NCBI RefSeq assembly: GCF_020784725.1
Contig: NZ_JAJGTZ010000030.1
Coordinates: 62,001 to 126,000, forward strand
DNA from: Limosilactobacillus reuteri
GTDB taxonomy: Bacteria; Bacillota; Bacilli; Lactobacillales; Lactobacillaceae
DNA length: 64,000 bases
Reading direction: 5' to 3'
The notes beneath the pieces were generated by a model. That model saw only the letters and a list, made by a program, of their open reading frames with translations, made no database searches and had not been told where the DNA came from. This document shows, in pieces, positions 1-64,000 of the stretch (the first letter of the stretch is position 1; each line of letters opens with the position of its first letter). Position numbers and translations under genes: made by a program.

Positions 1-1111
1 CTTTTTGTAAGATGGTCACTTGATTCTGGTCACTGCCAAATGCCCCTGTTTCCCCTGCCACACTGTTTGCAATAATCATATCCGCATTTTTGCTAGCAAG
101 TTTACGGTTAGCATTTTCTAAGAGGTCATTTGTCTCTGCTGCAAACCCGACAACATATTGACCGGTTTGCTTCATCTTCGCAATATTCTTTAAAATATCA
201 ATAGTTTCAGTAAGCGTAATGGTAAGATGCGGGTCACCATCTTTTTTCTTAATCTTATGACCAATTGTTTCAACTGGTCGATAATCAGCAACCGCAGCCG
301 CCATAATTAAAATATCCGCCCGCGAAAAGCGTTCTTTTAAACTGGTATATAAATCTTCAGTTGTGGTTACGCGCACAACTTCAATCGCTGGTGTTTGTGG
401 AAGGGGAACGGTAACTTGCCCGGCAATCAAGGTCACCTTAGCTCCTGCTTGGACCGCGGCGTTGGCAAGTGCAATCCCCATTTTACCAGAGGACCGGTTA
501 CCAATAAAACGAACAGGATCAATATTTTCACGGGTTCCGCCCGCAGTAACAATCACGTGCTTGCCCTTTAAAGCTTGACTGCTAGTTAAAAAGTCCTCTA
601 TATATTGGCAGATTGCTGCTGGCTCTGGTAAACGCCCGCGGCCAGCATATCCTTCAGCTAACCTCCCATTAACTGGCGGCATAATATTGACCCCGTCTTG
701 TTTAAGTTGAGTAATATTTCGTTGAGTTGCGGGGGCCAGCCACATATGGCTATTCATTGCTGGAACTACAATTTTAGGGGCACCAGTTGCTAATAAGGTG
801 GTAGAAACAGCATCATCAGCTAGTCCCGTTGCCATTTTAGCGATGATATCTGCTGATGCTGGTACCACCACTGCTAATTCTGACCAATCAGCTAATTCAA
901 TATGAGGAATAGGCGTTGAATGCTCATCCCATAGGTCAGTAAGAACTGGTGCTTTCGTCAAGGCAAAGGGAGTAGCAGGAGTGACTAACTTAGTAGCGGC
1001 GTCAGTCATTCCTACGCGAACCTCATGTCCCATTTTTTGTAGGCCACGCACTACTTCGATTCCCTTGTACGCAGCGATACTGCCTGTAAGATACACTGCA
1101 ATTCGTGTCAT
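1..1111 (-). CDS. coaBC: Bifunctional CoaBC: phosphopantothenoylcysteine decarboxylase / phosphopantothenate-cysteine ligase (3' end cut by window edge)
   Basis: Makes 4'-phosphopantetheine from 4'-phosphopantothenate in two steps of coenzyme A synthesis. The first 370 codons are present and the frame is still open at the left edge. The N-terminal CoaC flavoprotein domain shows GSIAAYK near residue 10, a PHIEL segment carrying the likely catalytic His, and the PAMN motif. The C-terminal CoaB domain starts near residue 185 with VTAGGTREN and [11 protein letters not shown], followed by AAAVADYRP and a KIKKKDG lysine segment. The ATG at 1109-1111 is preceded by a GAGGTGA Shine-Dalgarno. It lies downstream of gmk-rpoZ on the same strand, the usual Firmicutes neighbourhood. 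Family assignment is secure. Confidence 0.95.
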
Positions 1112-1221
1112 TATGTCACCTCAACTTATTTTTTCTTAATTGATTATAGCATTTTTAGAAGTAAAAAAGGGGCCAGTGACAATTCTGCCCTAGTCCCTTA
1201 CTTTTGTTTATCCAACTTATT

Positions 1222-1440
1222 TTAATCCTGTAAGTCTTCAGTCTGATCAGGATCGATCGTAACTTTTCCAGCCAAAATCTCTTCAAGGGCTTTCCCAACT
1301 GACTTACTTGAATCATAATGTTCAAGCAATGGGGCAGCTCCTGCATCTAATTCGTTGGCACGCTTACTAGCAAGCATAACTAATGAATAACGAGAATCAA
1401 TATGTTTTAATAATTCATCAACTGATGGAAAAAGGATCAT
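1222..1440 (-). CDS. rpoZ: DNA-directed RNA polymerase omega subunit
   Basis: A 72-residue omega subunit, which helps fold and assemble the beta' subunit of RNA polymerase. The sequence has the family pattern: an N-terminal [10 protein letters not shown] helix, then [16 protein letters not shown], and a short acidic tail. The start overlaps the gmk stop as ATGA (4 bases), so translation is probably coupled to gmk. This gmk-rpoZ-coaBC order is conserved in Firmicutes. Confidence 0.95.
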
Positions 1441-2057
1441 TTTTCGGCATCTCCTAACATTTCAAGATAACGTGGCATTACACGGGTAACACGAAGCCGT
1501 TCAGTACGAATAATGTCTTTAATCTTCTCGACTGCATTTGGTACTTCGTCATTAACTACTGCATAATCATAGTTTTGCATCATTTGAATTTCGCCAAATG
1601 CTTTATGAATTCGTTTATTAATGACTTCCATACTATCAGTTCCCCGGTGAATCAATCGTTGTTTTAATTCATCCAAATCAGGGGGGGTTAAGAAAATAAA
1701 CACGCCATCTGGGCACTTAGACCGTACTTGCATTGCTCCGTTAACTTCAATCTCAAGGAAAACATCTTTTCCTGAATCTAAGGTCTCATTAACATATTTT
1801 AATGGGGTACCATAATAGTTGTCAACATACTTAGCATATTCCAACATCCCACCAGTTTGAATTTGGTGTTCAAACTCTTCTTTACTTACAAAGAAATAAT
1901 CAACACCATTAACTTCTCCAGGACGTGGTTTTCGAGTTGTCATCGAAATTGAATATTGAAAATCATTATCATTTGAATCAAAGATAGCTTTCCGAACAGT
2001 TCCCTTTCCAACCCCGGAAGGACCTGAAAGGACAATTAACATTCCACGATTTGCCAT
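1437..2057 (-). CDS. gmk: Guanylate kinase
   Basis: Phosphorylates GMP to GDP with ATP in purine salvage and (p)ppGpp turnover. The protein is 206 residues, the usual size. The P-loop [11 protein letters not shown] lies near residue 9 and is followed by the GMP-binding [18 protein letters not shown] region around residue 40. The ATG is preceded by AGGAGCG. It overlaps rpoZ by four bases and is the first gene of the gmk-rpoZ-coaBC run. Confidence 0.96.
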
Positions 2058-2157
2058 TATAACGCTCCTATTTATTTAATCGTATTAATACTATAATGCA
2101 CTAGATTAGTACTGAAATCAAGCACCTGAATAACAAAAAAATCATTGAGCTTTTTGC

Positions 2158-2186
2158 TTGCATTTCTGAATATATGTTCGTATACT
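2158..2186 (+). promoter_or_regulatory. Sigma-A type promoter with a LexA-like box in the spacer
   Basis: TTGCAT at 2158-2163 and TATACT at 2181-2186 are separated by 17 bases. The spacer ends with TGAATATATGTTCG (2167-2180), which differs from the Gram-positive SOS consensus CGAAC-N4-GTTCG at two positions. The promoter drives the plus-strand gene starting at 2217. The promoter is a good match; SOS control is only a suggestion. Confidence 0.5.
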
Positions 2187-2216
2187 ATAATCAAACGAAT
2201 GTTCGGAGGCGCGATT

Positions 2217-2549
2217 ATGCAAATTGAACAAAAGTCTATTTTTAAATTTACGCCACAAATTATTAGTCATAAGCTTCGTCACCTTTTTGAAGAAGCACCT
2301 ACTGACGACCAGCAAGCAGGGTTGCTTACTCCCCAACCCGCTAAACAACGACAATTATTTTTAAAACGAGCCATCAAAGATAAGATTAAAGCAACGTTTC
2401 AGCTAATGCCAATCAACAACGATGGCTATCCCGTAAACGTTACTGGCAACATCGCCCAATTAGCGAATAGCAATCGATACCTTATTACGAATCAAAATGT
2501 GAGTTATGTTGTTAACTTTGATCAAATTAGATACATTGCGAATTTATAG
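2217..2549 (+). CDS. Conserved hypothetical protein, divergent from gmk
   Basis: A 110-residue cytoplasmic protein with no signal peptide, membrane segment or recognised domain. I chose the ATG at 2217 because GGAGG (2205-2209) sits eight bases upstream; the longer open frame starting at 2145 would begin upstream of the promoter at 2158-2186. It is charged, with a KRAIKDKIKATFQ segment near the middle and a C-terminal half rich in N, V and I that is probably beta strand. It is transcribed against its neighbours gmk and recN and ends at a shared terminator. Its function is unknown; the LexA-like box in its promoter raises the possibility of DNA-damage control. Confidence 0.75.
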   Translation: MQIEQKSIFKFTPQIISHKLRHLFEEAPTDDQQAGLLTPQPAKQRQLFLKRAIKDKIKATFQLMPINNDGYPVNVTGNIAQLANSNRYLITNQNVSYVVNFDQIRYIANL

Positions 2550-2562
2550 TATTAGATTCGAT

Positions 2563-2604
2563 TTAAAGAGAGTCTGGAGGTTACTTTCTCAGGCTCTCTT
2601 TTTT
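2563..2604. terminator. Bidirectional terminator between the 110-residue gene and recN
   Basis: AGAGAGTCTG pairs with a downstream CAGGCTCTCT arm and is followed by TTTTTT on the plus strand; A-rich sequence before it gives a T tract on the minus strand. It lies between the two convergent stop codons. Confidence 0.7.
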
Positions 2605-4282
2605 ATTTTGCCATATTAAGTAATTCCTGGGCATGCTCTTTCGTCAGTTGAGTAATCTTTTCCCCCGATAACATTCGTGCAAGTTCTTCAACCCGATCAT
2701 TTTCTTTCAATGGTGTAACTCGAGTAGTTGTCCGGTCATCATGAACAGATTTCTTAATAAGAAAATGATGTTGCGCAACCGCTGCTACTTGTGGCAGGTG
2801 GGTGATACATAAGACCTGCGAATGTTGAGCAATTAAGCGAATCTTATCAGCAATTGCTTGGGCAACTCGTCCGCTCACCCCAGTATCAACCTCATCAAAA
2901 ATGATACTAGTAACGCCCTCCTTTTGCGCAAAGATTGTCTTGAGAGCCAACATTACCCGTGATAATTCACCACCAGAAGCAATCTTTGCTAATGGTCCCA
3001 TCGATTCTCCCGGGTTAGTCCGGATATAAAATTCAACCTGGTCAATTCCCGTCGGTGTAAACTGTTCCCGACTTTGATTGGCAAAGTGAACTTCAAATTC
3101 TGCTTTTTCCATATAAAGCTCTTTAAGCTGCTGGTGAACTTTTTTACCGAGTTCATGAGCAGCTTTTTGTCTTACCTGACTCAATTTACGACCGGTTTCC
3201 CGAATCCTATTTTCGGCTTCTGATAATCGCTGCTCTAAATCACTGCTAGAATCAGCCGCGGCCTCCATTGAGTCGAGTTCTTTTTTGATCTTATCATAAT
3301 ACTTCAAAACATCTGCCAATGTATCGCCATACTTATGTTCAAGATCGCCGATAGTAGTTAACCGTTGTTCAATCTGAGCTAACCGTTCATCATCAAACTC
3401 AAGCATGTCTAATTGTTGACTAGCCTCATTTGCCACATCTTGAAGAGCGTAATAAGCATCATTAAGAGCCTTACTAAGATTATCATAAGCGTCATCAAAT
3501 TCAGCAATTGCATTGATTGAGTCCATCACCGTGGCAACCTGATCTAAAACCGGCGCCTGCTCACCTTCATTAAAGGTCGTCACAGCTAGTTGAAGAGCGT
3601 TATTAATTTGTTGAAAGTGTTCCAATCGGTCACGTTCACTAATTAATTCATCTTCTTCATTTTCTTTTAGATTAGCTTCTGCAATTTCATTAACTTGGTA
3701 CCGAAGCATGTCTAATCGCTGCGCCCATTGTTGTTCGTTTGCTTGCTTTTTATTTACAGCAGCCTTGAGTTTAGAATAAGCTCGATACTCTTCCTGATAT
3801 TTTTGAAGTAATGGCTGGACCTCTTTAGCCGCAAATTGGTCGAGCATTCCTAAATGAGTCTCAGGCTGCATTAATTGCTGGTGCTCATTTTGTCCTTGAA
3901 TGTCAACTAATCCCGCCCCGATTTGACGAAGCGTCGCCGTATTAATTAGTTGCCCATTGATCCGGATAATATTACGACCATTACGATGAATTTCTCGAGA
4001 GACAATTAAGATCCCATCTTCATGATCAATTCCTAGTGATTCAAGTAGTTTATCAAATTCAGGATCATCAGGAATTGCAAACTGGCCTTGAAGACTTAAC
4101 TTTTCCTCTCCACGACGAATAAATTCCTGAGATCCACGACCACCAGCCAACAAACCAACTGCATCAATAATAATTGACTTTCCGGCACCAGTTTCCCCCG
4201 TTAGGACAGTCATTTGATCAGCAAAAGTTAAGGTTAAGTGCTTAATAATTGCTAAATTATCAATTGTCAATTCTTGTAACAA
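2603..4282 (-). CDS. recN: DNA repair protein RecN
   Basis: SMC-like ATPase that acts early in double-strand break repair. The protein is 559 residues, full length for the family. Walker A (TGETGAGKS) lies near residue 29, long coiled-coil arms fill residues 150-380, the ABC signature ASGGELSRVM lies near 434, and Walker B (IIFDEVDTG) near 459. It follows argR by 15 bases on the same strand, the arrangement seen across Bacilli. No LexA box was recognised directly before it. Confidence 0.96.
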   Translation of the reverse strand: MLQELTIDNLAIIKHLTLTFADQMTVLTGETGAGKSIIIDAVGLLAGGRGSQEFIRRGEEKLSLQGQFAIPDDPEFDKLLESLGIDHEDGILIVSREIHRNGRNIIRINGQLINTATLRQIGAGLVDIQGQNEHQQLMQPETHLGMLDQFAAKEVQPLLQKYQEEYRAYSKLKAAVNKKQANEQQWAQRLDMLRYQVNEIAEANLKENEEDELISERDRLEHFQQINNALQLAVTTFNEGEQAPVLDQVATVMDSINAIAEFDDAYDNLSKALNDAYYALQDVANEASQQLDMLEFDDERLAQIEQRLTTIGDLEHKYGDTLADVLKYYDKIKKELDSMEAAADSSSDLEQRLSEAENRIRETGRKLSQVRQKAAHELGKKVHQQLKELYMEKAEFEVHFANQSREQFTPTGIDQVEFYIRTNPGESMGPLAKIASGGELSRVMLALKTIFAQKEGVTSIIFDEVDTGVSGRVAQAIADKIRLIAQHSQVLCITHLPQVAAVAQHHFLIKKSVHDDRTTTRVTPLKENDRVEELARMLSGEKITQLTKEHAQELLNMAK

Positions 4283-4297
4283 AAATTTTCACCTCGC

Positions 4298-4750
4298 CTA
4301 GTCGAGCATTGCGTTAAGCTTTTCTTCTAGTCTAATTGCCGCTTCTGGAGACATACAAACAACAAGGACATTCCCATCATCACCAATTGTTGTGAAAACC
4401 GTTGGAAAATCCATCTTGCGAATTAAAGTAGCTACTACCGGCCCATTCCCTGGATGAACTGTTAACGCTAAGAAACAATCATTGCGCTTTAGTTGTTCCA
4501 AACTGTCTTGAAGAGTTTGAGCTAACTGATTTTCATGTCCTTGACGATGATATGCCGGTAACCCATAACGATAACCCCCATTATCAGCAGGAATCTTTAT
4601 CAGTTGCATTTCTTTAATGTCGCGCGAAATAGTCGCTTGAGTAACTGTCAATCCCATTTCACGCAGGCGCGCAACAAGATCTTCTTGCCGCTCAATGCTC
4701 TCATTAGTAATGATTTCCCGAATTTTTTGTTGTCGTTCTGCTTTTTTCAT
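4298..4750 (-). CDS. argR: Arginine repressor ArgR/AhrC
   Basis: Hexameric arginine-responsive regulator of arginine synthesis and catabolism. The 150 residues divide into an N-terminal winged helix (residues 1-70, with TQATISRDIKEMQL as the recognition region) and a C-terminal oligomerisation/arginine-binding domain with GNGPVVATLI and the IGDDGNVL motif carrying the ligand-binding Asp pair. It sits between tlyA and recN, as in Bacillus. Lactobacilli often carry two ArgR paralogues; which role this one has cannot be decided here. Confidence 0.93.
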   Translation of the reverse strand: MKKAERQQKIREIITNESIERQEDLVARLREMGLTVTQATISRDIKEMQLIKIPADNGGYRYGLPAYHRQGHENQLAQTLQDSLEQLKRNDCFLALTVHPGNGPVVATLIRKMDFPTVFTTIGDDGNVLVVCMSPEAAIRLEEKLNAMLD

Positions 4751-4768
4751 GGATTAAGTCACCTTTAT

Positions 4769-5590
4769 TTATTCCTTATGATTCAAATCATCATCAGCGG
4801 CTGCAATAACCTTATCGATATTTACTTCTTCGGCAACAATCCCAGGATTTTCACTTAGGCGCAGGTGAACTAAAAATTCCATATTTCCTTGTCCCCCTTT
4901 AATTGGTGAATAGTCTAATCCAAGGATGTCGAAATGATCTTCCCGGGCAAAAGTCAGCACTTCTTCCAAAACGGCCCGGTGAACTTTATGATCATGAATG
5001 ATCCCATTTTTGCCAACATGCTCTTTGCCCGCTTCGAATTGCGGCTTAATCAGCGCTACTACTTCACCACCCATTTTCAGGATCTGAGCCAAAGGTGGCA
5101 AGATCAAACGAAGGGAAATAAACGAAACATCAATCGAAGCAAATTCTGGTTGACCACTGGTAAAATCTGCTAACTTGCTGTAACGAAAATTGGTCTGCTC
5201 CATAACAACTACCCGGGGATCCTCCCGTAATTGCCAAACTAACTGATTAGTTCCGACATCAAGAGCGTAACTTAACTTCGCCCCGTTTTGTAACATTACA
5301 TCAGTAAAGCCACCAGTTGATGAACCAATGTCTAAAACCGTCTTATCCTTAACTGAAATATCAAAAACCTTTAATGCCTTCGCTAACTTCAAGCCGCCCC
5401 GACTAACGTATGGCATTTTATGACCTTTCATGTGAAGGGTTGTAGTAATCGGAATCTTTTGTCCCGGTTTATCTAATCGTTCATTATTTTTGCCAAGAAT
5501 TTCTCCTGCCATCACTGCCCGCTTTGCTTGTTCGCGAGAGTCAAACAGCCCTTGTTGGACTAACAATACATCTACACGTTCTTTTTTCAT
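4769..5590 (-). CDS. tlyA: TlyA family rRNA 2'-O-methyltransferase (YqxC)
   Basis: Predicted to 2'-O-methylate rRNA as in Mycobacterium TlyA; in Firmicutes the member is often called YqxC. The 273 residues start with an S4 RNA-binding domain (residues 3-60, RVDVLLVQQGLFDSREQAK), followed by an FtsJ-type SAM domain with VLDIGSSTGGFTDV near residue 86. A hemolysin name is sometimes attached to this family but is misleading. It lies 11 bases downstream of ispA. Confidence 0.9.
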   Translation of the reverse strand: MKKERVDVLLVQQGLFDSREQAKRAVMAGEILGKNNERLDKPGQKIPITTTLHMKGHKMPYVSRGGLKLAKALKVFDISVKDKTVLDIGSSTGGFTDVMLQNGAKLSYALDVGTNQLVWQLREDPRVVVMEQTNFRYSKLADFTSGQPEFASIDVSFISLRLILPPLAQILKMGGEVVALIKPQFEAGKEHVGKNGIIHDHKVHRAVLEEVLTFAREDHFDILGLDYSPIKGGQGNMEFLVHLRLSENPGIVAEEVNIDKVIAAADDDLNHKE

Positions 5591-5601
5591 AATCCCTTTC
5601 C

Positions 5602-6474
5602 TTATTTAAAATATGCTAAAAAGTCATCATAACCAGCAAATGACTTACCAGTAAGCTTTTCAAGATTCTTTTGATTTTGGCTAGCAGCCGTTAAAGCTAT
5701 CTGTAACTGCTCCTTTGCGCCATCTACACCGAGCAATCCTGGATAAGTATTTTTTTGCTCATCAGCATCTTTATGAACGGCTTTTCCCATCTCTTCAGTA
5801 GTACTGAGAACATCCATTAAATCATCATAGATCTGAAATGCTAACCCGTAATTTTCACCAAATGCTGCTAGCTCTTGTTTGATTTCAGCAGATTGATCCA
5901 CCATAATCCCACCTGCTAAAACAGCATAGCGAATCAATTCCCCCGTTTTTTGACGGTGCAAGTATCTCAACTGGTTTAGATTTAAATGTTGGTGCTCGCC
6001 TTCAATATCCCGCGCCTGACCAGCAACCATTCCAGATGGTCCCGCGGCTTTTGCAAGTTCAAAGGTCAATTGACTTCGAATATCAGCTGGAAGGTGGTTA
6101 TCAGTAACCCACTGAAAGGTTAACGTCAATAATCCATCCCCTGCCAAAGTTGCCATTCCTGCCCCAAATTTACAGTGATTAGTTGGTTTTCCGCGGCGTA
6201 GATCATCATTATCCATCGCTGGCAGGTCATCGTGGATCAATGAATATGTATGGAGCAATTCCAATGCAGAAGCTGCGCGTAACATATCATCGTTAAGCGT
6301 GCCCCCTAACATCTCGATTGTTGCAAGCGTCAATGCTGGACGCAGCCGTTTGCCCCCAGCCATTAGGGAATAGTTCATGGCATCCCTTAAAGTTGCCTGA
6401 TCAACATCTGCGGCCAGTGACTTGCTGAGATAGTTTTCAATCTGTTCTTTTAAAATCGGCAATGGTGTACTCAT
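5602..6474 (-). CDS. ispA: Farnesyl/geranyl diphosphate synthase
   Basis: Short-chain trans-prenyl diphosphate synthase that condenses isopentenyl diphosphate with allylic diphosphates, providing precursors for undecaprenyl phosphate. The 290-residue protein shows the first aspartate-rich motif HDDLPAMDND near residue 82, GKPTNH after it, and the second motif YDDLMDV near residue 217. It lies between xseB and tlyA in the conserved order. Confidence 0.95.
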   Translation of the reverse strand: MSTPLPILKEQIENYLSKSLAADVDQATLRDAMNYSLMAGGKRLRPALTLATIEMLGGTLNDDMLRAASALELLHTYSLIHDDLPAMDNDDLRRGKPTNHCKFGAGMATLAGDGLLTLTFQWVTDNHLPADIRSQLTFELAKAAGPSGMVAGQARDIEGEHQHLNLNQLRYLHRQKTGELIRYAVLAGGIMVDQSAEIKQELAAFGENYGLAFQIYDDLMDVLSTTEEMGKAVHKDADEQKNTYPGLLGVDGAKEQLQIALTAASQNQKNLEKLTGKSFAGYDDFLAYFK

Positions 6475-6492
6475 CTTTTTCTGCTCCGTTGC

Positions 6493-6774
6493 TTATTGTT
6501 CATCAGCGCTACCAAATCCACGGTTACCACCGCCATTATTGCTTGGGTCATCGGTTTGTTTTTCGTAGACTTTTTCATCACCATTATCGTCAATTAAGTG
6601 ACCAAGCGTTTTTTCAGCATTTGTTAGCTTCGTTTGTAATTCCTTAGAAAGCTTGATTCCTTCTTGAAACTGTTGAAGGGCTTCTTCTAGTGGCACATTT
6701 CCCTGTTCAAGGTGATTAACGATCTGTTGTAATTGTGCTAATTGTTCTTCAAATGTCGGTTTTGCTGTTGCCAT
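6493..6774 (-). CDS. xseB: Exodeoxyribonuclease VII small subunit
   Basis: Small helical subunit of ExoVII. The 93 residues contain the family core FEEQLAQLQQIVNHLEQG followed by LEEALQQFQEGIKLS and a low-complexity Gly/Asn/Asp tail that is longer than in many homologues. The ATG is two bases from the xseA stop, consistent with coupled translation. Confidence 0.95.
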   Translation of the reverse strand: MATAKPTFEEQLAQLQQIVNHLEQGNVPLEEALQQFQEGIKLSKELQTKLTNAEKTLGHLIDDNGDEKVYEKQTDDPSNNGGGNRGFGSADEQ

Positions 6775-6775
6775 C

Positions 6776-8113
6776 TTAGTGCTCCTTTACCTTTTTTATT
6801 TCTGCTTGAACTTCCCCGTCATCAAAATGCAGGTGAACATTTTGCCCAACCGTTAATTGACTGGCATGATTAACAACCTTTTCATCACTCGTTACATATG
6901 TATACCCCCGACTCATAATTTTAAGGGGACTCAGTGAATCTAATTGTTTAATAAGAGTCGTCACTTGTTGTTTCTTTTCATTTTGGTTGGCAAGGGAGGC
7001 TGTAACTAATTGTTTTTGCGACTGATTAACTAACTGTTCTTGTTGTTGAACCCGGTGCAGTGGAGAAGCCGCCGTTAAACGCCCGCTTAATCTTTCCACG
7101 TTCATCTGCATCTCTCGCATTTTATTTTGCGCTGCTTGACCTAACTGTTGAGTTAGTTGGTCAACCTTTTGCGCATAATTTTCGTACAGTCTTTCCGGTT
7201 GCTGAAAAATATAGCTTTGCAACTGTTTATTCAATTGTTGTCGGTCAAAATTAATTTTGGTTCGCATCGTATTTAATAAACGATTCTGGTTCTCTTTAAG
7301 CGTCAGTAACACATCGTTTAATTTTACCGGCGTTGCTAATTCAGCAGCGGCAGTTGGAGTAGCTGCGCGTTGATCGGCAACAAGGTCGGCAATTGTTGTA
7401 TCTGTTTCGTGACCAACAGATGAAATCACCGGAATCTTACTATTGGCAATCGCACGGGCCACCACTTCTTCATTAAAAGGCCATAAGTCTTCCATTGATC
7501 CCCCACCACGACCGATAATAAGAGTATCAAAGTCTCCGCGGTCATTGGCACGGTTGATTTGCCTAGCAATATCAGCGGCTGCCTTATCCCCTTGGACAAC
7601 AGTGGGATATAAAACAACTTGAGCAATTGGATAGCGTCGCCGAACAGTCGTATTAATATCCCGGATAACCGCCCCATCAATACTAGTAACAACTGCAATT
7701 CGTTTCGGAAACATTGGAATCTGTTTTTTAGGTAAATTAAATAGGCCTTCAGCACTCAATTTCTTTTTTAGTTGCTCAAAAGCTAAGTATAAAGATCCGA
7801 GACCATCTGGCTCCATTCGGTCAATATAAATCTGGTAGCGACCACTTTTTTCATACAAACTTACATGACCGACTACACAAACCTTCATCCCCTGTTCAGG
7901 AGTAAATTTAATTTTCCGGAATTGATGCTCAAACATTACAGCATCAATCACGGCATTATCGTCTTTTAAGCTAAAATACTGATGCTTTTGCCGTAACCGA
8001 AAATTAGAAAGCTCGCCCGTTAAATAAACCGTATGGAGGTATGGATCCCGGTCAAACTTCATTTTCAAATACTTAGTTAATTCACTAACTGTTAAATACT
8101 GGCTTCTATCCAT
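6776..8113 (-). CDS. xseA: Exodeoxyribonuclease VII large subunit
   Basis: Catalytic subunit of ExoVII, which degrades single-stranded DNA from both ends. The 445 residues comprise an N-terminal OB-fold ([10 protein letters not shown] to about residue 100), a catalytic domain with [16 protein letters not shown] near residue 190 and [17 protein letters not shown] near 228, and a long coiled-coil C-terminal region. It overlaps the folD stop by 8 bases. Confidence 0.96.
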
Positions 8114-8966
8114 GATGCCTCCACTGCGCTAAATCAACTGTTTGTTCCATCAAAGTTGCAATTGTCATTGGTCCTACGCCACCTGGAACAGGAGTGATTG
8201 CCTGAGCTTTTGTCTTTACCGCTTCAAAGTCAACATCCCCCGTCAATTTACCATTGCTTAAACGATTAATTCCCACATCGATTACTACTGCTCCCGGTTT
8301 TACATCTGTCGCCTTGATAAGGTTAGGCACACCAGTAGCAACAATTAAAATATCCGCTGTTTGCGTTAAAGCAGAAAGGTCGCTAGTATTTCTGCCAGCC
8401 ATCGTTACAGTTGCGTTGGCATTATTTAAAAGAGCTAAAAGCGGTTTACCAACTAAAATACTCCGGCCAACAATGACCGCATTTTTTCCTTGTAAATCAA
8501 TATTATATTCTGCTAACATCCGCATGATCCCACGAGGTGTACAAGCCACAGGATAATTACCATGCTGGTTAGCAAATAATTTCCCTAAGTTTCCAGGATT
8601 AAGACCGTCAACGTCCTTCGCTGGCAATATCGCATTGGTAATTACTTCTGGATCTAATTGAGGAGGAAGGGGTTGCTGCACAAGAATGGCATCAATTGTG
8701 TCATCATTATTTAATTTTTCAATTTCAGCAAGCAGCTCATCTTGGCTAACATCAGCAGGAAATTTCTTTAAAACTGAATTGATTCCTAACTTAGTAGCCT
8801 TATTATGTTTATTTCGGGTATAAATTAAGCTCGCTGCATCATCACCAGCAATCACGACTGCAATTCCCGGGATTATATTTTGTTCTTCTTTTAACTGTGC
8901 TACCAGTTTCTGGGTCTGGGCATTGATTTTTTTAGCAAGGGCCTTGCCATCAATAATTGTCGTCAC
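8106..8966 (-). CDS. folD: Methylenetetrahydrofolate dehydrogenase / cyclohydrolase
   Basis: Interconverts 5,10-methylene- and 10-formyl-tetrahydrofolate, supplying one-carbon units for purines and formyl-Met. The 286-residue protein has the catalytic [14 protein letters not shown] segment near residue 50, the VQQPLPPQL loop, the NADP-binding [11 protein letters not shown] and the C-terminal [14 protein letters not shown] signature. It sits upstream of xseA in the nusB-folD-xseA-xseB-ispA order. Confidence 0.96.
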
Positions 8967-9095
8967 AGTGATTCCTCCTCGTTAAATTTCCATTTTATAT
9001 TCTACCATAATAATATTACGCTTAAGTAAAAAAGGAGTGGAATCAGAAGTTTATCACTTCATTTTTCCACCCCATAACTATTGTTACCAGTAATA

Positions 9096-9512
9096 TTAGT
9101 TATTTGCGTTGACTTGTTTTTCAAATTTACCAAGGGCTCCATTGATAAATTTACGTGATTTATCACTGCTGAATGTTTTCGTAAGTTCTAGCGCTTCGTT
9201 AATTGCTACTACTGTTGGAACATTTTCAGCATATTGAATTTCAAATAAAGCAAGTCGTAAAATCACTAAATCCGGCTTTGCTAAACGATTGATGGTCCAT
9301 CCGCTTGCGAGAAGACCATTGATTTGTTCATCAAGCTGATCTTGATGTTCCCGCACCCCATTTACCAAAGTCAATAAATAAGGGGGAATTTGCTTTTTAT
9401 CATGATGAGGAATTGCTTCATACACAGTTTGAATATCAGCTTCAGGATCTGATTGCAAAGCAAAGAGAACTTGGAAAGCCTCCTCACGAATCATATGTCG
9501 GTTCAAACTCAT
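9096..9512 (-). CDS. nusB: Transcription antitermination factor NusB
   Basis: RNA-binding partner of NusE (S10) in rRNA antitermination. I start at the ATG at 9510-9512 (MSLNRHMIREEAF), which gives 138 residues and matches the family N terminus; 12 extra upstream codons would run into the asp23 gene. Conserved features are REEAFQVLFAL near the start and a C-terminal PTVVAINEALELTKTFSSD segment. The gene begins one base after the asp23 stop. Confidence 0.93.
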   Translation of the reverse strand: MSLNRHMIREEAFQVLFALQSDPEADIQTVYEAIPHHDKKQIPPYLLTLVNGVREHQDQLDEQINGLLASGWTINRLAKPDLVILRLALFEIQYAENVPTVVAINEALELTKTFSSDKSRKFINGALGKFEKQVNANN

Positions 9513-9513
9513 T

Positions 9514-9951
9514 TTATTCACCAGCCTCGTCATTAAGATGTTCGCCAAACAAGTTATTAGGGTCTACTTGTTGGTCTTCTTTAGATGTTACAATTCCCTT
9601 AATATGTACATTAACTTCTTTTACTTTTAGGTCAGTCATTAATGTAATTTGTTGTTTAACCTTATCTTGAATCATTGCCGCTACTTTTGGAACAGAGACA
9701 CCATATTCAACATAAACATCCACATCAAGTGATAATTTTTCATCATTGCTGGAAAGCTTTACTCCACGCCGGCGATCAGAGCGTCCCAAAAGTTCACTTA
9801 CGCTATTTGCAAATGAACCATACATCTTTGAAACACCATCGATTTCACTTGCGGCAATCCCCGCAATAATTTCTAAAACTCGTGGCGAAATTTGAATTGT
9901 CCCAAGTGACTTGTCTTCACTACTTAAAACAATCTTTGATTCTTCAGCCAT
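9514..9951 (-). CDS. Asp23/Gls24 family envelope stress protein
   Basis: A 145-residue Asp23/Gls24 (DUF322) protein, equivalent in position to Bacillus YqhY beside nusB. The family core is visible as GTIQISPRVLEIIAGIAASEIDGV and a later YVEYGVSVPKVAAMIQ. In related bacteria YqhY paralogues are linked to acetyl-CoA carboxylase activity and Asp23 to the membrane. No transmembrane segment is present here. Confidence 0.88.
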   Translation of the reverse strand: MAEESKIVLSSEDKSLGTIQISPRVLEIIAGIAASEIDGVSKMYGSFANSVSELLGRSDRRRGVKLSSNDEKLSLDVDVYVEYGVSVPKVAAMIQDKVKQQITLMTDLKVKEVNVHIKGIVTSKEDQQVDPNNLFGEHLNDEAGE

Positions 9952-10040
9952 CGTCAGCCCTCCAATTTATTTCTTCTCTTAATTATAGTAATCATTTCTA
10001 TTCTGCACTATGTTCGCACAAATTGCAACAACTTGGTCAA

Positions 10041-10715
10041 TTAGGAACGTAGCGATAATTTAGAAATTAACCGCGAATTATGATTATACCAATCATGAAC
10101 AACTAAATCGAGACTAGATGTGGTAAATTGCCCGAAATTAATTGATTTAAATTCTTCTAACGTCTTCAAGAAACGGTCTGCCTGTTGAAAAGGATTAGTA
10201 TACCGGACAACCGTTATATATCCTGAAATTGTTGGATATCGTTCTTTTAGTAATAAATCATGTAACGGTAGTTCTTTTCTAAGTGCATGCCGTAAAGTTG
10301 ATAATTCTGCTGAATAATACCCTTTCACAAGAAGTGCTCCTGAACTAGTGATCATTCCTGCTAAATGCCAGTGAATCGGCCCAATTTGTGAAATAATTTC
10401 TCCTACTGCATTTTTATATTTTTCCTCTTCAAATGCCGAAAGGGAAAAATCAGAGCTGGCTGCAATAAGGTCAATAATCGTAATATGCAAGTCAGCCGGA
10501 GGATAGAAGTATTGCTTAGGTTCAATCGCAGCCAATTTTTGCAAGCAAAACATAATATTCCGGCTAGCATGCGCAGGAAGTGAGGCAGTAAGCGTCAGTC
10601 CTCGCCGCATATCTTTATCAAAATTTCTTAAGTTACTATCTAACTGTTCTTGATGATTTTTAATTGCCGAAATCCCTTGTTGATTAATATTATTATACAG
10701 AGTAGCAAGTTGCAT
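10041..10715 (-). CDS. Possible 2H-phosphoesterase-like protein
   Basis: A 224-residue protein of unknown role. PPADLHITIIDL near residue 80 has the H-x-T shape of a 2H phosphoesterase (LigT/CPD) motif, and the C-terminal LVVHDWYNHNSRLI could be the second His element, although H-D-W is not the usual H-x-T/S. The start abuts the stop of the M24 peptidase gene (one base between them), so it is probably co-transcribed. Assignment to the superfamily is tentative. Confidence 0.55.
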   Translation of the reverse strand: MQLATLYNNINQQGISAIKNHQEQLDSNLRNFDKDMRRGLTLTASLPAHASRNIMFCLQKLAAIEPKQYFYPPADLHITIIDLIAASSDFSLSAFEEEKYKNAVGEIISQIGPIHWHLAGMITSSGALLVKGYYSAELSTLRHALRKELPLHDLLLKERYPTISGYITVVRYTNPFQQADRFLKTLEEFKSINFGQFTTSSLDLVVHDWYNHNSRLISKLSLRS

Positions 10716-10716
10716 A

Positions 10717-11793
10717 TTATTTTCCCGCGATTATCAGGTCAGTGGGTGCCTTTGTCAGTACCTCAACTCCACCATGAGTAACCAAGATATCATCTTCTAT
10801 CCGGACCCCGCCAATTTCCGGAATATAGATACCAGGTTCAACAGTGATAACTTCATTGTTTCGCAATTTAATATTTTGAGCAGCAGGACCATAGCTAGCA
10901 GGTAATTCGTGAACCGATAAACCTATTCCATGCCCCATTCCATGGTTGAATTCATCTCCATAACCTGCTGTTTCGATTATTTGTCGTCCTGCAAAGTCGA
11001 GTTGATCTCCTCGTTGGCCAACATGAGCAGCTTGGATTACAGCTTCACGGGCCTCATTGACAATTTGGTAAACATCACGTAATTCTGGATCAATTGAACC
11101 AACGGCAAAGGTTCTGGTTATATCTGCCGTATAGCCATTAAGGTAGTAGCCGAAGTCAACAGTAACAATATCCCCGTCTTCAATCACTTTTTTTGAAGCG
11201 GTAGCATGCGGTTTGGCCGCATTTTTACCACTAGCAATAATTGTTGGAAAAGAGGCCCCACTTGCCCCATGTTCCTTCATCCAAAAATCAAGCAAGTTCA
11301 CAACATGGCGCTCGGTCATCCCAGCGTGAACATTTTCTAAAAGGTACTGGTATCCTGCTGAATGTAAGTCTGCAGAAGCACGCAAGGCATTTACTTCATC
11401 ACTATCTTTAATCATTCGCATCCGCTCAATTTGTTGGTGGAAAGGAACAAGATCTGTCGCCATCTGCTCATCAAGCATATCAAATAAGGCATAAGTAACT
11501 GTATCTTCATATCCAAGGACGGTCACTTTCATCCCCTGACATATTTTATTAAGCGAACCGTAATAGTCACGGGTAATCATTCCCACAACCTCATCGTTTT
11601 CAAATTCTTCTAATGCAAGTTGGTACCGGTCATCAGTAATAAGAATCGCATTATCTTTTGTTACTAAGAGGCATCCATCGCCTTCCATAAGGTTAAAACC
11701 AGTAAGGTAATAAATGTTTTTTTCATCCGTTACCAAAAATGCATCGATATATAATTTTTCAAATTTCTTCTGTAGACGTTTAATTCTAGACAT
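10717..11793 (-). CDS. pepP: M24B metallopeptidase, Xaa-Pro aminopeptidase/dipeptidase family
   Basis: Cleaves the bond before proline at the peptide N terminus, useful for proline-rich casein or plant peptides. The 358 residues contain the pita-bread fold and all metal ligands: the two Asp in VTVDFGYYLNGYTADITRTF, His in HGMGHGIGLSVHE, and the two Glu in TVEPGIYIPE and GVRIEDDILV. Length and N terminus (LTGFNLMEGDGCLL, ITDDRYQ) fit the YqhT/PepP type better than PepQ, so the symbol is a best guess. Confidence 0.85.
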   Translation of the reverse strand: MSRIKRLQKKFEKLYIDAFLVTDEKNIYYLTGFNLMEGDGCLLVTKDNAILITDDRYQLALEEFENDEVVGMITRDYYGSLNKICQGMKVTVLGYEDTVTYALFDMLDEQMATDLVPFHQQIERMRMIKDSDEVNALRASADLHSAGYQYLLENVHAGMTERHVVNLLDFWMKEHGASGASFPTIIASGKNAAKPHATASKKVIEDGDIVTVDFGYYLNGYTADITRTFAVGSIDPELRDVYQIVNEAREAVIQAAHVGQRGDQLDFAGRQIIETAGYGDEFNHGMGHGIGLSVHELPASYGPAAQNIKLRNNEVITVEPGIYIPEIGGVRIEDDILVTHGGVEVLTKAPTDLIIAGK

Positions 11794-11805
11794 AGCACAT
11801 TTCCT

Positions 11806-12513
11806 TTAATACTGTCGGTTAGAGTAATCACGAGGGCCAAAGATAGCTGTCCCAACCCGCACACAGGTTGATCCTTCTTCTACCGCTATCTCATAATCAT
11901 GGGTCATCCCCATACTAAGAACATCCAATTTTAATTGATCATTTTGGTTGTTCATTTCATCGCGCAATTCACGTAGTCGGCGAAAAATCGGCCGTGTTTT
12001 TTCTGGGTCATCATAATAGGGAGCACTAGTCATTAATCCCCGCAACTTTACATGTGACAATTGAAGACTGGCCTCAGCTAATTCCATGCAATCTTGCAAA
12101 GTTGGCTTAACCCCAAATTTACTCTCTTCTTCTCCAACATTAACTTCAATTAGAATTGGAATTATTCGATCGTGCTTTTTCCCTTCTTTTTCGATCGTAT
12201 TCATTAGCTTAAGGGAGTCAACCGATTGAATCATTGTAACGTAATCAGCAATGTATTTAACCTTATTACGTTGAAGGTGGCCAATCATATACCAGTTAAT
12301 GTCTGCTGGTAATTCATCATGTTTTTTAGCTAATTCTTGAACGTAATTTTCACCAAAATTATTCCATCCTGCTTTGTAAAGCTCTGCAATATCGGCTGCT
12401 GGATGATTTTTGCTAACTGGTAACAGTTGAACGTCTTGAGGATCTCGACCACTGCGCTTACATGCAGCAATAATCTTTCCCTGAACTTCTTTAGCTTTAT
12501 CAACAATCGTCAT
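11806..12513 (-). CDS. yggS: YggS family pyridoxal phosphate homeostasis protein
   Basis: PLP-binding alanine-racemase-fold protein without known enzymatic activity, involved in vitamin B6 balance. The 235-residue protein has the PLP-lysine motif LLPVSKNHP near residue 34, FGENYVQEL, IGHLQRNK and a C-terminal LSMGMTHDYEIAVEEGST phosphate-binding region. It is the upstream gene of a yggS-pepP-2H unit. Confidence 0.93.
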   Translation of the reverse strand: MTIVDKAKEVQGKIIAACKRSGRDPQDVQLLPVSKNHPAADIAELYKAGWNNFGENYVQELAKKHDELPADINWYMIGHLQRNKVKYIADYVTMIQSVDSLKLMNTIEKEGKKHDRIIPILIEVNVGEEESKFGVKPTLQDCMELAEASLQLSHVKLRGLMTSAPYYDDPEKTRPIFRRLRELRDEMNNQNDQLKLDVLSMGMTHDYEIAVEEGSTCVRVGTAIFGPRDYSNRQY

Positions 12514-12596
12514 TAAACCTTATGCTCCCTTCAATTGTGGGTTAATTATATTCTTACATTATAGATTAACACATAACGAAAAATTATTTTAAAAAA

Positions 12597-12637
12597 TAAA
12601 AAGACTACTATTTCATGTAGAAAAGCAGTCTTTTTAT
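12597..12637 (-). terminator. Terminator of the rplU-prp-rpmA operon
   Basis: AAAAAGACTGCT pairs with AGTAGTCTTTTT across a 14-base loop and is followed by a T-rich tract on the minus strand, immediately after the rpmA stop. Confidence 0.85.
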
Positions 12638-12639
12638 AA

Positions 12640-12921
12640 TTATTCAGCGATTGGGTAAACTGATACCTTACGCTTACTGCGGCCCATGCGTTCAAATTTA
12701 ACAACACCAGCTACCTTAGCGTATAATGTATCGTCTCCACCACGACCCACGTTTTCACCTGGGTTGATGTGAGTACCACGTTGACGGTAGATGATTGATC
12801 CAGCAGTTACGATTGAACCATCAGCAGCCTTAGTACCAAGACGACGACCAGCTGAGTTCCGACCGTTAGCAGTGGAACCACCCCCCTTGTGGTGGGAGAA
12901 GAATTGCAAATCCATAATCAT
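12640..12921 (-). CDS. rpmA: 50S ribosomal protein L27
   Basis: Component of the 50S peptidyl-transferase region. The 93-residue protein starts [17 protein letters not shown]. In Firmicutes, L27 carries an N-terminal extension cut after LQFF by the Prp protease, exposing the tail that reaches the peptidyl transferase centre; both the LQFF motif and the protease gene (next upstream) are present. The rest ([34 protein letters not shown]) is typical. Confidence 0.97.
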
Positions 12922-12946
12922 AGTTGTTCACCTCCAGCAATGAACT

Positions 12947-13270
12947 TTAATCAAACATTTTTACTTCAATGTTTTGTGGATAGCTTTCTTGGATATCACA
13001 TAATCCATTTAAAAAAGTTTTAAGAAGGATCTGACTATCATGACCAAGATCTAATCCTGTAACTTCAAGAAAACCACCATTATCATTATCTCGTTTAAGG
13101 TGAGGCTTTGTATGAACAACTTGTTCAAGCCCATTCACCGTTGAAATAGATAATGCAGAAACTGCGGCACAAACAAGATCCTGCCCATATGGACCAGAGT
13201 CAGCATGCCCAGTCATTTTAAAAGAAGTGATCCGCTGATTCGAATCTAAAGTAAACTGTGCTCGAATCAT
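12947..13270 (-). CDS. prp: Ribosomal-processing cysteine protease Prp
   Basis: Cleaves the N-terminal leader of L27. The 107-residue protein shows the catalytic pair of the family, His in TGHADSGPYG (near residue 21) and Cys in DLVCAAVSAL (near residue 34). It lies between rplU and rpmA, the diagnostic arrangement. Older annotations call it YsxB. Confidence 0.93.
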   Translation of the reverse strand: MIRAQFTLDSNQRITSFKMTGHADSGPYGQDLVCAAVSALSISTVNGLEQVVHTKPHLKRDNDNGGFLEVTGLDLGHDSQILLKTFLNGLCDIQESYPQNIEVKMFD

Positions 13271-13285
13271 GATCTCACCTCCACA

Positions 13286-13594
13286 TTAAGCATTGATCTT
13301 GTTGATAGTAACCTTAGTGTAAGGTTGACGGTGACCTTGCTTAGTGTGAGTGTGCTTCTTAGGCTTGTACTTAAAGGTAACAACCTTCTTTTCCTTACCT
13401 TGCTTGTCAACAGTACCTTCAACAGAAGCACCGTCAACTACAGGAGTACCGATCTTAGTGTCGTCTCCACCGACAAAGATAACTTGATCGAAAGTTACCT
13501 TGTCACCTTCCTTAGCATCAAGCTTTTCAACATAGATAGAAGCACCTTCTTCTACCTTGTATTGCTTACCACCAGTAACGATAATTGCGTACAT
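13286..13594 (-). CDS. rplU: 50S ribosomal protein L21
   Basis: The 102-residue 50S protein begins [18 protein letters not shown] and contains [14 protein letters not shown] and a basic C-terminal [17 protein letters not shown] segment that contacts 23S rRNA. AAGGAGG precedes the ATG. It is the first gene of the rplU-prp-rpmA operon and follows a 120-base leader. Confidence 0.97.
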
Positions 13595-13596
13595 AC

Positions 13597-13700
13597 TTTG
13601 TGCACCTCCTTAATATCTCAGACTCGCCGTACTAAGCAGCTAAATAAGCTTTAGACTTAATAACGTGCGGTTGTAGTTGTTGGTTCACAAATACAACGTT
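13597..13700 (-). ncRNA. Probable L21-type ribosomal leader
   Basis: About 105 transcribed bases lie between the promoter and rplU, with complementary segments such as ACAAACGTTGTATTTGT near the 5' end and an AGCTTATTTAGCTGCTTAGT arm nearer the gene. Firmicutes rplU is commonly preceded by an autoregulatory leader (Rfam L21_leader); the position and size fit, but the fold was not computed. Confidence 0.55.
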
Positions 13701-13703
13701 TGT

Positions 13704-13732
13704 ATAATATCAAATATTATTTTCTTCGTCAA
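13704..13732 (-). promoter_or_regulatory. Promoter of rplU-prp-rpmA
   Basis: On the minus strand TTGACG (13727-13732) and TATTAT (13704-13709) are spaced by exactly 17 bases, giving a strong sigma-A promoter about 110 bases upstream of rplU. Confidence 0.8.
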
Positions 13733-13753
13733 CCGTAATCTCCACTTTTGTAA

Positions 13754-13797
13754 CAAAAAAGAGACTCTGAAAAGATAATTTTTCAAAGCCTCTTTAT
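13754..13797 (-). terminator. Terminator after the TetR regulator gene
   Basis: An imperfect 13-bp stem (AAAGAG...CTCTTT with inner GAAAA/TTTTC pairing) is followed by a TTTTTTG tract on the minus strand, just past the TetR stop codon. Confidence 0.75.
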
Positions 13798-13809
13798 CTA
13801 TAGTAGCTA

Positions 13810-14442
13810 TTAAATCTTTTCTAATGTTCCTTCTAATTCACCATCAAAAAAATTAACCAAAGAAACATTCTCGCTACTAAACTGATCCAACATTTTTGCC
13901 ACGCTTTGTGTCATGTAACGCGGAGTATAAATCATGCCATCTTCTAGCCATCGACTTATCAAGCCAAGAAATGCTGAATCAATAAAGGAAATCTGCAAAT
14001 TAAGCGGGACCTTCAACTGTTGGTTCTTATTCACTTGCTCATTAAAGTGAGTCATCTCATTTGCTAACCGATTGTAAAGTTGTTCATAAAAGAAGTTATT
14101 CTTTTCATTATTTAATAGAACATCAAAAATATCGGCGTTATTTTCGATATACTGAAACGCTTTGCGGAGTGAAAACACCTTTACCGTCCGTTCTTTCGAA
14201 AAATTACTATCGATCATTACTTGGTTGAAGAAATCGTCAATAATCTCTTGGATTGCTGACTGAATAAAATCTTGTTTATCCTTATAGTGAAGATAGAAAG
14301 TTCCTCGGGTGATGTTGGCAGTTTCAGTAATCTTTTGGACGCTAATATCTTCAAGCTTTTCACGTCTCATCAGATATACAAGAGCTTTGCGCAGACTATT
14401 ACGTGTTTTAATTACACGTGGGTCTGTCTTATTAGCAGCCAT
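13810..14442 (-). CDS. TetR/AcrR family transcriptional regulator
   Basis: A 210-residue regulator. The N-terminal helix-turn-helix is clear (SVQKITETANITRGTFYLHYKDKQDFIQ, residues about 35-62); the C-terminal ligand domain is unassigned. It stands alone with its own promoter and terminator and no efflux gene beside it, so its target is not apparent. Confidence 0.88.
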   Translation of the reverse strand: MAANKTDPRVIKTRNSLRKALVYLMRREKLEDISVQKITETANITRGTFYLHYKDKQDFIQSAIQEIIDDFFNQVMIDSNFSKERTVKVFSLRKAFQYIENNADIFDVLLNNEKNNFFYEQLYNRLANEMTHFNEQVNKNQQLKVPLNLQISFIDSAFLGLISRWLEDGMIYTPRYMTQSVAKMLDQFSSENVSLVNFFDGELEGTLEKI

Positions 14443-14506
14443 TTAATCATCATCCTTCCATCATACAGCTTAAGTCCTTTCTACTTTCGTACTTCTACTA
14501 TTTTAA

Positions 14507-14536
14507 AGTATAGTTATCATGAAAGCGGTTTGTCAA
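14507..14536 (-). promoter_or_regulatory. Promoter of the TetR regulator gene
   Basis: TTGACA (14531-14536) and TATACT (14507-14512) on the minus strand with an 18-base spacer, followed by a roughly 65-base leader before the ATG. Confidence 0.75.
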
Positions 14537-14586
14537 CGAAAGCGCAACTTTTATCTTAATAAAATAATTATATTAGATTATTACCA

Positions 14587-14616
14587 TTGACAACTTTGTA
14601 GTGAAAATTATATACT
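14587..14616 (+). promoter_or_regulatory. Promoter of tRNA-Arg
   Basis: TTGACA (14587-14592) and TATACT (14611-14616), 18-base spacer, ending 11 bases before the mature tRNA. Confidence 0.8.
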
Positions 14617-14627
14617 TAAATCTGTTT

Positions 14628-14701
14628 GGAGCGGTAGCTCAACTGGATAGAGCATCGGTCTTCTAAACCGAGGGTTGCGAGTTCAAGTCTCGCCCGCTCC
14701 A
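14628..14701 (+). tRNA. tRNA-Arg (anticodon UCU)
   Basis: Complete cloverleaf of 74 bases: acceptor GGAGCGG/CCGCTCC, D arm GCTC...GAGC, anticodon stem TCGGT/ACCGA with loop CTTCTAA (anticodon TCT, reads AGA/AGG), T arm GCGAG-TTCAAGT-CTCGC, discriminator A. CCA is not encoded. Many prophages use such a gene as attB, but no att repeat is seen here. Confidence 0.97.
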
Positions 14702-14717
14702 TATAAACGGTATTTAT

Positions 14718-14760
14718 AAAAAGAGGATAGGGAAACGTTTTTGTTTCCTATCCTCTTTTT
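14718..14760 (+). terminator. Terminator after tRNA-Arg
   Basis: A long near-perfect stem (AAAAAGAGGATAGG.. / ..CCTATCCTCTTTTT) with a T tract, 17 bases after the tRNA. Confidence 0.9.
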
Positions 14761-14917
14761 CAGTTACTCTCATTGTAAACTTACAGAGAATTTTCTAATT
14801 TTTCATTTTCATTTTTTAAGTATTTCTTAAATGCACTCGCATATGTTACAATTTTGTTGCAAAAATAAATGTTTTTCATAATAATGAATATAGAGATTGC
14901 TTTTTGAGGTGATTATT

Positions 14918-15052
14918 ATGCTACCATTTTTTATTATTGTTTTAATTTTGGTTGCGTCGGTAATTGGTGAATTTATGTTTGGCAGTCTTAGTAACCAAGA
15001 AACTGGAAAACATAGTGCAACTACCAATCGCTTACGAGATCGAAAAGCTTAA
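14918..15052 (+). CDS. Small single-span membrane protein
   Basis: A 44-residue ORF with a GAGGTG ribosome-binding site nine bases upstream. Residues 3-20 (PFFIIVLILVASVIGEFM) form one hydrophobic helix, followed by a polar, basic tail ending in RLRDRKA. It has its own strong terminator directly after it, so it is probably a monocistronic small gene. No function is recognised. Confidence 0.65.
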   Translation: MLPFFIIVLILVASVIGEFMFGSLSNQETGKHSATTNRLRDRKA

Positions 15053-15069
15053 TCTTATATTCCGTTCAA

Positions 15070-15110
15070 CACAAGAGGCCGAGGGTTTTCCTCGGCCTCT
15101 TGCTTTTTTA
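15070..15110. terminator. Bidirectional terminator
   Basis: CAAGAGGCCGAGG-GTTTT-CCTCGGCCTCTTG is a perfect 13-bp hairpin flanked by a T-rich run on the plus strand, between the small plus-strand gene and the minus-strand dUTPase-like gene. Confidence 0.9.
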
Positions 15111-15112
15111 TT

Positions 15113-15619
15113 CTAATGTTGGTTAATCATTGCTTGGTAAGCATCGGAAATTTGATCAGGTGTTAACTTCCAATCACTAATGCCCATTTTTAGCAAAAGA
15201 TGCCAAGCATGCCTAAAGCTTTCCTGTTGATGATTAAAATAGGCATCACTCAAGAAGTGTTTAATTGCTAGATACGATTTATTAAGGTCTGCTAACTTTG
15301 TAGAGCTTTTCGCATTCGTAATTCGTTGCCAGGCTTGATCATCTAGCACAACCAGATGCGTCCATTGCATCTTTGCACTATACAATAAAAGTAGAGCTAC
15401 CGATTCAACATACGATTTTAGCAAATCTTCTCTGTCTACTTCTCTAGGATTAATTACCTTATACCACCCTGCTGCTTCAGCCATATTTGATAAAGAAATA
15501 TCAAGGTCAACAAAAATTGTTTGCTTTCTAGCTTCCGGCCCAATCATTAATTCCTTTTCATCATCAATTTTTAATTCTAAATCGATAATTTGGTGAAGCA
15601 TTTTAGTAATATCTAACAT
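15113..15619 (-). CDS. All-alpha dUTPase-like protein, probably degenerate
   Basis: A 168-residue protein resembling the all-alpha dUTPase/MazG-like fold: a DISLSNMAEAAGWYKVI segment aligns with the usual GELANE..FKYW helix, and LLKSYVESVALLLLY with the EEYVDGLHF helix. The acidic metal ligands expected in both helices are largely replaced, so catalysis is doubtful. It is the last gene of a three-gene unit with two proteins of unknown function. The fold call is from pattern recognition only. Confidence 0.5.
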   Translation of the reverse strand: MLDITKMLHQIIDLELKIDDEKELMIGPEARKQTIFVDLDISLSNMAEAAGWYKVINPREVDREDLLKSYVESVALLLLYSAKMQWTHLVVLDDQAWQRITNAKSSTKLADLNKSYLAIKHFLSDAYFNHQQESFRHAWHLLLKMGISDWKLTPDQISDAYQAMINQH

Positions 15620-15648
15620 TGCTGTGCCTCCACAATAAAATCTGTTGC

Positions 15649-16686
15649 TTATTCTTCCTCATTAGGAGTTGAATCTTCTGATGGTTCAGTAGAAGAAGTA
15701 GAAGATACTTCATCTAATGATTCATCTTCTGCTACCTCTGTTGTCGCTGGTGGTTCTTCATCAACAATCTCCATATGATCTGTTCTCACGGCCAGGGCAG
15801 AACGGTTGGCTAAATACCACTCGCGAACTAGGTCATAGTGAAGCAATACATCAAAGAATGAAATTTGCTCATCCGAATCTTTAACCAAGAAAGCCCACTC
15901 TTGACTATAATCGTCCGGGTCAAAAGCAATGTCAAGTTTTGTACCCTGATCTAATAGTAATTCAGCTCCATTATTCCGTGGCAAATTCATCAACATGTAA
16001 TCTTCATCAGCCGTAGCAACAAATAAACGATCAATTACTGTCAGTGGGAGTTCAGGCTTATTCAACATAAAGCGGCGATCATTTGCAGTTGCTAAAATAC
16101 CTAGATCAATCGTGAAATCAAGATCTTTTTGCAAGTATTTAGCAAAATCAATCAGAGGTTTAACCGCATCACGTAATTCAAGATCAGTATGCTGTTTAAG
16201 CGCATAAACGATAAAATAATTTACTAATGCGCGATTATTAAATTGCATTAATTTATCTTCTAAACTCAGGTAGAAAAGTGGTTCGTGCTGACTTTGCTCT
16301 GTAAAAGCCGCTTCTCCTCGACTATCAACTTCAAATTTAAAAACAGCTTCACTCCCAATAGCCGCAACAGTCGCTTCAAATTCATGATTTAATTCATTTT
16401 CTGCAACGTTAACAGCTGTATCACCATGCATTTTTAATAGGCGATCCATAAAAATCAGATAATAGTCAGCCGCTTTATAATGTGGTGGAAAATCAATAAA
16501 TGCATTCGCCAAGTCCATTTTTGCTAGTTTATTAGTAGCTGATAATAAATTCTTAGCATCCTTGGTCTGAGCTAACTGGTCTAAGAGGTCAACATACCTT
16601 TGTCCAAGACTTAAGACATCTTTAAATGAATCAGAAAGAGCCTGGACTCGTTCACTAGGAGAAGTCACGATTCGATTATTGCTCAT
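15649..16686 (-). CDS. Conserved hypothetical protein with acidic Ser/Thr/Glu tail
   Basis: I start at the ATG at 16684-16686 (MSNNRIVT), 345 residues, because AGGTGG lies eight bases upstream; it overlaps the preceding gene by 11 bases. The body is soluble and mixed alpha/beta with no recognised domain. The last 45 residues are a low-complexity acidic Ser/Thr/Glu tail. Overlap with the upstream coiled-coil gene suggests the two products work together. Confidence 0.7.
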   Translation of the reverse strand: MSNNRIVTSPSERVQALSDSFKDVLSLGQRYVDLLDQLAQTKDAKNLLSATNKLAKMDLANAFIDFPPHYKAADYYLIFMDRLLKMHGDTAVNVAENELNHEFEATVAAIGSEAVFKFEVDSRGEAAFTEQSQHEPLFYLSLEDKLMQFNNRALVNYFIVYALKQHTDLELRDAVKPLIDFAKYLQKDLDFTIDLGILATANDRRFMLNKPELPLTVIDRLFVATADEDYMLMNLPRNNGAELLLDQGTKLDIAFDPDDYSQEWAFLVKDSDEQISFFDVLLHYDLVREWYLANRSALAVRTDHMEIVDEEPPATTEVAEDESLDEVSSTSSTEPSEDSTPNEEE

Positions 16687-17563
16687 CGTCGTCCACCTGC
16701 TTTCCTTCTGATTCATTTAAACTAGCTAAATAATTAGCATATAAATTGCGATTAGCTAATTCAAAATCTTCAAAGCTGCCAAAAGTATCGATAATACTCT
16801 TTTGTTCATAGCTTAAAATCGTATTTTCTTTTGATAAGGATAGGACAACACGTTCATTATCCTTAATAGTTTGGGCTGCATTACGAGCTTCTTCTTCTTG
16901 GTCCTCTAACTTTTGTAGTTGTTCAACCAGTTCTTGACGACTTTCCTTGTTACGACTTGATTCCCAAATCCCAGATCGTGAACTAATTTCTTTTAATTGT
17001 TCTTGAAGAGCTTCTTTACGTTCCTCGCGTTCTCGTTGATGATCAATCAAATCTTGGAGGCGATCATTTTCACTAGAAATTTTACTAATCCGGTCACTAT
17101 TGTAACGTTTATTGTCACGTGCCATTTCAAACGCTGTCCGTAATTTATTATATTCTGTTTGGTCAAAAGAAAAGCGGACATTTAAAACGTCTAGCTCACC
17201 AAATTGACGCCGATCCCACCAGTTACCAAAATAAATCCGATAGTGGCCAGTTTGGTATTCTTCATAATAAAAGAACGGATAGGTTTTGCCCAAATATTTA
17301 ATTAAGTTTTCACTAAGGTAATTACTTAATTGATCGGCTAAATCATCGACTAGGTTCATTACACCTTTATCATTTGGTTGTTGTTCTCGATGTTCAATCT
17401 CTTTAGCATAGCGCTGGTTATCTAATAATTGGTAGATTTCCCGATCGCGATGGTTTGAAATTGCATCATTAAAGCGTCGCAAATACTTTATCTTTGTAAT
17501 AATTTGTTGATTGATGACTTGAGTAACATCAAGTGAATCACTATTAGTTTTTACACTCGCCAT
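16676..17563 (-). CDS. Conserved hypothetical coiled-coil protein
   Basis: The ATG at 17561-17563 (MASVKTNS) is preferred because AAGGAG lies seven bases upstream; an ATG two codons earlier is too close. About 295 residues: residues 1-150 contain a compact domain with YPFFYYEEYQTGHYRIYFGNWWDRR, and residues 155-240 form a charged coiled coil (DRLQDLIDHQREREERKEAL). It is the first gene of a three-gene operon. No function is recognised. Confidence 0.7.
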   Translation of the reverse strand: MASVKTNSDSLDVTQVINQQIITKIKYLRRFNDAISNHRDREIYQLLDNQRYAKEIEHREQQPNDKGVMNLVDDLADQLSNYLSENLIKYLGKTYPFFYYEEYQTGHYRIYFGNWWDRRQFGELDVLNVRFSFDQTEYNKLRTAFEMARDNKRYNSDRISKISSENDRLQDLIDHQREREERKEALQEQLKEISSRSGIWESSRNKESRQELVEQLQKLEDQEEEARNAAQTIKDNERVVLSLSKENTILSYEQKSIIDTFGSFEDFELANRNLYANYLASLNESEGKQVDDDEQ

Positions 17564-17686
17564 AAACATGCTCCTTGTCTAAATAACTACCTATTATAAT
17601 AAATAACTTTACTACCTTTTTTCCACTCTTTTTAAATTTTTTTCAAAAACTTTATATTTTTAGCACGGTTCTAGTTTTTCAAAGGC

Positions 17687-17730
17687 AAAAATAAAAGACC
17701 TTTCGTTAATGAAAAGCCTTTATTTTATCC
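17687..17730 (-). terminator. Terminator after sufT
   Basis: AATAAAGGCTTTTC pairs imperfectly with GAAAGGTCTTTTATT and runs into a T-rich tract on the minus strand, about 20 bases past the sufT stop. Confidence 0.65.
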
Positions 17731-17751
17731 CCTTATCCAAATACTTAAATA

Positions 17752-18066
17752 TCAATGAACTCCTAATGATAATTTAGCAAAGCGGCTCATCCGATCAATC
17801 GTCCAAGCAGGTTCCCAGATAAATTCCACATCAACATTTTTTACCTCCGGAACTTCTTTTACTGCTTTAATCACCATATCAGCCAATACATTTGTTAATG
17901 GGCATCCCATTGTCGTTAGCGTCATTTCAATCAAACATATTCCATCATTATCGAGATCAATTGTATAAACGAGTCCTAAATTAACAATATCGATATGAAG
18001 TTCAGGATCAATAACTGTTGCTAATCGTTGAACAATATCGTCCTTAATTGATTGTTTGTCTCTCAT
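17752..18066 (-). CDS. sufT: MIP18/SufT family iron-sulfur assembly protein
   Basis: A 104-residue DUF59 protein thought to help Fe-S cluster maturation. The family signature is complete: VIDPELHIDIVNLGLVY and LTTMGCPLTNVLADMV with the conserved Cys. I use the ATG at 18064-18066; an upstream in-frame TTG lies inside msrA. It is four bases past the msrA stop, so the two form a redox-related pair. Confidence 0.85.
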   Translation of the reverse strand: MRDKQSIKDDIVQRLATVIDPELHIDIVNLGLVYTIDLDNDGICLIEMTLTTMGCPLTNVLADMVIKAVKEVPEVKNVDVEFIWEPAWTIDRMSRFAKLSLGVH

Positions 18067-18068
18067 AA

Positions 18069-18596
18069 TTAATTGTTTTTCCAATACCGATCAATAAACT
18101 GTTGACGTCCGCCCGCTTCTTCTAGAGCAAAACGTTGCGGATCTTTCTTATAAAAGTCCTGATGATAGTCTTCTGCGAGATAGAAAGGTTGTGCATCCTC
18201 AATTGTAGTTACAATCTTTGCATCGCCAAAACGGCCGCTTTCCTGTAAAGCCTTTTTCGATTCCTCTGCAATTTTACGCTGCTCATCATTTTTAACGAAA
18301 ATTACAGGACGATAATTATCTCCCCGATCCTGGAATTGACCACTTGCATCAGTCGGATCAGTTTGGTGCCAATAAATCTCTACTAAGTCTTTGTATGAAA
18401 TTTTATCAGGATCAAAAGTAATCTTTACTGCTTCTGTATGGCCTGTTGTTCCAGAACATACCTGCTCATAGGTTGGATTGACAACATGGCCACCAGTGTA
18501 ACCCGATTCAACTTTCTCAATTCCCGGATAAGTATCAAACGGCTGGACCATGCACCAAAAGCAACCACCTGCAAATATCGCTGTGTCTAAACTCAT
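18069..18596 (-). CDS. msrA: Peptide-methionine (S)-S-oxide reductase, prophage-interrupted upstream region
   Basis: Reduces methionine-S-sulfoxide in oxidised proteins. The 175-residue protein starts at the ATG 18594-18596 and has the catalytic GGCFWCMV motif at residues 10-17, plus [16 protein letters not shown] and YHQDFYKK. The prophage attL lies across codons 1-17, and the phage arm keeps the frame, so the enzyme looks intact. Its native promoter has been moved 35 kb away; expression now depends on phage sequence to the right of 18605. Confidence 0.95.
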
Positions 18597-18605
18597 ATAT
18601 ATCAA
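18547..18605. repeat. attL of the prophage
   Basis: 59 bases repeated as a direct copy at 53835-53893 with three mismatches; 35 bases at the right end (18571-18605) are identical, as are the first 17. The repeat spans the start codon, the Shine-Dalgarno end and first 17 codons of msrA. Strand exchange must fall within one of the identical stretches, most likely the 35-bp one. Confidence 0.93.
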
Positions 18606-18656
18606 CCTTTCTTTAAGTCTATAAAGGGATTAAGGCATTTGCATTTAATTTAATTT

Positions 18657-18688
18657 TCCGAGAAAATATCGAGAAAATCCGAGAAAAT
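18657..18688. repeat. Triplicated CGAGAAAAT motif in the attP arm
   Basis: Three copies of CCGAGAAAAT or TCGAGAAAAT occur in 32 bases inside the prophage, 52 bases from the att core. A degenerate version (CCGAGATTT...ATCGAGAAAC) lies in the host at 53949-53972, at nearly the same distance from attR. These could be integrase or host-factor sites, or a shared msrA upstream element. Confidence 0.45.
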
Positions 18689-18697
18689 TAATTAATG

Positions 18698-18717
18698 TTG
18701 CCCCCTCAATGCCCCCT
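18698..18717. repeat. Candidate integrase arm site (left end)
   Basis: A 20-base sequence made of two TGCCCCCT octamers 11 bases apart. It recurs at 53743-53762 with a single mismatch. In circular phage DNA the two copies would flank the att core at about 92 and 96 bases, in the same orientation, as expected for arm-type sites. Confidence 0.6.
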
Positions 18718-18724
18718 GTACAAA

Positions 18725-18764
18725 TCAACGGTACCTCAGTTAAGAGATACCGTTTTATTTTAAA
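18725..18764 (+). terminator. Hairpin near the left prophage end
   Basis: AACGGTACCTC pairs with GAGATACCGTT and is followed by TTATTTT on the plus strand. It could stop transcription crossing the prophage boundary. Confidence 0.6.
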
Positions 18765-18789
18765 CCACTTATTAATTTGCATTATAACA

Positions 18790-18839
18790 CAAAAAAGCCC
18801 TAGCGGTTATTGCATAATCAGCAACAATCACTAGGACTA
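18790..18839 (-). terminator. Terminator of the phage late operon
   Basis: On the minus strand CCTAGTGATTGTTG pairs with CAATAACCGCTAGG, followed by GCTTTTTT, directly after the endolysin stop. Confidence 0.85.
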
Positions 18840-18843
18840 ATCT

Positions 18844-19776
18844 TTATTCAAATTTACCGTAAGCTTCATTAGTGTTAGCGTCGCGGACGGCAACGTAACC
18901 ATATTGACCATTGCCGCGTGGCTGACGAGCATAAACAAATCCGTTTGTTCGTGCCCAGGCATCGTATTTAACGACATCCCCAGCATTTAGTACGGTAATT
19001 ACGGTGCTTGATGGCGTAGCTCCCCAACGTAAGTGAAGTTGGTTACCATCTTCAACAGTAAATTTACCATTTTCAGCGTGCCAAATAACGCCAAGTGAAT
19101 CTTTCCAAGTCGTTTGGATTGGAGCATTAACTACTTTGTTATCAATTGGCTTTACTTCCGGCTGAGCAGTGTGAGTAATACCACTGTCACCTTTAGCAAG
19201 TGCCATCCAACCATTAGCATCAAGATAGAAGATTGAACGGTCTTTAGTGTTACCAGTAAATTGCCAACCAGTAAGATTCTTCCAAGGAGCAAATCCATAG
19301 CTTAATAAGAATGGCGGAATATCCCATGAGTTGTTATACCAAGGATAGCCGGCACCCCATAAGCCACATGTATTCGCACAATTTGCAACTTGGTAGACTG
19401 CCGAGAATTGAACATAAATAATCGGCCATACTCCAGTTAAGCGGTGGACTTCATCAACAAATCGCCGTGACCAGTTTGTATCGCCCCAAGCAGCATTTTG
19501 TCCTTTCTCCCAGTCTAAGCCAAGAATTGCCTCTCCAACGTACCCTTTAACGTTGTTATAAAAATATTGAGCTTCTGCAACTGGGTCGCCACCTGCAGCA
19601 TAGTGATATACACCTAGCAATTTACCATTGCGTTTGGCTGTTTGATAATCAATATCAGCAAACGGGTTAATGTATCCAGTCCCTTGGGTTGCTTTAACAA
19701 TTACTGCATCAGCATCGGTTGCCTGTGCATAAGAGCGAGGAGAACCAGAATAAACGTCTACTACTTTTAATGTCAT
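18844..19776 (-). CDS. Phage endolysin, GH25 muramidase with SH3b domain
   Basis: Hydrolyses the MurNAc-GlcNAc bond for host lysis. The 310 residues begin with a GH25 domain (residues 1-185): VVDVYSG with the first catalytic Asp, VIVKATQGTGYINPFAD, GVYHYA and LGLDWEKG with the Asp/Glu pair. The C-terminal 80 residues (KFTVEDGNQLHLRWGATP onwards) look like an SH3b wall-binding domain. No signal peptide is seen, so release depends on the holin. It is the last gene of the late operon. Confidence 0.93.
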   Translation of the reverse strand: MTLKVVDVYSGSPRSYAQATDADAVIVKATQGTGYINPFADIDYQTAKRNGKLLGVYHYAAGGDPVAEAQYFYNNVKGYVGEAILGLDWEKGQNAAWGDTNWSRRFVDEVHRLTGVWPIIYVQFSAVYQVANCANTCGLWGAGYPWYNNSWDIPPFLLSYGFAPWKNLTGWQFTGNTKDRSIFYLDANGWMALAKGDSGITHTAQPEVKPIDNKVVNAPIQTTWKDSLGVIWHAENGKFTVEDGNQLHLRWGATPSSTVITVLNAGDVVKYDAWARTNGFVYARQPRGNGQYGYVAVRDANTNEAYGKFE

Positions 19777-19788
19777 AAGCTTTGCCTC

Positions 19789-20211
19789 CTATAGGGTGCC
19801 AACTGGTTGAGTATTATTAACATTGTCTACTTTCTTTGTTTCAGTAGATTGTGTAGGTTTCTTATCTGGGTCAATTGTTGGCGTTAGTGTTGATAGTTCA
19901 TAAGCGGACTGAACTGCTGCTTGAACTTGTTTCATATCTACATGCAGACCCTTGTTAGCAAGGTATGCTTGTACTTGAGTAACGGCTTCAACAAACTTAG
20001 CTTGACCAGTCATGTCCTTGCCGACAAGTGAATCAACCACTGTCACGGATACTCGTTGAAGCAACGTCCACAATTCCTTTTGCTGAACGGTTTTAGCGTG
20101 CTTGATCTTGCTTTCAACAAATGGCTTGCCAACCGCAAAGCCAAAATAAAAGAGCCACGCAAGGAGCCCTGAATTAAAAATTAAATTAATAGTGGTGTTT
20201 AGTGTGTTCAT
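19789..20211 (-). CDS. Phage holin, LLH-like family
   Basis: A 140-residue protein starting at ATG 20209-20211, with GGAGG seven bases upstream. One hydrophobic segment near the N terminus (LIFNSGLLAWLFYFGFAVG) is followed by a charged helical region and a polar Pro/Thr/Lys tail. This plan matches the LL-H type holins of lactobacillus phages. It lies directly before the endolysin and overlaps the other holin gene by 26 bases. Confidence 0.75.
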   Translation of the reverse strand: MNTLNTTINLIFNSGLLAWLFYFGFAVGKPFVESKIKHAKTVQQKELWTLLQRVSVTVVDSLVGKDMTGQAKFVEAVTQVQAYLANKGLHVDMKQVQAAVQSAYELSTLTPTIDPDKKPTQSTETKKVDNVNNTQPVGTL

Positions 20212-20611
20212 GTTGTTCCTCCTTGTATTGATCACTTAACTTATAGATATATTTCTTTAACCATTCGGGCACTGGTAAGCCCATTTGCCCCCAATTTTCG
20301 ACAATTGAGACAGCATAGAACATAATATAGAAGCCTATAAATGTATCAGCTGCATTTTTCATTCCGTTTAATTCAAGCATTGGATAGAGTGTTAATATGA
20401 CTAACAATAGAATCCCGTGCTTAATCAATCCCGCTGTTCCTTTACTTGAAGTTGTATGATGAGTAATAACGCTTTTTGCAAAGCCTGTTACAATATCAAT
20501 GATGACTACCCAAACAAACAGCCAAATTATTTGATTGTCTTCCATTCCTTGAAAATGCTGGAAATATAATTGATGATATGGTGGCACTGGTGCCACCGCT
20601 AGTAAGTGCAT
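20186..20611 (-). CDS. Phage holin, Phage_holin_4_1 (TcdE-like) family
   Basis: 141 residues from ATG 20609-20611, chosen because GGGAGG is eight bases upstream and a terminator-like hairpin lies in the longer open frame. Three hydrophobic segments are visible; IIDIVTGFAKSV and KGTAGLIKHG are the family signature. Two holin-type genes in tandem suggest a holin/antiholin pair or a combined pore and signal role. Confidence 0.8.
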   Translation of the reverse strand: MHLLAVAPVPPYHQLYFQHFQGMEDNQIIWLFVWVVIIDIVTGFAKSVITHHTTSSKGTAGLIKHGILLLVILTLYPMLELNGMKNAADTFIGFYIMFYAVSIVENWGQMGLPVPEWLKKYIYKLSDQYKEEQHEHTKHHY

Positions 20612-20639
20612 TAGTGCTATTCCTCCCATATAAAGCCGC

Positions 20640-20675
20640 CCATAATAAAAGCCCCGCTCGTTTGAGTGAGGCTTA
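20640..20675 (-). terminator. Hairpin between xkdX and the holin genes
   Basis: AAGCCTCACTC-AAAC-GAGCGGGGCTT followed by TTATTATG on the minus strand. It may attenuate late transcription ahead of the lysis genes. Confidence 0.6.
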
Positions 20676-20714
20676 TTTATGTATTGTGTATTTCTATGAC
20701 GACTAGATTTGATA

Positions 20715-20868
20715 CTATGCAGGTTGCGGTTCGGTTGCTGTGTCATAGTCTTGACCGGTGATTTGTTTGTACTCGTCTTTTGTAATCATATTTGCCATTA
20801 CAAACGTTTTAACATTATCAATGTGTGTACCAACCGGCTTGATATGACTGTTGAACTAAAGCAAACAT
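20715..20868 (-). pseudogene. XkdX family protein, apparent +1 frameshift
   Basis: From the ATG at 20866-20868 (AAGGAGG eight bases upstream, TAATG overlap with the preceding stop) the frame reads MFALVQQSYQAGWYTH and then stops at TGA TAA. The shifted frame continues IDNVKTFVMANMITKDEYKQITG to TAG at 20715. Joined, the two parts match the XkdX pattern (GWYT...VKTFV...W/MITxxxYxxITG) of about 50 residues. One extra base near 20825 separates them. It may be a real mutation, a recoding site, or a sequencing error. Confidence 0.65.
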
Positions 20869-21227
20869 TAATTAGCCTCCTTAACTTTCATTTGTGCAAT
20901 TTGTAACGCTAATTTGGAATTTAATTCCTGCTGGCTCGCTTGAAATTGTGCCTGTTGTAACGCCAACTGGGCAATCATTTTCTGCTCCGGATTAGCAACT
21001 GGCTTAGGGGCCTCTGGAATAATTCTCTTTTCGTTTGTTAATGCAGGAATGCTATGCATATAAGCCGTTTCGCTGTAATCGTGCCATGTAGTCCCATCAA
21101 AATTTGAACGATTTGTTGGCGTAAAATCAGGCGCAATTGTAGTTTCGTGCAGCTCTAACTTATAACCATCGGCAACCTGCTTTGTACCTTTATAGAAGCC
21201 GTTTTCATCAAACAGATAAACAATCAT
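20868..21227 (-). CDS. Phage structural-region hypothetical protein
   Basis: A 119-residue protein. The N terminus (IVYLFDENGFYKG) and a later SNFDGTTWHDY resemble small tail-fibre-associated proteins; the last 50 residues are a Gln/Ala-rich helix, probably a coiled coil. It sits between a putative tail-tip protein and xkdX. No family was recognised with confidence. Confidence 0.65.
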   Translation of the reverse strand: MIVYLFDENGFYKGTKQVADGYKLELHETTIAPDFTPTNRSNFDGTTWHDYSETAYMHSIPALTNEKRIIPEAPKPVANPEQKMIAQLALQQAQFQASQQELNSKLALQIAQMKVKEAN

Positions 21228-21239
21228 TAATAATTCCTC

Positions 21240-22001
21240 CTAACTAAGAACCGGATAGTTAAATGTTCCATGTAAAGTAATCGGCTTCGTTTTATCAAGT
21301 CCTTCTTGGTATGAATAAGTACTATCTTCAACCACCAAATTACCCGCATTATTAAGCAACGTATCTAAAGTAAACCAGTGTCCGTTGTTTTTAATGATGA
21401 AGGTGTTGTAGTAACCAGCTGAATTAAGATGAGGTTGTGGTAATCCAGAGAGTATTATATCTTCCCATCTAATATCAGCATTACTACGAGTAGCACTAAT
21501 CGTAACTGTTACATGATTACCAGTTCGTACAACATTAGTTGCTGCCATCGTATCGCTCAATTTATTGTCGACCCAATTTTGACCGAAAGAAAAGCTTGGA
21601 TAATCTTGATAATCATATTTTGTAATTGTTAAATCTTGTCCGCCAAAATCAGACAACTTCTTAAATTCTTGATTAAAGAGTGGCCGAAAATAATTATCAC
21701 GGTTTGTATATTCAATCACAGCAGTGACGCTTGATTTCAACAAATTAGTAATAACAAGTATGGTCCATTTTTGATCGTAACTTCTAAGAATATGCGGATC
21801 AAAAATGTTATCTCCTGCAATCAAACGCACATCAAAGCCAACACCAGTATTACCAATTAGATAGACTCCCGTTGCCATTCTATCGTTTGTATATGTTGAA
21901 AATGTAATTTTAAATTCTGCCGCTTGAATAAAAGGCAGTCTAATAATCGGTGTATATAAACTTGTGTCAGTGAAAATACTGGTAGTTACTCTTATTTTCA
22001 T
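21240..22001 (-). CDS. Putative tail-tip or receptor-binding protein
   Basis: A 253-residue, beta-strand-rich protein with no recognised domain. It shares one base with the stop of the baseplate protein gene. Its position after the BppU-like protein and its composition (many T, N, Y, F residues; repeated short strands) suggest a host-recognition subunit. This is inference from context. Confidence 0.55.
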   Translation of the reverse strand: MKIRVTTSIFTDTSLYTPIIRLPFIQAAEFKITFSTYTNDRMATGVYLIGNTGVGFDVRLIAGDNIFDPHILRSYDQKWTILVITNLLKSSVTAVIEYTNRDNYFRPLFNQEFKKLSDFGGQDLTITKYDYQDYPSFSFGQNWVDNKLSDTMAATNVVRTGNHVTVTISATRSNADIRWEDIILSGLPQPHLNSAGYYNTFIIKNNGHWFTLDTLLNNAGNLVVEDSTYSYQEGLDKTKPITLHGTFNYPVLS

Positions 22002-23731
22002 TAGATTACCCCTTTCTTATAAGCTCGAAGATATTCTTTGCCGGCATCTGATTGTAGAAGATCAGCATAAAACCATAACCAGACACCATCAAACAATTTA
22101 ATCGTCTCTGATTGCATTAATCCTCGTAAGTAAAGGTAAGAAACCTTACCAGTGGGATCATCATAAACTGAACTAAAGTTCCAATTCCAAGTTTCGTCAA
22201 AGGCTGCCCAATTATTTTTAATCCCAAATTCTGACATAATTAAAGGCTTTTTGGGATAGAGAGAATGCACATAGAGGGCCATATTATAGAAGTTAACATC
22301 AATTCCTGTTGAAATATCAGTTAAAGTCGTTTCACGGTTTTTATCAGAAATTCTTGCATAGGAATTAATTAAAATTGAATCAACTATCTCTTGAACGTGC
22401 GGATCAGCAGACACAAAGTCTTGAAGCGATTGAAAACTAATATTAACCTTAAAAGTAGCACTGACAAGGTCTTGTAACACATTCCGAACATTACCAGAAT
22501 ATGGACTAGTTGCACCGTATAAGTCGCCACGCTCATTGAAAAGAATTAGCGGCACTCCTGCTTCTGGCAATGCACTAGTCACCTTATCAACATTAGCCTT
22601 ATAAGCTGCAAAGAACTCGCTTACCCCATAAGACTTAATGTCATCAATCGATGTTTCGCAATGAAATTTATAACCGGCAATGGATAACCCTTTTGATTTA
22701 GCATAAGCGATTGCTTGCTTGAATGTATCTAGATTTTCCAAAACAACAAGTTTTCCGCCAGTAATGTATTGACGGAAAATTAATGTTACCCCATCAACCA
22801 GCGGTGCCATTTGGTCAATCTCGTTCTTTATTGAATCTAAGGTCGAAGTATAGACTCCACCTGAATGAGACAAATCAAGGTTTGACCAATAACCGTTATA
22901 AACTATTTGCTTGCGGATATTAGTAGTTGCTAAGCCATAAGATTTAATTTCTGCAATTGCTGCATCAACTTTTTGATTAACTGAATTTGTTAATTGGTCA
23001 GAAAGACTTTGTTTAAACGCATCTGCTTCCTGCTCGGTGAATATATGATTATCTTTAATTTTTGCTGATAGATTATCAATACCTTGCTGTGCCTCTTGAA
23101 GACCACTTCTAACATCGGCTCCTAATTTTAAAAGCTGATCAGCAGCATCGTTAAGACGCTTAGCTGCTTCTTCATATAATGTTTGAGTATCAGCCTTAAA
23201 TTTCTTTTCTCCATCAAGTAATTGATTGAGAATATCATTAAATGGACTAATGTAATCAGAAGGCACCATATCGGCAAAGACGAAATCTTCTAAGACGGAT
23301 AAATCAAACTCCAATGTCGCAATACATTTATAATCAGACAATCGGATCAAGCGGAAATAAGCCTGTTTATATGTTCCTGCAACTGCAAAGGCTTGCGCTG
23401 GGAATGTATAACGAAATCGTCCATGTAAACCATCAACAACTACTGAACTGTTATCAATGACACGATACGACTGTTGCTTGCCATCAAATGGTGTTCGTCC
23501 ACAGAATTGGAGAATATAACCAGTTATATCGTATGGTTCGTTGGCTTTCCCTTGTTGGATATTTACAAAAACTTGTCGTAAATTATCCATCTGCAGTCGT
23601 CCTTGAACCCAGTTATTACTTTGAACATTTACACCAGAACCATTGCCAAACGTTAATTCAAAGTCTTTAAGCGACTGGGGTTTTAAGGGTTCACGGCGAT
23701 CTTCTGTTAGATTAAAAGTTAATTCCATCAT
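22001..23731 (-). CDS. Baseplate upper protein (BppU N terminus) fused to a TIM-barrel glycosidase-like domain
   Basis: About 576 residues from ATG 23729-23731 (AGGGGTGATAGG upstream). Residues 1-170 match the BppU/DUF2479 baseplate domain (ITGYILQFCGRTPFDG, RYTFPAQAF, AYFRL). Residues 175-265 are coiled coil. Residues 285-576 look like a clan-A glycosidase barrel: LILFNERGD and PLIMSEFGIKNNW could carry the acid/base and nucleophile Glu. It may bind or trim a surface polysaccharide during adsorption. The BppU part is fairly secure; catalysis is inferred. Confidence 0.75.
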   Translation of the reverse strand: MMELTFNLTEDRREPLKPQSLKDFELTFGNGSGVNVQSNNWVQGRLQMDNLRQVFVNIQQGKANEPYDITGYILQFCGRTPFDGKQQSYRVIDNSSVVVDGLHGRFRYTFPAQAFAVAGTYKQAYFRLIRLSDYKCIATLEFDLSVLEDFVFADMVPSDYISPFNDILNQLLDGEKKFKADTQTLYEEAAKRLNDAADQLLKLGADVRSGLQEAQQGIDNLSAKIKDNHIFTEQEADAFKQSLSDQLTNSVNQKVDAAIAEIKSYGLATTNIRKQIVYNGYWSNLDLSHSGGVYTSTLDSIKNEIDQMAPLVDGVTLIFRQYITGGKLVVLENLDTFKQAIAYAKSKGLSIAGYKFHCETSIDDIKSYGVSEFFAAYKANVDKVTSALPEAGVPLILFNERGDLYGATSPYSGNVRNVLQDLVSATFKVNISFQSLQDFVSADPHVQEIVDSILINSYARISDKNRETTLTDISTGIDVNFYNMALYVHSLYPKKPLIMSEFGIKNNWAAFDETWNWNFSSVYDDPTGKVSYLYLRGLMQSETIKLFDGVWLWFYADLLQSDAGKEYLRAYKKGVI

Positions 23732-23739
23732 TTTTCCTA

Positions 23740-24126
23740 TCACCCCTTAATAATGTTTTTTATCAATTCTTGCATTTGTGCATCCTCTAATGCTCTAGTT
23801 AGCATTGTTATAAATGTTGAGCCATCCGAACCCCAAGCAACACGTTCGGCTTTATGATCCATATAAGATTTAGCAGCTTCAACTTCGCCATGAGTAGCGC
23901 TATTAGCTTCAAGCTTTTTAATGCGCTTTTCGAGGTCATCATCAGCGCTTTGTCGTGCTGCCTTTTCAGCATCGTCACCTTTCTTACGATCTGCCACTTC
24001 ATCAGACAGAGCTTGATCATCGTCTTCGTCCTCTTGTTCAATCGCTTCAAAATTCTCAATCATCTGGTTTCGCATTTCTTGGCCATCGAGTGAAATATCA
24101 TGTTTGTGTGGCACTTCAAAAGCCAT
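23740..24126 (-). CDS. Phage tail-region hypothetical protein, acidic coiled coil
   Basis: A 128-residue highly charged protein: residues 25-85 are acidic/basic heptads (DEDDDQALSDEVADRKKGDD), and the C terminus (WGSDGSTFITMLTRALEDAQ) is more compact. It precedes the baseplate protein with a GGGGTGA overlap region. It is likely a small structural or assembly component; no family is recognised. Confidence 0.65.
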   Translation of the reverse strand: MAFEVPHKHDISLDGQEMRNQMIENFEAIEQEDEDDDQALSDEVADRKKGDDAEKAARQSADDDLEKRIKKLEANSATHGEVEAAKSYMDHKAERVAWGSDGSTFITMLTRALEDAQMQELIKNIIKG

Positions 24127-24160
24127 AGCATCCCCTTCTTTCTGAAAAAGGAGCCGTTAA

Positions 24161-24463
24161 TTACGACTCCTTTTCTTTTTCTTCACTTTTCTTAATCTTC
24201 TTGGTTTGTGGCTTGCCATCATTACTTACAGATAATTCCCATAAAGTACCATCGTCTGAACGAAAAATAAATTTATCGAAAATCAACTCACTAATTCGAC
24301 CTGCATCGGTTTCTTGATGAAAATGCCGGCCATCGGTTCCTTCCTGAACTATAAAAGTTTGGCCATAGTCTGGAGAATAACCTTTCCCGAACTCTCCTGT
24401 CTTTGAGTCAAACATTGGTTCGTTAATTACAGCACGTTGTACAAGTGTTTCTTGATTATCCAT
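24161..24463 (-). CDS. Phage tail-region hypothetical protein
   Basis: 100 residues from ATG 24461-24463, overlapping the Tal stop by 8 bases. The body is mixed beta (SELIFDKFIFRSDDGTLWELSV) and the tail is very lysine/glutamate rich. It lies between Tal and the baseplate genes. Function unknown. Confidence 0.65.
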   Translation of the reverse strand: MDNQETLVQRAVINEPMFDSKTGEFGKGYSPDYGQTFIVQEGTDGRHFHQETDAGRISELIFDKFIFRSDDGTLWELSVSNDGKPQTKKIKKSEEKEKES

Positions 24464-26582
24464 TCTCTTCACTTTCCTTCTTAACGTTGATAGTTTGAAT
24501 ATCATCAAAGGTGACTGGTGGGGTAACTGTTTCTGGTTTCTTTGGCGCTTTATGCAATGCTGCATTAGCTTGATTTTCTCGGTTATTCCATTCATCAATT
24601 CCGAAAATCTTATTACCAAAAGTTACTGTATCGGTTTGTGTTGTGTCACGATCACGATAACGAGTATAACTTTGAATTCTGACATTAACATCAATCCCAT
24701 ACCGATCACGTAAATACCCATAATTGCCGACTGCTATCTCGTTCTTAATACCGTGTGAAAATGCATCTTTGAACGTAATCCAGTCGGTTGTGTATTGTAC
24801 GTCCGGGTAATCATGGATCTGTTTCTTTAACGCTGCCATCAAAGTATCTTGATCGGTAATCGTATCACTACTAAACGGATCAGCCCAAATCTTACCCCAC
24901 TTATCATCAGCGGCCATTGGACTATCGTATTCACCCTGACAAGTGTATTGAGTAGTTGTATCTGACGATGTATCAGTATCGCTACTAGAATCATCTGAAC
25001 TATCATCCCCACCACCAACTTTAGCGGCCATTGCAGAATTGCGAATAGCAAAATCTGGTGGCCATGCACTGATTGCTTGAATAACTGTTCCTCGTTCTGG
25101 ATTAGCCGCCATTTCTAGCATATTGCTATCAAGAGCCAATGCTACGTGATAAGTACGTCCACGAGCACCCCAGAAGAGCATATCGCCTTCTTGGTATGGT
25201 GGGCCAACTACTTGCCCTTGATATTCTTCGTAGGTTGTTGGCTGATGCATTGGTATACCGAAATGATTATAGATATAAGCAACGAAGCCGGAACAGTCCC
25301 AGCCACTTGGTGAATTACCACCCCAGACATAAGGTACCCCTGCATATTGACGAGCAAAAGCGGCAATTTGACCACTTCCACCGCCTCCGCTTGGTGCTTG
25401 AACAGTATGGCCACCCCAGCCTTTGATTGTGCTAACACAACCAGCTAAGGGCTTACCCATACTAGCATTACCTGATCTGCCGGCTAATTCCCAAACGACC
25501 GCCGCAGTAGCTTGTAGGTACAGCCGGCCAATTGTTCCTTTGCCATAGTCTTGTTCCCATTTTGATTGCAAGTTCGGATCCGGACTGATTGAACCCTCTG
25601 CAGCTGACCAGGCTGGATTTAACGTATCGCTGTAAGCAATGCTTTTAATCCAATTACAAACAACTACCGCATCGTTGTACGGATCACCATGTGGATATGA
25701 CCAGTGATTAAGCCATCCCATATTAGAGTTTTGCTCTTGTAGTTCATAAGCAAAGAACCATTCGGGGCTAATGCCAGCATTCTTCACCGTGTCATACAGC
25801 CTATTGACGTCTACACCTCGTGCCTTAACCTTATCTGAACGGTTAGCAAAGTCTTGACACATCTGTTGCTTATTAACGCCAAAATCAGCATTAATCATGG
25901 ACTTGGCAAAACCCTCAACGCTATCAAGATTACCGTTACCACCGTTATTCTGTACATCAATCTGTTTACCAGTCCCTTTAATTGCAGTCGTGATGGTTGT
26001 GTAGTCTTCGTTGACCTGTATTTTTGACGTATTAACCCGGTCAATAAATACAAACGAGTCTTTTTTACCAATTTCTTTTGCAAAATGGATTGTGCAATTA
26101 TCAAACCAGTATTCAATATCAAAAGCTGACGCAATGGAGCTTAGAATATCATCCCCGTGTGCATTCCCTAGACTGTCGCTCCCAAAGTCATGATCACTAA
26201 TATTATCATCAATCGAATACTTGAACTTGGTACCACCCGTAAGCAAGTCACAGCAAGCTTTTAACGATTGGCTACCTGTTACCGTGTTCTCAATATAATA
26301 ATCATGCAGATCATGAGCAATGTGGATAGTAGTAATCGCATATACCCGAAACCTTGCAGTAGGAACCGGATTAGAAGAAGCAATTCGGTATTGCTGGCCA
26401 GTTGTCGGATCAGTAATAATCACTCGGGGCATAATCATCTTTTCAGCGGCCTCATTCGCTCCGTCACCGATAAAGCTAAAGTTCATGGTGGGGAATGATT
26501 TAAGCGTATCAGTTACCGCCACATTATAAGCCTGTACGGTTGCCTCTTTGCCGGCGGGCGATCTAATTGGTAAATCCAGCAT
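24456..26582 (-). CDS. Tail-associated protein (Tal) with NlpC/P60 peptidase domain
   Basis: A 708-residue tail-tip protein. Residues 1-230 resemble the gp27-like N-terminal domain of siphovirus Tal proteins. Residues about 250-390 are a separate region with an SPEWFFAYELQEQ start. Residues 404-500 form an NlpC/P60 domain with catalytic Cys430 (WDCSGF) and His479 (RTYHVAL). A Ser/Asp-rich linker follows and a C-terminal structural domain ends near KES. The peptidase probably opens the peptidoglycan locally at injection. Confidence 0.85.
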   Translation of the reverse strand: MLDLPIRSPAGKEATVQAYNVAVTDTLKSFPTMNFSFIGDGANEAAEKMIMPRVIITDPTTGQQYRIASSNPVPTARFRVYAITTIHIAHDLHDYYIENTVTGSQSLKACCDLLTGGTKFKYSIDDNISDHDFGSDSLGNAHGDDILSSIASAFDIEYWFDNCTIHFAKEIGKKDSFVFIDRVNTSKIQVNEDYTTITTAIKGTGKQIDVQNNGGNGNLDSVEGFAKSMINADFGVNKQQMCQDFANRSDKVKARGVDVNRLYDTVKNAGISPEWFFAYELQEQNSNMGWLNHWSYPHGDPYNDAVVVCNWIKSIAYSDTLNPAWSAAEGSISPDPNLQSKWEQDYGKGTIGRLYLQATAAVVWELAGRSGNASMGKPLAGCVSTIKGWGGHTVQAPSGGGGSGQIAAFARQYAGVPYVWGGNSPSGWDCSGFVAYIYNHFGIPMHQPTTYEEYQGQVVGPPYQEGDMLFWGARGRTYHVALALDSNMLEMAANPERGTVIQAISAWPPDFAIRNSAMAAKVGGGDDSSDDSSSDTDTSSDTTTQYTCQGEYDSPMAADDKWGKIWADPFSSDTITDQDTLMAALKKQIHDYPDVQYTTDWITFKDAFSHGIKNEIAVGNYGYLRDRYGIDVNVRIQSYTRYRDRDTTQTDTVTFGNKIFGIDEWNNRENQANAALHKAPKKPETVTPPVTFDDIQTINVKKESEENG

Positions 26583-26591
26583 TTTAACCTC

Positions 26592-27410
26592 CTAATAATA
26601 AAAGCGAGTATCAAATTTAATCGTGAAGTTACTAGCTCCATCAATATGAATCTGATTCTCGCCTGTATAAAAGTCTAAGTAATTATGATCCCCAGCCATG
26701 TAAAGCTGCTCATCATTAATTGTGGGAATGAGTCCTGTAATCACCACGTTATCTTTTACAGACACGCTCTTGGTAATTTTAAGTGCTTGCCCACTCGTTT
26801 TATTAGTAATGGTAAAGCCGTTTGGTGCATCCCCATTAAATTCAATTGTTACCGGGTGCTCATCTGCAGTTAATGGAATAACTCCCGCATTATAAAAAAC
26901 AAAGTCGCTCTGATTAGTGAAGGTATATTGCCACTTATGGCTAAACAACTTCATTCCTAATCCAATACCTTTACCACTCGCTAAGTCGTACTCCTGGGTA
27001 GTAAATGAGCTTTCCGCATAACCAGTCGGACAATCAAGGTTAATCTGCACGTTGGACGCTCGCCAAAAAGAATTGTCACGGCTAACTGAGGCCGTTTCAG
27101 CGTAGACTTTCCAACGAATATCCTTAGCGGCGACATCATAAACATAAAAAGGCTCATGACTTTGCAAGAGTCGATTGAGCTTCATTCTTTGCAGAAATAA
27201 GTCGTTAGGATCCGTAGCAAGTACATTAAGTGTTAAGGGGAGGACTAGCTGTTGAGCTTGAACATCTGTAAGAGTGGCTCCATAGTTTCCAATTTGTTGA
27301 TAGGTATAGTTATATGCGGTTGTTGGTGGGTCGAACTTTTTTACACGAAAGCCCATCTTATCAAGATCATATATTGTCCCATCCTGTTTTTGAAAAATAA
27401 TGGTACTCAC
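26592..27410 (-). CDS. Distal tail protein (Dit)
   Basis: A 272-residue protein in the Dit position between tape measure and Tal. The N-terminal half (GFRVKKFDPPTTAYNY, GATLTDVQAQQLVLPL, NRLLQSHEPFYVY) is typical of the SPP1 gp19.1/siphovirus tail family that forms the hub ring; the C-terminal half is a galectin-like beta region. Its ATG shares a base with the tape-measure stop. Confidence 0.85.
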   Translation of the reverse strand: MSTIIFQKQDGTIYDLDKMGFRVKKFDPPTTAYNYTYQQIGNYGATLTDVQAQQLVLPLTLNVLATDPNDLFLQRMKLNRLLQSHEPFYVYDVAAKDIRWKVYAETASVSRDNSFWRASNVQINLDCPTGYAESSFTTQEYDLASGKGIGLGMKLFSHKWQYTFTNQSDFVFYNAGVIPLTADEHPVTIEFNGDAPNGFTITNKTSGQALKITKSVSVKDNVVITGLIPTINDEQLYMAGDHNYLDFYTGENQIHIDGASNFTIKFDTRFYY

Positions 27411-30400
27411 TAATAGACACCTCCTAATGGTTGGCCGTTACCAACCGGCACAGCACCGCCAACGCCATTAATAATAACTTCGTGGCTACGCATTGCTTTC
27501 AATGTTGGGTAAACGGCCCGGCTGACTTGTTTACTGTCAATATTCATCGTGATGTTAATATTTCCATCAACACGTGGCTGAGCCTGTTGAGTATTTGAAG
27601 CAGCTTGAACATGATTATTGCCTGTACTAATAAATGGCAACATATTATTGGCTGACTGCTTAGCTTCGTTGATAATCTTACTCAAATTGCCGGCAAAGCC
27701 ATTGGGATTAACTTTGGCCCGTGCTTCAATAGCTTCGGCAATATGATCTTCGGACGTATCACGAGCTGGATTAATGGCAACTTCTGGTTCGCCTGGTACT
27801 TCGCCAAAAATTGAGAGCTTATCAGCCCATCCCCCATTAGCATAGCGTCTACCACCACGAGGACTCCAACCACCAAGCGTTAAGTCTGAACGCCATGTTG
27901 AGTCATTAAACATGGCTAATAATTGATCGTATGGTTTCATAATATTGGTATGTCCTGGCATCGCATAATTATCAAATGTTGATTGAACAAATTGCAATAT
28001 ACCTTTAGAGGGATGTCCTGCCTTAGCATTGCTATCCCAATGATTTACTGCATCTGATCGTCCGCCAGACTCATGTTGAATAACATTCAAGATATGAGCA
28101 ATATCTCCAGCACTTATATCGACCTTCATTTTATGCGCTGCACGTCTTATTAAGGACGGACTTACAGGCCCATTACCACCTATTTCATCAAGTTTTTCTT
28201 CTTGCTTTTTTAATAAACTAGTGAACCAGTGTTCTCCCCAATGAGGAATCTTATTTTTTGCACCATCATCCGCAATATCATGCCACATAACTTTAGCTGT
28301 ATTTGTTCCTTTAGTATAAATTTTAATTAAAGTACCTAAAGGATCTTTAAGAGCATCTTCAATGGCATCTATTTTGTCGTCAATCATATCTTCAAGATTA
28401 TTTATTTTAGAGCTTGCATAATTCCATGCTTTTCCAAACCAATCACCAAAACCACCTTCGTATCTAGGAAGTCCAAACATTTTAGCGGTTTGTTTAGCCG
28501 GCATAACAGCATCCCCTGGTTGTAAATAAGTTAAAACATTGCGACCTTCGGGGATTTCAACTTTACCAGTATTTCTGAAAATTGCTTCACGATAAATGCT
28601 ACTATCTTCGTCATTAACAAGAGCTAATGAGCTTTCACCTTGTCGTCCTCCAGTTCCGTTTGCAAGTTTCTTCATATGCGGAACACTTACTTTGGCCCCA
28701 AAAAAGCCCGCTACTTTTTCTAATCCATCAGCACCAGTATTCCAAAATCCACCAATAGCATTAATGCCATCAGCCACGACACTCTTTATAGTATTCCAAA
28801 TTCCTTTTACCTTATCTGCGATAGCATCCCATATATTATCCCAGATCTTTTTAATACTGTTCATAGCATCACTAATACTATCTTTCATGTCGTCAAACTT
28901 ATTAACAACAAATTTCCAAATACCACCTAATACTTGGCTAATAACCCTTTCAATATTGTTCCACACTTTACTAGTATGATTTGAAACAGTATTCCAGGCC
29001 CAAGTTATTATCTTAGTTATTTCTCGAAAAATTTTATTGATAGGCTTAAAAACTGCATTAATCGCCTTAATAATTATTTTTGATATACCGTTCCATACTT
29101 TTGACGTTACTTTACTAATGTTATTCCACGAACTTTGAACAGTCTTTACAATCACTTTGAGGACACGCTCAATTGGCTTTTTAATCGTATTAAAAGCTTT
29201 TGTAATTACTTTTGTAATCTCTTTCCATGCTTTTGAAGTAGTTTTACTTATACTCTTCCAAGTTCGTTGCAATGACTTGGAAATAGTATTAACTACTTTA
29301 ATTACCGGTTTTTCCAGTTTTTGCCATACTTTAACTATGGCAGCTGTAAGTAAGACAAAGGGTGCTAAAACTGCAATTTCTAGTCCCTTTGCCAATGTTA
29401 CTAAAATCTTTTTTAATCCGTTAAAAACCTTAATAACAGGTTTAGTAATACCATCCCAAATTTTACCAATATCACTAACAATTTTAGAAAATTCTTTTTT
29501 TACTGGTGAAGCGATTCCTTTTACTGCTTTGGCAATTGTAGTTTTGATCGATATAAAAGATTTTTCAATTTGTGGCTTAATCTTACTAAGATTTTTGCCA
29601 ACTTCACCTCCGCCTTTAGCGCCAAACGTACCACCAACAGCTGAACCAATTAAGCTTCCTACCCCTGCTCCAACTGCAGTACCTGCACCTGGAATAAAGG
29701 AACCAAGAGCACCTCCAATCCATGCTCCTGTCATACCACCTGCAGCGGTACCACCAGTAGCACCAATAGCACGGCCAATTTTCTCATTACGATTTTGTCT
29801 ATTGATACCAACTAGCTCTGTACCACCAGCAATTAACGATCCTACAATTGGAATACGACTAGCTGTTCGACGAATAATACCCCGTTCTGCTGTCCTTATA
29901 GCAACTTTTCCAGCACTATTTTCCATTACCGATGCCGGACCTGTAATAGCCTGTTTAGCGGTTGATATACCAAACAAATGGTCAATTCCACGGCCAAATA
30001 TTCTACCAGCTTTAGTGGCCTTTGTTGATTGTACTCCGCCACTTGCAACTTCTTCGGCATTAGTTGCTAAAGACTCACCTCTTGCTCCTGCTCCAATTCC
30101 TTTAAAAACACCAGAAAGTCCTTTAATTCCAACAATATCTTTCAAAATTCCGTAGAAAGACGTTAGAGCATCTATCGAATCATATATCTTTTTAGTTGCA
30201 AACATTGCCATAAAAATTACTGTGAAAGCTTTTATGGCATCTTTGTGATTCAAAATCGCTTTAAGAATACTGTCAAAATCTTCTAAGGCTCCATGAGCAT
30301 CTTTGGATTTGTCATTAGCAAGACCAAACATTGAAGCAATAGTGTGGATAATATCAGCAAAAACCTGCCAAACAGTAGAGCCGATAATACCGATAATTTT

Positions 30401-31879
30401 TCCTAAATTACCTATTACATCAACAATCGTATCTTTATGATTACCGATATAATCAAGTACGGCCATAACGCCTTTAAGAATGGTACCCAGAGCATCACTA
30501 AGTAAACTAGCATATTTATCCAGCATTTTATCTGACAGAATATTTCTCAAATCTTCTGAGAGCTTTTTACTGCCTTTAAATGACTGCATAGTCACTTTTC
30601 CCCATAACATCTGCCAGCGTGATTGAATGTACATTTGCATACCAGTAAAAGAAGTCATTGCTTCTTGCGTACCGCTTTTGTACTTAGTCCCTAACCAATC
30701 TAGTGCTTCGGTAAAATCTTTTGCAGTTAATTTACCTTTAGCAGATAACTCATACAGTTGTTTCATCGACTTACCGGTTGCCTTCTGCAATGCTTCCCCA
30801 AACATCGGGAAACGGTTAATCATAACAGACATGTCTTCTGCATTGGCTTTACCACCGGCCACAATCTTTGAGAATTGCTCCCCTGCTTCTGCTAATTGAT
30901 CATTAGACATATGCAAAGTAGAACCCAAACGAATAAAATCAGTAGTCCAATCTTTAGTCTCCTTAACGCTTGAATGAACGTGGTAGAAGGATTGAGCCAT
31001 TCGGTCAACAGTGCTTGCAGCATAAATTGAATGCTGAGCCATATTGTTGATAAAGTCGACCAGCGTTGTACCATCTTTAGGAGCCTCAGTGGTTAACGCC
31101 GTCCAAACCGTCTTCATTCGGTCTTGCTCAACGTTATATTCCATTCCTGCTTTTGCAGCACTGATTAATCCGTTTTTTATTGCATTAATCCCATTAATTG
31201 CCAATCCACCGGCAAACGTACCAGCCATAATCTCTTTTAAGTGGCTAAAACTATGGCTCGTTTGATTAGCTTGTTGTTGAACTTTTTTTAGCGGTAATGA
31301 CGCTTTGTCGTTAAGCTTAACCTCTGTTATCAACCTAGCAGGCATCTTGTGTAGTAGTTCCTCATAGTTGATAACTTCGCCTTTTTGAGCCTTAGCAATC
31401 AGCTCTGTTAACTGCTTCTTAGGAATTTTCTTTAATAATTGATCAAAATTTGCAATCCCTTGCTCTTTGGCTTGTGCAATTAACTCTGTCCTAACTTTTT
31501 TGGGAATCTTAGTGACTTTTTTCTGCAAGCCATCAATCTGTTGGCTAGCTGAATCAGTATCAGCAGTTGGCTCTATTTTAGGCTTTTCATCCCCCAACTT
31601 CTTGCTCTTTTTGTCTAACTCATCAAGAGCTTTTTCAGCTGGAATCTTTTCGACATCAACATGAATAACGCCTTTTTCATCAGTCCACCTTTTAATATTA
31701 GTAACCATTTCTTTGGCTTTTTCAGTGGATTTATTGATATTGCTTTCGATACTTTTTTCAGCTTTATTACCTGCATCCTTACCCGTATCTTTAAGGGTTT
31801 GGTCAAGTTCTTTTGAGGCTTGTTGTGCCTGATCTTTATGCAAGATGACATCAATATTAACTGTACTATCTGCTGCCAC
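27410..31879 (-). CDS. Tape measure protein with lytic transglycosylase domain
   Basis: 1,489 residues, the longest gene of the prophage; its length sets the tail length. An N-terminal charged region is followed by the TMP core (AGTFAGGLAINGI, QFSKIVAGGKANAEDMSVMINRFPMFGEAL). Hydrophobic segments lie near residues 495-570 and a Gly/Ala-rich zipper near 730-780. Residues 800-1080 hold tandem KIWDGI/KVWNGI-type repeats about 35 residues apart with aromatic spacing. An SLT-type domain follows (VIQHESGGRSDAVN, SKGILQFVQSTF) that could cut glycan strands at entry. Confidence 0.92.
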   Translation of the reverse strand: MAADSTVNIDVILHKDQAQQASKELDQTLKDTGKDAGNKAEKSIESNINKSTEKAKEMVTNIKRWTDEKGVIHVDVEKIPAEKALDELDKKSKKLGDEKPKIEPTADTDSASQQIDGLQKKVTKIPKKVRTELIAQAKEQGIANFDQLLKKIPKKQLTELIAKAQKGEVINYEELLHKMPARLITEVKLNDKASLPLKKVQQQANQTSHSFSHLKEIMAGTFAGGLAINGINAIKNGLISAAKAGMEYNVEQDRMKTVWTALTTEAPKDGTTLVDFINNMAQHSIYAASTVDRMAQSFYHVHSSVKETKDWTTDFIRLGSTLHMSNDQLAEAGEQFSKIVAGGKANAEDMSVMINRFPMFGEALQKATGKSMKQLYELSAKGKLTAKDFTEALDWLGTKYKSGTQEAMTSFTGMQMYIQSRWQMLWGKVTMQSFKGSKKLSEDLRNILSDKMLDKYASLLSDALGTILKGVMAVLDYIGNHKDTIVDVIGNLGKIIGIIGSTVWQVFADIIHTIASMFGLANDKSKDAHGALEDFDSILKAILNHKDAIKAFTVIFMAMFATKKIYDSIDALTSFYGILKDIVGIKGLSGVFKGIGAGARGESLATNAEEVASGGVQSTKATKAGRIFGRGIDHLFGISTAKQAITGPASVMENSAGKVAIRTAERGIIRRTASRIPIVGSLIAGGTELVGINRQNRNEKIGRAIGATGGTAAGGMTGAWIGGALGSFIPGAGTAVGAGVGSLIGSAVGGTFGAKGGGEVGKNLSKIKPQIEKSFISIKTTIAKAVKGIASPVKKEFSKIVSDIGKIWDGITKPVIKVFNGLKKILVTLAKGLEIAVLAPFVLLTAAIVKVWQKLEKPVIKVVNTISKSLQRTWKSISKTTSKAWKEITKVITKAFNTIKKPIERVLKVIVKTVQSSWNNISKVTSKVWNGISKIIIKAINAVFKPINKIFREITKIITWAWNTVSNHTSKVWNNIERVISQVLGGIWKFVVNKFDDMKDSISDAMNSIKKIWDNIWDAIADKVKGIWNTIKSVVADGINAIGGFWNTGADGLEKVAGFFGAKVSVPHMKKLANGTGGRQGESSLALVNDEDSSIYREAIFRNTGKVEIPEGRNVLTYLQPGDAVMPAKQTAKMFGLPRYEGGFGDWFGKAWNYASSKINNLEDMIDDKIDAIEDALKDPLGTLIKIYTKGTNTAKVMWHDIADDGAKNKIPHWGEHWFTSLLKKQEEKLDEIGGNGPVSPSLIRRAAHKMKVDISAGDIAHILNVIQHESGGRSDAVNHWDSNAKAGHPSKGILQFVQSTFDNYAMPGHTNIMKPYDQLLAMFNDSTWRSDLTLGGWSPRGGRRYANGGWADKLSIFGEVPGEPEVAINPARDTSEDHIAEAIEARAKVNPNGFAGNLSKIINEAKQSANNMLPFISTGNNHVQAASNTQQAQPRVDGNINITMNIDSKQVSRAVYPTLKAMRSHEVIINGVGGAVPVGNGQPLGGVY

Positions 31880-31897
31880 TCATTTTCCCTCCTTTCG

Positions 31898-32503
31898 TTA
31901 AGACGTAGCCCAACTTCTCAACGTTTGCGCTAAATTAGCAAATTGAGCTTCTTTAGCTTTCTGAGTTTTATTAATATCAAGTTCGTAATATTGCTTTGCT
32001 TCGGTTAATTTTGCTAAAGCTTCTCCTTGATAATCTTTAGGATCGCGTGTCCGAATATCAATTATTCTTTGCAAATAAGTATTTGGCCCTAATCCTTGAA
32101 AAAGTGCTTTAAATTTATCCCAATGTAATTGTCCTTGAACGTCAATTAGATCTATTCCGTATTGCTCATAGAAGCTTGAATAAATAGCCTCTGCATCCTG
32201 TTGAAATGAATATAAGCGTCGAGGATCTCGAATAACTTCTTTAGCATCTTCAACATCATTTCCGTAAGGCTTCATAGATATATACTTACCAATTTGTTTG
32301 AAAGCATTAATTGTAAAATCGGCATCATTTGGTTCGCAGCCCAAGAACATTTCAAATGCAGTCATTACCTTATCTGCATCTGATAATCTTTCATCATCCA
32401 GCATTTCATAAAAGCTTAATACAACATCAAAAGATAAATTCACTTTATAGCTTTTAGACCTATAAACTAATTCATCCCCTAATGGTTTAGTTAATGAAAG
32501 CAT
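31898..32503 (-). CDS. Gp15-like tail assembly protein
   Basis: A 201-residue protein matching the phage Gp15 family (SLTKPLGDELVYRSKSYKVNLSFDVVLSFYEMLDDERL). It is the second of two genes between the major tail protein and the tape measure, the position of tail assembly chaperones. The gene follows the upstream chaperone gene by two bases. Confidence 0.8.
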   Translation of the reverse strand: MLSLTKPLGDELVYRSKSYKVNLSFDVVLSFYEMLDDERLSDADKVMTAFEMFLGCEPNDADFTINAFKQIGKYISMKPYGNDVEDAKEVIRDPRRLYSFQQDAEAIYSSFYEQYGIDLIDVQGQLHWDKFKALFQGLGPNTYLQRIIDIRTRDPKDYQGEALAKLTEAKQYYELDINKTQKAKEAQFANLAQTLRSWATS

Positions 32504-32505
32504 GA

Positions 32506-32958
32506 TTATTTACGCTTCTTTTTAGCATAGTAATTTTTAATGGCTTTCTTTTTATTTTTTAAATTAGTTTTTTGATCGCTATTAAGTTGATCATTTAACT
32601 TCACTAATTCATTTGCTACAGCCCCAAGAACATAGGTAGATTTACCATAGAAGTCATAAAGTCTTTTTCCTTCGCCTTTGCCCAAAATACTATCTAATGA
32701 ATCAAAGAGATTATTCAAAGCTTTATTAAACGCTTCATGCATAAACTTCTTTCGTTGATCCACATTCATGTTTTCCTCAAAGTCTTTTCTTTGTTTATTA
32801 AGTTCGTCTAACAAGCTGACCTCAGCAATTTGCAAATCAGCAGTTTTTTTATACATTTCATCATTAAAGGTTAAATTATAGGTTTTCTTACCAATAGTTA
32901 CATTACGTGTAAGGCTAAAATTAAATTTTTCATCCAAGTTTACGTTGATTGCAGTCAT
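32506..32958 (-). CDS. Putative tail assembly chaperone
   Basis: A 150-residue protein beginning with a beta segment (FNFSLTRNVTIGKKTYNLTFND), then helical and ending in a very basic NKKKAIKNYYAKKKRK tail. Its position just before the Gp15-like gene and tape measure supports a chaperone role. I looked for a frameshift into the next gene, as found in many phages, and saw no convincing slippery site at the lysine-rich end. Confidence 0.65.
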   Translation of the reverse strand: MTAINVNLDEKFNFSLTRNVTIGKKTYNLTFNDEMYKKTADLQIAEVSLLDELNKQRKDFEENMNVDQRKKFMHEAFNKALNNLFDSLDSILGKGEGKRLYDFYGKSTYVLGAVANELVKLNDQLNSDQKTNLKNKKKAIKNYYAKKKRK

Positions 32959-33010
32959 TATGTATTATTCCTCCTATCGTCTCATATCACTCGTCTCTGT
33001 TATTTAATTT

Positions 33011-33553
33011 TTACTTAGTTGCCGGTACAAACTTAGGTTTACCATTAAATACTGCTACAAAACTAAATGTTTGCTTAGCTCCTGGTTGCCCACCAGCAGG
33101 AACAATATTAGTTAAGGTCACAACTCCGTAAACCTGCGAGCCATCTGCAAACGTTACCCGCATTAAAGTCTTTAAGTTATCACCAATTTCTAACATTTTA
33201 GAGGCAATGTAATCTTGTGCCTTATCGCCATATACACGGTGGCCGGCTACAGTAAATTGATAACGTTTAGATGTTACATCTGATGTACCAAAACCTTCGC
33301 CATCATAATATTCATCATTAGCAGTAGTATCATTCTCAGCAGGCGTTAAGTTATTAATTCCCGCAGCTAAACGTGCCCAATTTGCTTTAGTAATATCATC
33401 AGCATTTTGCAACCCATCAATCGCAATTTCAATTTTGTTTTGCCAGTTAAGTAAAAATTTGCCAATAGTAGTCGGTGCTGTTTCTTCTCCTGATACGGAA
33501 CTTGGTCCTTGTGCTTGTGGTAATACGCCACCATTTGTGACTTCATCAGCCAT
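33011..33553 (-). CDS. Major tail tube protein
   Basis: A 180-residue protein in the tail-tube position. Features typical of the family: TIGKFLLNWQNKIEIAIDGLQNADDITKA and a C-terminal beta region (YGVVTLTNIVPAGGQPGAKQTFSFVAVFNGKP). A well-spaced ribosome-binding site precedes it. Confidence 0.8.
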   Translation of the reverse strand: MADEVTNGGVLPQAQGPSSVSGEETAPTTIGKFLLNWQNKIEIAIDGLQNADDITKANWARLAAGINNLTPAENDTTANDEYYDGEGFGTSDVTSKRYQFTVAGHRVYGDKAQDYIASKMLEIGDNLKTLMRVTFADGSQVYGVVTLTNIVPAGGQPGAKQTFSFVAVFNGKPKFVPATK

Positions 33554-33558
33554 TTAAA

Positions 33559-33963
33559 TCATCCTTTCTCGTTAAATGTGTCTACCGTTACTTTAAAATC
33601 AAGAACATACGTCACTTCTCCACTTGTATCAGCCATTGTCGGTTGCGGAAATGACACAATATCCAATTTATTAAAAATAAAAGAGCCGTCCTTAGACACG
33701 ACTCCATAATCATTGTTACCAAGCACATCAGCAATCTGCCATAGTACCTGGTTAATCATCCCCTCATCATCACCACGCATTGCAATTTCCATAAAGAACT
33801 GCTCAGTCTTATTTCCACCGTAATCTTCCTCAATCACACGGGAATTAGGTAATGCTTGCAGGCGTAGTTCAGGACTATGCTTGCCGTCAATATAACCCAA
33901 ATAGAGCTTTACGGGTAATTCTAGGGAGTTGATCTGGTCTTTAATCCTTTCCTTTAGATCCAT
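33559..33963 (-). CDS. Minor capsid / tail terminator protein (Minor_capsid_3-like)
   Basis: 134 residues from ATG 33961-33963, selected for the AAGGTGA six bases upstream; the longer frame lies inside the preceding gene. Sequence features (LPVKLYLGYIDGKHSPELRLQALP, TEQFFMEIAMRG) fit the small head-tail connector/tail terminator proteins in this slot. It overlaps the upstream gene by 23 bases. Confidence 0.75.
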   Translation of the reverse strand: MDLKERIKDQINSLELPVKLYLGYIDGKHSPELRLQALPNSRVIEEDYGGNKTEQFFMEIAMRGDDEGMINQVLWQIADVLGNNDYGVVSKDGSFIFNKLDIVSFPQPTMADTSGEVTYVLDFKVTVDTFNEKG

Positions 33964-34372
33964 CTGGGTCACCTTCATTTGGTCCATGCGGTATAAACGT
34001 AGGGACGTGCTTACCCTTGAAGGAGTTAGCAACTATTCTGTGCCAATCATCCCCATATATTGATTGAGCTTTTAAGTCCCATCGTTTTGTAGCTTGTTCA
34101 TGAATTGCTGTCGTGTAATTAGTTACTGGATGGCCATTTACCATTCCATAAAACTGCGCTTTAGCATATGGAGCATTATAAACAATTGTTCGCTTATTTC
34201 CGTCTAAATGAACCGTATTTGCCATGTGGGGATGATATTTGCCACTATACGGAACAAATTGGTCCATATCATCCATCATTTGATTAGCTAGGTCTTCTGT
34301 TGCTTTACCAAATGCATCATCGTTAAACATTTGAGCCAAGCTTTTTCCCTTAAGAAATACTTGAACACTCAT
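33941..34372 (-). CDS. Minor capsid protein (Minor_capsid_2-like)
   Basis: A 143-residue protein with DMDQFVPYSGKYHPHMANTV and YNAPYAKAQFYGMVNG followed by RWDLKAQ, the pattern of the HK97 gp10-like/minor capsid 2 neck proteins. The C terminus is proline/glycine rich. It shares one base with the stop of the next upstream gene. Confidence 0.8.
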   Translation of the reverse strand: MSVQVFLKGKSLAQMFNDDAFGKATEDLANQMMDDMDQFVPYSGKYHPHMANTVHLDGNKRTIVYNAPYAKAQFYGMVNGHPVTNYTTAIHEQATKRWDLKAQSIYGDDWHRIVANSFKGKHVPTFIPHGPNEGDPDGSKGKD

Positions 34373-34719
34373 TAAAGCACCTCCAACTCATAGGAGTACA
34401 CCTTGTTACTATAAGGCTCTCGGTTATCCACAATATTTGTAATTGTGTAGTCCCGGTTTTCAAAAGTAAGGTGGTTTCCTATCCAATCTGGTGTAATCTG
34501 TGGCAACGGATCCGAAATTTGCGCAAATAAAAAGACAATCGCATTTGCTGTGATTGTCCGGCTATTATTTGAACCCGAATAAATTGTTTGCGGTTGTACC
34601 AGTACGTTATTGACTGGCATATCAACCGTTTTTTGTTTGCCGTAATCGTCCTCTTCACCGCTTGCAATATGCAAAACAATAGATTGATTACATAGACGTT
34701 TAGGAATGCGTGGAAGCAT
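34372..34719 (-). CDS. Minor capsid protein (Minor_capsid_1-like)
   Basis: About 115 residues; start at ATG 34717-34719 (MLPRIPKRL) with GAGGG ten bases upstream, or two codons earlier. TDWIGN-type LTFENRDYTITNIVDNREPYSNKVYSYELEVL matches head-tail joining proteins. It overlaps the end of the upstream connector gene by 20 bases. Confidence 0.75.
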   Translation of the reverse strand: MLPRIPKRLCNQSIVLHIASGEEDDYGKQKTVDMPVNNVLVQPQTIYSGSNNSRTITANAIVFLFAQISDPLPQITPDWIGNHLTFENRDYTITNIVDNREPYSNKVYSYELEVL

Positions 34720-35125
34720 AATCATCACTCCCTCGGCCACGATATAGCAATCCATAGTGTGCCAATAAGCGGTAAGCCTCTTTGCAAACACCGTGAATCA
34801 TTCCATCACTAACAACATGATTACTTGGCTGTAATGATAGCCGGCCAATAGAAATGCTAGTAAAATCATCCCCGTTAGCATATGAAGCAGTAATTCCTGT
34901 CTGATTAATAAAATCAATCTGCTCACAGATAGCCGTTTTATAAGCATCAACTCGCTTTAAGTTTGGATCATCCTCAATTGAATGATCCTGATAGAAGTAG
35001 TCAATTATCCCATCCACTGCTCGTTGCGCTTGGTGTTCGATCTTCTCAAATCCCTCAGCATTAGTAATATCACTAAAACCTAGATCGGTGTAATCAGCAA
35101 ACGTTAAATGTGCTTCATACTTCAT
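34700..35125 (-). CDS. Head-tail connector protein (gp6-like)
   Basis: A 141-residue mainly helical protein; FEKIEHQAQRAVDGIIDYFY and YKTAICEQIDFINQTG are typical of DNA-packaging/connector proteins after the major capsid gene. Its ATG overlaps the stop of the -1 frame extension of the capsid gene as TAATG, which is evidence that this extension is translated. Confidence 0.75.
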   Translation of the reverse strand: MKYEAHLTFADYTDLGFSDITNAEGFEKIEHQAQRAVDGIIDYFYQDHSIEDDPNLKRVDAYKTAICEQIDFINQTGITASYANGDDFTSISIGRLSLQPSNHVVSDGMIHGVCKEAYRLLAHYGLLYRGRGSDDYASTHS

Positions 35126-36200
35126 TAATTACCACCACCATTTACTAGCGCTAAAAGGTCCGGTTTAGTCATTGTGGTTTGATACTTAATTCCATGAGCG
35201 TCAAGGTAAGCCTTAATCTGATCTACCGTTTGTGTCTCTGTTGGTTTCACATCCCCAGTGGGGTTAAATTCCCCGCTTTGATTAGTTTGCGGGGCTAAGC
35301 TTTTGGGTCTGGCTTAGGATCATTACTTGCTGTTGAAGAGGATGGACTAGCAGCAACATAGATAGACTTCTTGGCATTATCGAATACTAAAATATCGTAG
35401 TATGACAAGCCCTTAATGGTTGTCCGATAGCCTGAACGGTCAGTTGAAGCGTCTAAAACGTCCACTGTATCGTATTTAACAATTGGTGCCAGTGCATAGA
35501 GTGGTACTGCCATAAAGTTGACAGTATCAGTAATTGTTAAGCCAGAAATCCGACTCTTGGCACAAGTAAGAATTGGCACACCACCATCTAATTGACCAAC
35601 ACGGCGATCAATACCATTGATTTGCTGAGTGTTAGTAGAGAAGTTCTTAGTAACGCCCTTTGCGTTCTTCAATGCACGATAGTAAGCGGAGGAAGCGAAA
35701 ATAACATATCCACCCGGAATCTCATTATCGATCATATATTGTTCAAGATCATCGTAAGCGTCAAGCGCATTATCACTGGTAATTGTGTCGGTAACGAGTT
35801 TGCCGCCGTTTTTAGCAGTGTCATAAATCTTTTGCGCTGCAAACTTATCACGATGAGGAACAGTAATTAAGCGTTGGTGTTCACGTACAACGTTTGCAAC
35901 TTGGTAAGCACCGTTTTCAGACATATCAAGTTGGTCAAGGTCATAACCAATCCAATCTTCTTGGCTTAGTTCAAATGACTCTTTATCAACACTAACGTTA
36001 TGACGTTCATTGTCACCATTTCGCTTATATTCTTCTGCTTCGGCAAAGCCTGAAAGCTTGTTTACCCGTACAGTATGTACACCAGTAAAATCAGCAGCAG
36101 TAATTGACTTAGCGCCACCGGTTAAAGGTTGCCAGATTTGGGAATCGGCAGCAAATTCTTCATCAATAGCAGTTAAATCCTTTTGATCTAAAGCAATCAT
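35125..36200 (-). CDS. Major capsid protein, predicted -1 frameshift product with HeH/LEM-like tail
   Basis: If ribosomes slip at CCCAAAA (35301-35307) just before the capsid stop, translation continues in the -1 frame for 58 residues beginning [10 protein letters not shown] and ending LALVNGGGN at TAA 35125-35127. The extension has a Pro/Thr linker and then [17 protein letters not shown]...TKPDLLALV, a HeH/LEM-like helix-extended-helix pattern. The open -1 frame has no convincing start codon of its own. A minor extended capsid form made by -1 frameshifting is known for lactobacillus phage A2. Confidence 0.65.
35271..35307 (-). promoter_or_regulatory. Programmed -1 frameshift signal
   Basis: Minus-strand C CCA AAA heptamer in the correct X-XXY-YYZ phase (35301-35307), then GCTTAG (stop in frame 0), then a perfect CCCCGC/GCGGGG stem with a 12-base loop (35271-35294). 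A second small hairpin (CCCC-ACT-GGGG, 35253-35263) follows. Spacer length of six bases is within the range for stimulatory stems. Confidence 0.7.
35295..36200 (-). CDS. Major capsid protein
   Basis: A 301-residue coat protein in frame 0. Features: [34 protein letters not shown], a [16 protein letters not shown] segment and [12 protein letters not shown], all typical of HK97-fold capsids of Gram-positive siphoviruses. It follows the scaffold gene by 17 bases. The low-complexity end ([15 protein letters not shown]) carries the frameshift site. Confidence 0.85.
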
Positions 36201-36217
36201 TTAATATCCTTCTTTCT

Positions 36218-36787
36218 TTATTCATTAGCTTCTTGCATTCGCTGAGCGATTCGGTCAACAAGCCCATCTCCAGAATTATTATTGTCGCTATTGCTAAACT
36301 TATTACTCAATGTAACGTTTGGCTTAGGCTGATCAGCTTCAAATAAGAAGCTGTTATCCTTCTTTACTGCGTCTAATTGTTCTGATAATCCATTCAATGA
36401 ACCGTCATCGTTTACACTCACTTTTTCCGTGTCGATCAATGGAAGCACGGTCTTAATGTTCTTAGCCTTTGCATCACGTAATGCACCTTCAATTTTGAAG
36501 CTCTTATTTTGCTTTGCTAATTGATCTTGATAGTTCTGCTTAGCCGTTTTATTTTCATCTTGTAACTGCTTAATTTGGCCTTGAAGTTCTTCATTATCCT
36601 TAGCCGACTTTTTCAATGTGGTTAATTGCTCATCACGATCATCAATTTGCTTTTGCAAGCCATCTCGTTCACTAGTTAAACCACTGATTTTATCGTTTAA
36701 GGCATTAACATCTTTACCATTTTGGGCCATTACAAAATTGATTTGCTCTTCACTAAGGCCATGTTCCTTTAATTCTTCACGCTTCAT
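36218..36787 (-). CDS. Capsid scaffolding protein (GP20-like)
   Basis: A 189-residue protein with a long central coiled coil (residues 30-105: ISGLTSERDGLQKQIDDRDE and repeats), followed by KNIKTVLPLIDTEKV and a C-terminal Asn-rich and helical end that probably binds the capsid. This is the plan of Phage_GP20 scaffold proteins, and it sits just before the capsid gene. Confidence 0.85.
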   Translation of the reverse strand: MKREELKEHGLSEEQINFVMAQNGKDVNALNDKISGLTSERDGLQKQIDDRDEQLTTLKKSAKDNEELQGQIKQLQDENKTAKQNYQDQLAKQNKSFKIEGALRDAKAKNIKTVLPLIDTEKVSVNDDGSLNGLSEQLDAVKKDNSFLFEADQPKPNVTLSNKFSNSDNNNSGDGLVDRIAQRMQEANE

Positions 36788-36869
36788 TGCGATCGCTCCT
36801 TTACGTTAATTGTTGACGCAGATACGAACTGCGAGAATTGATTGCAAACTAAAAAAGCAGTTTTACGAC

Positions 36870-37088
36870 TTACTTAGGTCGTTCAAGTTCAATACTTTCA
36901 ATCTTTTTTAGTAATTCGGGGATGATTTTTATATCATCAATCCGGTTTAACGGTGGTAATGAAAGGTCTAAGTGCAATTTAACCATGCTACCAGCTGAAG
37001 AATCGATATTAATATTTTGAACATGAGGACTTACTAGGTCCGCTACAGGTTCGCCATCAAAAGTTTCAATATGTTCTTCCATCAACAT
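36870..37088 (-). CDS. Small phage head-region protein
   Basis: A 72-residue acidic protein with start ATG 37086-37088 after AAGGACG. It has no known domain: VADLVSPHVQNINIDSSAGSM is followed by a charged helix. It lies between the minor capsid/head morphogenesis gene and the scaffold gene. Confidence 0.6.
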   Translation of the reverse strand: MLMEEHIETFDGEPVADLVSPHVQNINIDSSAGSMVKLHLDLSLPPLNRIDDIKIIPELLKKIESIELERPK

Positions 37089-38239
37089 CACGTCCTTATC
37101 TGTTCTCTATCATAATCACGCACAAGTATTTCTTTCCCTTTATCTTCGTTAGTTGATTTAATAAACTGCCGTAATTTTGCCTGTCGTGCCCGTATGAGCG
37201 TTTTAGCATGATTTACTTGTTCTTCATCATCTAATTGCTTAGCGGCCTCTAATCGCCGTTTGGCATCCCTGATTGAGCGTTCTTTTGCTCGCTGTTGCTG
37301 AACAAGTTTTCCGTTAGCAATTGCTTCTTTCGGATCATACTGTGGCTGATGGTTCGTGTTAACTCCTGGACGATACGGAAATAAGATATGACTGCAGTTA
37401 ATTCCTTGAGTTCCTCCAGGTGTCCCATAACCGTGATTGTAAATGCTATCGTACTTATTGTTATAATTTGGACTTCCGGGCGGCACAATATTAACAACGT
37501 GGCCTTGAATCCAAGCACACGCCGGCCGACTATTAGGGTGACTACTCATTAAGGCTAAATGCAAATCATAATCTTTCATCCGTTGTAATCGCAAGGCATT
37601 ATATGTTCGATTGACAGTAGTATTAACTACCAGCTTCGTATAACCATCAATCGACCAGTTATGGCCACCCTTATCGACAAGTCTGGTAGGCAAGCCACGA
37701 TCAACAATGTGGTAAATAGCCTGCTTAACTGCCTTGTCATGTGTCATAGTGCCTGACAATGTATTTAACGTAGATTCGGTTAATATTTTCCTATACGCTC
37801 GTGTAACGGCTGATGTGCCATAATTACGAGTAACCAAGGATTCATTGACATTATTACTTAAATCAGTCCAAGTTTGGTCAATTAAAGCGTTCAAAACATT
37901 CATTGTTTCTTTTGAGACTGGTTTATCCTCATCTGTAAAATCTTTCAATTGATCATCAATTTCATCAATAATTTTCAAGCCATGAAACTTAATTAGATCA
38001 GTGATTGCCTGTTTGCTAATTCCATCAGCATGAGCAACTAGACTTACAGCTTTACGATTAAGCATCCCCAACTTTTGTAGTTGCTTAACTTGCCATGTTA
38101 CTACATCATCTTTGTTAACATGCTTATAATCACCGCTTTTTATTATGTCGATAATCACAGTAAAGATTTGACTTTGTAATTGTGAGTACAAGTCAATCAG
38201 TTTTTGACCATCTTGTGCAAAGTTATCACGTGCAGTCAT
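37088..38239 (-). CDS. Phage minor capsid / head morphogenesis protein
   Basis: A 383-residue protein of the Phage_min_cap2 type, usually present in few copies near the portal. The signature region is HPNSRPACAWIQGHVV followed by YGTPGGTQGINCSHILFPYRPG, with Cys and His residues shared by MuF-like proteins. The N-terminal half is helical. Confidence 0.85.
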   Translation of the reverse strand: MTARDNFAQDGQKLIDLYSQLQSQIFTVIIDIIKSGDYKHVNKDDVVTWQVKQLQKLGMLNRKAVSLVAHADGISKQAITDLIKFHGLKIIDEIDDQLKDFTDEDKPVSKETMNVLNALIDQTWTDLSNNVNESLVTRNYGTSAVTRAYRKILTESTLNTLSGTMTHDKAVKQAIYHIVDRGLPTRLVDKGGHNWSIDGYTKLVVNTTVNRTYNALRLQRMKDYDLHLALMSSHPNSRPACAWIQGHVVNIVPPGSPNYNNKYDSIYNHGYGTPGGTQGINCSHILFPYRPGVNTNHQPQYDPKEAIANGKLVQQQRAKERSIRDAKRRLEAAKQLDDEEQVNHAKTLIRARQAKLRQFIKSTNEDKGKEILVRDYDREQIRT

Positions 38240-38241
38240 AA

Positions 38242-39792
38242 CTATTCAGCTCCCGTATCTTCACCATCAGGACCATACGTTTCTTCTTGGGCGTTTGAAC
38301 TATACTCTGGTTGCTCCTCCAAAGACTCTTGTACCCACTGTGAGGCCTCATCTTCACTAAGTCCAAAGTTGCGAATAAGGTACTGTTTCTTAGGCATGAT
38401 TCCAGCACTAACAAGAGCTAATTCATCAGCTTTCTGTTTATCCTTATCAATAAATACCCCATCATCAAAGTGAACAGACAATTTAAGCTCATTGTCAGCG
38501 TCAAACTGGCAACGAGCTTTATTATCACTAAAAAATTCAGGTGTACTTGCTACTTCAAGAATTGCAGTAACTAATTGATTAAGAAATAACTCTACTTGGG
38601 TTAGATAACTTGATCTGGTTTGATAAGTAGTTGAGTTCTCACTAACTACTTCTGTCGCCGTTTTCACACTTTGGCCATCAAAAGAAAATGTGCCGGCACT
38701 GAATCCTGTCTGTTCTTCAAATTCACGTAAGAAGTAATCAATGGCCTCTTTATACGATGCTGTCCTAATATCACTAGTTAAATCAGTAATAGTCATAGAC
38801 TCATCCCCATAGAAAGCTTCGTAAACATCCATATCAGGATCGAATCTAAGGGGATGTGATTCATCTGCTGTATTATGGCCATAAACTGTCCCAGGGCGTA
38901 ACAGTTCTGCCGGCACAGCAATCCGGCGCTTACCCATTCTTATTTCGTGAACAAACTCGTCATGCGTCCGATTAATTGCATCAATAACATTTTTTGAATT
39001 ATCAACAATTCCCATCCCCAACGGACTATCAAGGTCTCTATTATTTGCTCCTGGAGTTCGGAAATAGGCAAATAGCGGCTTTTTAATAACATCATGAAAT
39101 GTGATAGTTTCCTGCATCCCCGGATAAATGCGATTAAGGGATACTTGATTACCTACGACTTCACTATCTGTGGATCGGTATAATTCGTTAGTAATGATAT
39201 ATGTTTCTGACCCGTTCCATTGATGAAACTCTAACAAAGTGTAATAAACAGTTTGTTTATTCTCCACTCGAGTAGAGCGACTAGCGAACACACATTCACT
39301 AATGTTATCTGTATTAGTGCGTAATGGGTAGAACTGAGTAGCGTTAGCCCAGGCAATACGGATATTATCTTGATCATCAACATATGGTCGAGCTGCTAAA
39401 CCACCTAACGCAATTCCAGTCTCAAGATGCTGCTCAAATTGTAAATTAAAATGGTTAGCATCTATAATCCCTGCTAAAAGTTTATTCAATTGAGGATCAT
39501 CTAATGACAATTCACATTGCTCATTAAAGATAATGGATGCTAAACGCTTTGAAGCCAATTTTGTAACATTTAGCGTATTCATTTTACGGTGACGCTTTAC
39601 CCCATAGCTGTTTCGATAATGCACTAATGGTAAATCATCCCGATAATACTTTTTAGCAAGCTGAATACGGTTATACTCTGTCTGTTTGATTGCTACTCGG
39701 TCATCATCCGTGATCTGGTTTAAACTTTTAATCATCCCCAGCTTAACGCCTCCTTTCGTCAAGAAATTACGTATTGTCGATAAGAAACTCAC
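38242..39792 (-). CDS. Portal protein (SPP1 gp6-like)
   Basis: A 516-residue portal forming the dodecameric ring for DNA entry. Recognisable segments are the N-terminal YRDDLPLVHYRNSYGVKRHR-like region, LASKRLASIIFNEQCEL, and a central ANNRDLDSPLGMGIVDN and KTATEVVSENSTTYQTRSSY. The C terminus is acidic. It is directly followed by the head morphogenesis gene. Confidence 0.9.
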   Translation of the reverse strand: MSFLSTIRNFLTKGGVKLGMIKSLNQITDDDRVAIKQTEYNRIQLAKKYYRDDLPLVHYRNSYGVKRHRKMNTLNVTKLASKRLASIIFNEQCELSLDDPQLNKLLAGIIDANHFNLQFEQHLETGIALGGLAARPYVDDQDNIRIAWANATQFYPLRTNTDNISECVFASRSTRVENKQTVYYTLLEFHQWNGSETYIITNELYRSTDSEVVGNQVSLNRIYPGMQETITFHDVIKKPLFAYFRTPGANNRDLDSPLGMGIVDNSKNVIDAINRTHDEFVHEIRMGKRRIAVPAELLRPGTVYGHNTADESHPLRFDPDMDVYEAFYGDESMTITDLTSDIRTASYKEAIDYFLREFEEQTGFSAGTFSFDGQSVKTATEVVSENSTTYQTRSSYLTQVELFLNQLVTAILEVASTPEFFSDNKARCQFDADNELKLSVHFDDGVFIDKDKQKADELALVSAGIMPKKQYLIRNFGLSEDEASQWVQESLEEQPEYSSNAQEETYGPDGEDTGAE

Positions 39793-39804
39793 ATCTTCAC
39801 TTCC

Positions 39805-41112
39805 TTACCACTTTAAGCCTAGCGCCCGTTCATTATCACGGACAAAATACTGAAACATATCGCATGTATGATCATCCTCTTTAATAACTTTTACGTCATC
39901 ACTTTGCAACGTTTTCTCGTCCCATTGATATTTGCGATGTTCAGCAATAAAAATATCATTCTCGTTACGTTTCAGGTAATAAAAGCGACCTTGTGCTAAT
40001 AAATCCTGCACCCGGTCAATCATATTTACCTTTTTCAGCTTATTTACTTTGTGCCAATGGGTCCCAAAGTCGTTATAGAACTGATTATCAAGAGCACCTT
40101 CTGCAGAGTCAATAGTCATACGTGTAGGCTGTTTTCCAATCCAATCGGTAACTTTATCAATAAAGGCTTTTAAGTCCCGTGACAGCTCACTAGGCGGCTT
40201 CTTATGCGTTTTCCCTTGCGGACTATAGTAATACGTATCTAAAAGGATGACATCACCCTTTTTAGTCAATCCATAAGCACCACAAGTAGTTGCTGAAACC
40301 TCATGACCTGTATCGACTGAATAATACAAGTTCGTTATGTAATCATCTTCTGGGAGCTTATCAATCGCTTGGAAGTTATCCATGTTATAAACATTGGTTC
40401 CTAGTCCCACAACTTCGCCTAAGTACATCCAACGGTAATAATCAAAGTCATTGCTTTTTACCGTGTTAATTTCGTCAATATAATCTTGTGACAAGATGTT
40501 GGGAAGCGTAACGTCCTCATAAGTTGAATGATCAACGTACCAGTTCGACATCCCCTCTCGTTGTGTAACCCACTCATTAATCCATTCGTAGGGGTTTTTA
40601 GGCGGATTGTAACTGTAATACGTTACAACATGAGCGCCTGGTGGTAGTTGCTTACGGGTAAATGATGCACGGACAGTATCAACTTCTTGCCAGGAGTCAA
40701 ATTCTGCTAATTCTTCAAACCATAAATAGCGAACATAACCCTTAGCGATCATCATTGACTTTAATTTCTGCGGATCATCAACCCCGCTAAAATAAAAAGC
40801 CGTTCCGTTACGTTTATCAACGATTCGATATGGAGATTTTTTGAATTCAAAAAGGCTATCCACATGCAGCATATAAATAGCCCATTTAATTTGCTCATAA
40901 ACGGATAGCTCAATAGTATTAGCAACCTTACGCATAATTAATACATTAGCATATTCATCTTTTAAGAAGTCCATTACTAGCTGCAGACTAATTACAGATG
41001 ATTTAGTAGAACCACGACCGCCTTTAAAAACTTTATTAAGGGATGAGGAATACAAAATATTAGCAAAGTGAGGACATATCATTGTGTTAGGATCAACTAC
41101 TATCGTTTGCAT
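39805..41112 (-). CDS. terL: Terminase large subunit
   Basis: DNA-packaging motor ATPase and nuclease. From ATG 41110-41112 (AAAGGTGAAGAG upstream) it is 435 residues. The ATPase domain has Walker A-like GGRGSTKSS near residue 32 and Walker B-like [10 protein letters not shown] near 128; the nuclease domain has [15 protein letters not shown] with an Asp ligand near 250 and [13 protein letters not shown] near 340. It overlaps terS by 20 bases. Confidence 0.93.
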
Positions 41113-41932
41113 TCTCTTCACCTTTCTTCAATGGCAAAAACTTAATCATTAAGCCATCATTTGCATTCTCACTTACATTCAGCCTATCAAGCAATACCTG
41201 CATAGCTTTCTGTTTATCATACATTTCAATAACAGGCTCGCCTTTGTCAATCCGGATACTTTTGATGTTCGATGTATCAATCATGCTGCTATCTTTTAGT
41301 TCTATGACGTTTTCATAATAGAAGGCTTGTTTACCTGTTTCCGGGTCAATTTTAGGTACATAACGAAAACGCCCACCAGCGTCTTCATATGGTCCCTTTT
41401 TGTCCCGGATTTTGGAAAATTCTAAATGTTTTACAGTTCTAAATGACAATACATCAGCAATATCACTAGTTGCTTGTTGCAAATAGCCTTTTAATATGTC
41501 GTTAGCAGTTACATACAAGTCTTTTGATTGTTGCTTTTTGAGTGCAGAAAGATATTTCTTAATGCAAGCATTAGCAAGCAAACGAGGTCCATTAGTATGA
41601 GCTGTGGTGTAATTGCCACCATAGGCTTGCTGATAAGCCCAGGTGGCGTTGTACCGTTGCAAATAGTACAAGCAGAAAGCTTTCTGCCGGTCATTTAATT
41701 CATCACTATCAGGTAAATCAGGAACCGGTAAAGAGGGTGCAACTTTTTCTTTTGTGTGCACACTTTTCTGTTTAGGGTGCACCCTTTTAGTGGCTTTGGG
41801 TGCTCCTCTTGACCAACCATTGCGCTTTTTCCACGATTTAACAGTATTAATTGATACTTCATACTTAGCAGCTATATCTTTATATTTCATTCCGGCTAAG
41901 TAGTCTTTCTCAGCCTTCTCTTGCTTTGTCAT
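41093..41932 (-). CDS. terS: Terminase small subunit
   Basis: A 279-residue DNA-recognition subunit. An N-terminal helix-turn-helix ([26 protein letters not shown]) precedes a basic linker and the terminase_2 domain ([38 protein letters not shown]). It is longer than typical because of the C-terminal region beginning [14 protein letters not shown]. It is the first gene of the late head operon. Confidence 0.9.
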
Positions 41933-41985
41933 GGCATATCACCACACCACCTTTCATTCTTGGTCTCCGTTGCAGTAGAGGCGCT

Positions 41986-42013
41986 TGACTCGTAAGAGGC
42001 AAGCGCCTCCTTG
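41986..42013. repeat. Strong GC hairpin between terS and the small toxin-like ORF
   Basis: GAGGCGCTTG and CAAGCGCCTC pair perfectly over 10 bases around a loop of about 12 bases. No T tract follows on either strand, so it is more likely an RNA processing or stability element than a terminator. It flanks the long-range inverted repeat beginning at 42011. Confidence 0.6.
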
Positions 42014-42021
42014 GGGTCGGC

Positions 42022-42084
42022 TTACTTCTTGACCTCAATTAAAATAAGTAATAAGATTAGTAAAGTAAAGTTTAGTGAATTCAT
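42022..42084 (-). CDS. 20-residue hydrophobic peptide, candidate type I toxin
   Basis: ATG 42082-42084 to TAA 42022-42024 encodes MNSLNFTLLILLLILIEVKK: one hydrophobic helix with a charged Glu-Val-Lys-Lys end. AGGAGGTGATTCCC immediately precedes the ATG and is entirely within a perfect 14-bp stem. Small size, one membrane helix, basic tail and hidden ribosome-binding site are the marks of type I toxins. No named family is claimed. Confidence 0.6.
   Translation of the reverse strand: MNSLNFTLLILLLILIEVKK
42029..42057 (+). promoter_or_regulatory. Candidate antisense promoter inside the small hydrophobic ORF
   Basis: TTGACC (42029-42034) and TAAGAT (42052-42057) with a 17-base spacer on the plus strand. 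A transcript from about 42064 would run antisense to the start of the ORF and its SD. Confidence 0.45.
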
Positions 42085-42132
42085 GGGAATCACCTCCTCA
42101 CAATTTACTTGGGAGGTGATTCCCATTTTTTG
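42064..42132 (+). ncRNA. Candidate short antisense RNA covering the SD stem
   Basis: A roughly 68-base RNA is predicted from the antisense promoter to the 14-bp stem (arms 42084-42097 and 42112-42125), which on the plus strand is followed by TTTTTT and would serve as its terminator. The same inverted repeat therefore hides the SD on one strand and ends transcription on the other. Expression is untested. Confidence 0.4.
42084..42125. promoter_or_regulatory. Perfect 14-bp inverted repeat sequestering a ribosome-binding site
   Basis: Arms 42084-42097 and 42112-42125 are perfectly complementary around a 14-base loop. On the minus strand the 3' arm contains AGGAGGTGATTCCC and the A of the start codon. 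Confidence 0.85.
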
Positions 42133-42230
42133 TTGCTTAGCCGACCCCAAATAGTTTTACGGGGATGCTTATGTATTAAAGCAAAATAAATACCATTAAC
42201 GAAACTTTTCAGAATTTTTATTTTTTCAAA

Positions 42231-42258
42231 CAAAAAAGCCAGCTATTAAGCTGACCAA
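42231..42258 (-). terminator. Terminator-like hairpin
   Basis: GTCAGCT-TAAT-AGCTGGC followed by TTTTTTG on the minus strand. Between this and the next hairpin (42405) no ORF is seen. Confidence 0.5.
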
Positions 42259-42364
42259 ATCCATTGATATGTAAGTGTTTATGATAGATTTTTTACTGCC
42301 AAGCGCTACTGTGAAACGCTTATAATTATTGATATAACAGCATTTTTAACTTGTGGAACATTTC

Positions 42365-42393
42365 TTGACATTTCTATTGAAATACCTTACTAT
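42365..42393 (+). promoter_or_regulatory. Strong plus-strand promoter in the terS-arpU spacer
   Basis: TTGACA (42365-42370) and TACTAT (42388-42393) with a 17-base spacer, pointing against the late genes. No ORF follows; a terminator lies about 115 bases downstream. Confidence 0.65.
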
Positions 42394-42399
42394 ACTCTT

Positions 42400-42515
42400 G
42401 TACAGAAAAAAAGCAATCACGTTTTCGGCTTTACGTAATTGCTTTCCCACTATTTGTTGGTTTTACATTGCTGTGCATTCTGTGTGTGTCTTGCTATTGC
42501 AAGGCTTTTTTATTT
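42400..42515 (+). ncRNA. Candidate sRNA, antisense to the 3' UTR of the 70-residue membrane protein gene
   Basis: A TTGACA promoter upstream and a CTTGC-TATT-GCAAG hairpin plus TTTTTTATTTTT at 42488-42517 delimit an RNA of about 115 bases without an ORF. It contains a stem (AAAGCAATCACG/CGTAATTGCTTT) that, on the opposite strand, is the terminator of the membrane protein gene. The two transcripts would therefore be fully complementary over about 110 bases, as in TxpA/RatA-type pairs. Confidence 0.5.
42405..42446 (-). terminator. Terminator of the 70-residue membrane protein gene
   Basis: AAAGCAATTACG pairs with CGTGATTGCTTT and is followed by TTTTTT on the minus strand, about 80-120 bases past the stop codon. 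Confidence 0.75.
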
Positions 42516-42522
42516 TTAAAGG

Positions 42523-42735
42523 TTAACGTCGTAGAACAATGGCACATGCCACAGTCGCTACGGTTGCAACCATACTTGTGAAAAGTGCAAAGTAAAGTAA
42601 ATGAATTACCTTAATCTGCACAGACTTTGGATAATCTTTCAAATTTTCCAAAATCTTTGGTAGGAATCTCATACCTACATATGTTTTGCCTTTCTCAAAG
42701 CTAGAGGCACTCTCAAAATTTACAAGCGTCTGCAT
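42523..42735 (-). CDS. 70-residue membrane protein, possible type I toxin or moron
   Basis: Starts at ATG 42733-42735 with GGAGGGG nine bases upstream. Residues 1-42 are soluble (FLPKILENLKDYPKSVQIKV); residues 45-66 form one membrane helix (LLYFALFTSMVATVATVACAIV) ending in LRR. It has its own 3' terminator and a convergent sRNA candidate. No family is recognised; size and layout resemble TxpA-type systems but the sequence does not. Confidence 0.6.
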   Translation of the reverse strand: MQTLVNFESASSFEKGKTYVGMRFLPKILENLKDYPKSVQIKVIHLLYFALFTSMVATVATVACAIVLRR

Positions 42736-42875
42736 TTTTGCATCCCCTCCTGTGCTGGTGAAGTCGTAACAATAAACGTCTGCACAGTAAGAGGTATAAC
42801 CAACGTCATTTAGTATACCATTTAAAAGCGTAACATTGTATTCAAATTCGCTTTTATTTGCAAAATCAGCCTTTT

Positions 42876-42914
42876 TAAGCCACTTTCACTCCATATTAGT
42901 GTAAGTGGCTTAAA
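42876..42914. repeat. Inverted repeat upstream of the membrane protein gene
   Basis: AAGCCACTTTCACT and AGTGTAAGTGGCTT form a 13-14 bp stem around a 7-base loop. It lies about 140 bases upstream of the start codon and could be an operator or an RNA element. Confidence 0.55.
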
Positions 42915-42965
42915 TTATATTTAAATGGCTTAGAAAAGCTGTTAGAGCATTTTAAACATTGGTTA

Positions 42966-42996
42966 ATAAAAAAGTCCCCAATATATGGAGACTTTA
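42966..42996 (-). terminator. Terminator of the tRNA-like transcript
   Basis: AAAGTCTCC-ATATATT-GGGGACTTT followed by TTTATTAA on the minus strand, about 50 bases past the tRNA-like element. Confidence 0.75.
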
Positions 42997-43045
42997 CCTC
43001 AAGGCTTATTTTCGTTGATAGTTGCTACCGTATTGAGCCTTGAAA

Positions 43046-43110
43046 TGCAGATAGAAGGATTTGAACCTCCACTGATGGGCTATTGCCTCCCATCAGCCAC
43101 CAGTATCCGC
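43046..43110 (-). ncRNA. tRNA-like element without a D arm
   Basis: On the minus strand a 7-bp acceptor stem (GCGGATA/TATCTGC), a T arm GGAGG-TTCAAAT-CCTTC with the canonical GGTTCAAATCC box, and one 8-bp stem CTGATGGG/CCCATCAG with a 9-base loop. Only seven bases (CTGGTGG) remain where a D arm should be, and the loop has no usual U33-anticodon arrangement. It is followed by a small stem-loop and a terminator, so it may be a stable 140-base RNA. It cannot act as a normal tRNA. Confidence 0.6.
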
Positions 43111-43118
43111 ATAAAAGA

Positions 43119-43307
43119 CTAGTACTTGGAATATTTCTTAGTTTTTTGAGAAGATTCATACGTACATCCATCGCAAAAGTACTTCATTGTTAAATTTATC
43201 ACTGGTAAGTAGATAAGCACTAGTCTTAAATATAAATAGCTATTTACTGAGAAGTCTACCGTTTCCATAAGTAGGTTCTCTATGTGAATTATGGTCCCTG
43301 CCACCAT
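43119..43307 (-). CDS. Possible small membrane protein
   Basis: A 62-residue open frame with one hydrophobic stretch (YLYLRLVLIYLPVINLT) and a C-terminal MKYFCDGCTYESSQ tail. No good ribosome-binding site precedes the ATG. It ends just before the tRNA-like element. It may be untranslated leader for that RNA; I keep it at low confidence. Confidence 0.25.
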   Translation of the reverse strand: MVAGTIIHIENLLMETVDFSVNSYLYLRLVLIYLPVINLTMKYFCDGCTYESSQKTKKYSKY

Positions 43308-43457
43308 CTGCCAGCTTGCGAGAAACTCGTCTTCTTGCTTTTCACACGACTTTTAACAAGCCAAGTTGCGGTACACATGTGAGTATACGTACCAAAACAA
43401 TTTATTTTCCGTGGGGTTGTCGTTATTTTTTCGACAATACAATAATACATCCCCAAT

Positions 43458-43534
43458 GTTCCTATTTTGTTCCCGAAACGTTCCTATTTTAGTCCTAATT
43501 TGTTCCCGTTTTGTTCCTGTTTTGTTCCCGCTTT
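43458..43534. repeat. Seven 11-bp tandem repeats at the 3' end of arpU
   Basis: Seven units of exactly 11 bases, plus-strand pattern GTTCC followed by YRTTTT, fill 77 bases; units 2 and 4 are the most diverged. They cover the last codons of arpU (AGTKQEQNGNKLGLK) and run past the stop. The same GTTCC period occurs in the replication gene at 47.9-48.2 kb. Confidence 0.8.
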
Positions 43535-44002
43535 TTCATCATCATCGTTATTAAACTTAAGAAATAAGGGGAGAATCTCTAAATTACAGTTCATTTCCAT
43601 TGAAATCCGATCACATGCCTCAGCAAATTCTAAACGAGCAATTTTATCAGCCTCACTATAGGATGTATGGCCCAAGTGGTGATTGATGTGTAACTTTGTT
43701 TCAGCAACCGTTAACTGCTTGACGTAGTGCCAAGTAAGAATATCTTGACTTCCAAGGCTACAAGCGCTAATTGCTTTCTCAACAGCTCGCTTTGCTCTGG
43801 CACATTCACCATAATAAATCATCATTTTTTCAGAGCCGTTTCCTTTTCTTGAACCCCGAATACCAGTAACATCCCCAGCCTGTGCTTTAATTCCATCCAT
43901 CCAAGCATTACGACAGATTTTCGGATATTGTTCTTCTTTGATAAAGAAGTTACGCACATTTTTTATAGTTGCCTTTTCATTTAGATCTGGAACTAACCCC
44001 AC
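43484..44002 (-). CDS. arpU: ArpU family late transcriptional regulator
   Basis: A 172-residue protein placed between the early operon and the terminase genes, the usual position of ArpU-like activators of phage late transcription. Typical features are DVTGIRGSRKGNGSEK, the SLGSQDILTWHYV segment and a C-terminal sigma-like helix-turn-helix region (SYSEADKIARLEFAEACDRI). The C-terminal tail is encoded by 11-bp repeats. Confidence 0.8.
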   Translation of the reverse strand: MGLVPDLNEKATIKNVRNFFIKEEQYPKICRNAWMDGIKAQAGDVTGIRGSRKGNGSEKMMIYYGECARAKRAVEKAISACSLGSQDILTWHYVKQLTVAETKLHINHHLGHTSYSEADKIARLEFAEACDRISMEMNCNLEILPLFLKFNNDDDEKAGTKQEQNGNKLGLK

Positions 44003-44021
44003 GATATTTCGCTCCCCTATG

Positions 44022-44084
44022 ATATAATTATTTTGTTTGAATAATATCTAAGAGGCGCTCTCGCAGTAGAGCGTCTTTTTTACG
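44022..44084 (+). other. Extended -10 plus hairpin in the arpU upstream region
   Basis: TGATATAAT (44022-44030) is an extended -10 on the plus strand, and a stem AGGCGCTCT/AGAGCGTCT followed by TTTTTT ends at 44083. Together they could give a roughly 45-base RNA antisense to the arpU leader. No -35 box is seen, and the hairpin may instead be a structural element. Confidence 0.3.
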
Positions 44085-44107
44085 CTTTTTAACGCAATTT
44101 AACGCTT

Positions 44108-44191
44108 TTAATCGATAATGTGGTACAAGTCGCCGACTAGCCTAACAGGTTGATTATTGCGCATTGCTAATCTTGCTTGTGTTGTTAGCAT
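44108..44191 (-). CDS. 27-residue phage peptide
   Basis: MLTTQARLAMRNNQPVRLVG-DLYHIID; the start overlaps the preceding stop as TGATG and GAGAGGGTGG precedes it. Translation is likely coupled. Function unknown. Confidence 0.5.
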   Translation of the reverse strand: MLTTQARLAMRNNQPVRLVGDLYHIID

Positions 44192-44442
44192 CAATCCACC
44201 CTCTCGTAAGTCCGTTCAAATGTGTCCTGGTTGATAGCCCAATGCTCGCCATCCACGCCAGTAGCGATATAATCGCCAGTATTAAGCTTCATATTCCCTT
44301 CTTTTGTCGGAAGTAAGAAATAAGAAGCGTCACCCCATGATGTTGGTCCAACAATATGCACCTTGTACCTAGCTATCTGCTTAGTTGACCCATCGAACTG
44401 TTCAGCTTCAATTGGAACTATCTTTCTGTATTTGTGTAGCAT
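44191..44442 (-). CDS. Phage hypothetical protein
   Basis: An 83-residue protein. NTGDYIATGVDGEHWAINQDTF followed by ERTYERVD is a pattern common in small phage proteins (GDWI..G..GE.Y....F..TY), but no function is known. It begins with TAATG overlap after the 70-residue gene. Confidence 0.65.
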   Translation of the reverse strand: MLHKYRKIVPIEAEQFDGSTKQIARYKVHIVGPTSWGDASYFLLPTKEGNMKLNTGDYIATGVDGEHWAINQDTFERTYERVD

Positions 44443-44654
44443 TAGTTCAATAACATCTCCTCTGCATAATCTTCTGGTTCAACTGGCCCATTAATAGCTA
44501 AATCATGATCTGTAACTGGCGACATATAGCCGTCTTGCTCTTGTTCGTAATAATCAAGCACAATGTTCTTAGCACGTTGTTTGCTTTGAGCTATAACGAA
44601 ATGATCTTCGCCATCGTATTCTGGGTTAAGCATTATAACTTCGTAAATGTGCAT
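44442..44654 (-). CDS. Phage hypothetical protein
   Basis: A 70-residue acidic protein, MHIYEVIMLNPEYDGEDHFV then SKQRAKNIVLDYYEQEQDGY. A GGAGGAATAAC ribosome-binding site precedes the ATG. It overlaps the end of the 55-residue gene upstream. Confidence 0.6.
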   Translation of the reverse strand: MHIYEVIMLNPEYDGEDHFVIAQSKQRAKNIVLDYYEQEQDGYMSPVTDHDLAINGPVEPEDYAEEMLLN

Positions 44655-44793
44655 TGTTATTCCTCCAATATTCTTCTAGCAATCTAAGCACTCTTCTAAC
44701 GCTATCTATTACATCTCTATTGTCAGTAGCTGAAATACGATAATATGCAATTGAACCATTCGGCCTAGCAAAGCTAAATAAGTATTCTTTCAT
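44626..44793 (-). CDS. 55-residue phage protein
   Basis: Starts at ATG 44791-44793 in a TAATG overlap with the upstream stop; GGAAG precedes it. Sequence MKEYLFSFARPNGSIAYYRI then DNRDVIDSVRRVLRLLEEYW: a beta-strand start and an amphipathic helix. It overlaps the next gene by 29 bases in another frame. Function unknown. Confidence 0.55.
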   Translation of the reverse strand: MKEYLFSFARPNGSIAYYRISATDNRDVIDSVRRVLRLLEEYWRNNNAHLRSYNA

Positions 44794-45116
44794 TAGTCTT
44801 CCTCCTCATTTAGTGACCGCCCACATATAGGGCAATAACAAATCACATGTCCTGAATAAGTTTCCTCATCGAAATCAAACGACATCAAATAGCACATTGC
44901 ACTGCCCTTCATACCAGTTAAACAATAAACCTGTGATCCATCTTCCCAGTCGTCATAAAAAGGCCATGCTAGGAGAGTGTCAGCCAACTCTTCATCACTA
45001 TACCCAGCTTTTTCTTTGAGAATTTTAAGTATTCTGTCACCGCCCAGATCTTCTAATTCTTCTTGTGTGGCCTCGTGACAGTACAGGCAATCCTTTTGCA
45101 TTTCAGTTAATTTCAT
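44793..45116 (-). CDS. Phage hypothetical protein with CxxC zinc-ribbon-like end
   Basis: A 107-residue protein with DCLYCHEATQEELEDLGG at the start and ICYCPICGRSLNEEED at the end: four or more Cys in CxxC pairs suggest a zinc site. SDEELADTLLAWPFYDDWEDGSQVY lies between. Function unknown. Confidence 0.65.
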   Translation of the reverse strand: MKLTEMQKDCLYCHEATQEELEDLGGDRILKILKEKAGYSDEELADTLLAWPFYDDWEDGSQVYCLTGMKGSAMCYLMSFDFDEETYSGHVICYCPICGRSLNEEED

Positions 45117-45507
45117 TAGCTTTATCCTTCTTCAATTTATAGTTACCGTATAAAACTGCCTGCATAATCATGAGTGGTCCCCACATATAATGCATATCTA
45201 ACCAATGCTTAAACTCCTCAGACGGCTCGAACATAGCTTTGTCACCAATTGGGTTAGCGTCATAGTCTTCTTTATCACATTCGCCCATGATTAGTTGGAA
45301 CACCCCATAAATAGTCCATCCTAAGTCGGCAGCTTCTTCTGAATTAAATGCTTCTAACCGTTCGTAGACGCATTTATCAAACTTAATCAACGGAGGAACA
45401 ATCTTATCCTTTTCAATTTTGAAACCGTAAACGCTCTTAAAATCATTAATATTGTTATCGAGCATTTCATGGGACTCTTCTTGGCTGTACGTTTTAATTT
45501 CACTCAT
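45103..45507 (-). CDS. Phage hypothetical protein
   Basis: 134 residues from ATG 45505-45507, overlapping the methyltransferase stop by 8 bases. It is acidic with aromatic-rich C terminus (HWLDMHYMWGPLMIMQAVLYGNY) that might associate with a membrane. No family is recognised. Confidence 0.6.
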   Translation of the reverse strand: MSEIKTYSQEESHEMLDNNINDFKSVYGFKIEKDKIVPPLIKFDKCVYERLEAFNSEEAADLGWTIYGVFQLIMGECDKEDYDANPIGDKAMFEPSEEFKHWLDMHYMWGPLMIMQAVLYGNYKLKKDKANEIN

Positions 45508-45967
45508 TTTTAATAAACACACTCCATTTCGTCTTACTTTTCATATCCCCTAGAATTGGTTGCTGACCAAACGCTTTAAAAACTTCTTTGATTGGTATTT
45601 GATCTTCATTCCACTTAAAAATCATTGTTCCAGTTGGTTTAAGTATTCGCATTATTTCCTTAAAAGCCTTATGGAATTCGTTTGGCCACCCCATTAAATC
45701 AATGGTTCCGTATTTCTTTGCTAACCATGAAGTTTTGCCAGCTCGGACCAAGTGTGGCGGGTCAAATACAATCAAATCGAATGTTTCATCATCAAATGGA
45801 ATATTCTTCCAATCAGCTTGAATATCTGGATTAATTTCAACCTTTCGCTCAGTACCACGATCCATCGCTGTATAGACAGCTTTACGAATATCCATGTAGG
45901 TTGTATGTGGTTCTTGCTTGTCGTACCAGAACATGCGAGAGCCGCAGCACACATCAAGAATTTTCAT
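45500..45967 (-). CDS. Phage SAM-dependent methyltransferase
   Basis: About 155 residues; start at ATG 45965-45967 (MKILDVCCG), with an alternative two codons earlier. MKILDVCCGSRMFWYD is the SAM-binding motif I, DADW-type PDIQADWKNIPFDDETFDLIVFDPPH carries a DPPH catalytic-like motif resembling DPPY of amino-methyltransferases. It may modify phage DNA; a small-molecule substrate cannot be excluded. Confidence 0.75.
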   Translation of the reverse strand: MKILDVCCGSRMFWYDKQEPHTTYMDIRKAVYTAMDRGTERKVEINPDIQADWKNIPFDDETFDLIVFDPPHLVRAGKTSWLAKKYGTIDLMGWPNEFHKAFKEIMRILKPTGTMIFKWNEDQIPIKEVFKAFGQQPILGDMKSKTKWSVFIKNE

Positions 45968-45975
45968 TCGCATTC

Positions 45976-46212
45976 TCACCTCTTTTGGTCTCGATTGCCA
46001 GGCAAGGTTGTCTCTAAATTGTGGAACGTTGGATGTTCAAACTCTTGGTACATTGAAGTAATCCCACGAGCAACCTCATCTTCACCTAGCAAGTCAAGGT
46101 AGAAATTAAGTCTCTGCGTCAACTCGTCCGATTTTCTGATGAGGTTGGCAAACTCAGAAACGACTTGATGGCTAGTCAGTCTGCCTGTTTCTCTTGCTAA
46201 TCGTTGTTTCAT
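45976..46212 (-). CDS. Phage hypothetical protein
   Basis: A 78-residue helical protein (HQVVSEFANLIRKSDELTQRLN) with a basic end. It overlaps the upstream gene by four bases. Function unknown. Confidence 0.6.
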   Translation of the reverse strand: MKQRLARETGRLTSHQVVSEFANLIRKSDELTQRLNFYLDLLGEDEVARGITSMYQEFEHPTFHNLETTLPGNRDQKR

Positions 46213-46373
46213 TCGCTGTCCACCCTTTCATATCCCCAATCAATGTGATCAAATGCTGTTTCTCGTGCTGTCTCTTCTAAATCATCATCAGAAATATTAT
46301 CAGGGACTTCGATAATTTCATCTTCATTAAAGGACGCATTGTTGGGTGATTGAATCCATACTCTAATTTTCAT
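46209..46373 (-). CDS. Phage hypothetical protein, DUF7167-like
   Basis: 54 residues from ATG 46371-46373: MKIRVWIQSPNN then DEIIEVPDNISDDDLEETAR and IDWGYERVDSE. This MKIRVWI...EVPDD...W.YE pattern is common among small phage proteins. GGAG precedes the ATG by ten bases. Function unknown. Confidence 0.6.
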   Translation of the reverse strand: MKIRVWIQSPNNASFNEDEIIEVPDNISDDDLEETARETAFDHIDWGYERVDSE

Positions 46374-46692
46374 TAGCATATTTCTCCAATCGTGGTGCGA
46401 GCCATTCGTACGCCTGCATAGGCGAATCAAAGCTGGCATTCAATTCTTCAATCCAATCTTCTGCTTTGGGTGGATAGACATAAGTTGACCATGTTACTAA
46501 AGGAACATCGCCAAATCGATTAATTATTTGACTTGGTATTGGTAAACCAGTTACTTTTTCGTTCCACCAATAGCCGTTGTCAATCTGGTCAATTTGCTCT
46601 AACTCAATTTTCCATCCTTGCTTAACTAATTTTTGAAAAATTTTAAATCGTATTTCTAGGGACTGATTTAACCAATTAAATAGTTCCATCAT
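46363..46692 (-). CDS. Phage hypothetical protein
   Basis: 109 residues from ATG 46690-46692 (GGAGGAAGAGA upstream). GYWWNEKVTGLPIPSQII and FDSPMQAYEWLAPRLEKY are visible, a small mixed fold. It overlaps the neighbouring stop and start. Function unknown. Confidence 0.6.
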   Translation of the reverse strand: MMELFNWLNQSLEIRFKIFQKLVKQGWKIELEQIDQIDNGYWWNEKVTGLPIPSQIINRFGDVPLVTWSTYVYPPKAEDWIEELNASFDSPMQAYEWLAPRLEKYANEN

Positions 46693-46906
46693 TCTCTTCC
46701 TCCTCTCTTTCATTGCGCTTCTCTGCTGCCACCGTTAAGTTCATCAATTGCAACGCTGGGTCTACTCCCTGCTCTTTACATAACACGGTAATTGCTTGGT
46801 ATAGAACTCCCATAATCTCTTTAGGCTCAAACCCTAGCGCATAGAAGCCAGCTAGGCATTTATCTTTATTAACTTTTAGAACAATGGTTTCTCCATGCTT
46901 ATTCAT
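46676..46906 (-). CDS. Phage hypothetical protein
   Basis: A 76-residue protein, largely helical (FEPKEIMGVLYQAITVLC) with a Glu/Arg-rich tail. It overlaps the next gene by 17 bases. Function unknown. Confidence 0.6.
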   Translation of the reverse strand: MNKHGETIVLKVNKDKCLAGFYALGFEPKEIMGVLYQAITVLCKEQGVDPALQLMNLTVAAEKRNEREEEENDGTI

Positions 46907-46917
46907 CTCATCACTTC

Positions 46918-47106
46918 CTACATCTGTTGGATAATATGCACTAATCCCAAGATTACGAACATCAGAGCGATTGGATAAAGAAGAAGATGTTCATGTAGTG
47001 GCTTTTTCATCGGCCAAAGGGTTACTTCTCCAAATAGCAAAACAAAGAGCATCCCCGAAAGTACACATGTTTGAAATCCGAGATTAAAATAATCTTGTTT
47101 GTCCAT
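46918..47106 (-). CDS. Small two-span phage membrane protein
   Basis: 62 residues from ATG 47104-47106 with AAGGTAAAG upstream. Two hydrophobic helices (CVLSGMLFVLLFGEVTLW and LLYPIALMFVILGLVHII) joined by KKPLHEHL. Function unknown; it could act in superinfection or membrane tethering of replication. Confidence 0.6.
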   Translation of the reverse strand: MDKQDYFNLGFQTCVLSGMLFVLLFGEVTLWPMKKPLHEHLLLYPIALMFVILGLVHIIQQM

Positions 47107-47116
47107 TAGCTTTACC

Positions 47117-47563
47117 TTACAATGCACGGCGTTGAAGCTTAATAAATGGCAATTTACCCATTACATCAATTGTCTCATCATAGGTGAATGCCTTAGCTTC
47201 TGAACGTTCCTGTGTGACTGAAAAGTTAATATTTACACCTTGGTATTGAGTATTAACTCCAGGGACCTCTTTTAGGTAACGTGGGGATGTTGCATAGTTG
47301 CCACCAACTTCTAGGCAATACATTGGCTTATCCCGTTCATCTAATTCGGTTAAGGAATACTCCATCACAACCTTAGCAATCCTTTTTTGAACCGACTTAG
47401 ATAATTTAGGACGGCCATACATCTGAAACCGGCCTACTCTTGTTTGACTTACTCTTGCTACTTCGTAATAGTCAATCATTACCATCAGTGCGTTTTCAAT
47501 CTTACTTTGTTTCAAATTCAAGCCAAATTCAGCCATTTTGTTTCTAAATTCTGATGTTTCCAT
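47117..47563 (-). CDS. Phage hypothetical protein of the replication module
   Basis: A 148-residue protein next to the replisome organizer. It has a helical N terminus (FRNKMAEFGLNLKQSKIENA), then MYGRPKLSKSVQKRIAKVVMEYS. No family is recognised; position suggests a role with the replication initiator. Confidence 0.6.
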   Translation of the reverse strand: METSEFRNKMAEFGLNLKQSKIENALMVMIDYYEVARVSQTRVGRFQMYGRPKLSKSVQKRIAKVVMEYSLTELDERDKPMYCLEVGGNYATSPRYLKEVPGVNTQYQGVNINFSVTQERSEAKAFTYDETIDVMGKLPFIKLQRRAL

Positions 47564-47588
47564 TTTCTTATTTCTCCTCGCTCAATAT

Positions 47589-48497
47589 TTATTCGCCTAA
47601 TTTATAAACTGGAATAAGAGGCTTATTGCCTACTGGTGCCACTACCCTGCCATTATGAACATCATCGTCATGTTGAACGGCTTCGAGACTAGTAAGTCCC
47701 TGCTGCTTATAACGATTAAGAATTGTACGCAGGTATGCAAAAGATGGTCGATCAGCATTGTCAGACATCGAATCAATCGCAAATGCTACCACGTCGCCAC
47801 CAAGTTCATTCACGAACGCTTTTAATTCGTTTTGTGATTTTGGGGATGCGAGCTTTTTATAATATGAATTAAGAGTAGTACTAGTAGTAGTATTTAAATT
47901 ATCTTTACTCTTACTTAACTTAACTCTATCCTTACCTAACCTAACCTGTGGATCCATTTCGGTTCCATTCTGGTTCCAATTTGGTTCCATGGTACTAATT
48001 CCTTGTCCCCGTTGAAGTTGGGGATTTTCTTCAAAAAAATTACTGTTATTTTTGGAACCATTTTGGATACATTCTGGTTCCACCTTGTCTCCACTTTGGA
48101 TCCGTTTTGGTTCCATTTCGGTTCCAACTTGGTTCCGTTCTGTCTCCAAGTCGGATACAAATTGGTACCGTTTATTCTTATCAAGACCAATTAATTTTCG
48201 ATCATCTGTGTAGATTGTTGGAGTATAACGATCTTTTTTTACATAGTTAGATACTAACCAATCCTTAATAACAACCACACCATCATCAAAGACAATCAAG
48301 TAATCTTTTTCAACTAATGCTTTAAGATCGTCCTCACTAGCGCCAATCATGCGTTTAATTGACTTAGGATTACCCACAAATCCATCATCGTCAGCATTCA
48401 TTCCCAAATGGAAATAAAGTGACTGAGCCGTCATCCCCATATCTAGGAATTTATCTGTCTCTGTTACCTTTTGACTAAACATTCTGCGTTGTGCCAT
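47589..48497 (-). CDS. Phage replication initiator / replisome organizer with internal iterons
   Basis: A 302-residue protein. Residues 1-110 match the replisome organizer N-terminal winged-helix domain (AQRRMFSQKVTETDKFLDMG, LYFHLGMNADDDGFVGNPKSIKRMIG). Residues 115-195 are an 11-residue periodic linker (EPxxxQxG) produced by 11-bp DNA repeats. The C terminus (LASPKSQNELKAFVNELGG, RPSFAYLRTILNRYKQQG) resembles a DnaD-like domain. No helicase loader gene is seen next to it. Confidence 0.85.
   Translation of the reverse strand: MAQRRMFSQKVTETDKFLDMGMTAQSLYFHLGMNADDDGFVGNPKSIKRMIGASEDDLKALVEKDYLIVFDDGVVVIKDWLVSNYVKKDRYTPTIYTDDRKLIGLDKNKRYQFVSDLETERNQVGTEMEPKRIQSGDKVEPECIQNGSKNNSNFFEENPQLQRGQGISTMEPNWNQNGTEMDPQVRLGKDRVKLSKSKDNLNTTTSTTLNSYYKKLASPKSQNELKAFVNELGGDVVAFAIDSMSDNADRPSFAYLRTILNRYKQQGLTSLEAVQHDDDVHNGRVVAPVGNKPLIPVYKLGE
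47951..47994. repeat. Four 11-bp iterons in the replication gene
   Basis: Four tandem 11-base units, plus-strand pattern GTTCCATTTNG, in the coding region between the two larger domains. They are the smaller of two clusters in this gene. Confidence 0.8.
48055..48175. repeat. Ten to eleven 11-bp iterons, candidate phage origin
   Basis: Consecutive 11-base units, consensus G(T/A)TCC(A/G)TTTTG on the plus strand, repeated across about 120 bases without a break in period. All three reading frames therefore show an 11-residue peptide period. DNA-level repeats within a replication initiator gene are the classic form of a theta-type phage origin. Confidence 0.75.
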
Positions 48498-48508
48498 TAT
48501 TAATCCCC

Positions 48509-48724
48509 CTAATTGTTTTGGTAAAACTCATTGACTTGTTTTTCAAAGTCTTGATACTCACTTAGCCGGCTAATGTGATAGCCAATATCCTGGGCTATCT
48601 TCATTTGATGGCTATGAGACTCAACGTGCTTAAACTTATCGCATAAATTGCTAATAAAAATGGCTTGGCCAATTACATCATTGGCTAAGCTCTCAACTTT
48701 TTCTGCTGTGTCATTATCTGGCAT
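48509..48724 (-). CDS. Phage hypothetical protein
   Basis: A 71-residue helical, acidic protein (AEKVESLANDVIGQAIFISN, ISRLSEYQDFEKQVNEFY). It precedes the replication gene by 11 bases. Function unknown. Confidence 0.6.
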   Translation of the reverse strand: MPDNDTAEKVESLANDVIGQAIFISNLCDKFKHVESHSHQMKIAQDIGYHISRLSEYQDFEKQVNEFYQNN

Positions 48725-48728
48725 ATGG

Positions 48729-48800
48729 TATAATCTCCTTATAAAATCTTCTTCCCAAAGATTTTTTATTTGCCATCGGTGCTCCTATCACCGGTGGCTT
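48729..48800 (+). other. Plus-strand promoter-like element and terminator within the early operon
   Basis: TGGTATAAT (extended -10, about 48727-48735) and a GCCATCGGTG/CACCGGTGGC stem followed by TTTTTT (48772-48800). These could produce a short RNA antisense to the junction of two early genes. No -35 box is evident. Confidence 0.3.
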
Positions 48801-48939
48801 TTTTATTGCAATCCCAGAGCATTAATGAATAAAGGAACAGCAGTACTACTGCTCCATCATATTCATTAATCCCTGCGCAATAGGCAATCCAAGCACCCAT
48901 TAGCATCGCTACGATCCTAGAGTTAACAATCTTTGTCAT
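48766..48939 (-). CDS. 57-residue phage membrane protein
   Basis: ATG 48937-48939 with GGAGGTGATC directly upstream. Two hydrophobic stretches (IVAMLMGAWIAYCAGI and AVVLLFLYSLMLW), then a polar tail NKKATGDRSTDGK. It overlaps the upstream gene by four bases. Function unknown. Confidence 0.6.
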   Translation of the reverse strand: MTKIVNSRIVAMLMGAWIAYCAGINEYDGAVVLLFLYSLMLWDCNKKATGDRSTDGK

Positions 48940-49139
48940 TTGATCACCTCCTTCTTTGATACTTTGCCGTACTTAATCAAATTCTCAAAGTAACGAACCT
49001 GTTCCCAGACATAATCATCAGTAGGTCGTCCCCCACTGAGAAAATGCCATCCTAAGCGATAAAGCACGTCTTGAATATATTCAATTGGAAAATCATATTC
49101 AGTCATTAGAGTACAAAGACGTTTAGTGCCATCTTCCAT
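48936..49139 (-). CDS. Phage hypothetical protein, DUF6877-like
   Basis: 67 residues from ATG 49137-49139 (GGAGGTGAAGATC). DFPIEYIQDVLYRLGWHFLSGG and VWEQVRYFENLIKYGK fit a small phage family with this L-x-x-V-x-x-RL...SGG...YVxNLI pattern. Function unknown. Confidence 0.6.
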   Translation of the reverse strand: MEDGTKRLCTLMTEYDFPIEYIQDVLYRLGWHFLSGGRPTDDYVWEQVRYFENLIKYGKVSKKEVIK

Positions 49140-49151
49140 GATCTTCACCTC

Positions 49152-49268
49152 CTAGTGTTTCTTGCGGTATTTTTCTTTTAGTAATTGATCGCCTCTAATA
49201 ACATGGCAAACAGTACAAGCAAGAAAAATTACAATAATTACCACCCAGGGCATTGCTAGTCCTAACAT
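49152..49268 (-). CDS. 38-residue phage membrane peptide
   Basis: MLGLAMPWVVIIVIFLACTV then CHVIRGDQLLKEKYRKKH; ribosome-binding site GGAGGTGAGGGG directly before ATG 49266-49268. One membrane helix and a basic tail. It is too short for common gene finders. Confidence 0.55.
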   Translation of the reverse strand: MLGLAMPWVVIIVIFLACTVCHVIRGDQLLKEKYRKKH

Positions 49269-49272
49269 CCCC

Positions 49273-49503
49273 TCACCTCCTTCGATTACGTCCTAGCAAG
49301 TTGTCCCAATGCTTCTTCGTTCTCCATTTGAGGAATTCTTGATAACGGTTCTCATCAATTAAGCCGTATTTTGACTTGTCGTAGATGATTGCGTCACGAT
49401 AATCAGATTTAAAGCATTCGTCCATTCTCGCATTAAATGTACTGTCTGAATAGCCATAATCGGCCATGATCTCTTCTTTTGTTTTCCAGCCGTTGGCCAT
49501 CAT
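49273..49503 (-). CDS. Phage DNA-binding protein, DUF771/excisionase-like
   Basis: A 76-residue protein with an N-terminal helix-turn-helix region (KTKEEIMADYGYSDSTFNARMD) and a basic end (KKHWDNLLGRNRRR). AGGAGC lies eight bases before the ATG. Its position in the early operon near cro fits a DUF771-like or excisionase-like regulator. Confidence 0.6.
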   Translation of the reverse strand: MMANGWKTKEEIMADYGYSDSTFNARMDECFKSDYRDAIIYDKSKYGLIDENRYQEFLKWRTKKHWDNLLGRNRRR

Positions 49504-49609
49504 GTTAATCAGCTCCTTTCTTTTGCTATACTTAACTCATCCTCTAATGAAAATAAGTTTCCGACAGTAATTTATGAAACTGAACTTACTTATGATGGAT
49601 TAGCAGACA

Positions 49610-49855
49610 TCACTTATGATCTGTCTCATTTGCCTTCTTCAAAGTAATTAGTTCGATAGGCAAGTCAACGTCTATCTCATCCGGTATAAGCTCAACAGTA
49701 AGCTTTGGTTTAGATCCAGCTTTCATATTCAAATTTAATCCGGTAACTCCATGGCCAAGCTTTTGACCATTAAGATAAACATCGCATTCATACGAATAGC
49801 CGTTAGTTTCATAACTGGTTATTCGTTTTTTTATTTGAAGTTTTATTGGTTTCAT
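49610..49855 (-). CDS. Phage hypothetical protein
   Basis: An 81-residue beta-rich protein (YSYECDVYLNGQKLGHGVTG, KPKLTVELIPDEIDV). GGGGATGATC precedes the ATG. It is a common small early phage protein of unknown function. Confidence 0.6.
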   Translation of the reverse strand: MKPIKLQIKKRITSYETNGYSYECDVYLNGQKLGHGVTGLNLNMKAGSKPKLTVELIPDEIDVDLPIELITLKKANETDHK

Positions 49856-49886
49856 TTGATCATCCCCTCGTTGCTGTCGTTCGTTT

Positions 49887-49916
49887 TGCTATAATCACCT
49901 AGAAAGGTGGTGATTT
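49887..49916 (+). promoter_or_regulatory. Promoter with operator-like inverted repeat
   Basis: TGCTATAAT (49887-49895) is an extended -10. An inverted repeat AATCACC (49893-49899) / GGTGATT (49909-49915) overlaps it and the ribosome-binding site. It drives the plus-strand 118-residue gene. Confidence 0.5.
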
Positions 49917-49919
49917 TTT

Positions 49920-50276
49920 ATGCAAACTGTTCGTAAAGAACGAATTATTTTGAAAAAACTTATAAAATACTCCAATAAAAAGCAGGACACCATTAGTTTT
50001 GAAGCCCTAAATATTAAAGATGATTTCTATCCAAAAGAATTGGAGAAAAAACGCCTTGTTAATATTGTTGGCACTGGTCACGAAGACGATTACGGACATT
50101 TTGAACACTACAATCATCTTCGCCTCACCGAGCAAGGTAAACATTATTTTGAAAAACGATTTGAAATTAACAAAGAACTCATGCTTAAAAGTTTTTGGTT
50201 ACCTATTGGAGTTGCCTTTGTCACTAGTCTTTTGACTAACGGAGTATTATACGGAATAAAATTGTTGTTAAAATAG
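49920..50276 (+). CDS. Plus-strand phage protein with C-terminal membrane helix
   Basis: A 118-residue protein read against the early operon, with AAGGTGGTGA upstream. Residues 5-85 look like a winged-helix/YjcQ-like domain (DTISFEALNIKDDFYPKELEKK, HLRLTEQGKHYFEKRF); residues 96-115 form a membrane helix (LPIGVAFVTSLLTNGVLYGI). Opposite strand and own promoter suggest it is expressed in the lysogen. Confidence 0.65.
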   Translation: MQTVRKERIILKKLIKYSNKKQDTISFEALNIKDDFYPKELEKKRLVNIVGTGHEDDYGHFEHYNHLRLTEQGKHYFEKRFEINKELMLKSFWLPIGVAFVTSLLTNGVLYGIKLLLK

Positions 50277-50364
50277 CTATTACTGCACTTACAGAAATTG
50301 ATGTTACCCATCCAAAAGCTGATTCGTTCATTCGTTTCAGCTTTTTCTTTTCCTCTTCATTCAT
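50236..50364 (-). CDS. 42-residue phage membrane peptide
   Basis: ATG 50362-50364 preceded by GGGGGATGATC. A charged N terminus (MNEEEKKKLKRMNESAFGW) and one membrane helix (VTSISVSAVIAILTTILF). Its 3' end overlaps the plus-strand gene by 41 bases, tail to tail. Function unknown. Confidence 0.5.
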   Translation of the reverse strand: MNEEEKKKLKRMNESAFGWVTSISVSAVIAILTTILFRIILR

Positions 50365-50376
50365 TTGATCATCCCC

Positions 50377-50583
50377 CTACATATTCAAGACACGGTAAAT
50401 CTTCTTGCGAATTTCAATTGCTTTGGGTGAATTGTCGCCTTTAATAGCTCGATTAACTTGTTGACGATTAATGTTTAGCAAACGGGATAATTCGGCTTGC
50501 GTCATGTCACGTTCAAGAAGCTTCATTTTGATGTTACGTTCAACATCTGCTGTTGCCTTTTCAAGTTCATTTTCTACTGGCAT
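50377..50583 (-). CDS. Cro-like helix-turn-helix repressor
   Basis: A 68-residue XRE-type DNA-binding protein (KLLERDMTQAELSRLLNINRQQVNRAIKG). It is the first gene of the leftward early operon and divergent from cI across the operators. It probably plays the Cro role in the lysis decision. Confidence 0.75.
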   Translation of the reverse strand: MPVENELEKATADVERNIKMKLLERDMTQAELSRLLNINRQQVNRAIKGDNSPKAIEIRKKIYRVLNM

Positions 50584-50630
50584 AGGTGCTTTTCTCCTCT
50601 CTTATTTTGTTTATCAACTTGTTGCCAACT

Positions 50631-50648
50631 ATTAGCACATGTGCTAAT
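50631..50648. promoter_or_regulatory. Operator O1
   Basis: ATTAGCACATGTGCTAAT, an 18-bp perfect palindrome with a GCACATGTGC core, immediately upstream of the cro-like gene. Confidence 0.8.
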
Positions 50649-50713
50649 ATGATGTTAAAAAATAAAGCAACAAACGTTATTATCCTTAGCTTTTTTGCCT
50701 GTTGCTTAACTTG

Positions 50714-50778
50714 TTGACAACTATATTATTACGCACATGTGCTAAATATGCAAGGATAAATTACGCACTTTTGCTAAT
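50714..50778. promoter_or_regulatory. Operators O2 and O3 with candidate promoter
   Basis: A second GCACATGTGC core lies at 50733-50742 and a degenerate GCACTTTTGC at 50765-50774. TTGACA (50714-50719) precedes O2. The segment AACTTGTTGNCAACTAT occurs both here and next to O1, so the control region appears duplicated. Confidence 0.65.
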
Positions 50779-50810
50779 TGATTTTAAAAAAAGAAAAGAG
50801 AATACTTGCT

Positions 50811-51119
50811 ATGACAACATTTGAGCGTATTAAGGAACTTGCGAAAAAGCGTGGATATACATTATCTGCACTTAATGATAAAGCTGGTTTAGGAACTAAT
50901 TCAATTTACCATTGGAAAAACAAAACTCCTAGTACACAGTCTTTAAATAAAGTTGCTAAAGTGTTAGGAGTGTCAGCTGACTATCTACTAGGTGAAACCG
51001 AAAAGAAAAAGACTGCTGACCTTGCAGACAAAGATACTGTCTTTACATTTGAAGGGAGGGAAATTCCACCAGAAGATCTAGAATACATGAAACGTTTATT
51101 GCGTGGTGATGATGAATGA
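50811..51119 (+). CDS. CI-like prophage repressor
   Basis: 102 residues from ATG 50811. An N-terminal XRE helix-turn-helix (ERIKELAKKRGYTLSALNDKAGLGTNSIYHWKN, then PSTQSLNKVAKVLGVSADYLLG) and a short C-terminal tail, without the S24 autoproteolysis domain. Inactivation therefore probably depends on the ImmA-like protease encoded next, which overlaps it by ATGA. Confidence 0.85.
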   Translation: MTTFERIKELAKKRGYTLSALNDKAGLGTNSIYHWKNKTPSTQSLNKVAKVLGVSADYLLGETEKKKTADLADKDTVFTFEGREIPPEDLEYMKRLLRGDDE

Positions 51120-51544
51120 TATATCAACAAACAGAAGAAGCTTGCGATTATTTGCTAGAAAAAGCTAAAGAATATCATATTGATGTTAAGTGGAAACATT
51201 TTTCGCCTACCACCCCTCCAGGTAGCAGTTATGAATACAGACGTGTAGTAATGAATCTTGATTGGCATAGACCCGAAGAACTAATTTTTCAATTAGCGCA
51301 CGAGATTGCCCATGTTATTCACGGTGACATTGGAGATGTGGTCTTTTATCATGCAAGCTTTACAGGAAAAGAATCAGTTGAATATAAAGCGAACGTTGGG
51401 GCCGTTGAATTATTAGTTCCCTTTTATTGCCAGGGAACTGAATTTCAATGTGTCAACAGCGCTAATTTTATGCAATCTTTTCATGTGCCTCACTACCTTT
51501 CTGATGTAGTAAGGGACAAAATTTGGGAATGTTATGTGAAATAA
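51116..51544 (+). CDS. ImmA/IrrE family metallopeptidase
   Basis: A 142-residue protease with the zinc motif FQLAHEIAHVIHGD near residue 60. In ICEBs1 and related phages ImmA cleaves the repressor on induction. It overlaps the repressor gene by four bases (ATGA), which supports that role here. Confidence 0.85.
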   Translation: MIYQQTEEACDYLLEKAKEYHIDVKWKHFSPTTPPGSSYEYRRVVMNLDWHRPEELIFQLAHEIAHVIHGDIGDVVFYHASFTGKESVEYKANVGAVELLVPFYCQGTEFQCVNSANFMQSFHVPHYLSDVVRDKIWECYVK

Positions 51545-51611
51545 TGAATTTATGACCAAATACTGAAGTCATTAAAAGCTGAAATTTATATTAAGGAGGC
51601 TTTTTCAAATT

Positions 51612-52115
51612 ATGAAAAAAGCTATTTATAAAGGAATGGTATTAGTCGCTGCTATTTCCTTTACTGGTATTGTTACTGTCGCTACTTCACCTGCTTCAAA
51701 GGTCGAAGCCAGTTCTTCTGCTTTATCAAAAACATATAAAGTAGGCAAGACTGCTACATACAAAGGGGTTTCACTTAAAGTTAACAGTGTGAAATATGTA
51801 GAGCCTGGAGAATATGACTCTATCGATTCTGGAAAGCACTATATTGTTGCTAATGTAACCATTACTAATAAGAGTCGGAAGAGTTATGACTACAATCCAT
51901 TTGACTTCAAGCTAAATGTTAATGGTAATAACACCGATTTTGATGCTTCACCTGATGATGTTGAAGATTTATTAGACAGTGGAACGTTAGATAAGGGTTC
52001 ATCTGTAACTGGTAATTTAGCCGGCGAAATTAAGCAAGGCGCTAAAAATCCTAAGCTAAAAATGCAAGTGAACGTTCTAGATGATTCCAAGAATATTACG
52101 TTCAGCTTAAAATAG
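51612..52115 (+). CDS. Secreted DUF4352-like protein, possible lysogenic conversion factor
   Basis: A 167-residue protein with a signal peptide (MKKAIYKGMVLVAAISFTGI, cleavage near SKVEA-SS). The mature part is beta-rich (KTATYKGVSLKVNSVKYV, HYIVANVTITNKSRKSYDYN, GNLAGEI) and resembles telokin/immunoglobulin-like DUF4352 proteins. AAGGAGG precedes it. It lies between immA and int, a region that commonly holds lysogen-expressed cargo. Confidence 0.7.
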   Translation: MKKAIYKGMVLVAAISFTGIVTVATSPASKVEASSSALSKTYKVGKTATYKGVSLKVNSVKYVEPGEYDSIDSGKHYIVANVTITNKSRKSYDYNPFDFKLNVNGNNTDFDASPDDVEDLLDSGTLDKGSSVTGNLAGEIKQGAKNPKLKMQVNVLDDSKNITFSLK

Positions 52116-52126
52116 GGGGATCTTTC

Positions 52127-52498
52127 ATGAAATTAAAAATTAACTTTTGGAATGCTATTTTAGCAATTTTTAATTGTTTTTTATTCTCAGCATCCTGGTT
52201 TGTTATTTTTGCAACTTCATTCGATGATGCGTTTAACGACAATAATAATACCGGTTCCGTAGCAACATTTTTCTATGCAATGGCATGGATTGGGGTAGTG
52301 CTTAGCATTGTAGCTATATGGAAATCAAAAAAAGCTAAGATTTCTATTGTTGGCCCGGTATTATGTTTAGTTGGTAATTTTGCTTTTGGATTATCTGCTG
52401 TATTCGCTCTTCCATCAATCGTTGTATTAGTTATTGGCGCAGTTTTTAGTTTTAAACAAAAACCAGTTCAAGCAGAAACAAGCCAAACAATTAAATAA
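52127..52498 (+). CDS. Small membrane protein, possible lysogenic conversion factor
   Basis: A 123-residue protein with three to four hydrophobic helices (NAILAIFNCFLFSASWFVIF, TFFYAMAWIGVVLSIVAIW, VGPVLCLVGNFAFGLSAVFAL, SIVVLVIGAVFSF). It starts 11 bases after the secreted protein gene, so the pair is co-transcribed. It might be a superinfection exclusion or surface function. Confidence 0.65.
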   Translation: MKLKINFWNAILAIFNCFLFSASWFVIFATSFDDAFNDNNNTGSVATFFYAMAWIGVVLSIVAIWKSKKAKISIVGPVLCLVGNFAFGLSAVFALPSIVVLVIGAVFSFKQKPVQAETSQTIK

Positions 52499-52502
52499 AT
52501 AA

Positions 52503-52534
52503 TTTAAACCGGTCGAAATCGACCGGTTTAAAAA
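52503..52534 (+). terminator. Terminator before int
   Basis: AAACCGGTCGA-AA-TCGACCGGTTT is an 11-bp perfect palindrome followed by AAAAAGG; T-rich only on the minus strand, so it may serve both directions weakly. Confidence 0.6.
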
Positions 52535-52544
52535 GGCACTATAG

Positions 52545-52558
52545 CGAACATATGTACG
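52545..52558. promoter_or_regulatory. LexA-like box upstream of int
   Basis: CGAACATATGTACG has one mismatch to the Gram-positive SOS consensus CGAACATATGTTCG and lies 23 bases upstream of the int start codon. Confidence 0.4.
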
Positions 52559-52580
52559 AAAACAAAGGAGGTATGTATAG

Positions 52581-53786
52581 ATGTGGGTAGAAAAACGGAT
52601 CGTTAACGGTAAGAGCCGATATAAATTTATTGAGCGTTATCGTAGCGAATTAACCGGTAAATATCGCAAGGTCTCTGTTACTTATAGTAAAAATAACGCT
52701 AGTGTTCGTAAAGAAGCGACCTTTACCCTCCAACAATTGATCGACAAGAAATTAAGAGATGAACGAAGCTCAACATCAAACATAACACTTGAAGACTTGT
52801 CTAAAAAGTTTCTCAATCTTTATGAACAACAAGTAGCATATACAACCTATTATTCTGCTAAAAGAGGATTAAAGCGATTTTGCAATGACATGGGTAATAA
52901 TGTTTTAGCTAAAAAGATAACTACTCAAATGCTTAATAAATATCTTGATGAGCGCTTGTATAATGAAGATAAGCATTTAAGCAACGCTGGAATTCAACTT
53001 GTTAAAAAGCATATATCTTTAATGTTTAAATATGCTGTCAAATATGGCTATCTTGCTGATGATCCAGTTAAAAATGTTGAAATTGCTTGGCGAAGTGAAA
53101 CCAAAGAAAAACGTGAAAAGATCGAAAATAAATACTTTACTGATGATGAGTACAAGGCAATCATGACAGATTGTGACCAACGAAATCGTCAAGATATGAA
53201 AGACATCTTTGAGTGGTTGTTCCTAACCGGCATGCGTTTCAGTGAAGCAGCTGCTCTTCAAATCAAAAATATTCAAATTGAAGATGGTAACTATGTAGCC
53301 AAAGTAACTGGCTCAATGTTTATTTATCGTAAAAAAGATGTTCCTGAAGGTGAAAAAAGGTATACAAAAAGCGATAGCGCTAAAACCATCGCTGGTAACC
53401 GAACTATTATCCTTCCCGACCAAGCAGTTAAAATTTACGAGAGAAATAAGGCTGGCAAGGATGCAGACGACTTTTTATTCATAAATAGTATAAGTGGATT
53501 CCCTATGAGAGAAACGGCTGCTAATCGCTTTTTAAAGCGTGTAGCAGAGAGGCAAAAAATAGATAAAAAATTTACTACTCATATGTTTAGACACACTCAC
53601 GTTAGCAAATTAGCTGAGGTGGGAATACCATTATATGTAATTCAGAAACGTGTTGGGCACTCAAATAGCAAGATAACCGAGCAAGTTTATTTACACGTTA
53701 CGAAGAAAGTTCAAGACAATTTAATTGAAAAATTGAACCAACTTGCCCCCTCAGTGCCCCCTAAAGATGATGATAAAAATGATTAG
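52581..53786 (+). CDS. int: Tyrosine integrase
   Basis: A 401-residue phage integrase. An N-terminal arm-binding domain (residues 1-60, AP2-like: YRSELTGKYRKVSVTY), a core-binding SAM-like domain (65-165) and a catalytic domain with Arg219 (TGMRFSE), His334 and Arg337 (HMFRHTH), His360 (VGHSNS) and Tyr370 (EQVYLHV). AAAGGAGGT precedes the ATG. The last codons (QLAPSVPP) contain one of the arm-type repeats. Reading toward attR at the right end of the prophage. Confidence 0.95.
   Translation: MWVEKRIVNGKSRYKFIERYRSELTGKYRKVSVTYSKNNASVRKEATFTLQQLIDKKLRDERSSTSNITLEDLSKKFLNLYEQQVAYTTYYSAKRGLKRFCNDMGNNVLAKKITTQMLNKYLDERLYNEDKHLSNAGIQLVKKHISLMFKYAVKYGYLADDPVKNVEIAWRSETKEKREKIENKYFTDDEYKAIMTDCDQRNRQDMKDIFEWLFLTGMRFSEAAALQIKNIQIEDGNYVAKVTGSMFIYRKKDVPEGEKRYTKSDSAKTIAGNRTIILPDQAVKIYERNKAGKDADDFLFINSISGFPMRETAANRFLKRVAERQKIDKKFTTHMFRHTHVSKLAEVGIPLYVIQKRVGHSNSKITEQVYLHVTKKVQDNLIEKLNQLAPSVPPKDDDKND
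53743..53762. repeat. Candidate integrase arm site (right end, inside int)
   Basis: Second copy of the double TGCCCCCT repeat with one mismatch to 18698-18717. It lies 96 bases left of the identical core, inside the 3' coding end of int. Confidence 0.6.
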
Positions 53787-53821
53787 CCCTTGTCTCCCCT
53801 AGAGCATCAAGGGCTTTTAAT

Positions 53822-53884
53822 TATTTGGATATAACCATGCACCAAAAGCACCCGCCGGCAAATATCGCTGTGTCTAAACTCATA
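53822..53884 (-). pseudogene. Displaced 5' fragment of msrA
   Basis: ATG 53882-53884 opens a frame identical to MsrA residues 1-17 (through GGCFWCMV) and then reads ISK and a stop in phage sequence. This is the original host start of msrA cut off by integration. It still follows the native msrA upstream region, so its promoter may produce only this 20-residue peptide while the prophage is present. Confidence 0.8.
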
Positions 53885-53893
53885 TATATCAAT
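53835..53893. repeat. attR of the prophage
   Basis: Direct copy of attL (18547-18605) with three mismatches clustered at 53852-53858. Confidence 0.93.
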
Positions 53894-53948
53894 CCTTTCC
53901 TTGATTCATCAACGTTTATAGACGTTATGTTTTTTGACTAAATACCGA

Positions 53949-53972
53949 GATTTAATGAGAAATATCGAGAAA
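53949..53972. repeat. Degenerate CGAGAAA motif in host DNA at attR
   Basis: CCGAGATTT, TGAGAAATA and TCGAGAAAC occur here, resembling the CGAGAAAAT triplet at 18657-18688. The distance to the att core is about the same in both places (56 and 52 bases). Confidence 0.4.
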
Positions 53973-54067
53973 CCTAGAATATTTTTTCCCATGGGAAAAT
54001 CATTCAATTCACAAAGTTTTTCTAAATTATTACTTAAATATAATCCAACATATCAATTTAGATTAAC

Positions 54068-54907
54068 TTATTGATGATGTTTTAATTGTCTCGGTACCAA
54101 TCTAGTTTCTTTTTGTGCTTCTGCTATATTTTTTGCATTCTGTCTAAGTATATCTATTCGTTTTTCTAAAGTTGCAATAACATAGTCTGCAACTAAGACT
54201 TCAAACGGCACTAAATTACCTGTTTCCCTAGATGCGGCTAATGCATTCATGTATTCATTTCGTGATTTCTTATCTGGCATAATACTAATTACAGGGTAAC
54301 CTGCTTCTGCTAAGGCAAAATTCATTAATAATCTTGCTGTTCGACCATTGCCATCAACAAAGGGATGAATAGAAACAAACTTCTGATGTAAATCAGCAGC
54401 ATACTGAACTGGATGCAATTGATCAACTACTCTATTTGCCCATTCTACTAATTCTTGCATTTTAAATGATATTTCAGTTGGTGTTGTATATGGACGATCT
54501 TCTTGTCCATTTGGCCAAACGTTAATTACTCGGTAAGCACCAGCTTGGCTACGTTCATCAGTATTTTTTAACATTACCAAACGATTCAAATCTCTAATAG
54601 TAATTGTTGTTAAAGGCTGCTTTTGACTTGCTAAATCCATCATATAATCATAAGCTTCATTCAAATCTACCGCAGCCATTGTATCTTTTAATGAAGCACC
54701 ATGAACTGTCATTCCTGTATTCAAAATAGATGCGGTTTCGTACCGATTAAGTGTACTACCCTCAATAGCATTTGATGACCAAACATGCTCAATTCTGACA
54801 TCTTTTTCAAGTAACTCTACTTGTTTTTTTGATAAGGGTCTATATTGATTCATTTTGTGATGAAGGCTTGTTAATAAGTTAAGCTTATCTTTTAAATTGG
54901 TATCCAT
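54068..54907 (-). CDS. Fic family protein
   Basis: Probable AMP-transferase or de-AMPylase acting on protein hydroxyls. From ATG 54905-54907 it is 279 residues (GAGG lies eight bases upstream). The catalytic loop HPFVDGNGRTAR is complete around residue 181. An N-terminal inhibitory helix motif S-x-x-x-E-G (SSNAIEGSTLN, near residue 45) marks a class II, autoinhibited Fic enzyme. It is the first host gene after attR and has no antitoxin gene beside it. Its target is unknown. Confidence 0.88.
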   Translation of the reverse strand: MDTNLKDKLNLLTSLHHKMNQYRPLSKKQVELLEKDVRIEHVWSSNAIEGSTLNRYETASILNTGMTVHGASLKDTMAAVDLNEAYDYMMDLASQKQPLTTITIRDLNRLVMLKNTDERSQAGAYRVINVWPNGQEDRPYTTPTEISFKMQELVEWANRVVDQLHPVQYAADLHQKFVSIHPFVDGNGRTARLLMNFALAEAGYPVISIMPDKKSRNEYMNALAASRETGNLVPFEVLVADYVIATLEKRIDILRQNAKNIAEAQKETRLVPRQLKHHQ

Positions 54908-55811
54908 ACTCATCGCCTCACTTCTTTATAATCATTTCGAAAAAGAGGTTTTAGTTTTATCTTTATTGTGTCTCCTATATCTCATTCATTAATCTTTTTC
55001 TTAGCTCATCTAGCGGAACTTAAAAAATCAAATTTTTAATTAAATCAGAATTTGCATCTATTATATTAATCTTACTTTATTTTTGAAAAAATTTTAATAA
55101 TTTATATCAACTTATAAGTTTCAATAAGGAATTGTAAATGAGCCGAATTTGTTAAAGCTCGTGTGAGGCTCGTCACTAAAAATTTGGATATACAAATGGA
55201 TATTTATCTCTAAATTTTCTTTAATCAGATTTTCTACAGAACTATATAATTCTCTCAGTTATCGAAAAAGCATGAAATCCATGCATTAAAAGATCAATTG
55301 GATTTGCATATACATGATGAAACAATCTAAATTTACAATGTTACCGTGCACCTTGCCTAAAAATCTTTTTTAGCAAATCACCATAATTATATAAAAGATC
55401 TCAGTATTTAGAAAATATTTTTAGTATTTGATTCCCGTATCTAGGAAGGACATTATAATATGATTTTTCTTTTAATTCTAATTTGAATCTCTTTCCCATA
55501 AAGTTAACGCGTCCTATAATAAATAGCTCTATTGAAAGGAGAGCAAAAGCAACAACACTTAAATTCATTTATGCAATAGCAATTAATTAAAATAGAATAA
55601 TGAGGCTTTTAAGCATGGTTGTATATTATTATCTCCTTACCTGAAATTTATATTTCTATTATCTTTTGATCTAGTCCTAGGTAATTAAGTGTAACTATTT
55701 TACTAGACCGCCTTAATAATTTCTTTACTAGCCCAATATTATAATTACTTTGCACATATCCCCTGTACGCTCCAGTCTTACGTATTGTATGTGTTCCTAC
55801 ATGTTAATTTA
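54908..55811. other. Intergenic region without recognisable genes
   Basis: About 0.9 kb of AT-rich sequence between fic and the SHOCT gene. I see no ORF with a ribosome-binding site, no tRNA, and no clear transposase remnant. A short GC-richer stretch near 55150 (GCTCGTGTGAGGCTCG) stands out but was not identified. Confidence 0.6.
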
Positions 55812-55852
55812 TAAAAATAACCTAGTGATCTGTTGTGTACCACTAGGTTATA
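55812..55852 (-). terminator. Terminator of the SHOCT-domain gene
   Basis: AACCTAGTG pairs with CACTAGGTT around a 13-base loop and is followed by ATTTTTAT on the minus strand. It lies at the stop codon side of the gene. Confidence 0.7.
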
Positions 55853-55856
55853 TAAT

Positions 55857-56885
55857 TTATATATCTAATATTTTTGCTTTTTTCTTAATAAATTCTTCTT
55901 CTGTCAAAATTCCTTCTTCAACCAATAATTTTAAATCTCGTAGTTCATCGATTAAGGACTCTTTATTTGGTTCACTTCTATTTACCATAAAGTTTTTCTT
56001 CAAAAATAGTACTTGAGAATTATTCATTATGAAATCTAATCGAATTTCCTTATTTTTCTCATCCTTAAAGAATAGTAAGGCAGCAGATGGTATTTCCCTT
56101 TGTGTTGCCATTTGTGTATTAGTTGTTGTAGAAGTGGCATCAATCTTTCTTCCCATCGAAGCACCAACCATTGCTCCCGCAGGACCAGCCAGAAGCCCAC
56201 CAACAATAGCCGAACCAGCTCTCCCGTTCATATTTCCTTCTGTATGAATTATTGTGTTAACGTCATAATCAGTCACATATTTAGGCTGATAATCTATGTT
56301 AGTTAGGTACCACTTACTATTATCCTTTGCATCAGAAAAATAGAACCAATCACTTTGTTCATTTGTTTTGTACATTAGATAACCACGAGGTAGTTTGTTT
56401 GCATTAAGTGATGGTTGAAACTCTTTTCTCCCAGGAAAGAAGAACCACATATTTAATCGTTTTATTTTATGCTTCTCTAATTCGCTTTGAAGATACTTTA
56501 ATTGATCTTGTTTGAATCCATCCAGGAATTTAGGATGGATTTTATGATCTGCTGTTATCAAAAGGAAATGACGATTATTCGATAGTGTTTCATCCATTAC
56601 ATAGCAAAGGCTATGCAAATTATCAAAATATCTATCTTTATCCAAATACATTCTATCTCCTTTTATGGCAACAAACCCGAATTTATCACCAATAAAACTA
56701 TCAAAAGATTGTTTGAAGTTTTCTAGTTCTTTTTGTTCTTTTTGAGCTAACTCAGCTTCTTTTTCGGCTTTGATACGCTCTCTATCTTTTTCTAATTGTA
56801 ACTTCTGTTGGGTTTCTTCGTCCTGCTTCTTAAATCTATAACCGATGACTCCAGCCAAAAAGAAAATTAAAATTATTGGGGCCAT
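55857..56885 (-). CDS. Membrane-anchored protein with C-terminal SHOCT domain
   Basis: 342 residues from ATG 56883-56885 (GGAGGAGTAATA upstream). An N-terminal membrane helix (APIILIFFLAGVIGYRF), a charged coiled coil (residues 20-65), a central domain, a glycine-zipper segment (GSAIVGGLLAGPAGAMVGAS) near residue 240, and a SHOCT motif at the end (DLKLLVEEGILTEEEFIKKK). The SHOCT motif is a common oligomerisation element. No specific function is known. Confidence 0.75.
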   Translation of the reverse strand: MAPIILIFFLAGVIGYRFKKQDEETQQKLQLEKDRERIKAEKEAELAQKEQKELENFKQSFDSFIGDKFGFVAIKGDRMYLDKDRYFDNLHSLCYVMDETLSNNRHFLLITADHKIHPKFLDGFKQDQLKYLQSELEKHKIKRLNMWFFFPGRKEFQPSLNANKLPRGYLMYKTNEQSDWFYFSDAKDNSKWYLTNIDYQPKYVTDYDVNTIIHTEGNMNGRAGSAIVGGLLAGPAGAMVGASMGRKIDATSTTTNTQMATQREIPSAALLFFKDEKNKEIRLDFIMNNSQVLFLKKNFMVNRSEPNKESLIDELRDLKLLVEEGILTEEEFIKKKAKILDI

Positions 56886-57355
56886 TATTACTCCTCCGAT
56901 TAATGTAAAATAACCATTCAATTATAACAGATGAGAAGCATACGTATTGTGAATATAAATAAAAAATTTCCCTTAGGGAAGTGAACCTCATAATTATTAG
57001 ACAAGGTTCCAACCGTTGTGACAAACTTCACATAGCAGTGATTTTTGTTGACACTTTTTCTTTATAAATTCTGGTTATTCACAAGATTATCTCTTCTTTA
57101 GATAAATCAAATTTTCCCATGAAATAACATAAAGTATTTAGCAACGTATTATTAATATAGTGCCATTCTCAATATATCTATTCAACCATATATCAAAAAC
57201 ACCTGTCAGTAAATATTGCTCACATATCAACTCAACTTTTTCTTTTTTCAATGCTTGTAATTAGGATGTCTGGATTGCTTTTATTTTATCAAGAAAATCA
57301 AAAATTTTGCCTCCTTCATGCCCTCTCACTTCTATTTAAGAGATCACGCTCATAA
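56886..57355. other. Intergenic region without recognisable genes
   Basis: About 470 AT-rich bases. Only a short TTTCCCTTAGGGAA palindrome near 56970 was noticed; no ORF with a ribosome-binding site. Confidence 0.55.
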
Positions 57356-57383
57356 TTGCATTTTTTATAGACTGAACTATAAT
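57356..57383 (+). promoter_or_regulatory. Promoter of the 41-residue gene
   Basis: TTGCAT (57356-57361) and TATAAT (57378-57383), 16-base spacer. Just downstream AACAGTTATT (57390-57399) and AATAACTGTT (57411-57420) form a perfect 10-bp inverted repeat in the leader. Confidence 0.7.
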
Positions 57384-57457
57384 ATTAGTAACAGTTATTT
57401 TACGTTTGTTAATAACTGTTATTGTTGAAGCGTTTCAGAAAAAGAGGCGAAGTTATT

Positions 57458-57583
57458 ATGGCACTTAGTAAGCAAGAACGTAAGGAAATGGCTCGTAAAG
57501 CTATGGAAAAGCGTGGCAGCAAGAAGCCAGATGGTTCTGGTTTTGCAAAGATTGATGCTGACGCCAAGAAACTGAGCGAATAA
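57458..57583 (+). CDS. Small basic conserved protein
   Basis: A 41-residue, Lys-rich soluble protein (MALSKQERKEMARKAMEKRG, then DGSGFAKIDADAKKLSE). AAGAGGCG lies eight bases before the ATG. It has its own promoter, leader stem and terminator, which supports a real monocistronic gene. Function unknown. Confidence 0.65.
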   Translation: MALSKQERKEMARKAMEKRGSKKPDGSGFAKIDADAKKLSE

Positions 57584-57610
57584 CTCTTTTGAAGCAATTC
57601 ACTTATATAT

Positions 57611-57653
57611 TAAAGAGACAGGGATGCGTTAACACCACTGTCTCTTTTCTTTT
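57611..57653. terminator. Bidirectional terminator
   Basis: AAAGAGACAGGG and CACTGTCTCTTT form the stem, with T-rich sequence on the plus strand (TTTCTTTT), between the 41-residue gene and the aminotransferase. Confidence 0.8.
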
Positions 57654-58833
57654 AGGCCTTATTTTGTTCTTTTTCACAAAATTCTGCGAGACGATCCATT
57701 CCCACTTTAATTTGATCCATCTCAGTTGCGTAACTAAAACGAAGGTAGCCTTCTCCACCCTTACCAAAGTTTGATCCAGCCGTTACAGCAACCTTGGCTT
57801 CATTGGCAAGTTGATAAATTAGCTTATTATCATCCTGATTGAGGAATGACGGAATCTTAGCAAAAATATAAAATGCGCCCATTGGTTGACTACATTCAAA
57901 TCCCATCTCTGTAAGCCGTTTATACATATAGTCACGCCGTTTGATATATTGGGCGTCCATTTCCTTTGTTGCCTCGTCTCCGGCCTTTAAAGCGGCTTCT
58001 GCAGCGTCCTGGACAAATGTTGCAATATCCGTTACAGCAAATGCATGGACTTTAAATAGCAAATCAGTTACTTTAGCTGGTGCACAGAGGTATCCAATCC
58101 GCCACCCAGTCATTGCATAGGACTTCGAAAAACCATTAGCCAAAATTGTCTGATCTGGAATAACCTTAGCCATGCTTGAGTATTCACCATCATAGTTTAA
58201 TTCACTATAAATTTCATCACAGATTGCAAAGATTGGCTTGTCCTTAATCAAGACAGCTAATTCATTCATTTCCGCTTGAGTATAGGCAATTCCAGTCGGG
58301 TTGGAAGGATTGACGAAAATAACTCCTTTTACTCGATCACCATATTTATCTAGGTACTGTTTAAGAAGAGCCGGTGTTAATTTAAAACCAGTCTTGGAAG
58401 TATCTATTTCTACTGGCGTCCCTCCAGCAATCATTACATCAGGCGTATAGATTGAAAAAGTAGGCGTTGGAACTAAAATCACATCGCCAGGATTAGTAAT
58501 CGCAGTAATTGCAACAGAAATCCCTTCTGTTACGCCGTTTGTAACAAGAATCTCCGTTGCAGGATTATACTGAAGACCATATTTATTAGCTAACGTATCG
58601 GCAATTGCTTGACGTAATCCCATTGTTCCACGTTGGGGAGCATAGTGTGTCCGATTGTTTTCAATGCTCTCAATTCCGGCCTTTTTAATATATTCTGGTG
58701 TATCAAAATCAGGTTCACCAATTGTAAACTTAATAATTCCTGGAATTTTTGAAACGTATTGGGAAAAATCAAATACTTTCAACGTTGGAACATCATTTAA
58801 GATCTTCCGCATGTGTTTACTCATTTCAACCAT
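57652..58833 (-). CDS. patA: Class I aminotransferase, PatA-like
   Basis: A 393-residue PLP enzyme. Substrate-binding FTIGEPDFDTPEYIK near residue 37, FVNPSNPTGIAYTQAE, CDEIYSELNY, and the PLP-lysine region NGFSKSYAMTGWRIGYL near residue 235. Similarity is to aspartate/N-acetyl-LL-diaminopimelate aminotransferases of Firmicutes; the exact substrate is not decidable. It has its own promoter (TTGTCT-18-TATAAT near 58885-58920). Confidence 0.85.
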   Translation of the reverse strand: MVEMSKHMRKILNDVPTLKVFDFSQYVSKIPGIIKFTIGEPDFDTPEYIKKAGIESIENNRTHYAPQRGTMGLRQAIADTLANKYGLQYNPATEILVTNGVTEGISVAITAITNPGDVILVPTPTFSIYTPDVMIAGGTPVEIDTSKTGFKLTPALLKQYLDKYGDRVKGVIFVNPSNPTGIAYTQAEMNELAVLIKDKPIFAICDEIYSELNYDGEYSSMAKVIPDQTILANGFSKSYAMTGWRIGYLCAPAKVTDLLFKVHAFAVTDIATFVQDAAEAALKAGDEATKEMDAQYIKRRDYMYKRLTEMGFECSQPMGAFYIFAKIPSFLNQDDNKLIYQLANEAKVAVTAGSNFGKGGEGYLRFSYATEMDQIKVGMDRLAEFCEKEQNKA

Positions 58834-58920
58834 TTTACTTAAGATCCCCTTTTTACTAACTACATATTTTAATTATATGACAGTTTAAAAGAAAAAGCAT
58901 TATAAGTGGGAATTAACTTT

Positions 58921-59045
58921 CTAGACAAGGCGGTGGGCTAAGGATAGAACGGTGATTAGCACGGCACGGGCTGATTATCGTTCGGACTTAGCCTCGAGCC
59001 TTGTAGTTACGACGCGAAGCTAGCCTACGAGGATTTCCACGATAT
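58921..59045. repeat. Structured GC-rich intergenic element
   Basis: CAAGGC...GGCTAAG and CTTAGCC...GCCTTG form nested outer arms, with inner GAACGGTGATTAGC and GCTGATTATCGTTC pairing through G-U wobble, about 75 bases in all. It is followed by GTTACGA...TCGTAAC arms (59005-59050). The composition is clearly higher in GC than the flanks. It does not encode a protein. Its identity is unknown; it could be a dispersed repeat family. Confidence 0.6.
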
Positions 59046-59061
59046 CGTAACAATATTCGTA

Positions 59062-59108
59062 TAAAAAACGAGGCTGTTGAAAAAACCAAAGTTTTTTCTC
59101 AGCCTCAT
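59062..59108 (-). terminator. Terminator of gltX
   Basis: GAGGCTGAGAAAAAAC and GTTTTTTCAACAGCCTC pair around TTTG, followed by GTTTTTTATAC on the minus strand. Confidence 0.9.
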
Positions 59109-59124
59109 GCTTAACTTGATAAAA

Positions 59125-60630
59125 TTAGTTTTCAAATGCTTTGATCATCCGGTCAAGCAATTCAATATCTGTATCACGAGAATAAATATCCATAATCTCA
59201 TAGATTTGTGGTGCAGAAGTTGAACCAGTAAAGGCAAGGTTTAATGGGAAGTATAAACCACGACCCTTAATACCAGTGTCCTTACCCACTTCCTTAATAG
59301 CTTGACTGTAATCAAGGTCATCGCCATCGTTTTCAAGTTTAGCCTTTAAGCCCTTAAGAACAGCTAAAACATCTTCATTAGCGAAATCTTCGTTGTCCTT
59401 AAGCAAATCATAGTTGAATGATTGGTCAAGAACCGTGTAGTAGGACCATGCATATTGAATAACTTCAAGAAGCTTATTAACATCCCGTTGGTGAACTTTA
59501 ATTGTCTTCTTAAGCAATTCAGTCAATTGATCTTCTGGGATACTTTGAAGGCGTTTAGCCTCTTCAGTTTCGCCTTCTTTAATTAGTTCCATTGTCCGAT
59601 CAGTTAATTCATCGATTGACATACTCTTAATGTATTGAGCATTCATCCAATCAAGTTTCTTTTGATCAAAGTATGCTGGTGCCTTTGACATCCGCTTTGG
59701 ATCGTAAACCTTAATTAACTCTTCTTTAGAGTAAATTTCACGTTCGCCAACTGGAGACCAGCCTAGGAATGCAATAAAGTTAAAGATTGCTTCATGAAGG
59801 TAACCATGCTTCTTGTATTCACTAATGAATTGAAGGGTATCTTTATCACGCTTACTTAACTTCTTCCGAGTCTTTGGATTAAAGATCAATGGAATGTGAC
59901 AGAAAGTTGGGTGATCCCAGCCTAATGCTTCATAAATAGCAATTTGCTTTGGCGTATTTGAAATGTGATCAGCACCACGTAAAACATGGGTAATGTCCAT
60001 GGTGTGGTCATCAACTACGACAGCAAAGTTGTATGTTGGCATTCCATCACTCTTTTCAATGATGAAGTCACCACCAAGGTTGTCAGAGTTAAATGAAACA
60101 TGACCACGTGCAATATCGTCCCATTCATAATCATGGTCTTTAGGGAAGTGGAAACGAATAGTTGGCTTTAAGCCCTTTGCTTCAGCTGCCTTTTGTTCTT
60201 CTTCACTCTTACCATACCAACGACCATCATAATGAGGCGGTTCATTGTTAGCTTTTTGCCGTTCACGCATCTCAGCTAATTCTTCCTCTGTTGAGTAATC
60301 CTTGTATGCAATTCCCTTGTCTAACAATTCTTGAATGTATTTGTGGTAAATACCTTCTTTGCTCCGTTCACTTTGACGGTAAGGAGCATACTTTGGATTT
60401 GGCTTATTTGGACCTTCATCCCAGTCAATTCCTAACCAGTGAAGGTTTTCACGTTGGCTAGCTTCACCATCTTCAACGTTCCGCTTGGTATCGGTATCTT
60501 CAATCCGTAATACCATCGTTCCATCGAAGTGACGTGCAAATAAATAATTAAATAATGCTGATTGAGCATTTCCGATATGTAAGAAACCTGTTGGACTAGG
60601 TGCATACCGAACTCTGACCTTTTGATCCAT
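59125..60630 (-). CDS. gltX: Glutamyl-tRNA synthetase
   Basis: Charges tRNA-Glu, and in this group usually also tRNA-Gln, which is then amidated by GatCAB. The 501 residues have the class I motifs: [17 protein letters not shown] (HIGH) near residue 11 and [13 protein letters not shown] (KMSKS) near 250. The length and C-terminal anticodon-binding domain are normal. Confidence 0.95.
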
Positions 60631-60726
60631 GATCTAAGACTCTCCTTTAGTAACTAATTGAAATATAATTTCAATTTAAAATTGGTTGCTAGATCAACTA
60701 GCAGTCCTTAAAAACGTACTACACAT

Positions 60727-60755
60727 ATTATAATAACACGCTTTTATTGCAACAA
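60727..60755 (-). promoter_or_regulatory. Promoter of gltX
   Basis: TTGTTG (60750-60755) and TATAAT (60727-60732) on the minus strand with a 17-base spacer, about 90 bases upstream of the start codon. No T-box was recognised. Confidence 0.65.
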
Positions 60756-60805
60756 ATATAATTGTATATGAAACAACATATTTGTCAATTAACTAGTTGG
60801 TTTCG

Positions 60806-60851
60806 CATGAAAAACACTTAGCAAGGGATCATGCATAAGTGTTTTTCATTG
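60806..60851 (-). terminator. Terminator of glnA
   Basis: GAAAAACACTTA and TAAGTGTTTTTC form a 12-bp stem around a loop of about 17 bases, with a T-rich 3' arm on the minus strand. Confidence 0.85.
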
Positions 60852-60873
60852 CTTATTAACTTATTGGTATTAA

Positions 60874-62217
60874 TTAGTATTGTTTCATATAATGTTGACG
60901 TTCCCAGTCAGAAACATGTTGACGATAGGAAGCATATTCACGGGTTTTGGCTTCCATAAAGCTGTTATAGAGATGTTCACCCATTGAACCCTTGATAACC
61001 TCATCGTTAGCCAAAGACTTTAATGCGTTGTGTAAAGTATCTGGTAAATCACGAATATCTTTTTCAGCTCGTTCTGCTTTCGTCATCGTATAGATATTTT
61101 CATCAACATTATGAATTGGTGGTAAGTTATTGCGTAAGCCATCTAAACCAGCTTCAAGAACAGCAGCGATTGCAAGATATGGGTTAGCCGATGGATCTGC
61201 TGACCGTAACTCAAGCCGTGTTCCCATTCCACGATCACTTGGAATTCGCACAAGTGGTGACCGGTTAGAAGTTGACCACGCAACATAAACCGGTGCTTCA
61301 TAACCTGGAACTAACCGCTTATAAGAGTTGACAATTGGGTTGCAAATTGCAGTGTAGCTTCGTGCATGCTTCATCAAACCGCCCAAGAAATGGTAAGCAG
61401 TTGCGGAAAGCTTATCTTTATCGTTTTCATCAAAGAAGGCGTTAGTACCATCTTGACTAAACAATGACATGTTGAGGTGCATTCCTGAACCGTTAATACC
61501 AGAAAGCGGCTTAGGCATAAAGGTGGCGTGGAAACCATACTTCTTAGCAATTGTTTTAACAACGAACTTAAATGTTTGAATGTTGTCAGCAGCTTCTAAA
61601 GCATCTGAGTACTTAAAGTCTACTTCATGTTGACCAGGGGCAACTTCATGGTGAGCTGCTTCAACATCGAAGCCCATCTTTTCGAGAGCTAAGACGATAT
61701 CACGGCGGCAGTCTTCACCAGGATCTGCTGGTTCCATATCAAAGTAATTTTCCTTATCGTTAAGATTGGTAGTTGGGTTACCCTTTTCATCAGTTTTAAA
61801 GAGGAAGAATTCTGGTTCAGGTCCAATATTAAAGTCTTTGAAGCCCATCTTCCGCATATCTTCAAGAACCCGCTTTAAGTTGTTACGTGGGTCACCTTCA
61901 AATGGAGTACCATCAGTCTTATAAACACTGCAGATTACCCGCGCAACCTTCCCGTGTTCAGCACCCCAAGGGAATGTAAGCCAAGTGGACATATCTGGGT
62001 AAAGATACATGTCACTTTCTTCAATCCGAACAAATCCATCAATTGAAGAACCGTCAAACATAATTTTATTATCCATCAATTTATCTAACTGGCTAACCGG
62101 TAGATCAACGCTCTTAATCGTTCCTAATAAGTCAGTAAACATTACTCGTAAGAAATGAATATCTTCATCCTTTACCATTTGGCGAACTTCATCTTTTGTA
62201 AATACGTGTTTACCCAT
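60874..62217 (-). CDS. glnA: Glutamine synthetase, type I (GSI-alpha)
   Basis: Makes glutamine from glutamate, ammonia and ATP. The 447 residues carry [10 protein letters not shown] near residue 51, PEPEFFLF, the catalytic [12 protein letters not shown], and [14 protein letters not shown]. Length and the lack of the adenylylation-site motif NLYDLP point to the GSI-alpha type of Firmicutes, controlled by feedback and GlnR rather than by adenylylation. No glnR gene lies between miaA and glnA, unlike in many lactobacilli. Confidence 0.96.
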
Positions 62218-62300
62218 AAAATTTCATTCCCTTTCATACAATCTCTACAGAAATAGATGACCATACCAATCTATCTAACATCTGCTTCTCTCCTTAACAC

Positions 62301-62337
62301 TGTGACTTAGAATAACAATAGACAGGGCATAAGTCAA
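62301..62337 (-). promoter_or_regulatory. glnA promoter with GlnR box
   Basis: TTGACT (62332-62337) and TATTCT (62309-62314) with a 17-base spacer. TGTGA-N7-TAACA (62301-62317) matches the GlnR/TnrA consensus TGTNA-N7-TNACA and covers the -10 box, a repressing position. Confidence 0.8.
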
Positions 62338-62386
62338 TTCTATTTAAGAGCTTTATTTTAATTAAAAAAATCTTTCCTTCCGTACT

Positions 62387-63310
62387 TCATTTTTTTAACC
62401 AATCATTTATAAACTGCTTAATTTGATTAATATCATCGGGATAACGCAAAATATCAAACCAGTGAGTATCAGCCTTATTTCTAAACCACGTCAACTGCCG
62501 TTTAGCATAATGGCGAGAATCCTGCTTAATTTTTTCAACCGCCTCGGCAAGGCTAATTTCGCCACGAAAATAAGGAAATAATTCATGGTACCCAATTCCC
62601 TTACCTGCTGGCAGATCTTCGCCTCCTTGATCAAACAACCATTTTGCTTCTTCTAACAAGCCATTTTGAATCATCAAGTCCACTCGCTTATTAATCCGGT
62701 CATATAAAACAGGGCGATCAGTAGTCAGGCCAATTAAAAGAAAATCATTTGTTGCTTTGAACTGGGGCTGCTTAGAAAACAATTGACCTGTTTTTTGGAT
62801 TACCTCTAAAGCACGAATAACCCGGCGAGTATTAGACTTGGGGATCCGGGCGCTGGCCACTGGGTCTAACTTGTTCAATTGTTTCCAAACATACTCGGCT
62901 CCCTTTTCTTCGGCAATTTTTTTCCAATGGTTACGAATTTCAAGCGTTTGTTGATCAAACTGGTCACTCCCTAATGCTAGGTTATCAGTTAAGGTTTGAA
63001 GATAAAATCCAGTTCCACCTGCAATAATCGGCAAATGATTACGCTGAGTTATTTCGTCTATTTTTTGGTCCGCGAGTTGCTTAAAACGGGCTGCGGAAAA
63101 ACGCTCTTCAATATTGCAGATATCAATGAGATGGTGTGGCACATCCCCCATTTCTTCGGGAGTAACTTTTGCCGTCCCAATATCAAGGCGGCGATAAACC
63201 TGCATCGAATCACCAGAAATTACTTCTCCATCAAATTCATGTGCCAACTTTATCGATAGCGCAGTTTTTCCTACAGCGGTTGGACCGACAATCGCAATTA
63301 CTTTATTCAT
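62387..63310 (-). CDS. miaA: tRNA dimethylallyltransferase
   Basis: Transfers dimethylallyl to A37 of tRNAs that read codons starting with U. The 307-residue protein has the P-loop IVGPTAVGKTAL near residue 9, the GDSMQVYRRLDIGTAK motif, PHHLIDI and the IAGGTGFYLQ signature. It lies upstream of glnA on the same strand. Confidence 0.95.
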   Translation of the reverse strand: MNKVIAIVGPTAVGKTALSIKLAHEFDGEVISGDSMQVYRRLDIGTAKVTPEEMGDVPHHLIDICNIEERFSAARFKQLADQKIDEITQRNHLPIIAGGTGFYLQTLTDNLALGSDQFDQQTLEIRNHWKKIAEEKGAEYVWKQLNKLDPVASARIPKSNTRRVIRALEVIQKTGQLFSKQPQFKATNDFLLIGLTTDRPVLYDRINKRVDLMIQNGLLEEAKWLFDQGGEDLPAGKGIGYHELFPYFRGEISLAEAVEKIKQDSRHYAKRQLTWFRNKADTHWFDILRYPDDINQIKQFINDWLKK

Positions 63311-63424
63311 CTTAACTCTCCAATTTTTATAAATTTTATGCTAAAACTTATCCTTCTCACTGGTAAAACGCCATTAATTCTTGCATAATGGAGGTAACCT
63401 ATAAATTCGAGGAGGTTTTATGTT

Positions 63425-63601
63425 ATGAAACAATTAGCAAAAGGTATTTTAGTTGGTAGTTTGGCAACAGTTGCTGCTATTGCTAGCGGGGTTCTTACTT
63501 TCCATAAAACTGTCATTAAGCCAGCGGAAGAAGAAGAAGAGAAGTTTGATCAAAACCGTCGAGCTGCTATCCGTAAGGGCCGCTCAGCACACCAACTTTA
63601 A
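63425..63601 (+). CDS. DUF3042 family protein
   Basis: A 58-residue protein typical of Lactobacillales: an N-terminal hydrophobic segment (GILVGSLATVAAIASGVLTF), then HKTVIKPAEEEEEKFDQNRR and AIRKGRSAHQL. GAGGAGG precedes the ATG. Function unknown. Confidence 0.85.
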   Translation: MKQLAKGILVGSLATVAAIASGVLTFHKTVIKPAEEEEEKFDQNRRAAIRKGRSAHQL

Positions 63602-63624
63602 TTTCATTTAAGATTCAAAAATAA

Positions 63625-63663
63625 GGAGTGGGAACTAGCGTTGCGGCGATGCAAAACTAGTTC
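63625..63663. repeat. GC-richer intergenic hairpin
   Basis: GTGGGAACTAG and CTAGTTCCAC form an 11-bp stem around a 19-base loop, upstream of the terminator. It resembles in style the element at 58921. Confidence 0.55.
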
Positions 63664-63695
63664 CACGTTATCTTGCTATTGTTCGTGAAAACAGT

Positions 63696-63736
63696 TGAGG
63701 CTGGGAGAAAACTTAGTTTTCTCCCAGCCTCTTTCT
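63696..63736. terminator. Terminator after the DUF3042 gene
   Basis: GAGGCTGGGAGAAAAC-TTA-GTTTTCTCCCAGCCTC is a perfect 16-bp hairpin with TTTC on the plus strand; probably bidirectional. Confidence 0.9.
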
Positions 63737-63831
63737 ATTGGTTAAGTTTTCAAGAGGCTAAATTCCAAACATTAGCAAATGATTGTTTAGAATCCTCAAC
63801 CATCCTGATAAAAAGCATACAAAATACTTTT

Positions 63832-64000
63832 TTAATACTTGGACTTCTTAGTCTTACCGTCCCACGCACGATAACCATCCTTTAAGATGTAAAGGTGATT
63901 ATACCCATGCTTACCTAAAAATGCAGCGGCCTGAGTACTTAATGTCATGCCTTCATCATATAAGTAAACTGGCAAGTCCTTCCGCAATTCGCCATATTGT
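63832..64000 (-). CDS. Rhodanese-like domain protein (5' end beyond window)
   Basis: The last 55 codons of a minus-strand gene, open at the window edge. DLPVYLYDEGMTLSTQAAAFL then GYNHLYILKDGYRAWDGK fits the C-terminal half of a rhodanese domain. The active-site loop lies near DEG in this piece, where the expected Cys is not seen, so sulfurtransferase activity is doubtful. Confidence 0.75.
   Translation of the reverse strand, partial: QYGELRKDLPVYLYDEGMTLSTQAAAFLGKHGYNHLYILKDGYRAWDGKTKKSKY

Follow-up and report, generated by a model that had tools for sequence, protein, structure and literature searches.

A candidate -1 frameshift cassette links a phage capsid gene of Limosilactobacillus reuteri to a HeH-like tail

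The major capsid gene of a prophage head module in Limosilactobacillus reuteri ends in a slippery heptamer and a stop codon followed by a hairpin, and the -1 frame that opens there encodes a HeH-like domain. This cassette is conserved among close relatives, and selection acts on the -1 frame. Taken together, the evidence is best explained by a -1 slip of the ribosome that yields a minor 358-residue capsid form with a HeH-like tag, probably on the outside of the head, a reading to which we assign a probability of roughly 0.8.

The capsid gene and its 3' end

The window, as the whole analysed stretch of 64,000 nucleotides is called here, is part of a 2.0-Mb genome in 43 contigs, and its capsid gene sits within an ordinary phage head module. 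The features of this module and of the capsid gene end are as follows.

39805-41121: terminase
38242-39792: portal
37088-38239: minor head protein
36218-36787: scaffold
35295..36200, minus strand: major capsid protein gene, 301 aa (phrog_422 major head protein, E 3e-70; stop TAG at 35297-35295)
35301..35307, minus strand: slippery heptamer CCCAAAA in the phase C CCA AAA (X XXY YYZ), identified from the sequence; same junction as in phage A2
35271..35294, minus strand: 6-bp hairpin directly after the capsid stop, perfect, with a 12-nt loop (CCCCGC at 35294-35289, GCGGGG at 35276-35271)
35128..35301, minus strand: -1 frame extension of 58 codons, from AGC (35301) to the stop TAA at 35127-35125; under purifying selection
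35140..35229, minus strand: HeH/LEM-like domain of the extension (Pfam HeH, 27.1 bits, E 3e-6, tail residues 24-53; predicted helices)
34700..35125, minus strand: head-tail adaptor, the next gene after the extension (phrog_541, E 8e-27; its ATG overlaps the TAA of the extension)
33011-33553: major tail protein
27410-31879: tape measure

Residues 2-286 of the capsid protein align to positions 5-294 of the 297 in the phrog_422 profile (E 3e-70), and three relatives in named genomes, all of Limosilactobacillus species, share 87-90% capsid identity, which suggests a host of that genus. A search for solved sequence relatives of the capsid gave nothing credible (best E 0.048). The model of the capsid is poor, with a mean pLDDT of 56.2 that was too low for placing the C-terminus by structure, and its Foldseek matches to HK97-type phage capsids, seven of them with E <=0.001, are to be read with the caution that such a model calls for.

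The gene ends GAC CCA AAA GCT TAG, with GCTTAG forming a 6-nt spacer between heptamer and stem. The original prediction had described an in-phase CCCAAAA one codon before the stop, a six-base spacer and a perfect CCCCGC/GCGGGG stem, all of which are confirmed in the sequence, as is an open -1 frame of 58 codons without a convincing start, whose TAA shares bases with the next gene's ATG in TAATG. The predicted shifted product has 358 aa. Only 16 nt of the -1 frame are open before the capsid stop is reached, and the shift would therefore have to fall within the short stretch that carries CCCAAAA. The sole in-frame start candidate between the slip site and the domain is a GTG located 47 nt past the first base of the stop codon, at which no Shine-Dalgarno match of 4 nt was found. 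Across 11 genes of the window module, 21 of the 4256 positions hold an in-frame XXXYYYZ word. As a single sequence the junction folds only modestly better than its shuffles (z -1.96, with 7 of 200 shuffles equally good), so that the case is carried by comparison across relatives. On sequence grounds, the junction appears to be a programmed -1 cassette of the A2 type, combining an in-phase heptamer, a near downstream structure and a conserved -1 frame that lacks an initiation site of its own.

Other candidates in the module were rejected. A second A2-like frameshift was considered in the major tail gene, where the -1 frame closes after 4 codons. A tail-chaperone gene pair is usual between the major tail protein and tape measure genes, and at this place (31898-32958) the window holds two genes (32506-32958 and 31898-32503), the second being read in frame -1 relative to the first. 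This frame stays closed right up to the stop codon, which leaves no ordinary -1 overlap, and a -1 fusion of this pair was likewise rejected.

Conservation and selection among close relatives

The ten close relatives compared support a protein-coding role for the -1 frame, in which mean pS is 0.634 and mean pN 0.209 (45 pairs, 10 sequences), with the reverse pattern in the other two readings of the same bases (pS/pN 0.22/0.305 and 0.197/0.284). Third positions of the -1 frame hold 1239 of the 2291 differences, and the other two readings are without such an excess. This substitution pattern indicates that the -1 frame is under purifying selection.

The heptamer codons CCA AAA, judged by eye, are unchanged in all ten relatives. 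At invariant capsid residues with degenerate codons, the codon itself is invariant in 23 of 199 cases overall, in one of seven for proline and in 8 of 13 for lysine; as invariance is rare for proline and common for lysine, only the proline codon is informative. Seven sequences keep the stem intact despite a varying loop, and L007 replaces one G-C pair of the stem by A-U, a single compensatory change that is weak evidence, being reached by 79 of 500 shuffles. In the alignment of related capsid genes, a check that had been proposed at the outset, heptamer, stem and -1 frame are conserved together.

The HeH-like domain

The window tail scores 27.1 bits against the Pfam HeH family (PF12949), under the gathering cut-off of 28.9, and is for this reason named HeH-like. 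Homology to a HeH domain above the cut-off is indicated by a profile of 26 tails (A3), which finds locus L238 at E 6e-18, and the HeH domain of L238 scores 37.1 bits. The AlphaFold2 model of the tail has a mean pLDDT of 82.5, with blocks above 90, and predicts a helix, an extended loop and a helix, the helices spanning residues 25-34 and 45-52. The proposal of a HeH/LEM-like tail is thus borne out, as far as a model can, by the near-cut-off Pfam score and the predicted helix-loop-helix. The only solved chain under E 0.01 for the tail profile is 2OUT (Mu-like FluMu gp35), and a Foldseek search with the tail model gave no match at E <=0.001.

The slot behind the window's capsid family

The survey of the window's capsid family (phrog_422) compared 45 distinct junctions. 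CCCAAAA precedes a HeH-like -1 tail at eight of these and an Ig-like -1 tail at five, GGGAAAC or GGGGAAA precedes a HeH-like -1 tail at four, and most of the other 28, among which L052 and L053 are fragments, run straight into the next gene. The Ig-like tail of L046 was identified by a Pfam match to Big_2 (7e-14) and the other Ig-like tails by eye, and no Big_2 match was found for the window tail in the Pfam scan. Judging from these junctions, the slot may be empty or be filled by either a HeH-like or an Ig-like tail, and the many relatives without a tail indicate that a tail is dispensable for this family.

Among individual phages, Enterococcus phage 4995_2 has CCCAAAA and, by eye, an Ig-like tail; a Listeria phage has GGGAAAC and a HeH-like tail together with an ATG that overlaps the capsid stop; and mv4, phiJB and LL-H have no heptamer and a different protein that begins at TAATG. 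In the latter three (L055, L056, L058) this small protein, M-A-K-x-K-V-x-H-D-F-W-G, starts in the -1 frame of the capsid stop, and in LL-H the -1 frame behind the capsid stop closes early. Short -1 tails of 17 and 20 residues lie behind GGGAAAA and TCAAAA-stop at the capsid ends of L039 and L044/L059, respectively.

Capsid and tail have different histories. The window and L005 are 83% identical in capsid DNA and 76% in the tail core, whereas the window and L062 are 76% identical in capsid DNA and 95% in the tail core. Since the capsid and tail identities disagree, tail exchange is seen directly, and on these sequence identities the HeH tail has been exchanged recently between the window and L062 lineages. 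Nucleotide identities to capsids of other families were disregarded, since free end gaps deprived them of meaning.

HeH-like tails across capsid families

Searching viral contigs with a profile of 12 tails gave 50 loci. At family level 141 of 397 genomes had a match to profile A3, and at order level 59 of 395, with not all of the matches being phage; as 24 of the 26 rows of A3 are -1 tails, the profile may favour finding such tails. The resulting 153 HeH ORFs comprise 112 distinct ones, defined as differing in the last 150 nt, which are related by descent and not independent. Frame counts exclude 28 HeH ORFs without a recognised capsid as well as loci L267-L274. From the 61 rows initially placed in the -1 frame, L228 (a separate ORF) and L233 (HeH in its own gene) were removed, and from the 12 placed in the +1 frame L211 (own gene). 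At L233, the capsid gene has CCCAAAA and a -1 tail of 21 residues, followed by a distinct gene that starts at an ATG of its own and encodes a protein with a HeH-like domain at its end.

Recognised capsid genes carry 81 distinct HeH-like tails, with 59 in the -1 frame, 11 in the +1 frame and 11 fused in frame. Representative tailed capsids fall in phrog_422, phrog_247, phrog_10 and phrog_544, and the CCCAAAA junction with a HeH-like tail is present on capsids of all four. This frame split over four capsid families marks the HeH-like domain as a mobile capsid tail that is mostly attached by recoding, and the 11 distinct in-frame fusions indicate that a capsid is able to carry it.

Canonical slip sites are present at 41 of the 59 -1 junctions (22 CCCAAAA, 11 GGGAAAA, 4 GGGAAAC, 3 GGGAAAT and 1 AAAAAAA), and the 18 without a canonical heptamer comprise 11 TCAAAA-stop, 5 G-run types and 2 AAAAAGC. 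At nine of the 11 +1 junctions, CCC precedes the stop or one of AGC, AGT and TCC; the other two, L244 and L251, may be broken fusions. A canonical heptamer occurs in the last 18 nt of 41 of the 59 tailed -1 junctions, which are drawn from four families, versus none of the 23 control relatives, which lack both HeH and Ig tails and all belong to the window's own capsid family. The median folding energy of the 40 nt that follow the stop is -12.1 kcal/mol at the 59 tailed junctions versus -4.1 in the 23 controls, and the higher G+C of the tailed junctions (0.59 versus 0.34) explains part of their stronger folding. With dinucleotide-keeping shuffles, the median z is -1.45 for 31 -1 HeH junctions, -1.09 for eight +1 junctions and -1.12 for five Ig-like junctions, versus +0.23 for 22 controls. 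Stems of at least 5 bp near the stop are found in all 31, six of the eight, three of the five and nine of the 22, respectively.

Published phage genomes carry the same arrangements. From 52 matching phage records, 22 regions chosen for variety were examined. The tail lies in frame in five (S193, AQ113, P7.1, KC5a and Lj771), in the -1 frame in eight (phiPYB5, R10.1, JNU_P5, LFP01, LF1, JCL1032, H1-Guo and phiEG37K) and in the +1 frame in eight (Javan393, phiMH1, Javan68, Javan414, Javan443, Pika, Javan549 and OlisA3). In Javan264 a separate gene located behind the capsid gene encodes the HeH protein and has an ATG of its own as well as AGGGGGG, which resembles a Shine-Dalgarno sequence. Counted by eye, 14 of the 22 regions, all of them among the 16 with a recoded tail, have a tail that the listed genes leave uncovered except for a few bases, and an unannotated minor capsid form is therefore predicted in many published phages.

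Proposed mechanism and alternatives

In the proposed mechanism, most ribosomes would stop at the capsid stop codon and release the 301-residue shell protein, and a minority, aided by the hairpin past the stop, would slip back one base at C CCA AAA and read 58 further codons, giving a 358-residue form composed of 300 capsid residues, a linker and the HeH-like domain. By analogy with published work on A2 and BH1 both forms would co-assemble, in which case a set fraction of subunits would bear the tail. The tail would most likely sit on the exterior of the head and act there as an adhesion tag or a decoration in low copy number, occupying the slot that an Ig-like domain fills in relatives, and we favour a displayed tag that may bind a protein or a surface. 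That the shift takes place is suggested by the cassette, its conservation, the selection on the -1 frame and the A2 parallel, and these lines of evidence, including the comparison across relatives, support the -1 frameshift reading of the original prediction. In the literature searched, no shifted product is reported for the window phage or for any HeH tail. Transcriptional slippage was set aside by reasoning, as the run has only four A.

It is very improbable that the HeH domain is instead a separate small protein, made from its own start (e.g., the GTG at +47) or by termination-reinitiation. A separate start with a ribosome-binding site in homologous phages had been raised as the finding that would count against the frameshift, and in part it is borne out, as Javan264 has a separate HeH gene, another lies next to the capsid gene in a Streptococcus agalactiae phage (PMC10221047), and the Listeria phage has the ATG overlapping its capsid stop. 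However, the window GTG has no Shine-Dalgarno match, a start codon with a match of at least 4 nt is absent from all 59 -1 tails, and 45 of the 59 have no start codon there at all, against 14 with one; a separate start would also leave the conserved heptamer and stem unexplained. We give almost no credence to the -1 ORF being a decaying, unexpressed remnant of a former in-frame fusion. In-frame fusions do exist, and L244 and L251 are without an obvious shift site, but the -1 frame is under purifying selection and the cassette is conserved.

Granted that the frameshift is real, the tail might face inward and bind packaged DNA, a role also considered in the original prediction. HeH, SAP and LEM-like folds include DNA binders, and among the weak, non-significant hits of the tail in Foldseek are the SAP domain of Ku70 and T4 endonuclease VII. 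Against this, the net charge of the tail core is zero or below in 80 of 82 HeH-like tails, with a mean of -1.8 in a set that still includes L233, and Ig-like domains can fill the same slot. The neutral-or-acidic core argues against DNA binding, which was set aside; a DNA-facing tail remains unsupported and quite unlikely, and an exterior tag is the likelier function. A part in assembly, for example as a guide for the scaffold, the adaptor or the portal vertex, would fit the coupling of the tail to the head-tail adaptor gene by TAATG in the window and the description of the longer A2 head form as essential in a review (PMC5009743). This role is nonetheless rather unlikely, as relatives of the window capsid manage without any tail and tails of quite different fold replace one another.

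Wider reading

Ig-like domains are known mobile ornaments of phage structural proteins, some of them added by frameshift. The HeH-like tail is a second domain, unrelated to the Ig-like one, that is used likewise on four capsid families via a -1 shift, a +1 shift or fusion. The role of low-copy capsid tails can thereby be tested by comparison of natural variants that have or lack each tail.

More tentatively, and with considerable doubt, CCCAAAAGC-stop-hairpin could be a portable docking cassette, in which Lactobacillales phages would swap HeH-like and Ig-like tails by recombination, the frameshift would keep the dose low, and the HeH-like tail would serve as a neutral-to-acidic adaptor for a common partner. 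This reading draws on the presence of CCCAAAA with HeH-like tails on four capsid families, with Ig-like tails in the window family and at both A2 junctions, as well as on the disagreement between capsid and tail histories (window versus L062 and L005); docking by recombination and the common partner are speculation. A common-partner adaptor, if true, would also fit the close HeH relatives fused to bL20 and bS16 in other Lactobacillaceae.

In these other Lactobacillaceae, some ribosomal proteins have an in-frame C-terminal fusion to a HeH domain close to those of the capsid tails, with bL20-like fusions at L238, L253 and L262 and bS16-like fusions with a C-terminal HeH at L252, L254, L255 and L256. 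Pfam identifies Ribosomal_L20 and HeH in L238 and Ribosomal_S16 and HeH in L252, and the other five were judged by motif. A non-capsid phage protein of 203-225 aa also ends HeH-like (L091, L093-L095, L097-L104, L108 and alike), amounting to 13 distinct ORFs or fewer, most of which have a CPGC motif.

Comparison with known systems

The closest parallel in sequence is Lactobacillus phage A2, and it holds as originally proposed. In the A2 record the head gene ends ACC CCA AAA GCG TAA and the tail gene GCC CCA AAA GCG TAG, each with the same CCCAAAA and an open -1 tail, and the head gene and the window capsid gene share the ending CCA AAA GCN TAR. The A2 head extension differs in having 85 codons and an Ig-like domain, whereas the window tail has 58 codons and is HeH-like, and, as a further difference from the window, the annotation of the A2 head gene includes a cleaved mature peptide. 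The review PMC5009743 states that A2 requires both -1 shifts, that the longer head product is essential and that its extension is Ig-like. For phage BH1, PMC6950654 names CCCAAAA at the head gene and places the Ig-like ORF 7 directly behind it, with two peptides of ORF 7 in the protein-identification table. By the published coordinates, ORF 7 lies in the -1 frame of the capsid gene; the authors annotate it as a separate gene, unlike the HeH-like -1 extension of the window. A2 and BH1 support expression of the window tail by analogy.

T3, T7 and the Listeria phage PSA differ from the window in hosts and tails, the T3 tail being Ig-like and that of T7 not known to be Ig-like or HeH. For the long form of gene 10 in T3/T7 and for the PSA capsid, the review describes a minor form made by frameshift, -1 in T3 and +1 at a proline codon in PSA (PMC5009743). 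The PSA shift resembles the +1 HeH cases reported here, with CCC in nine of 11.

A HeH-type domain like that of the window is found in S. agalactiae phage vB_Sags-UPM1 (PMC10221047) and in FluMu gp35 (2OUT), but there it is encoded by genes of its own and not as a capsid extension. Within the open-access literature, no report joining HeH with a capsid frameshift was found, which given that scope is weak evidence of absence. The mechanism and the cassette are already known from A2, and what is new is the HeH-like domain, the range of unrelated capsids that bear it, and the way in which shift types replace one another.
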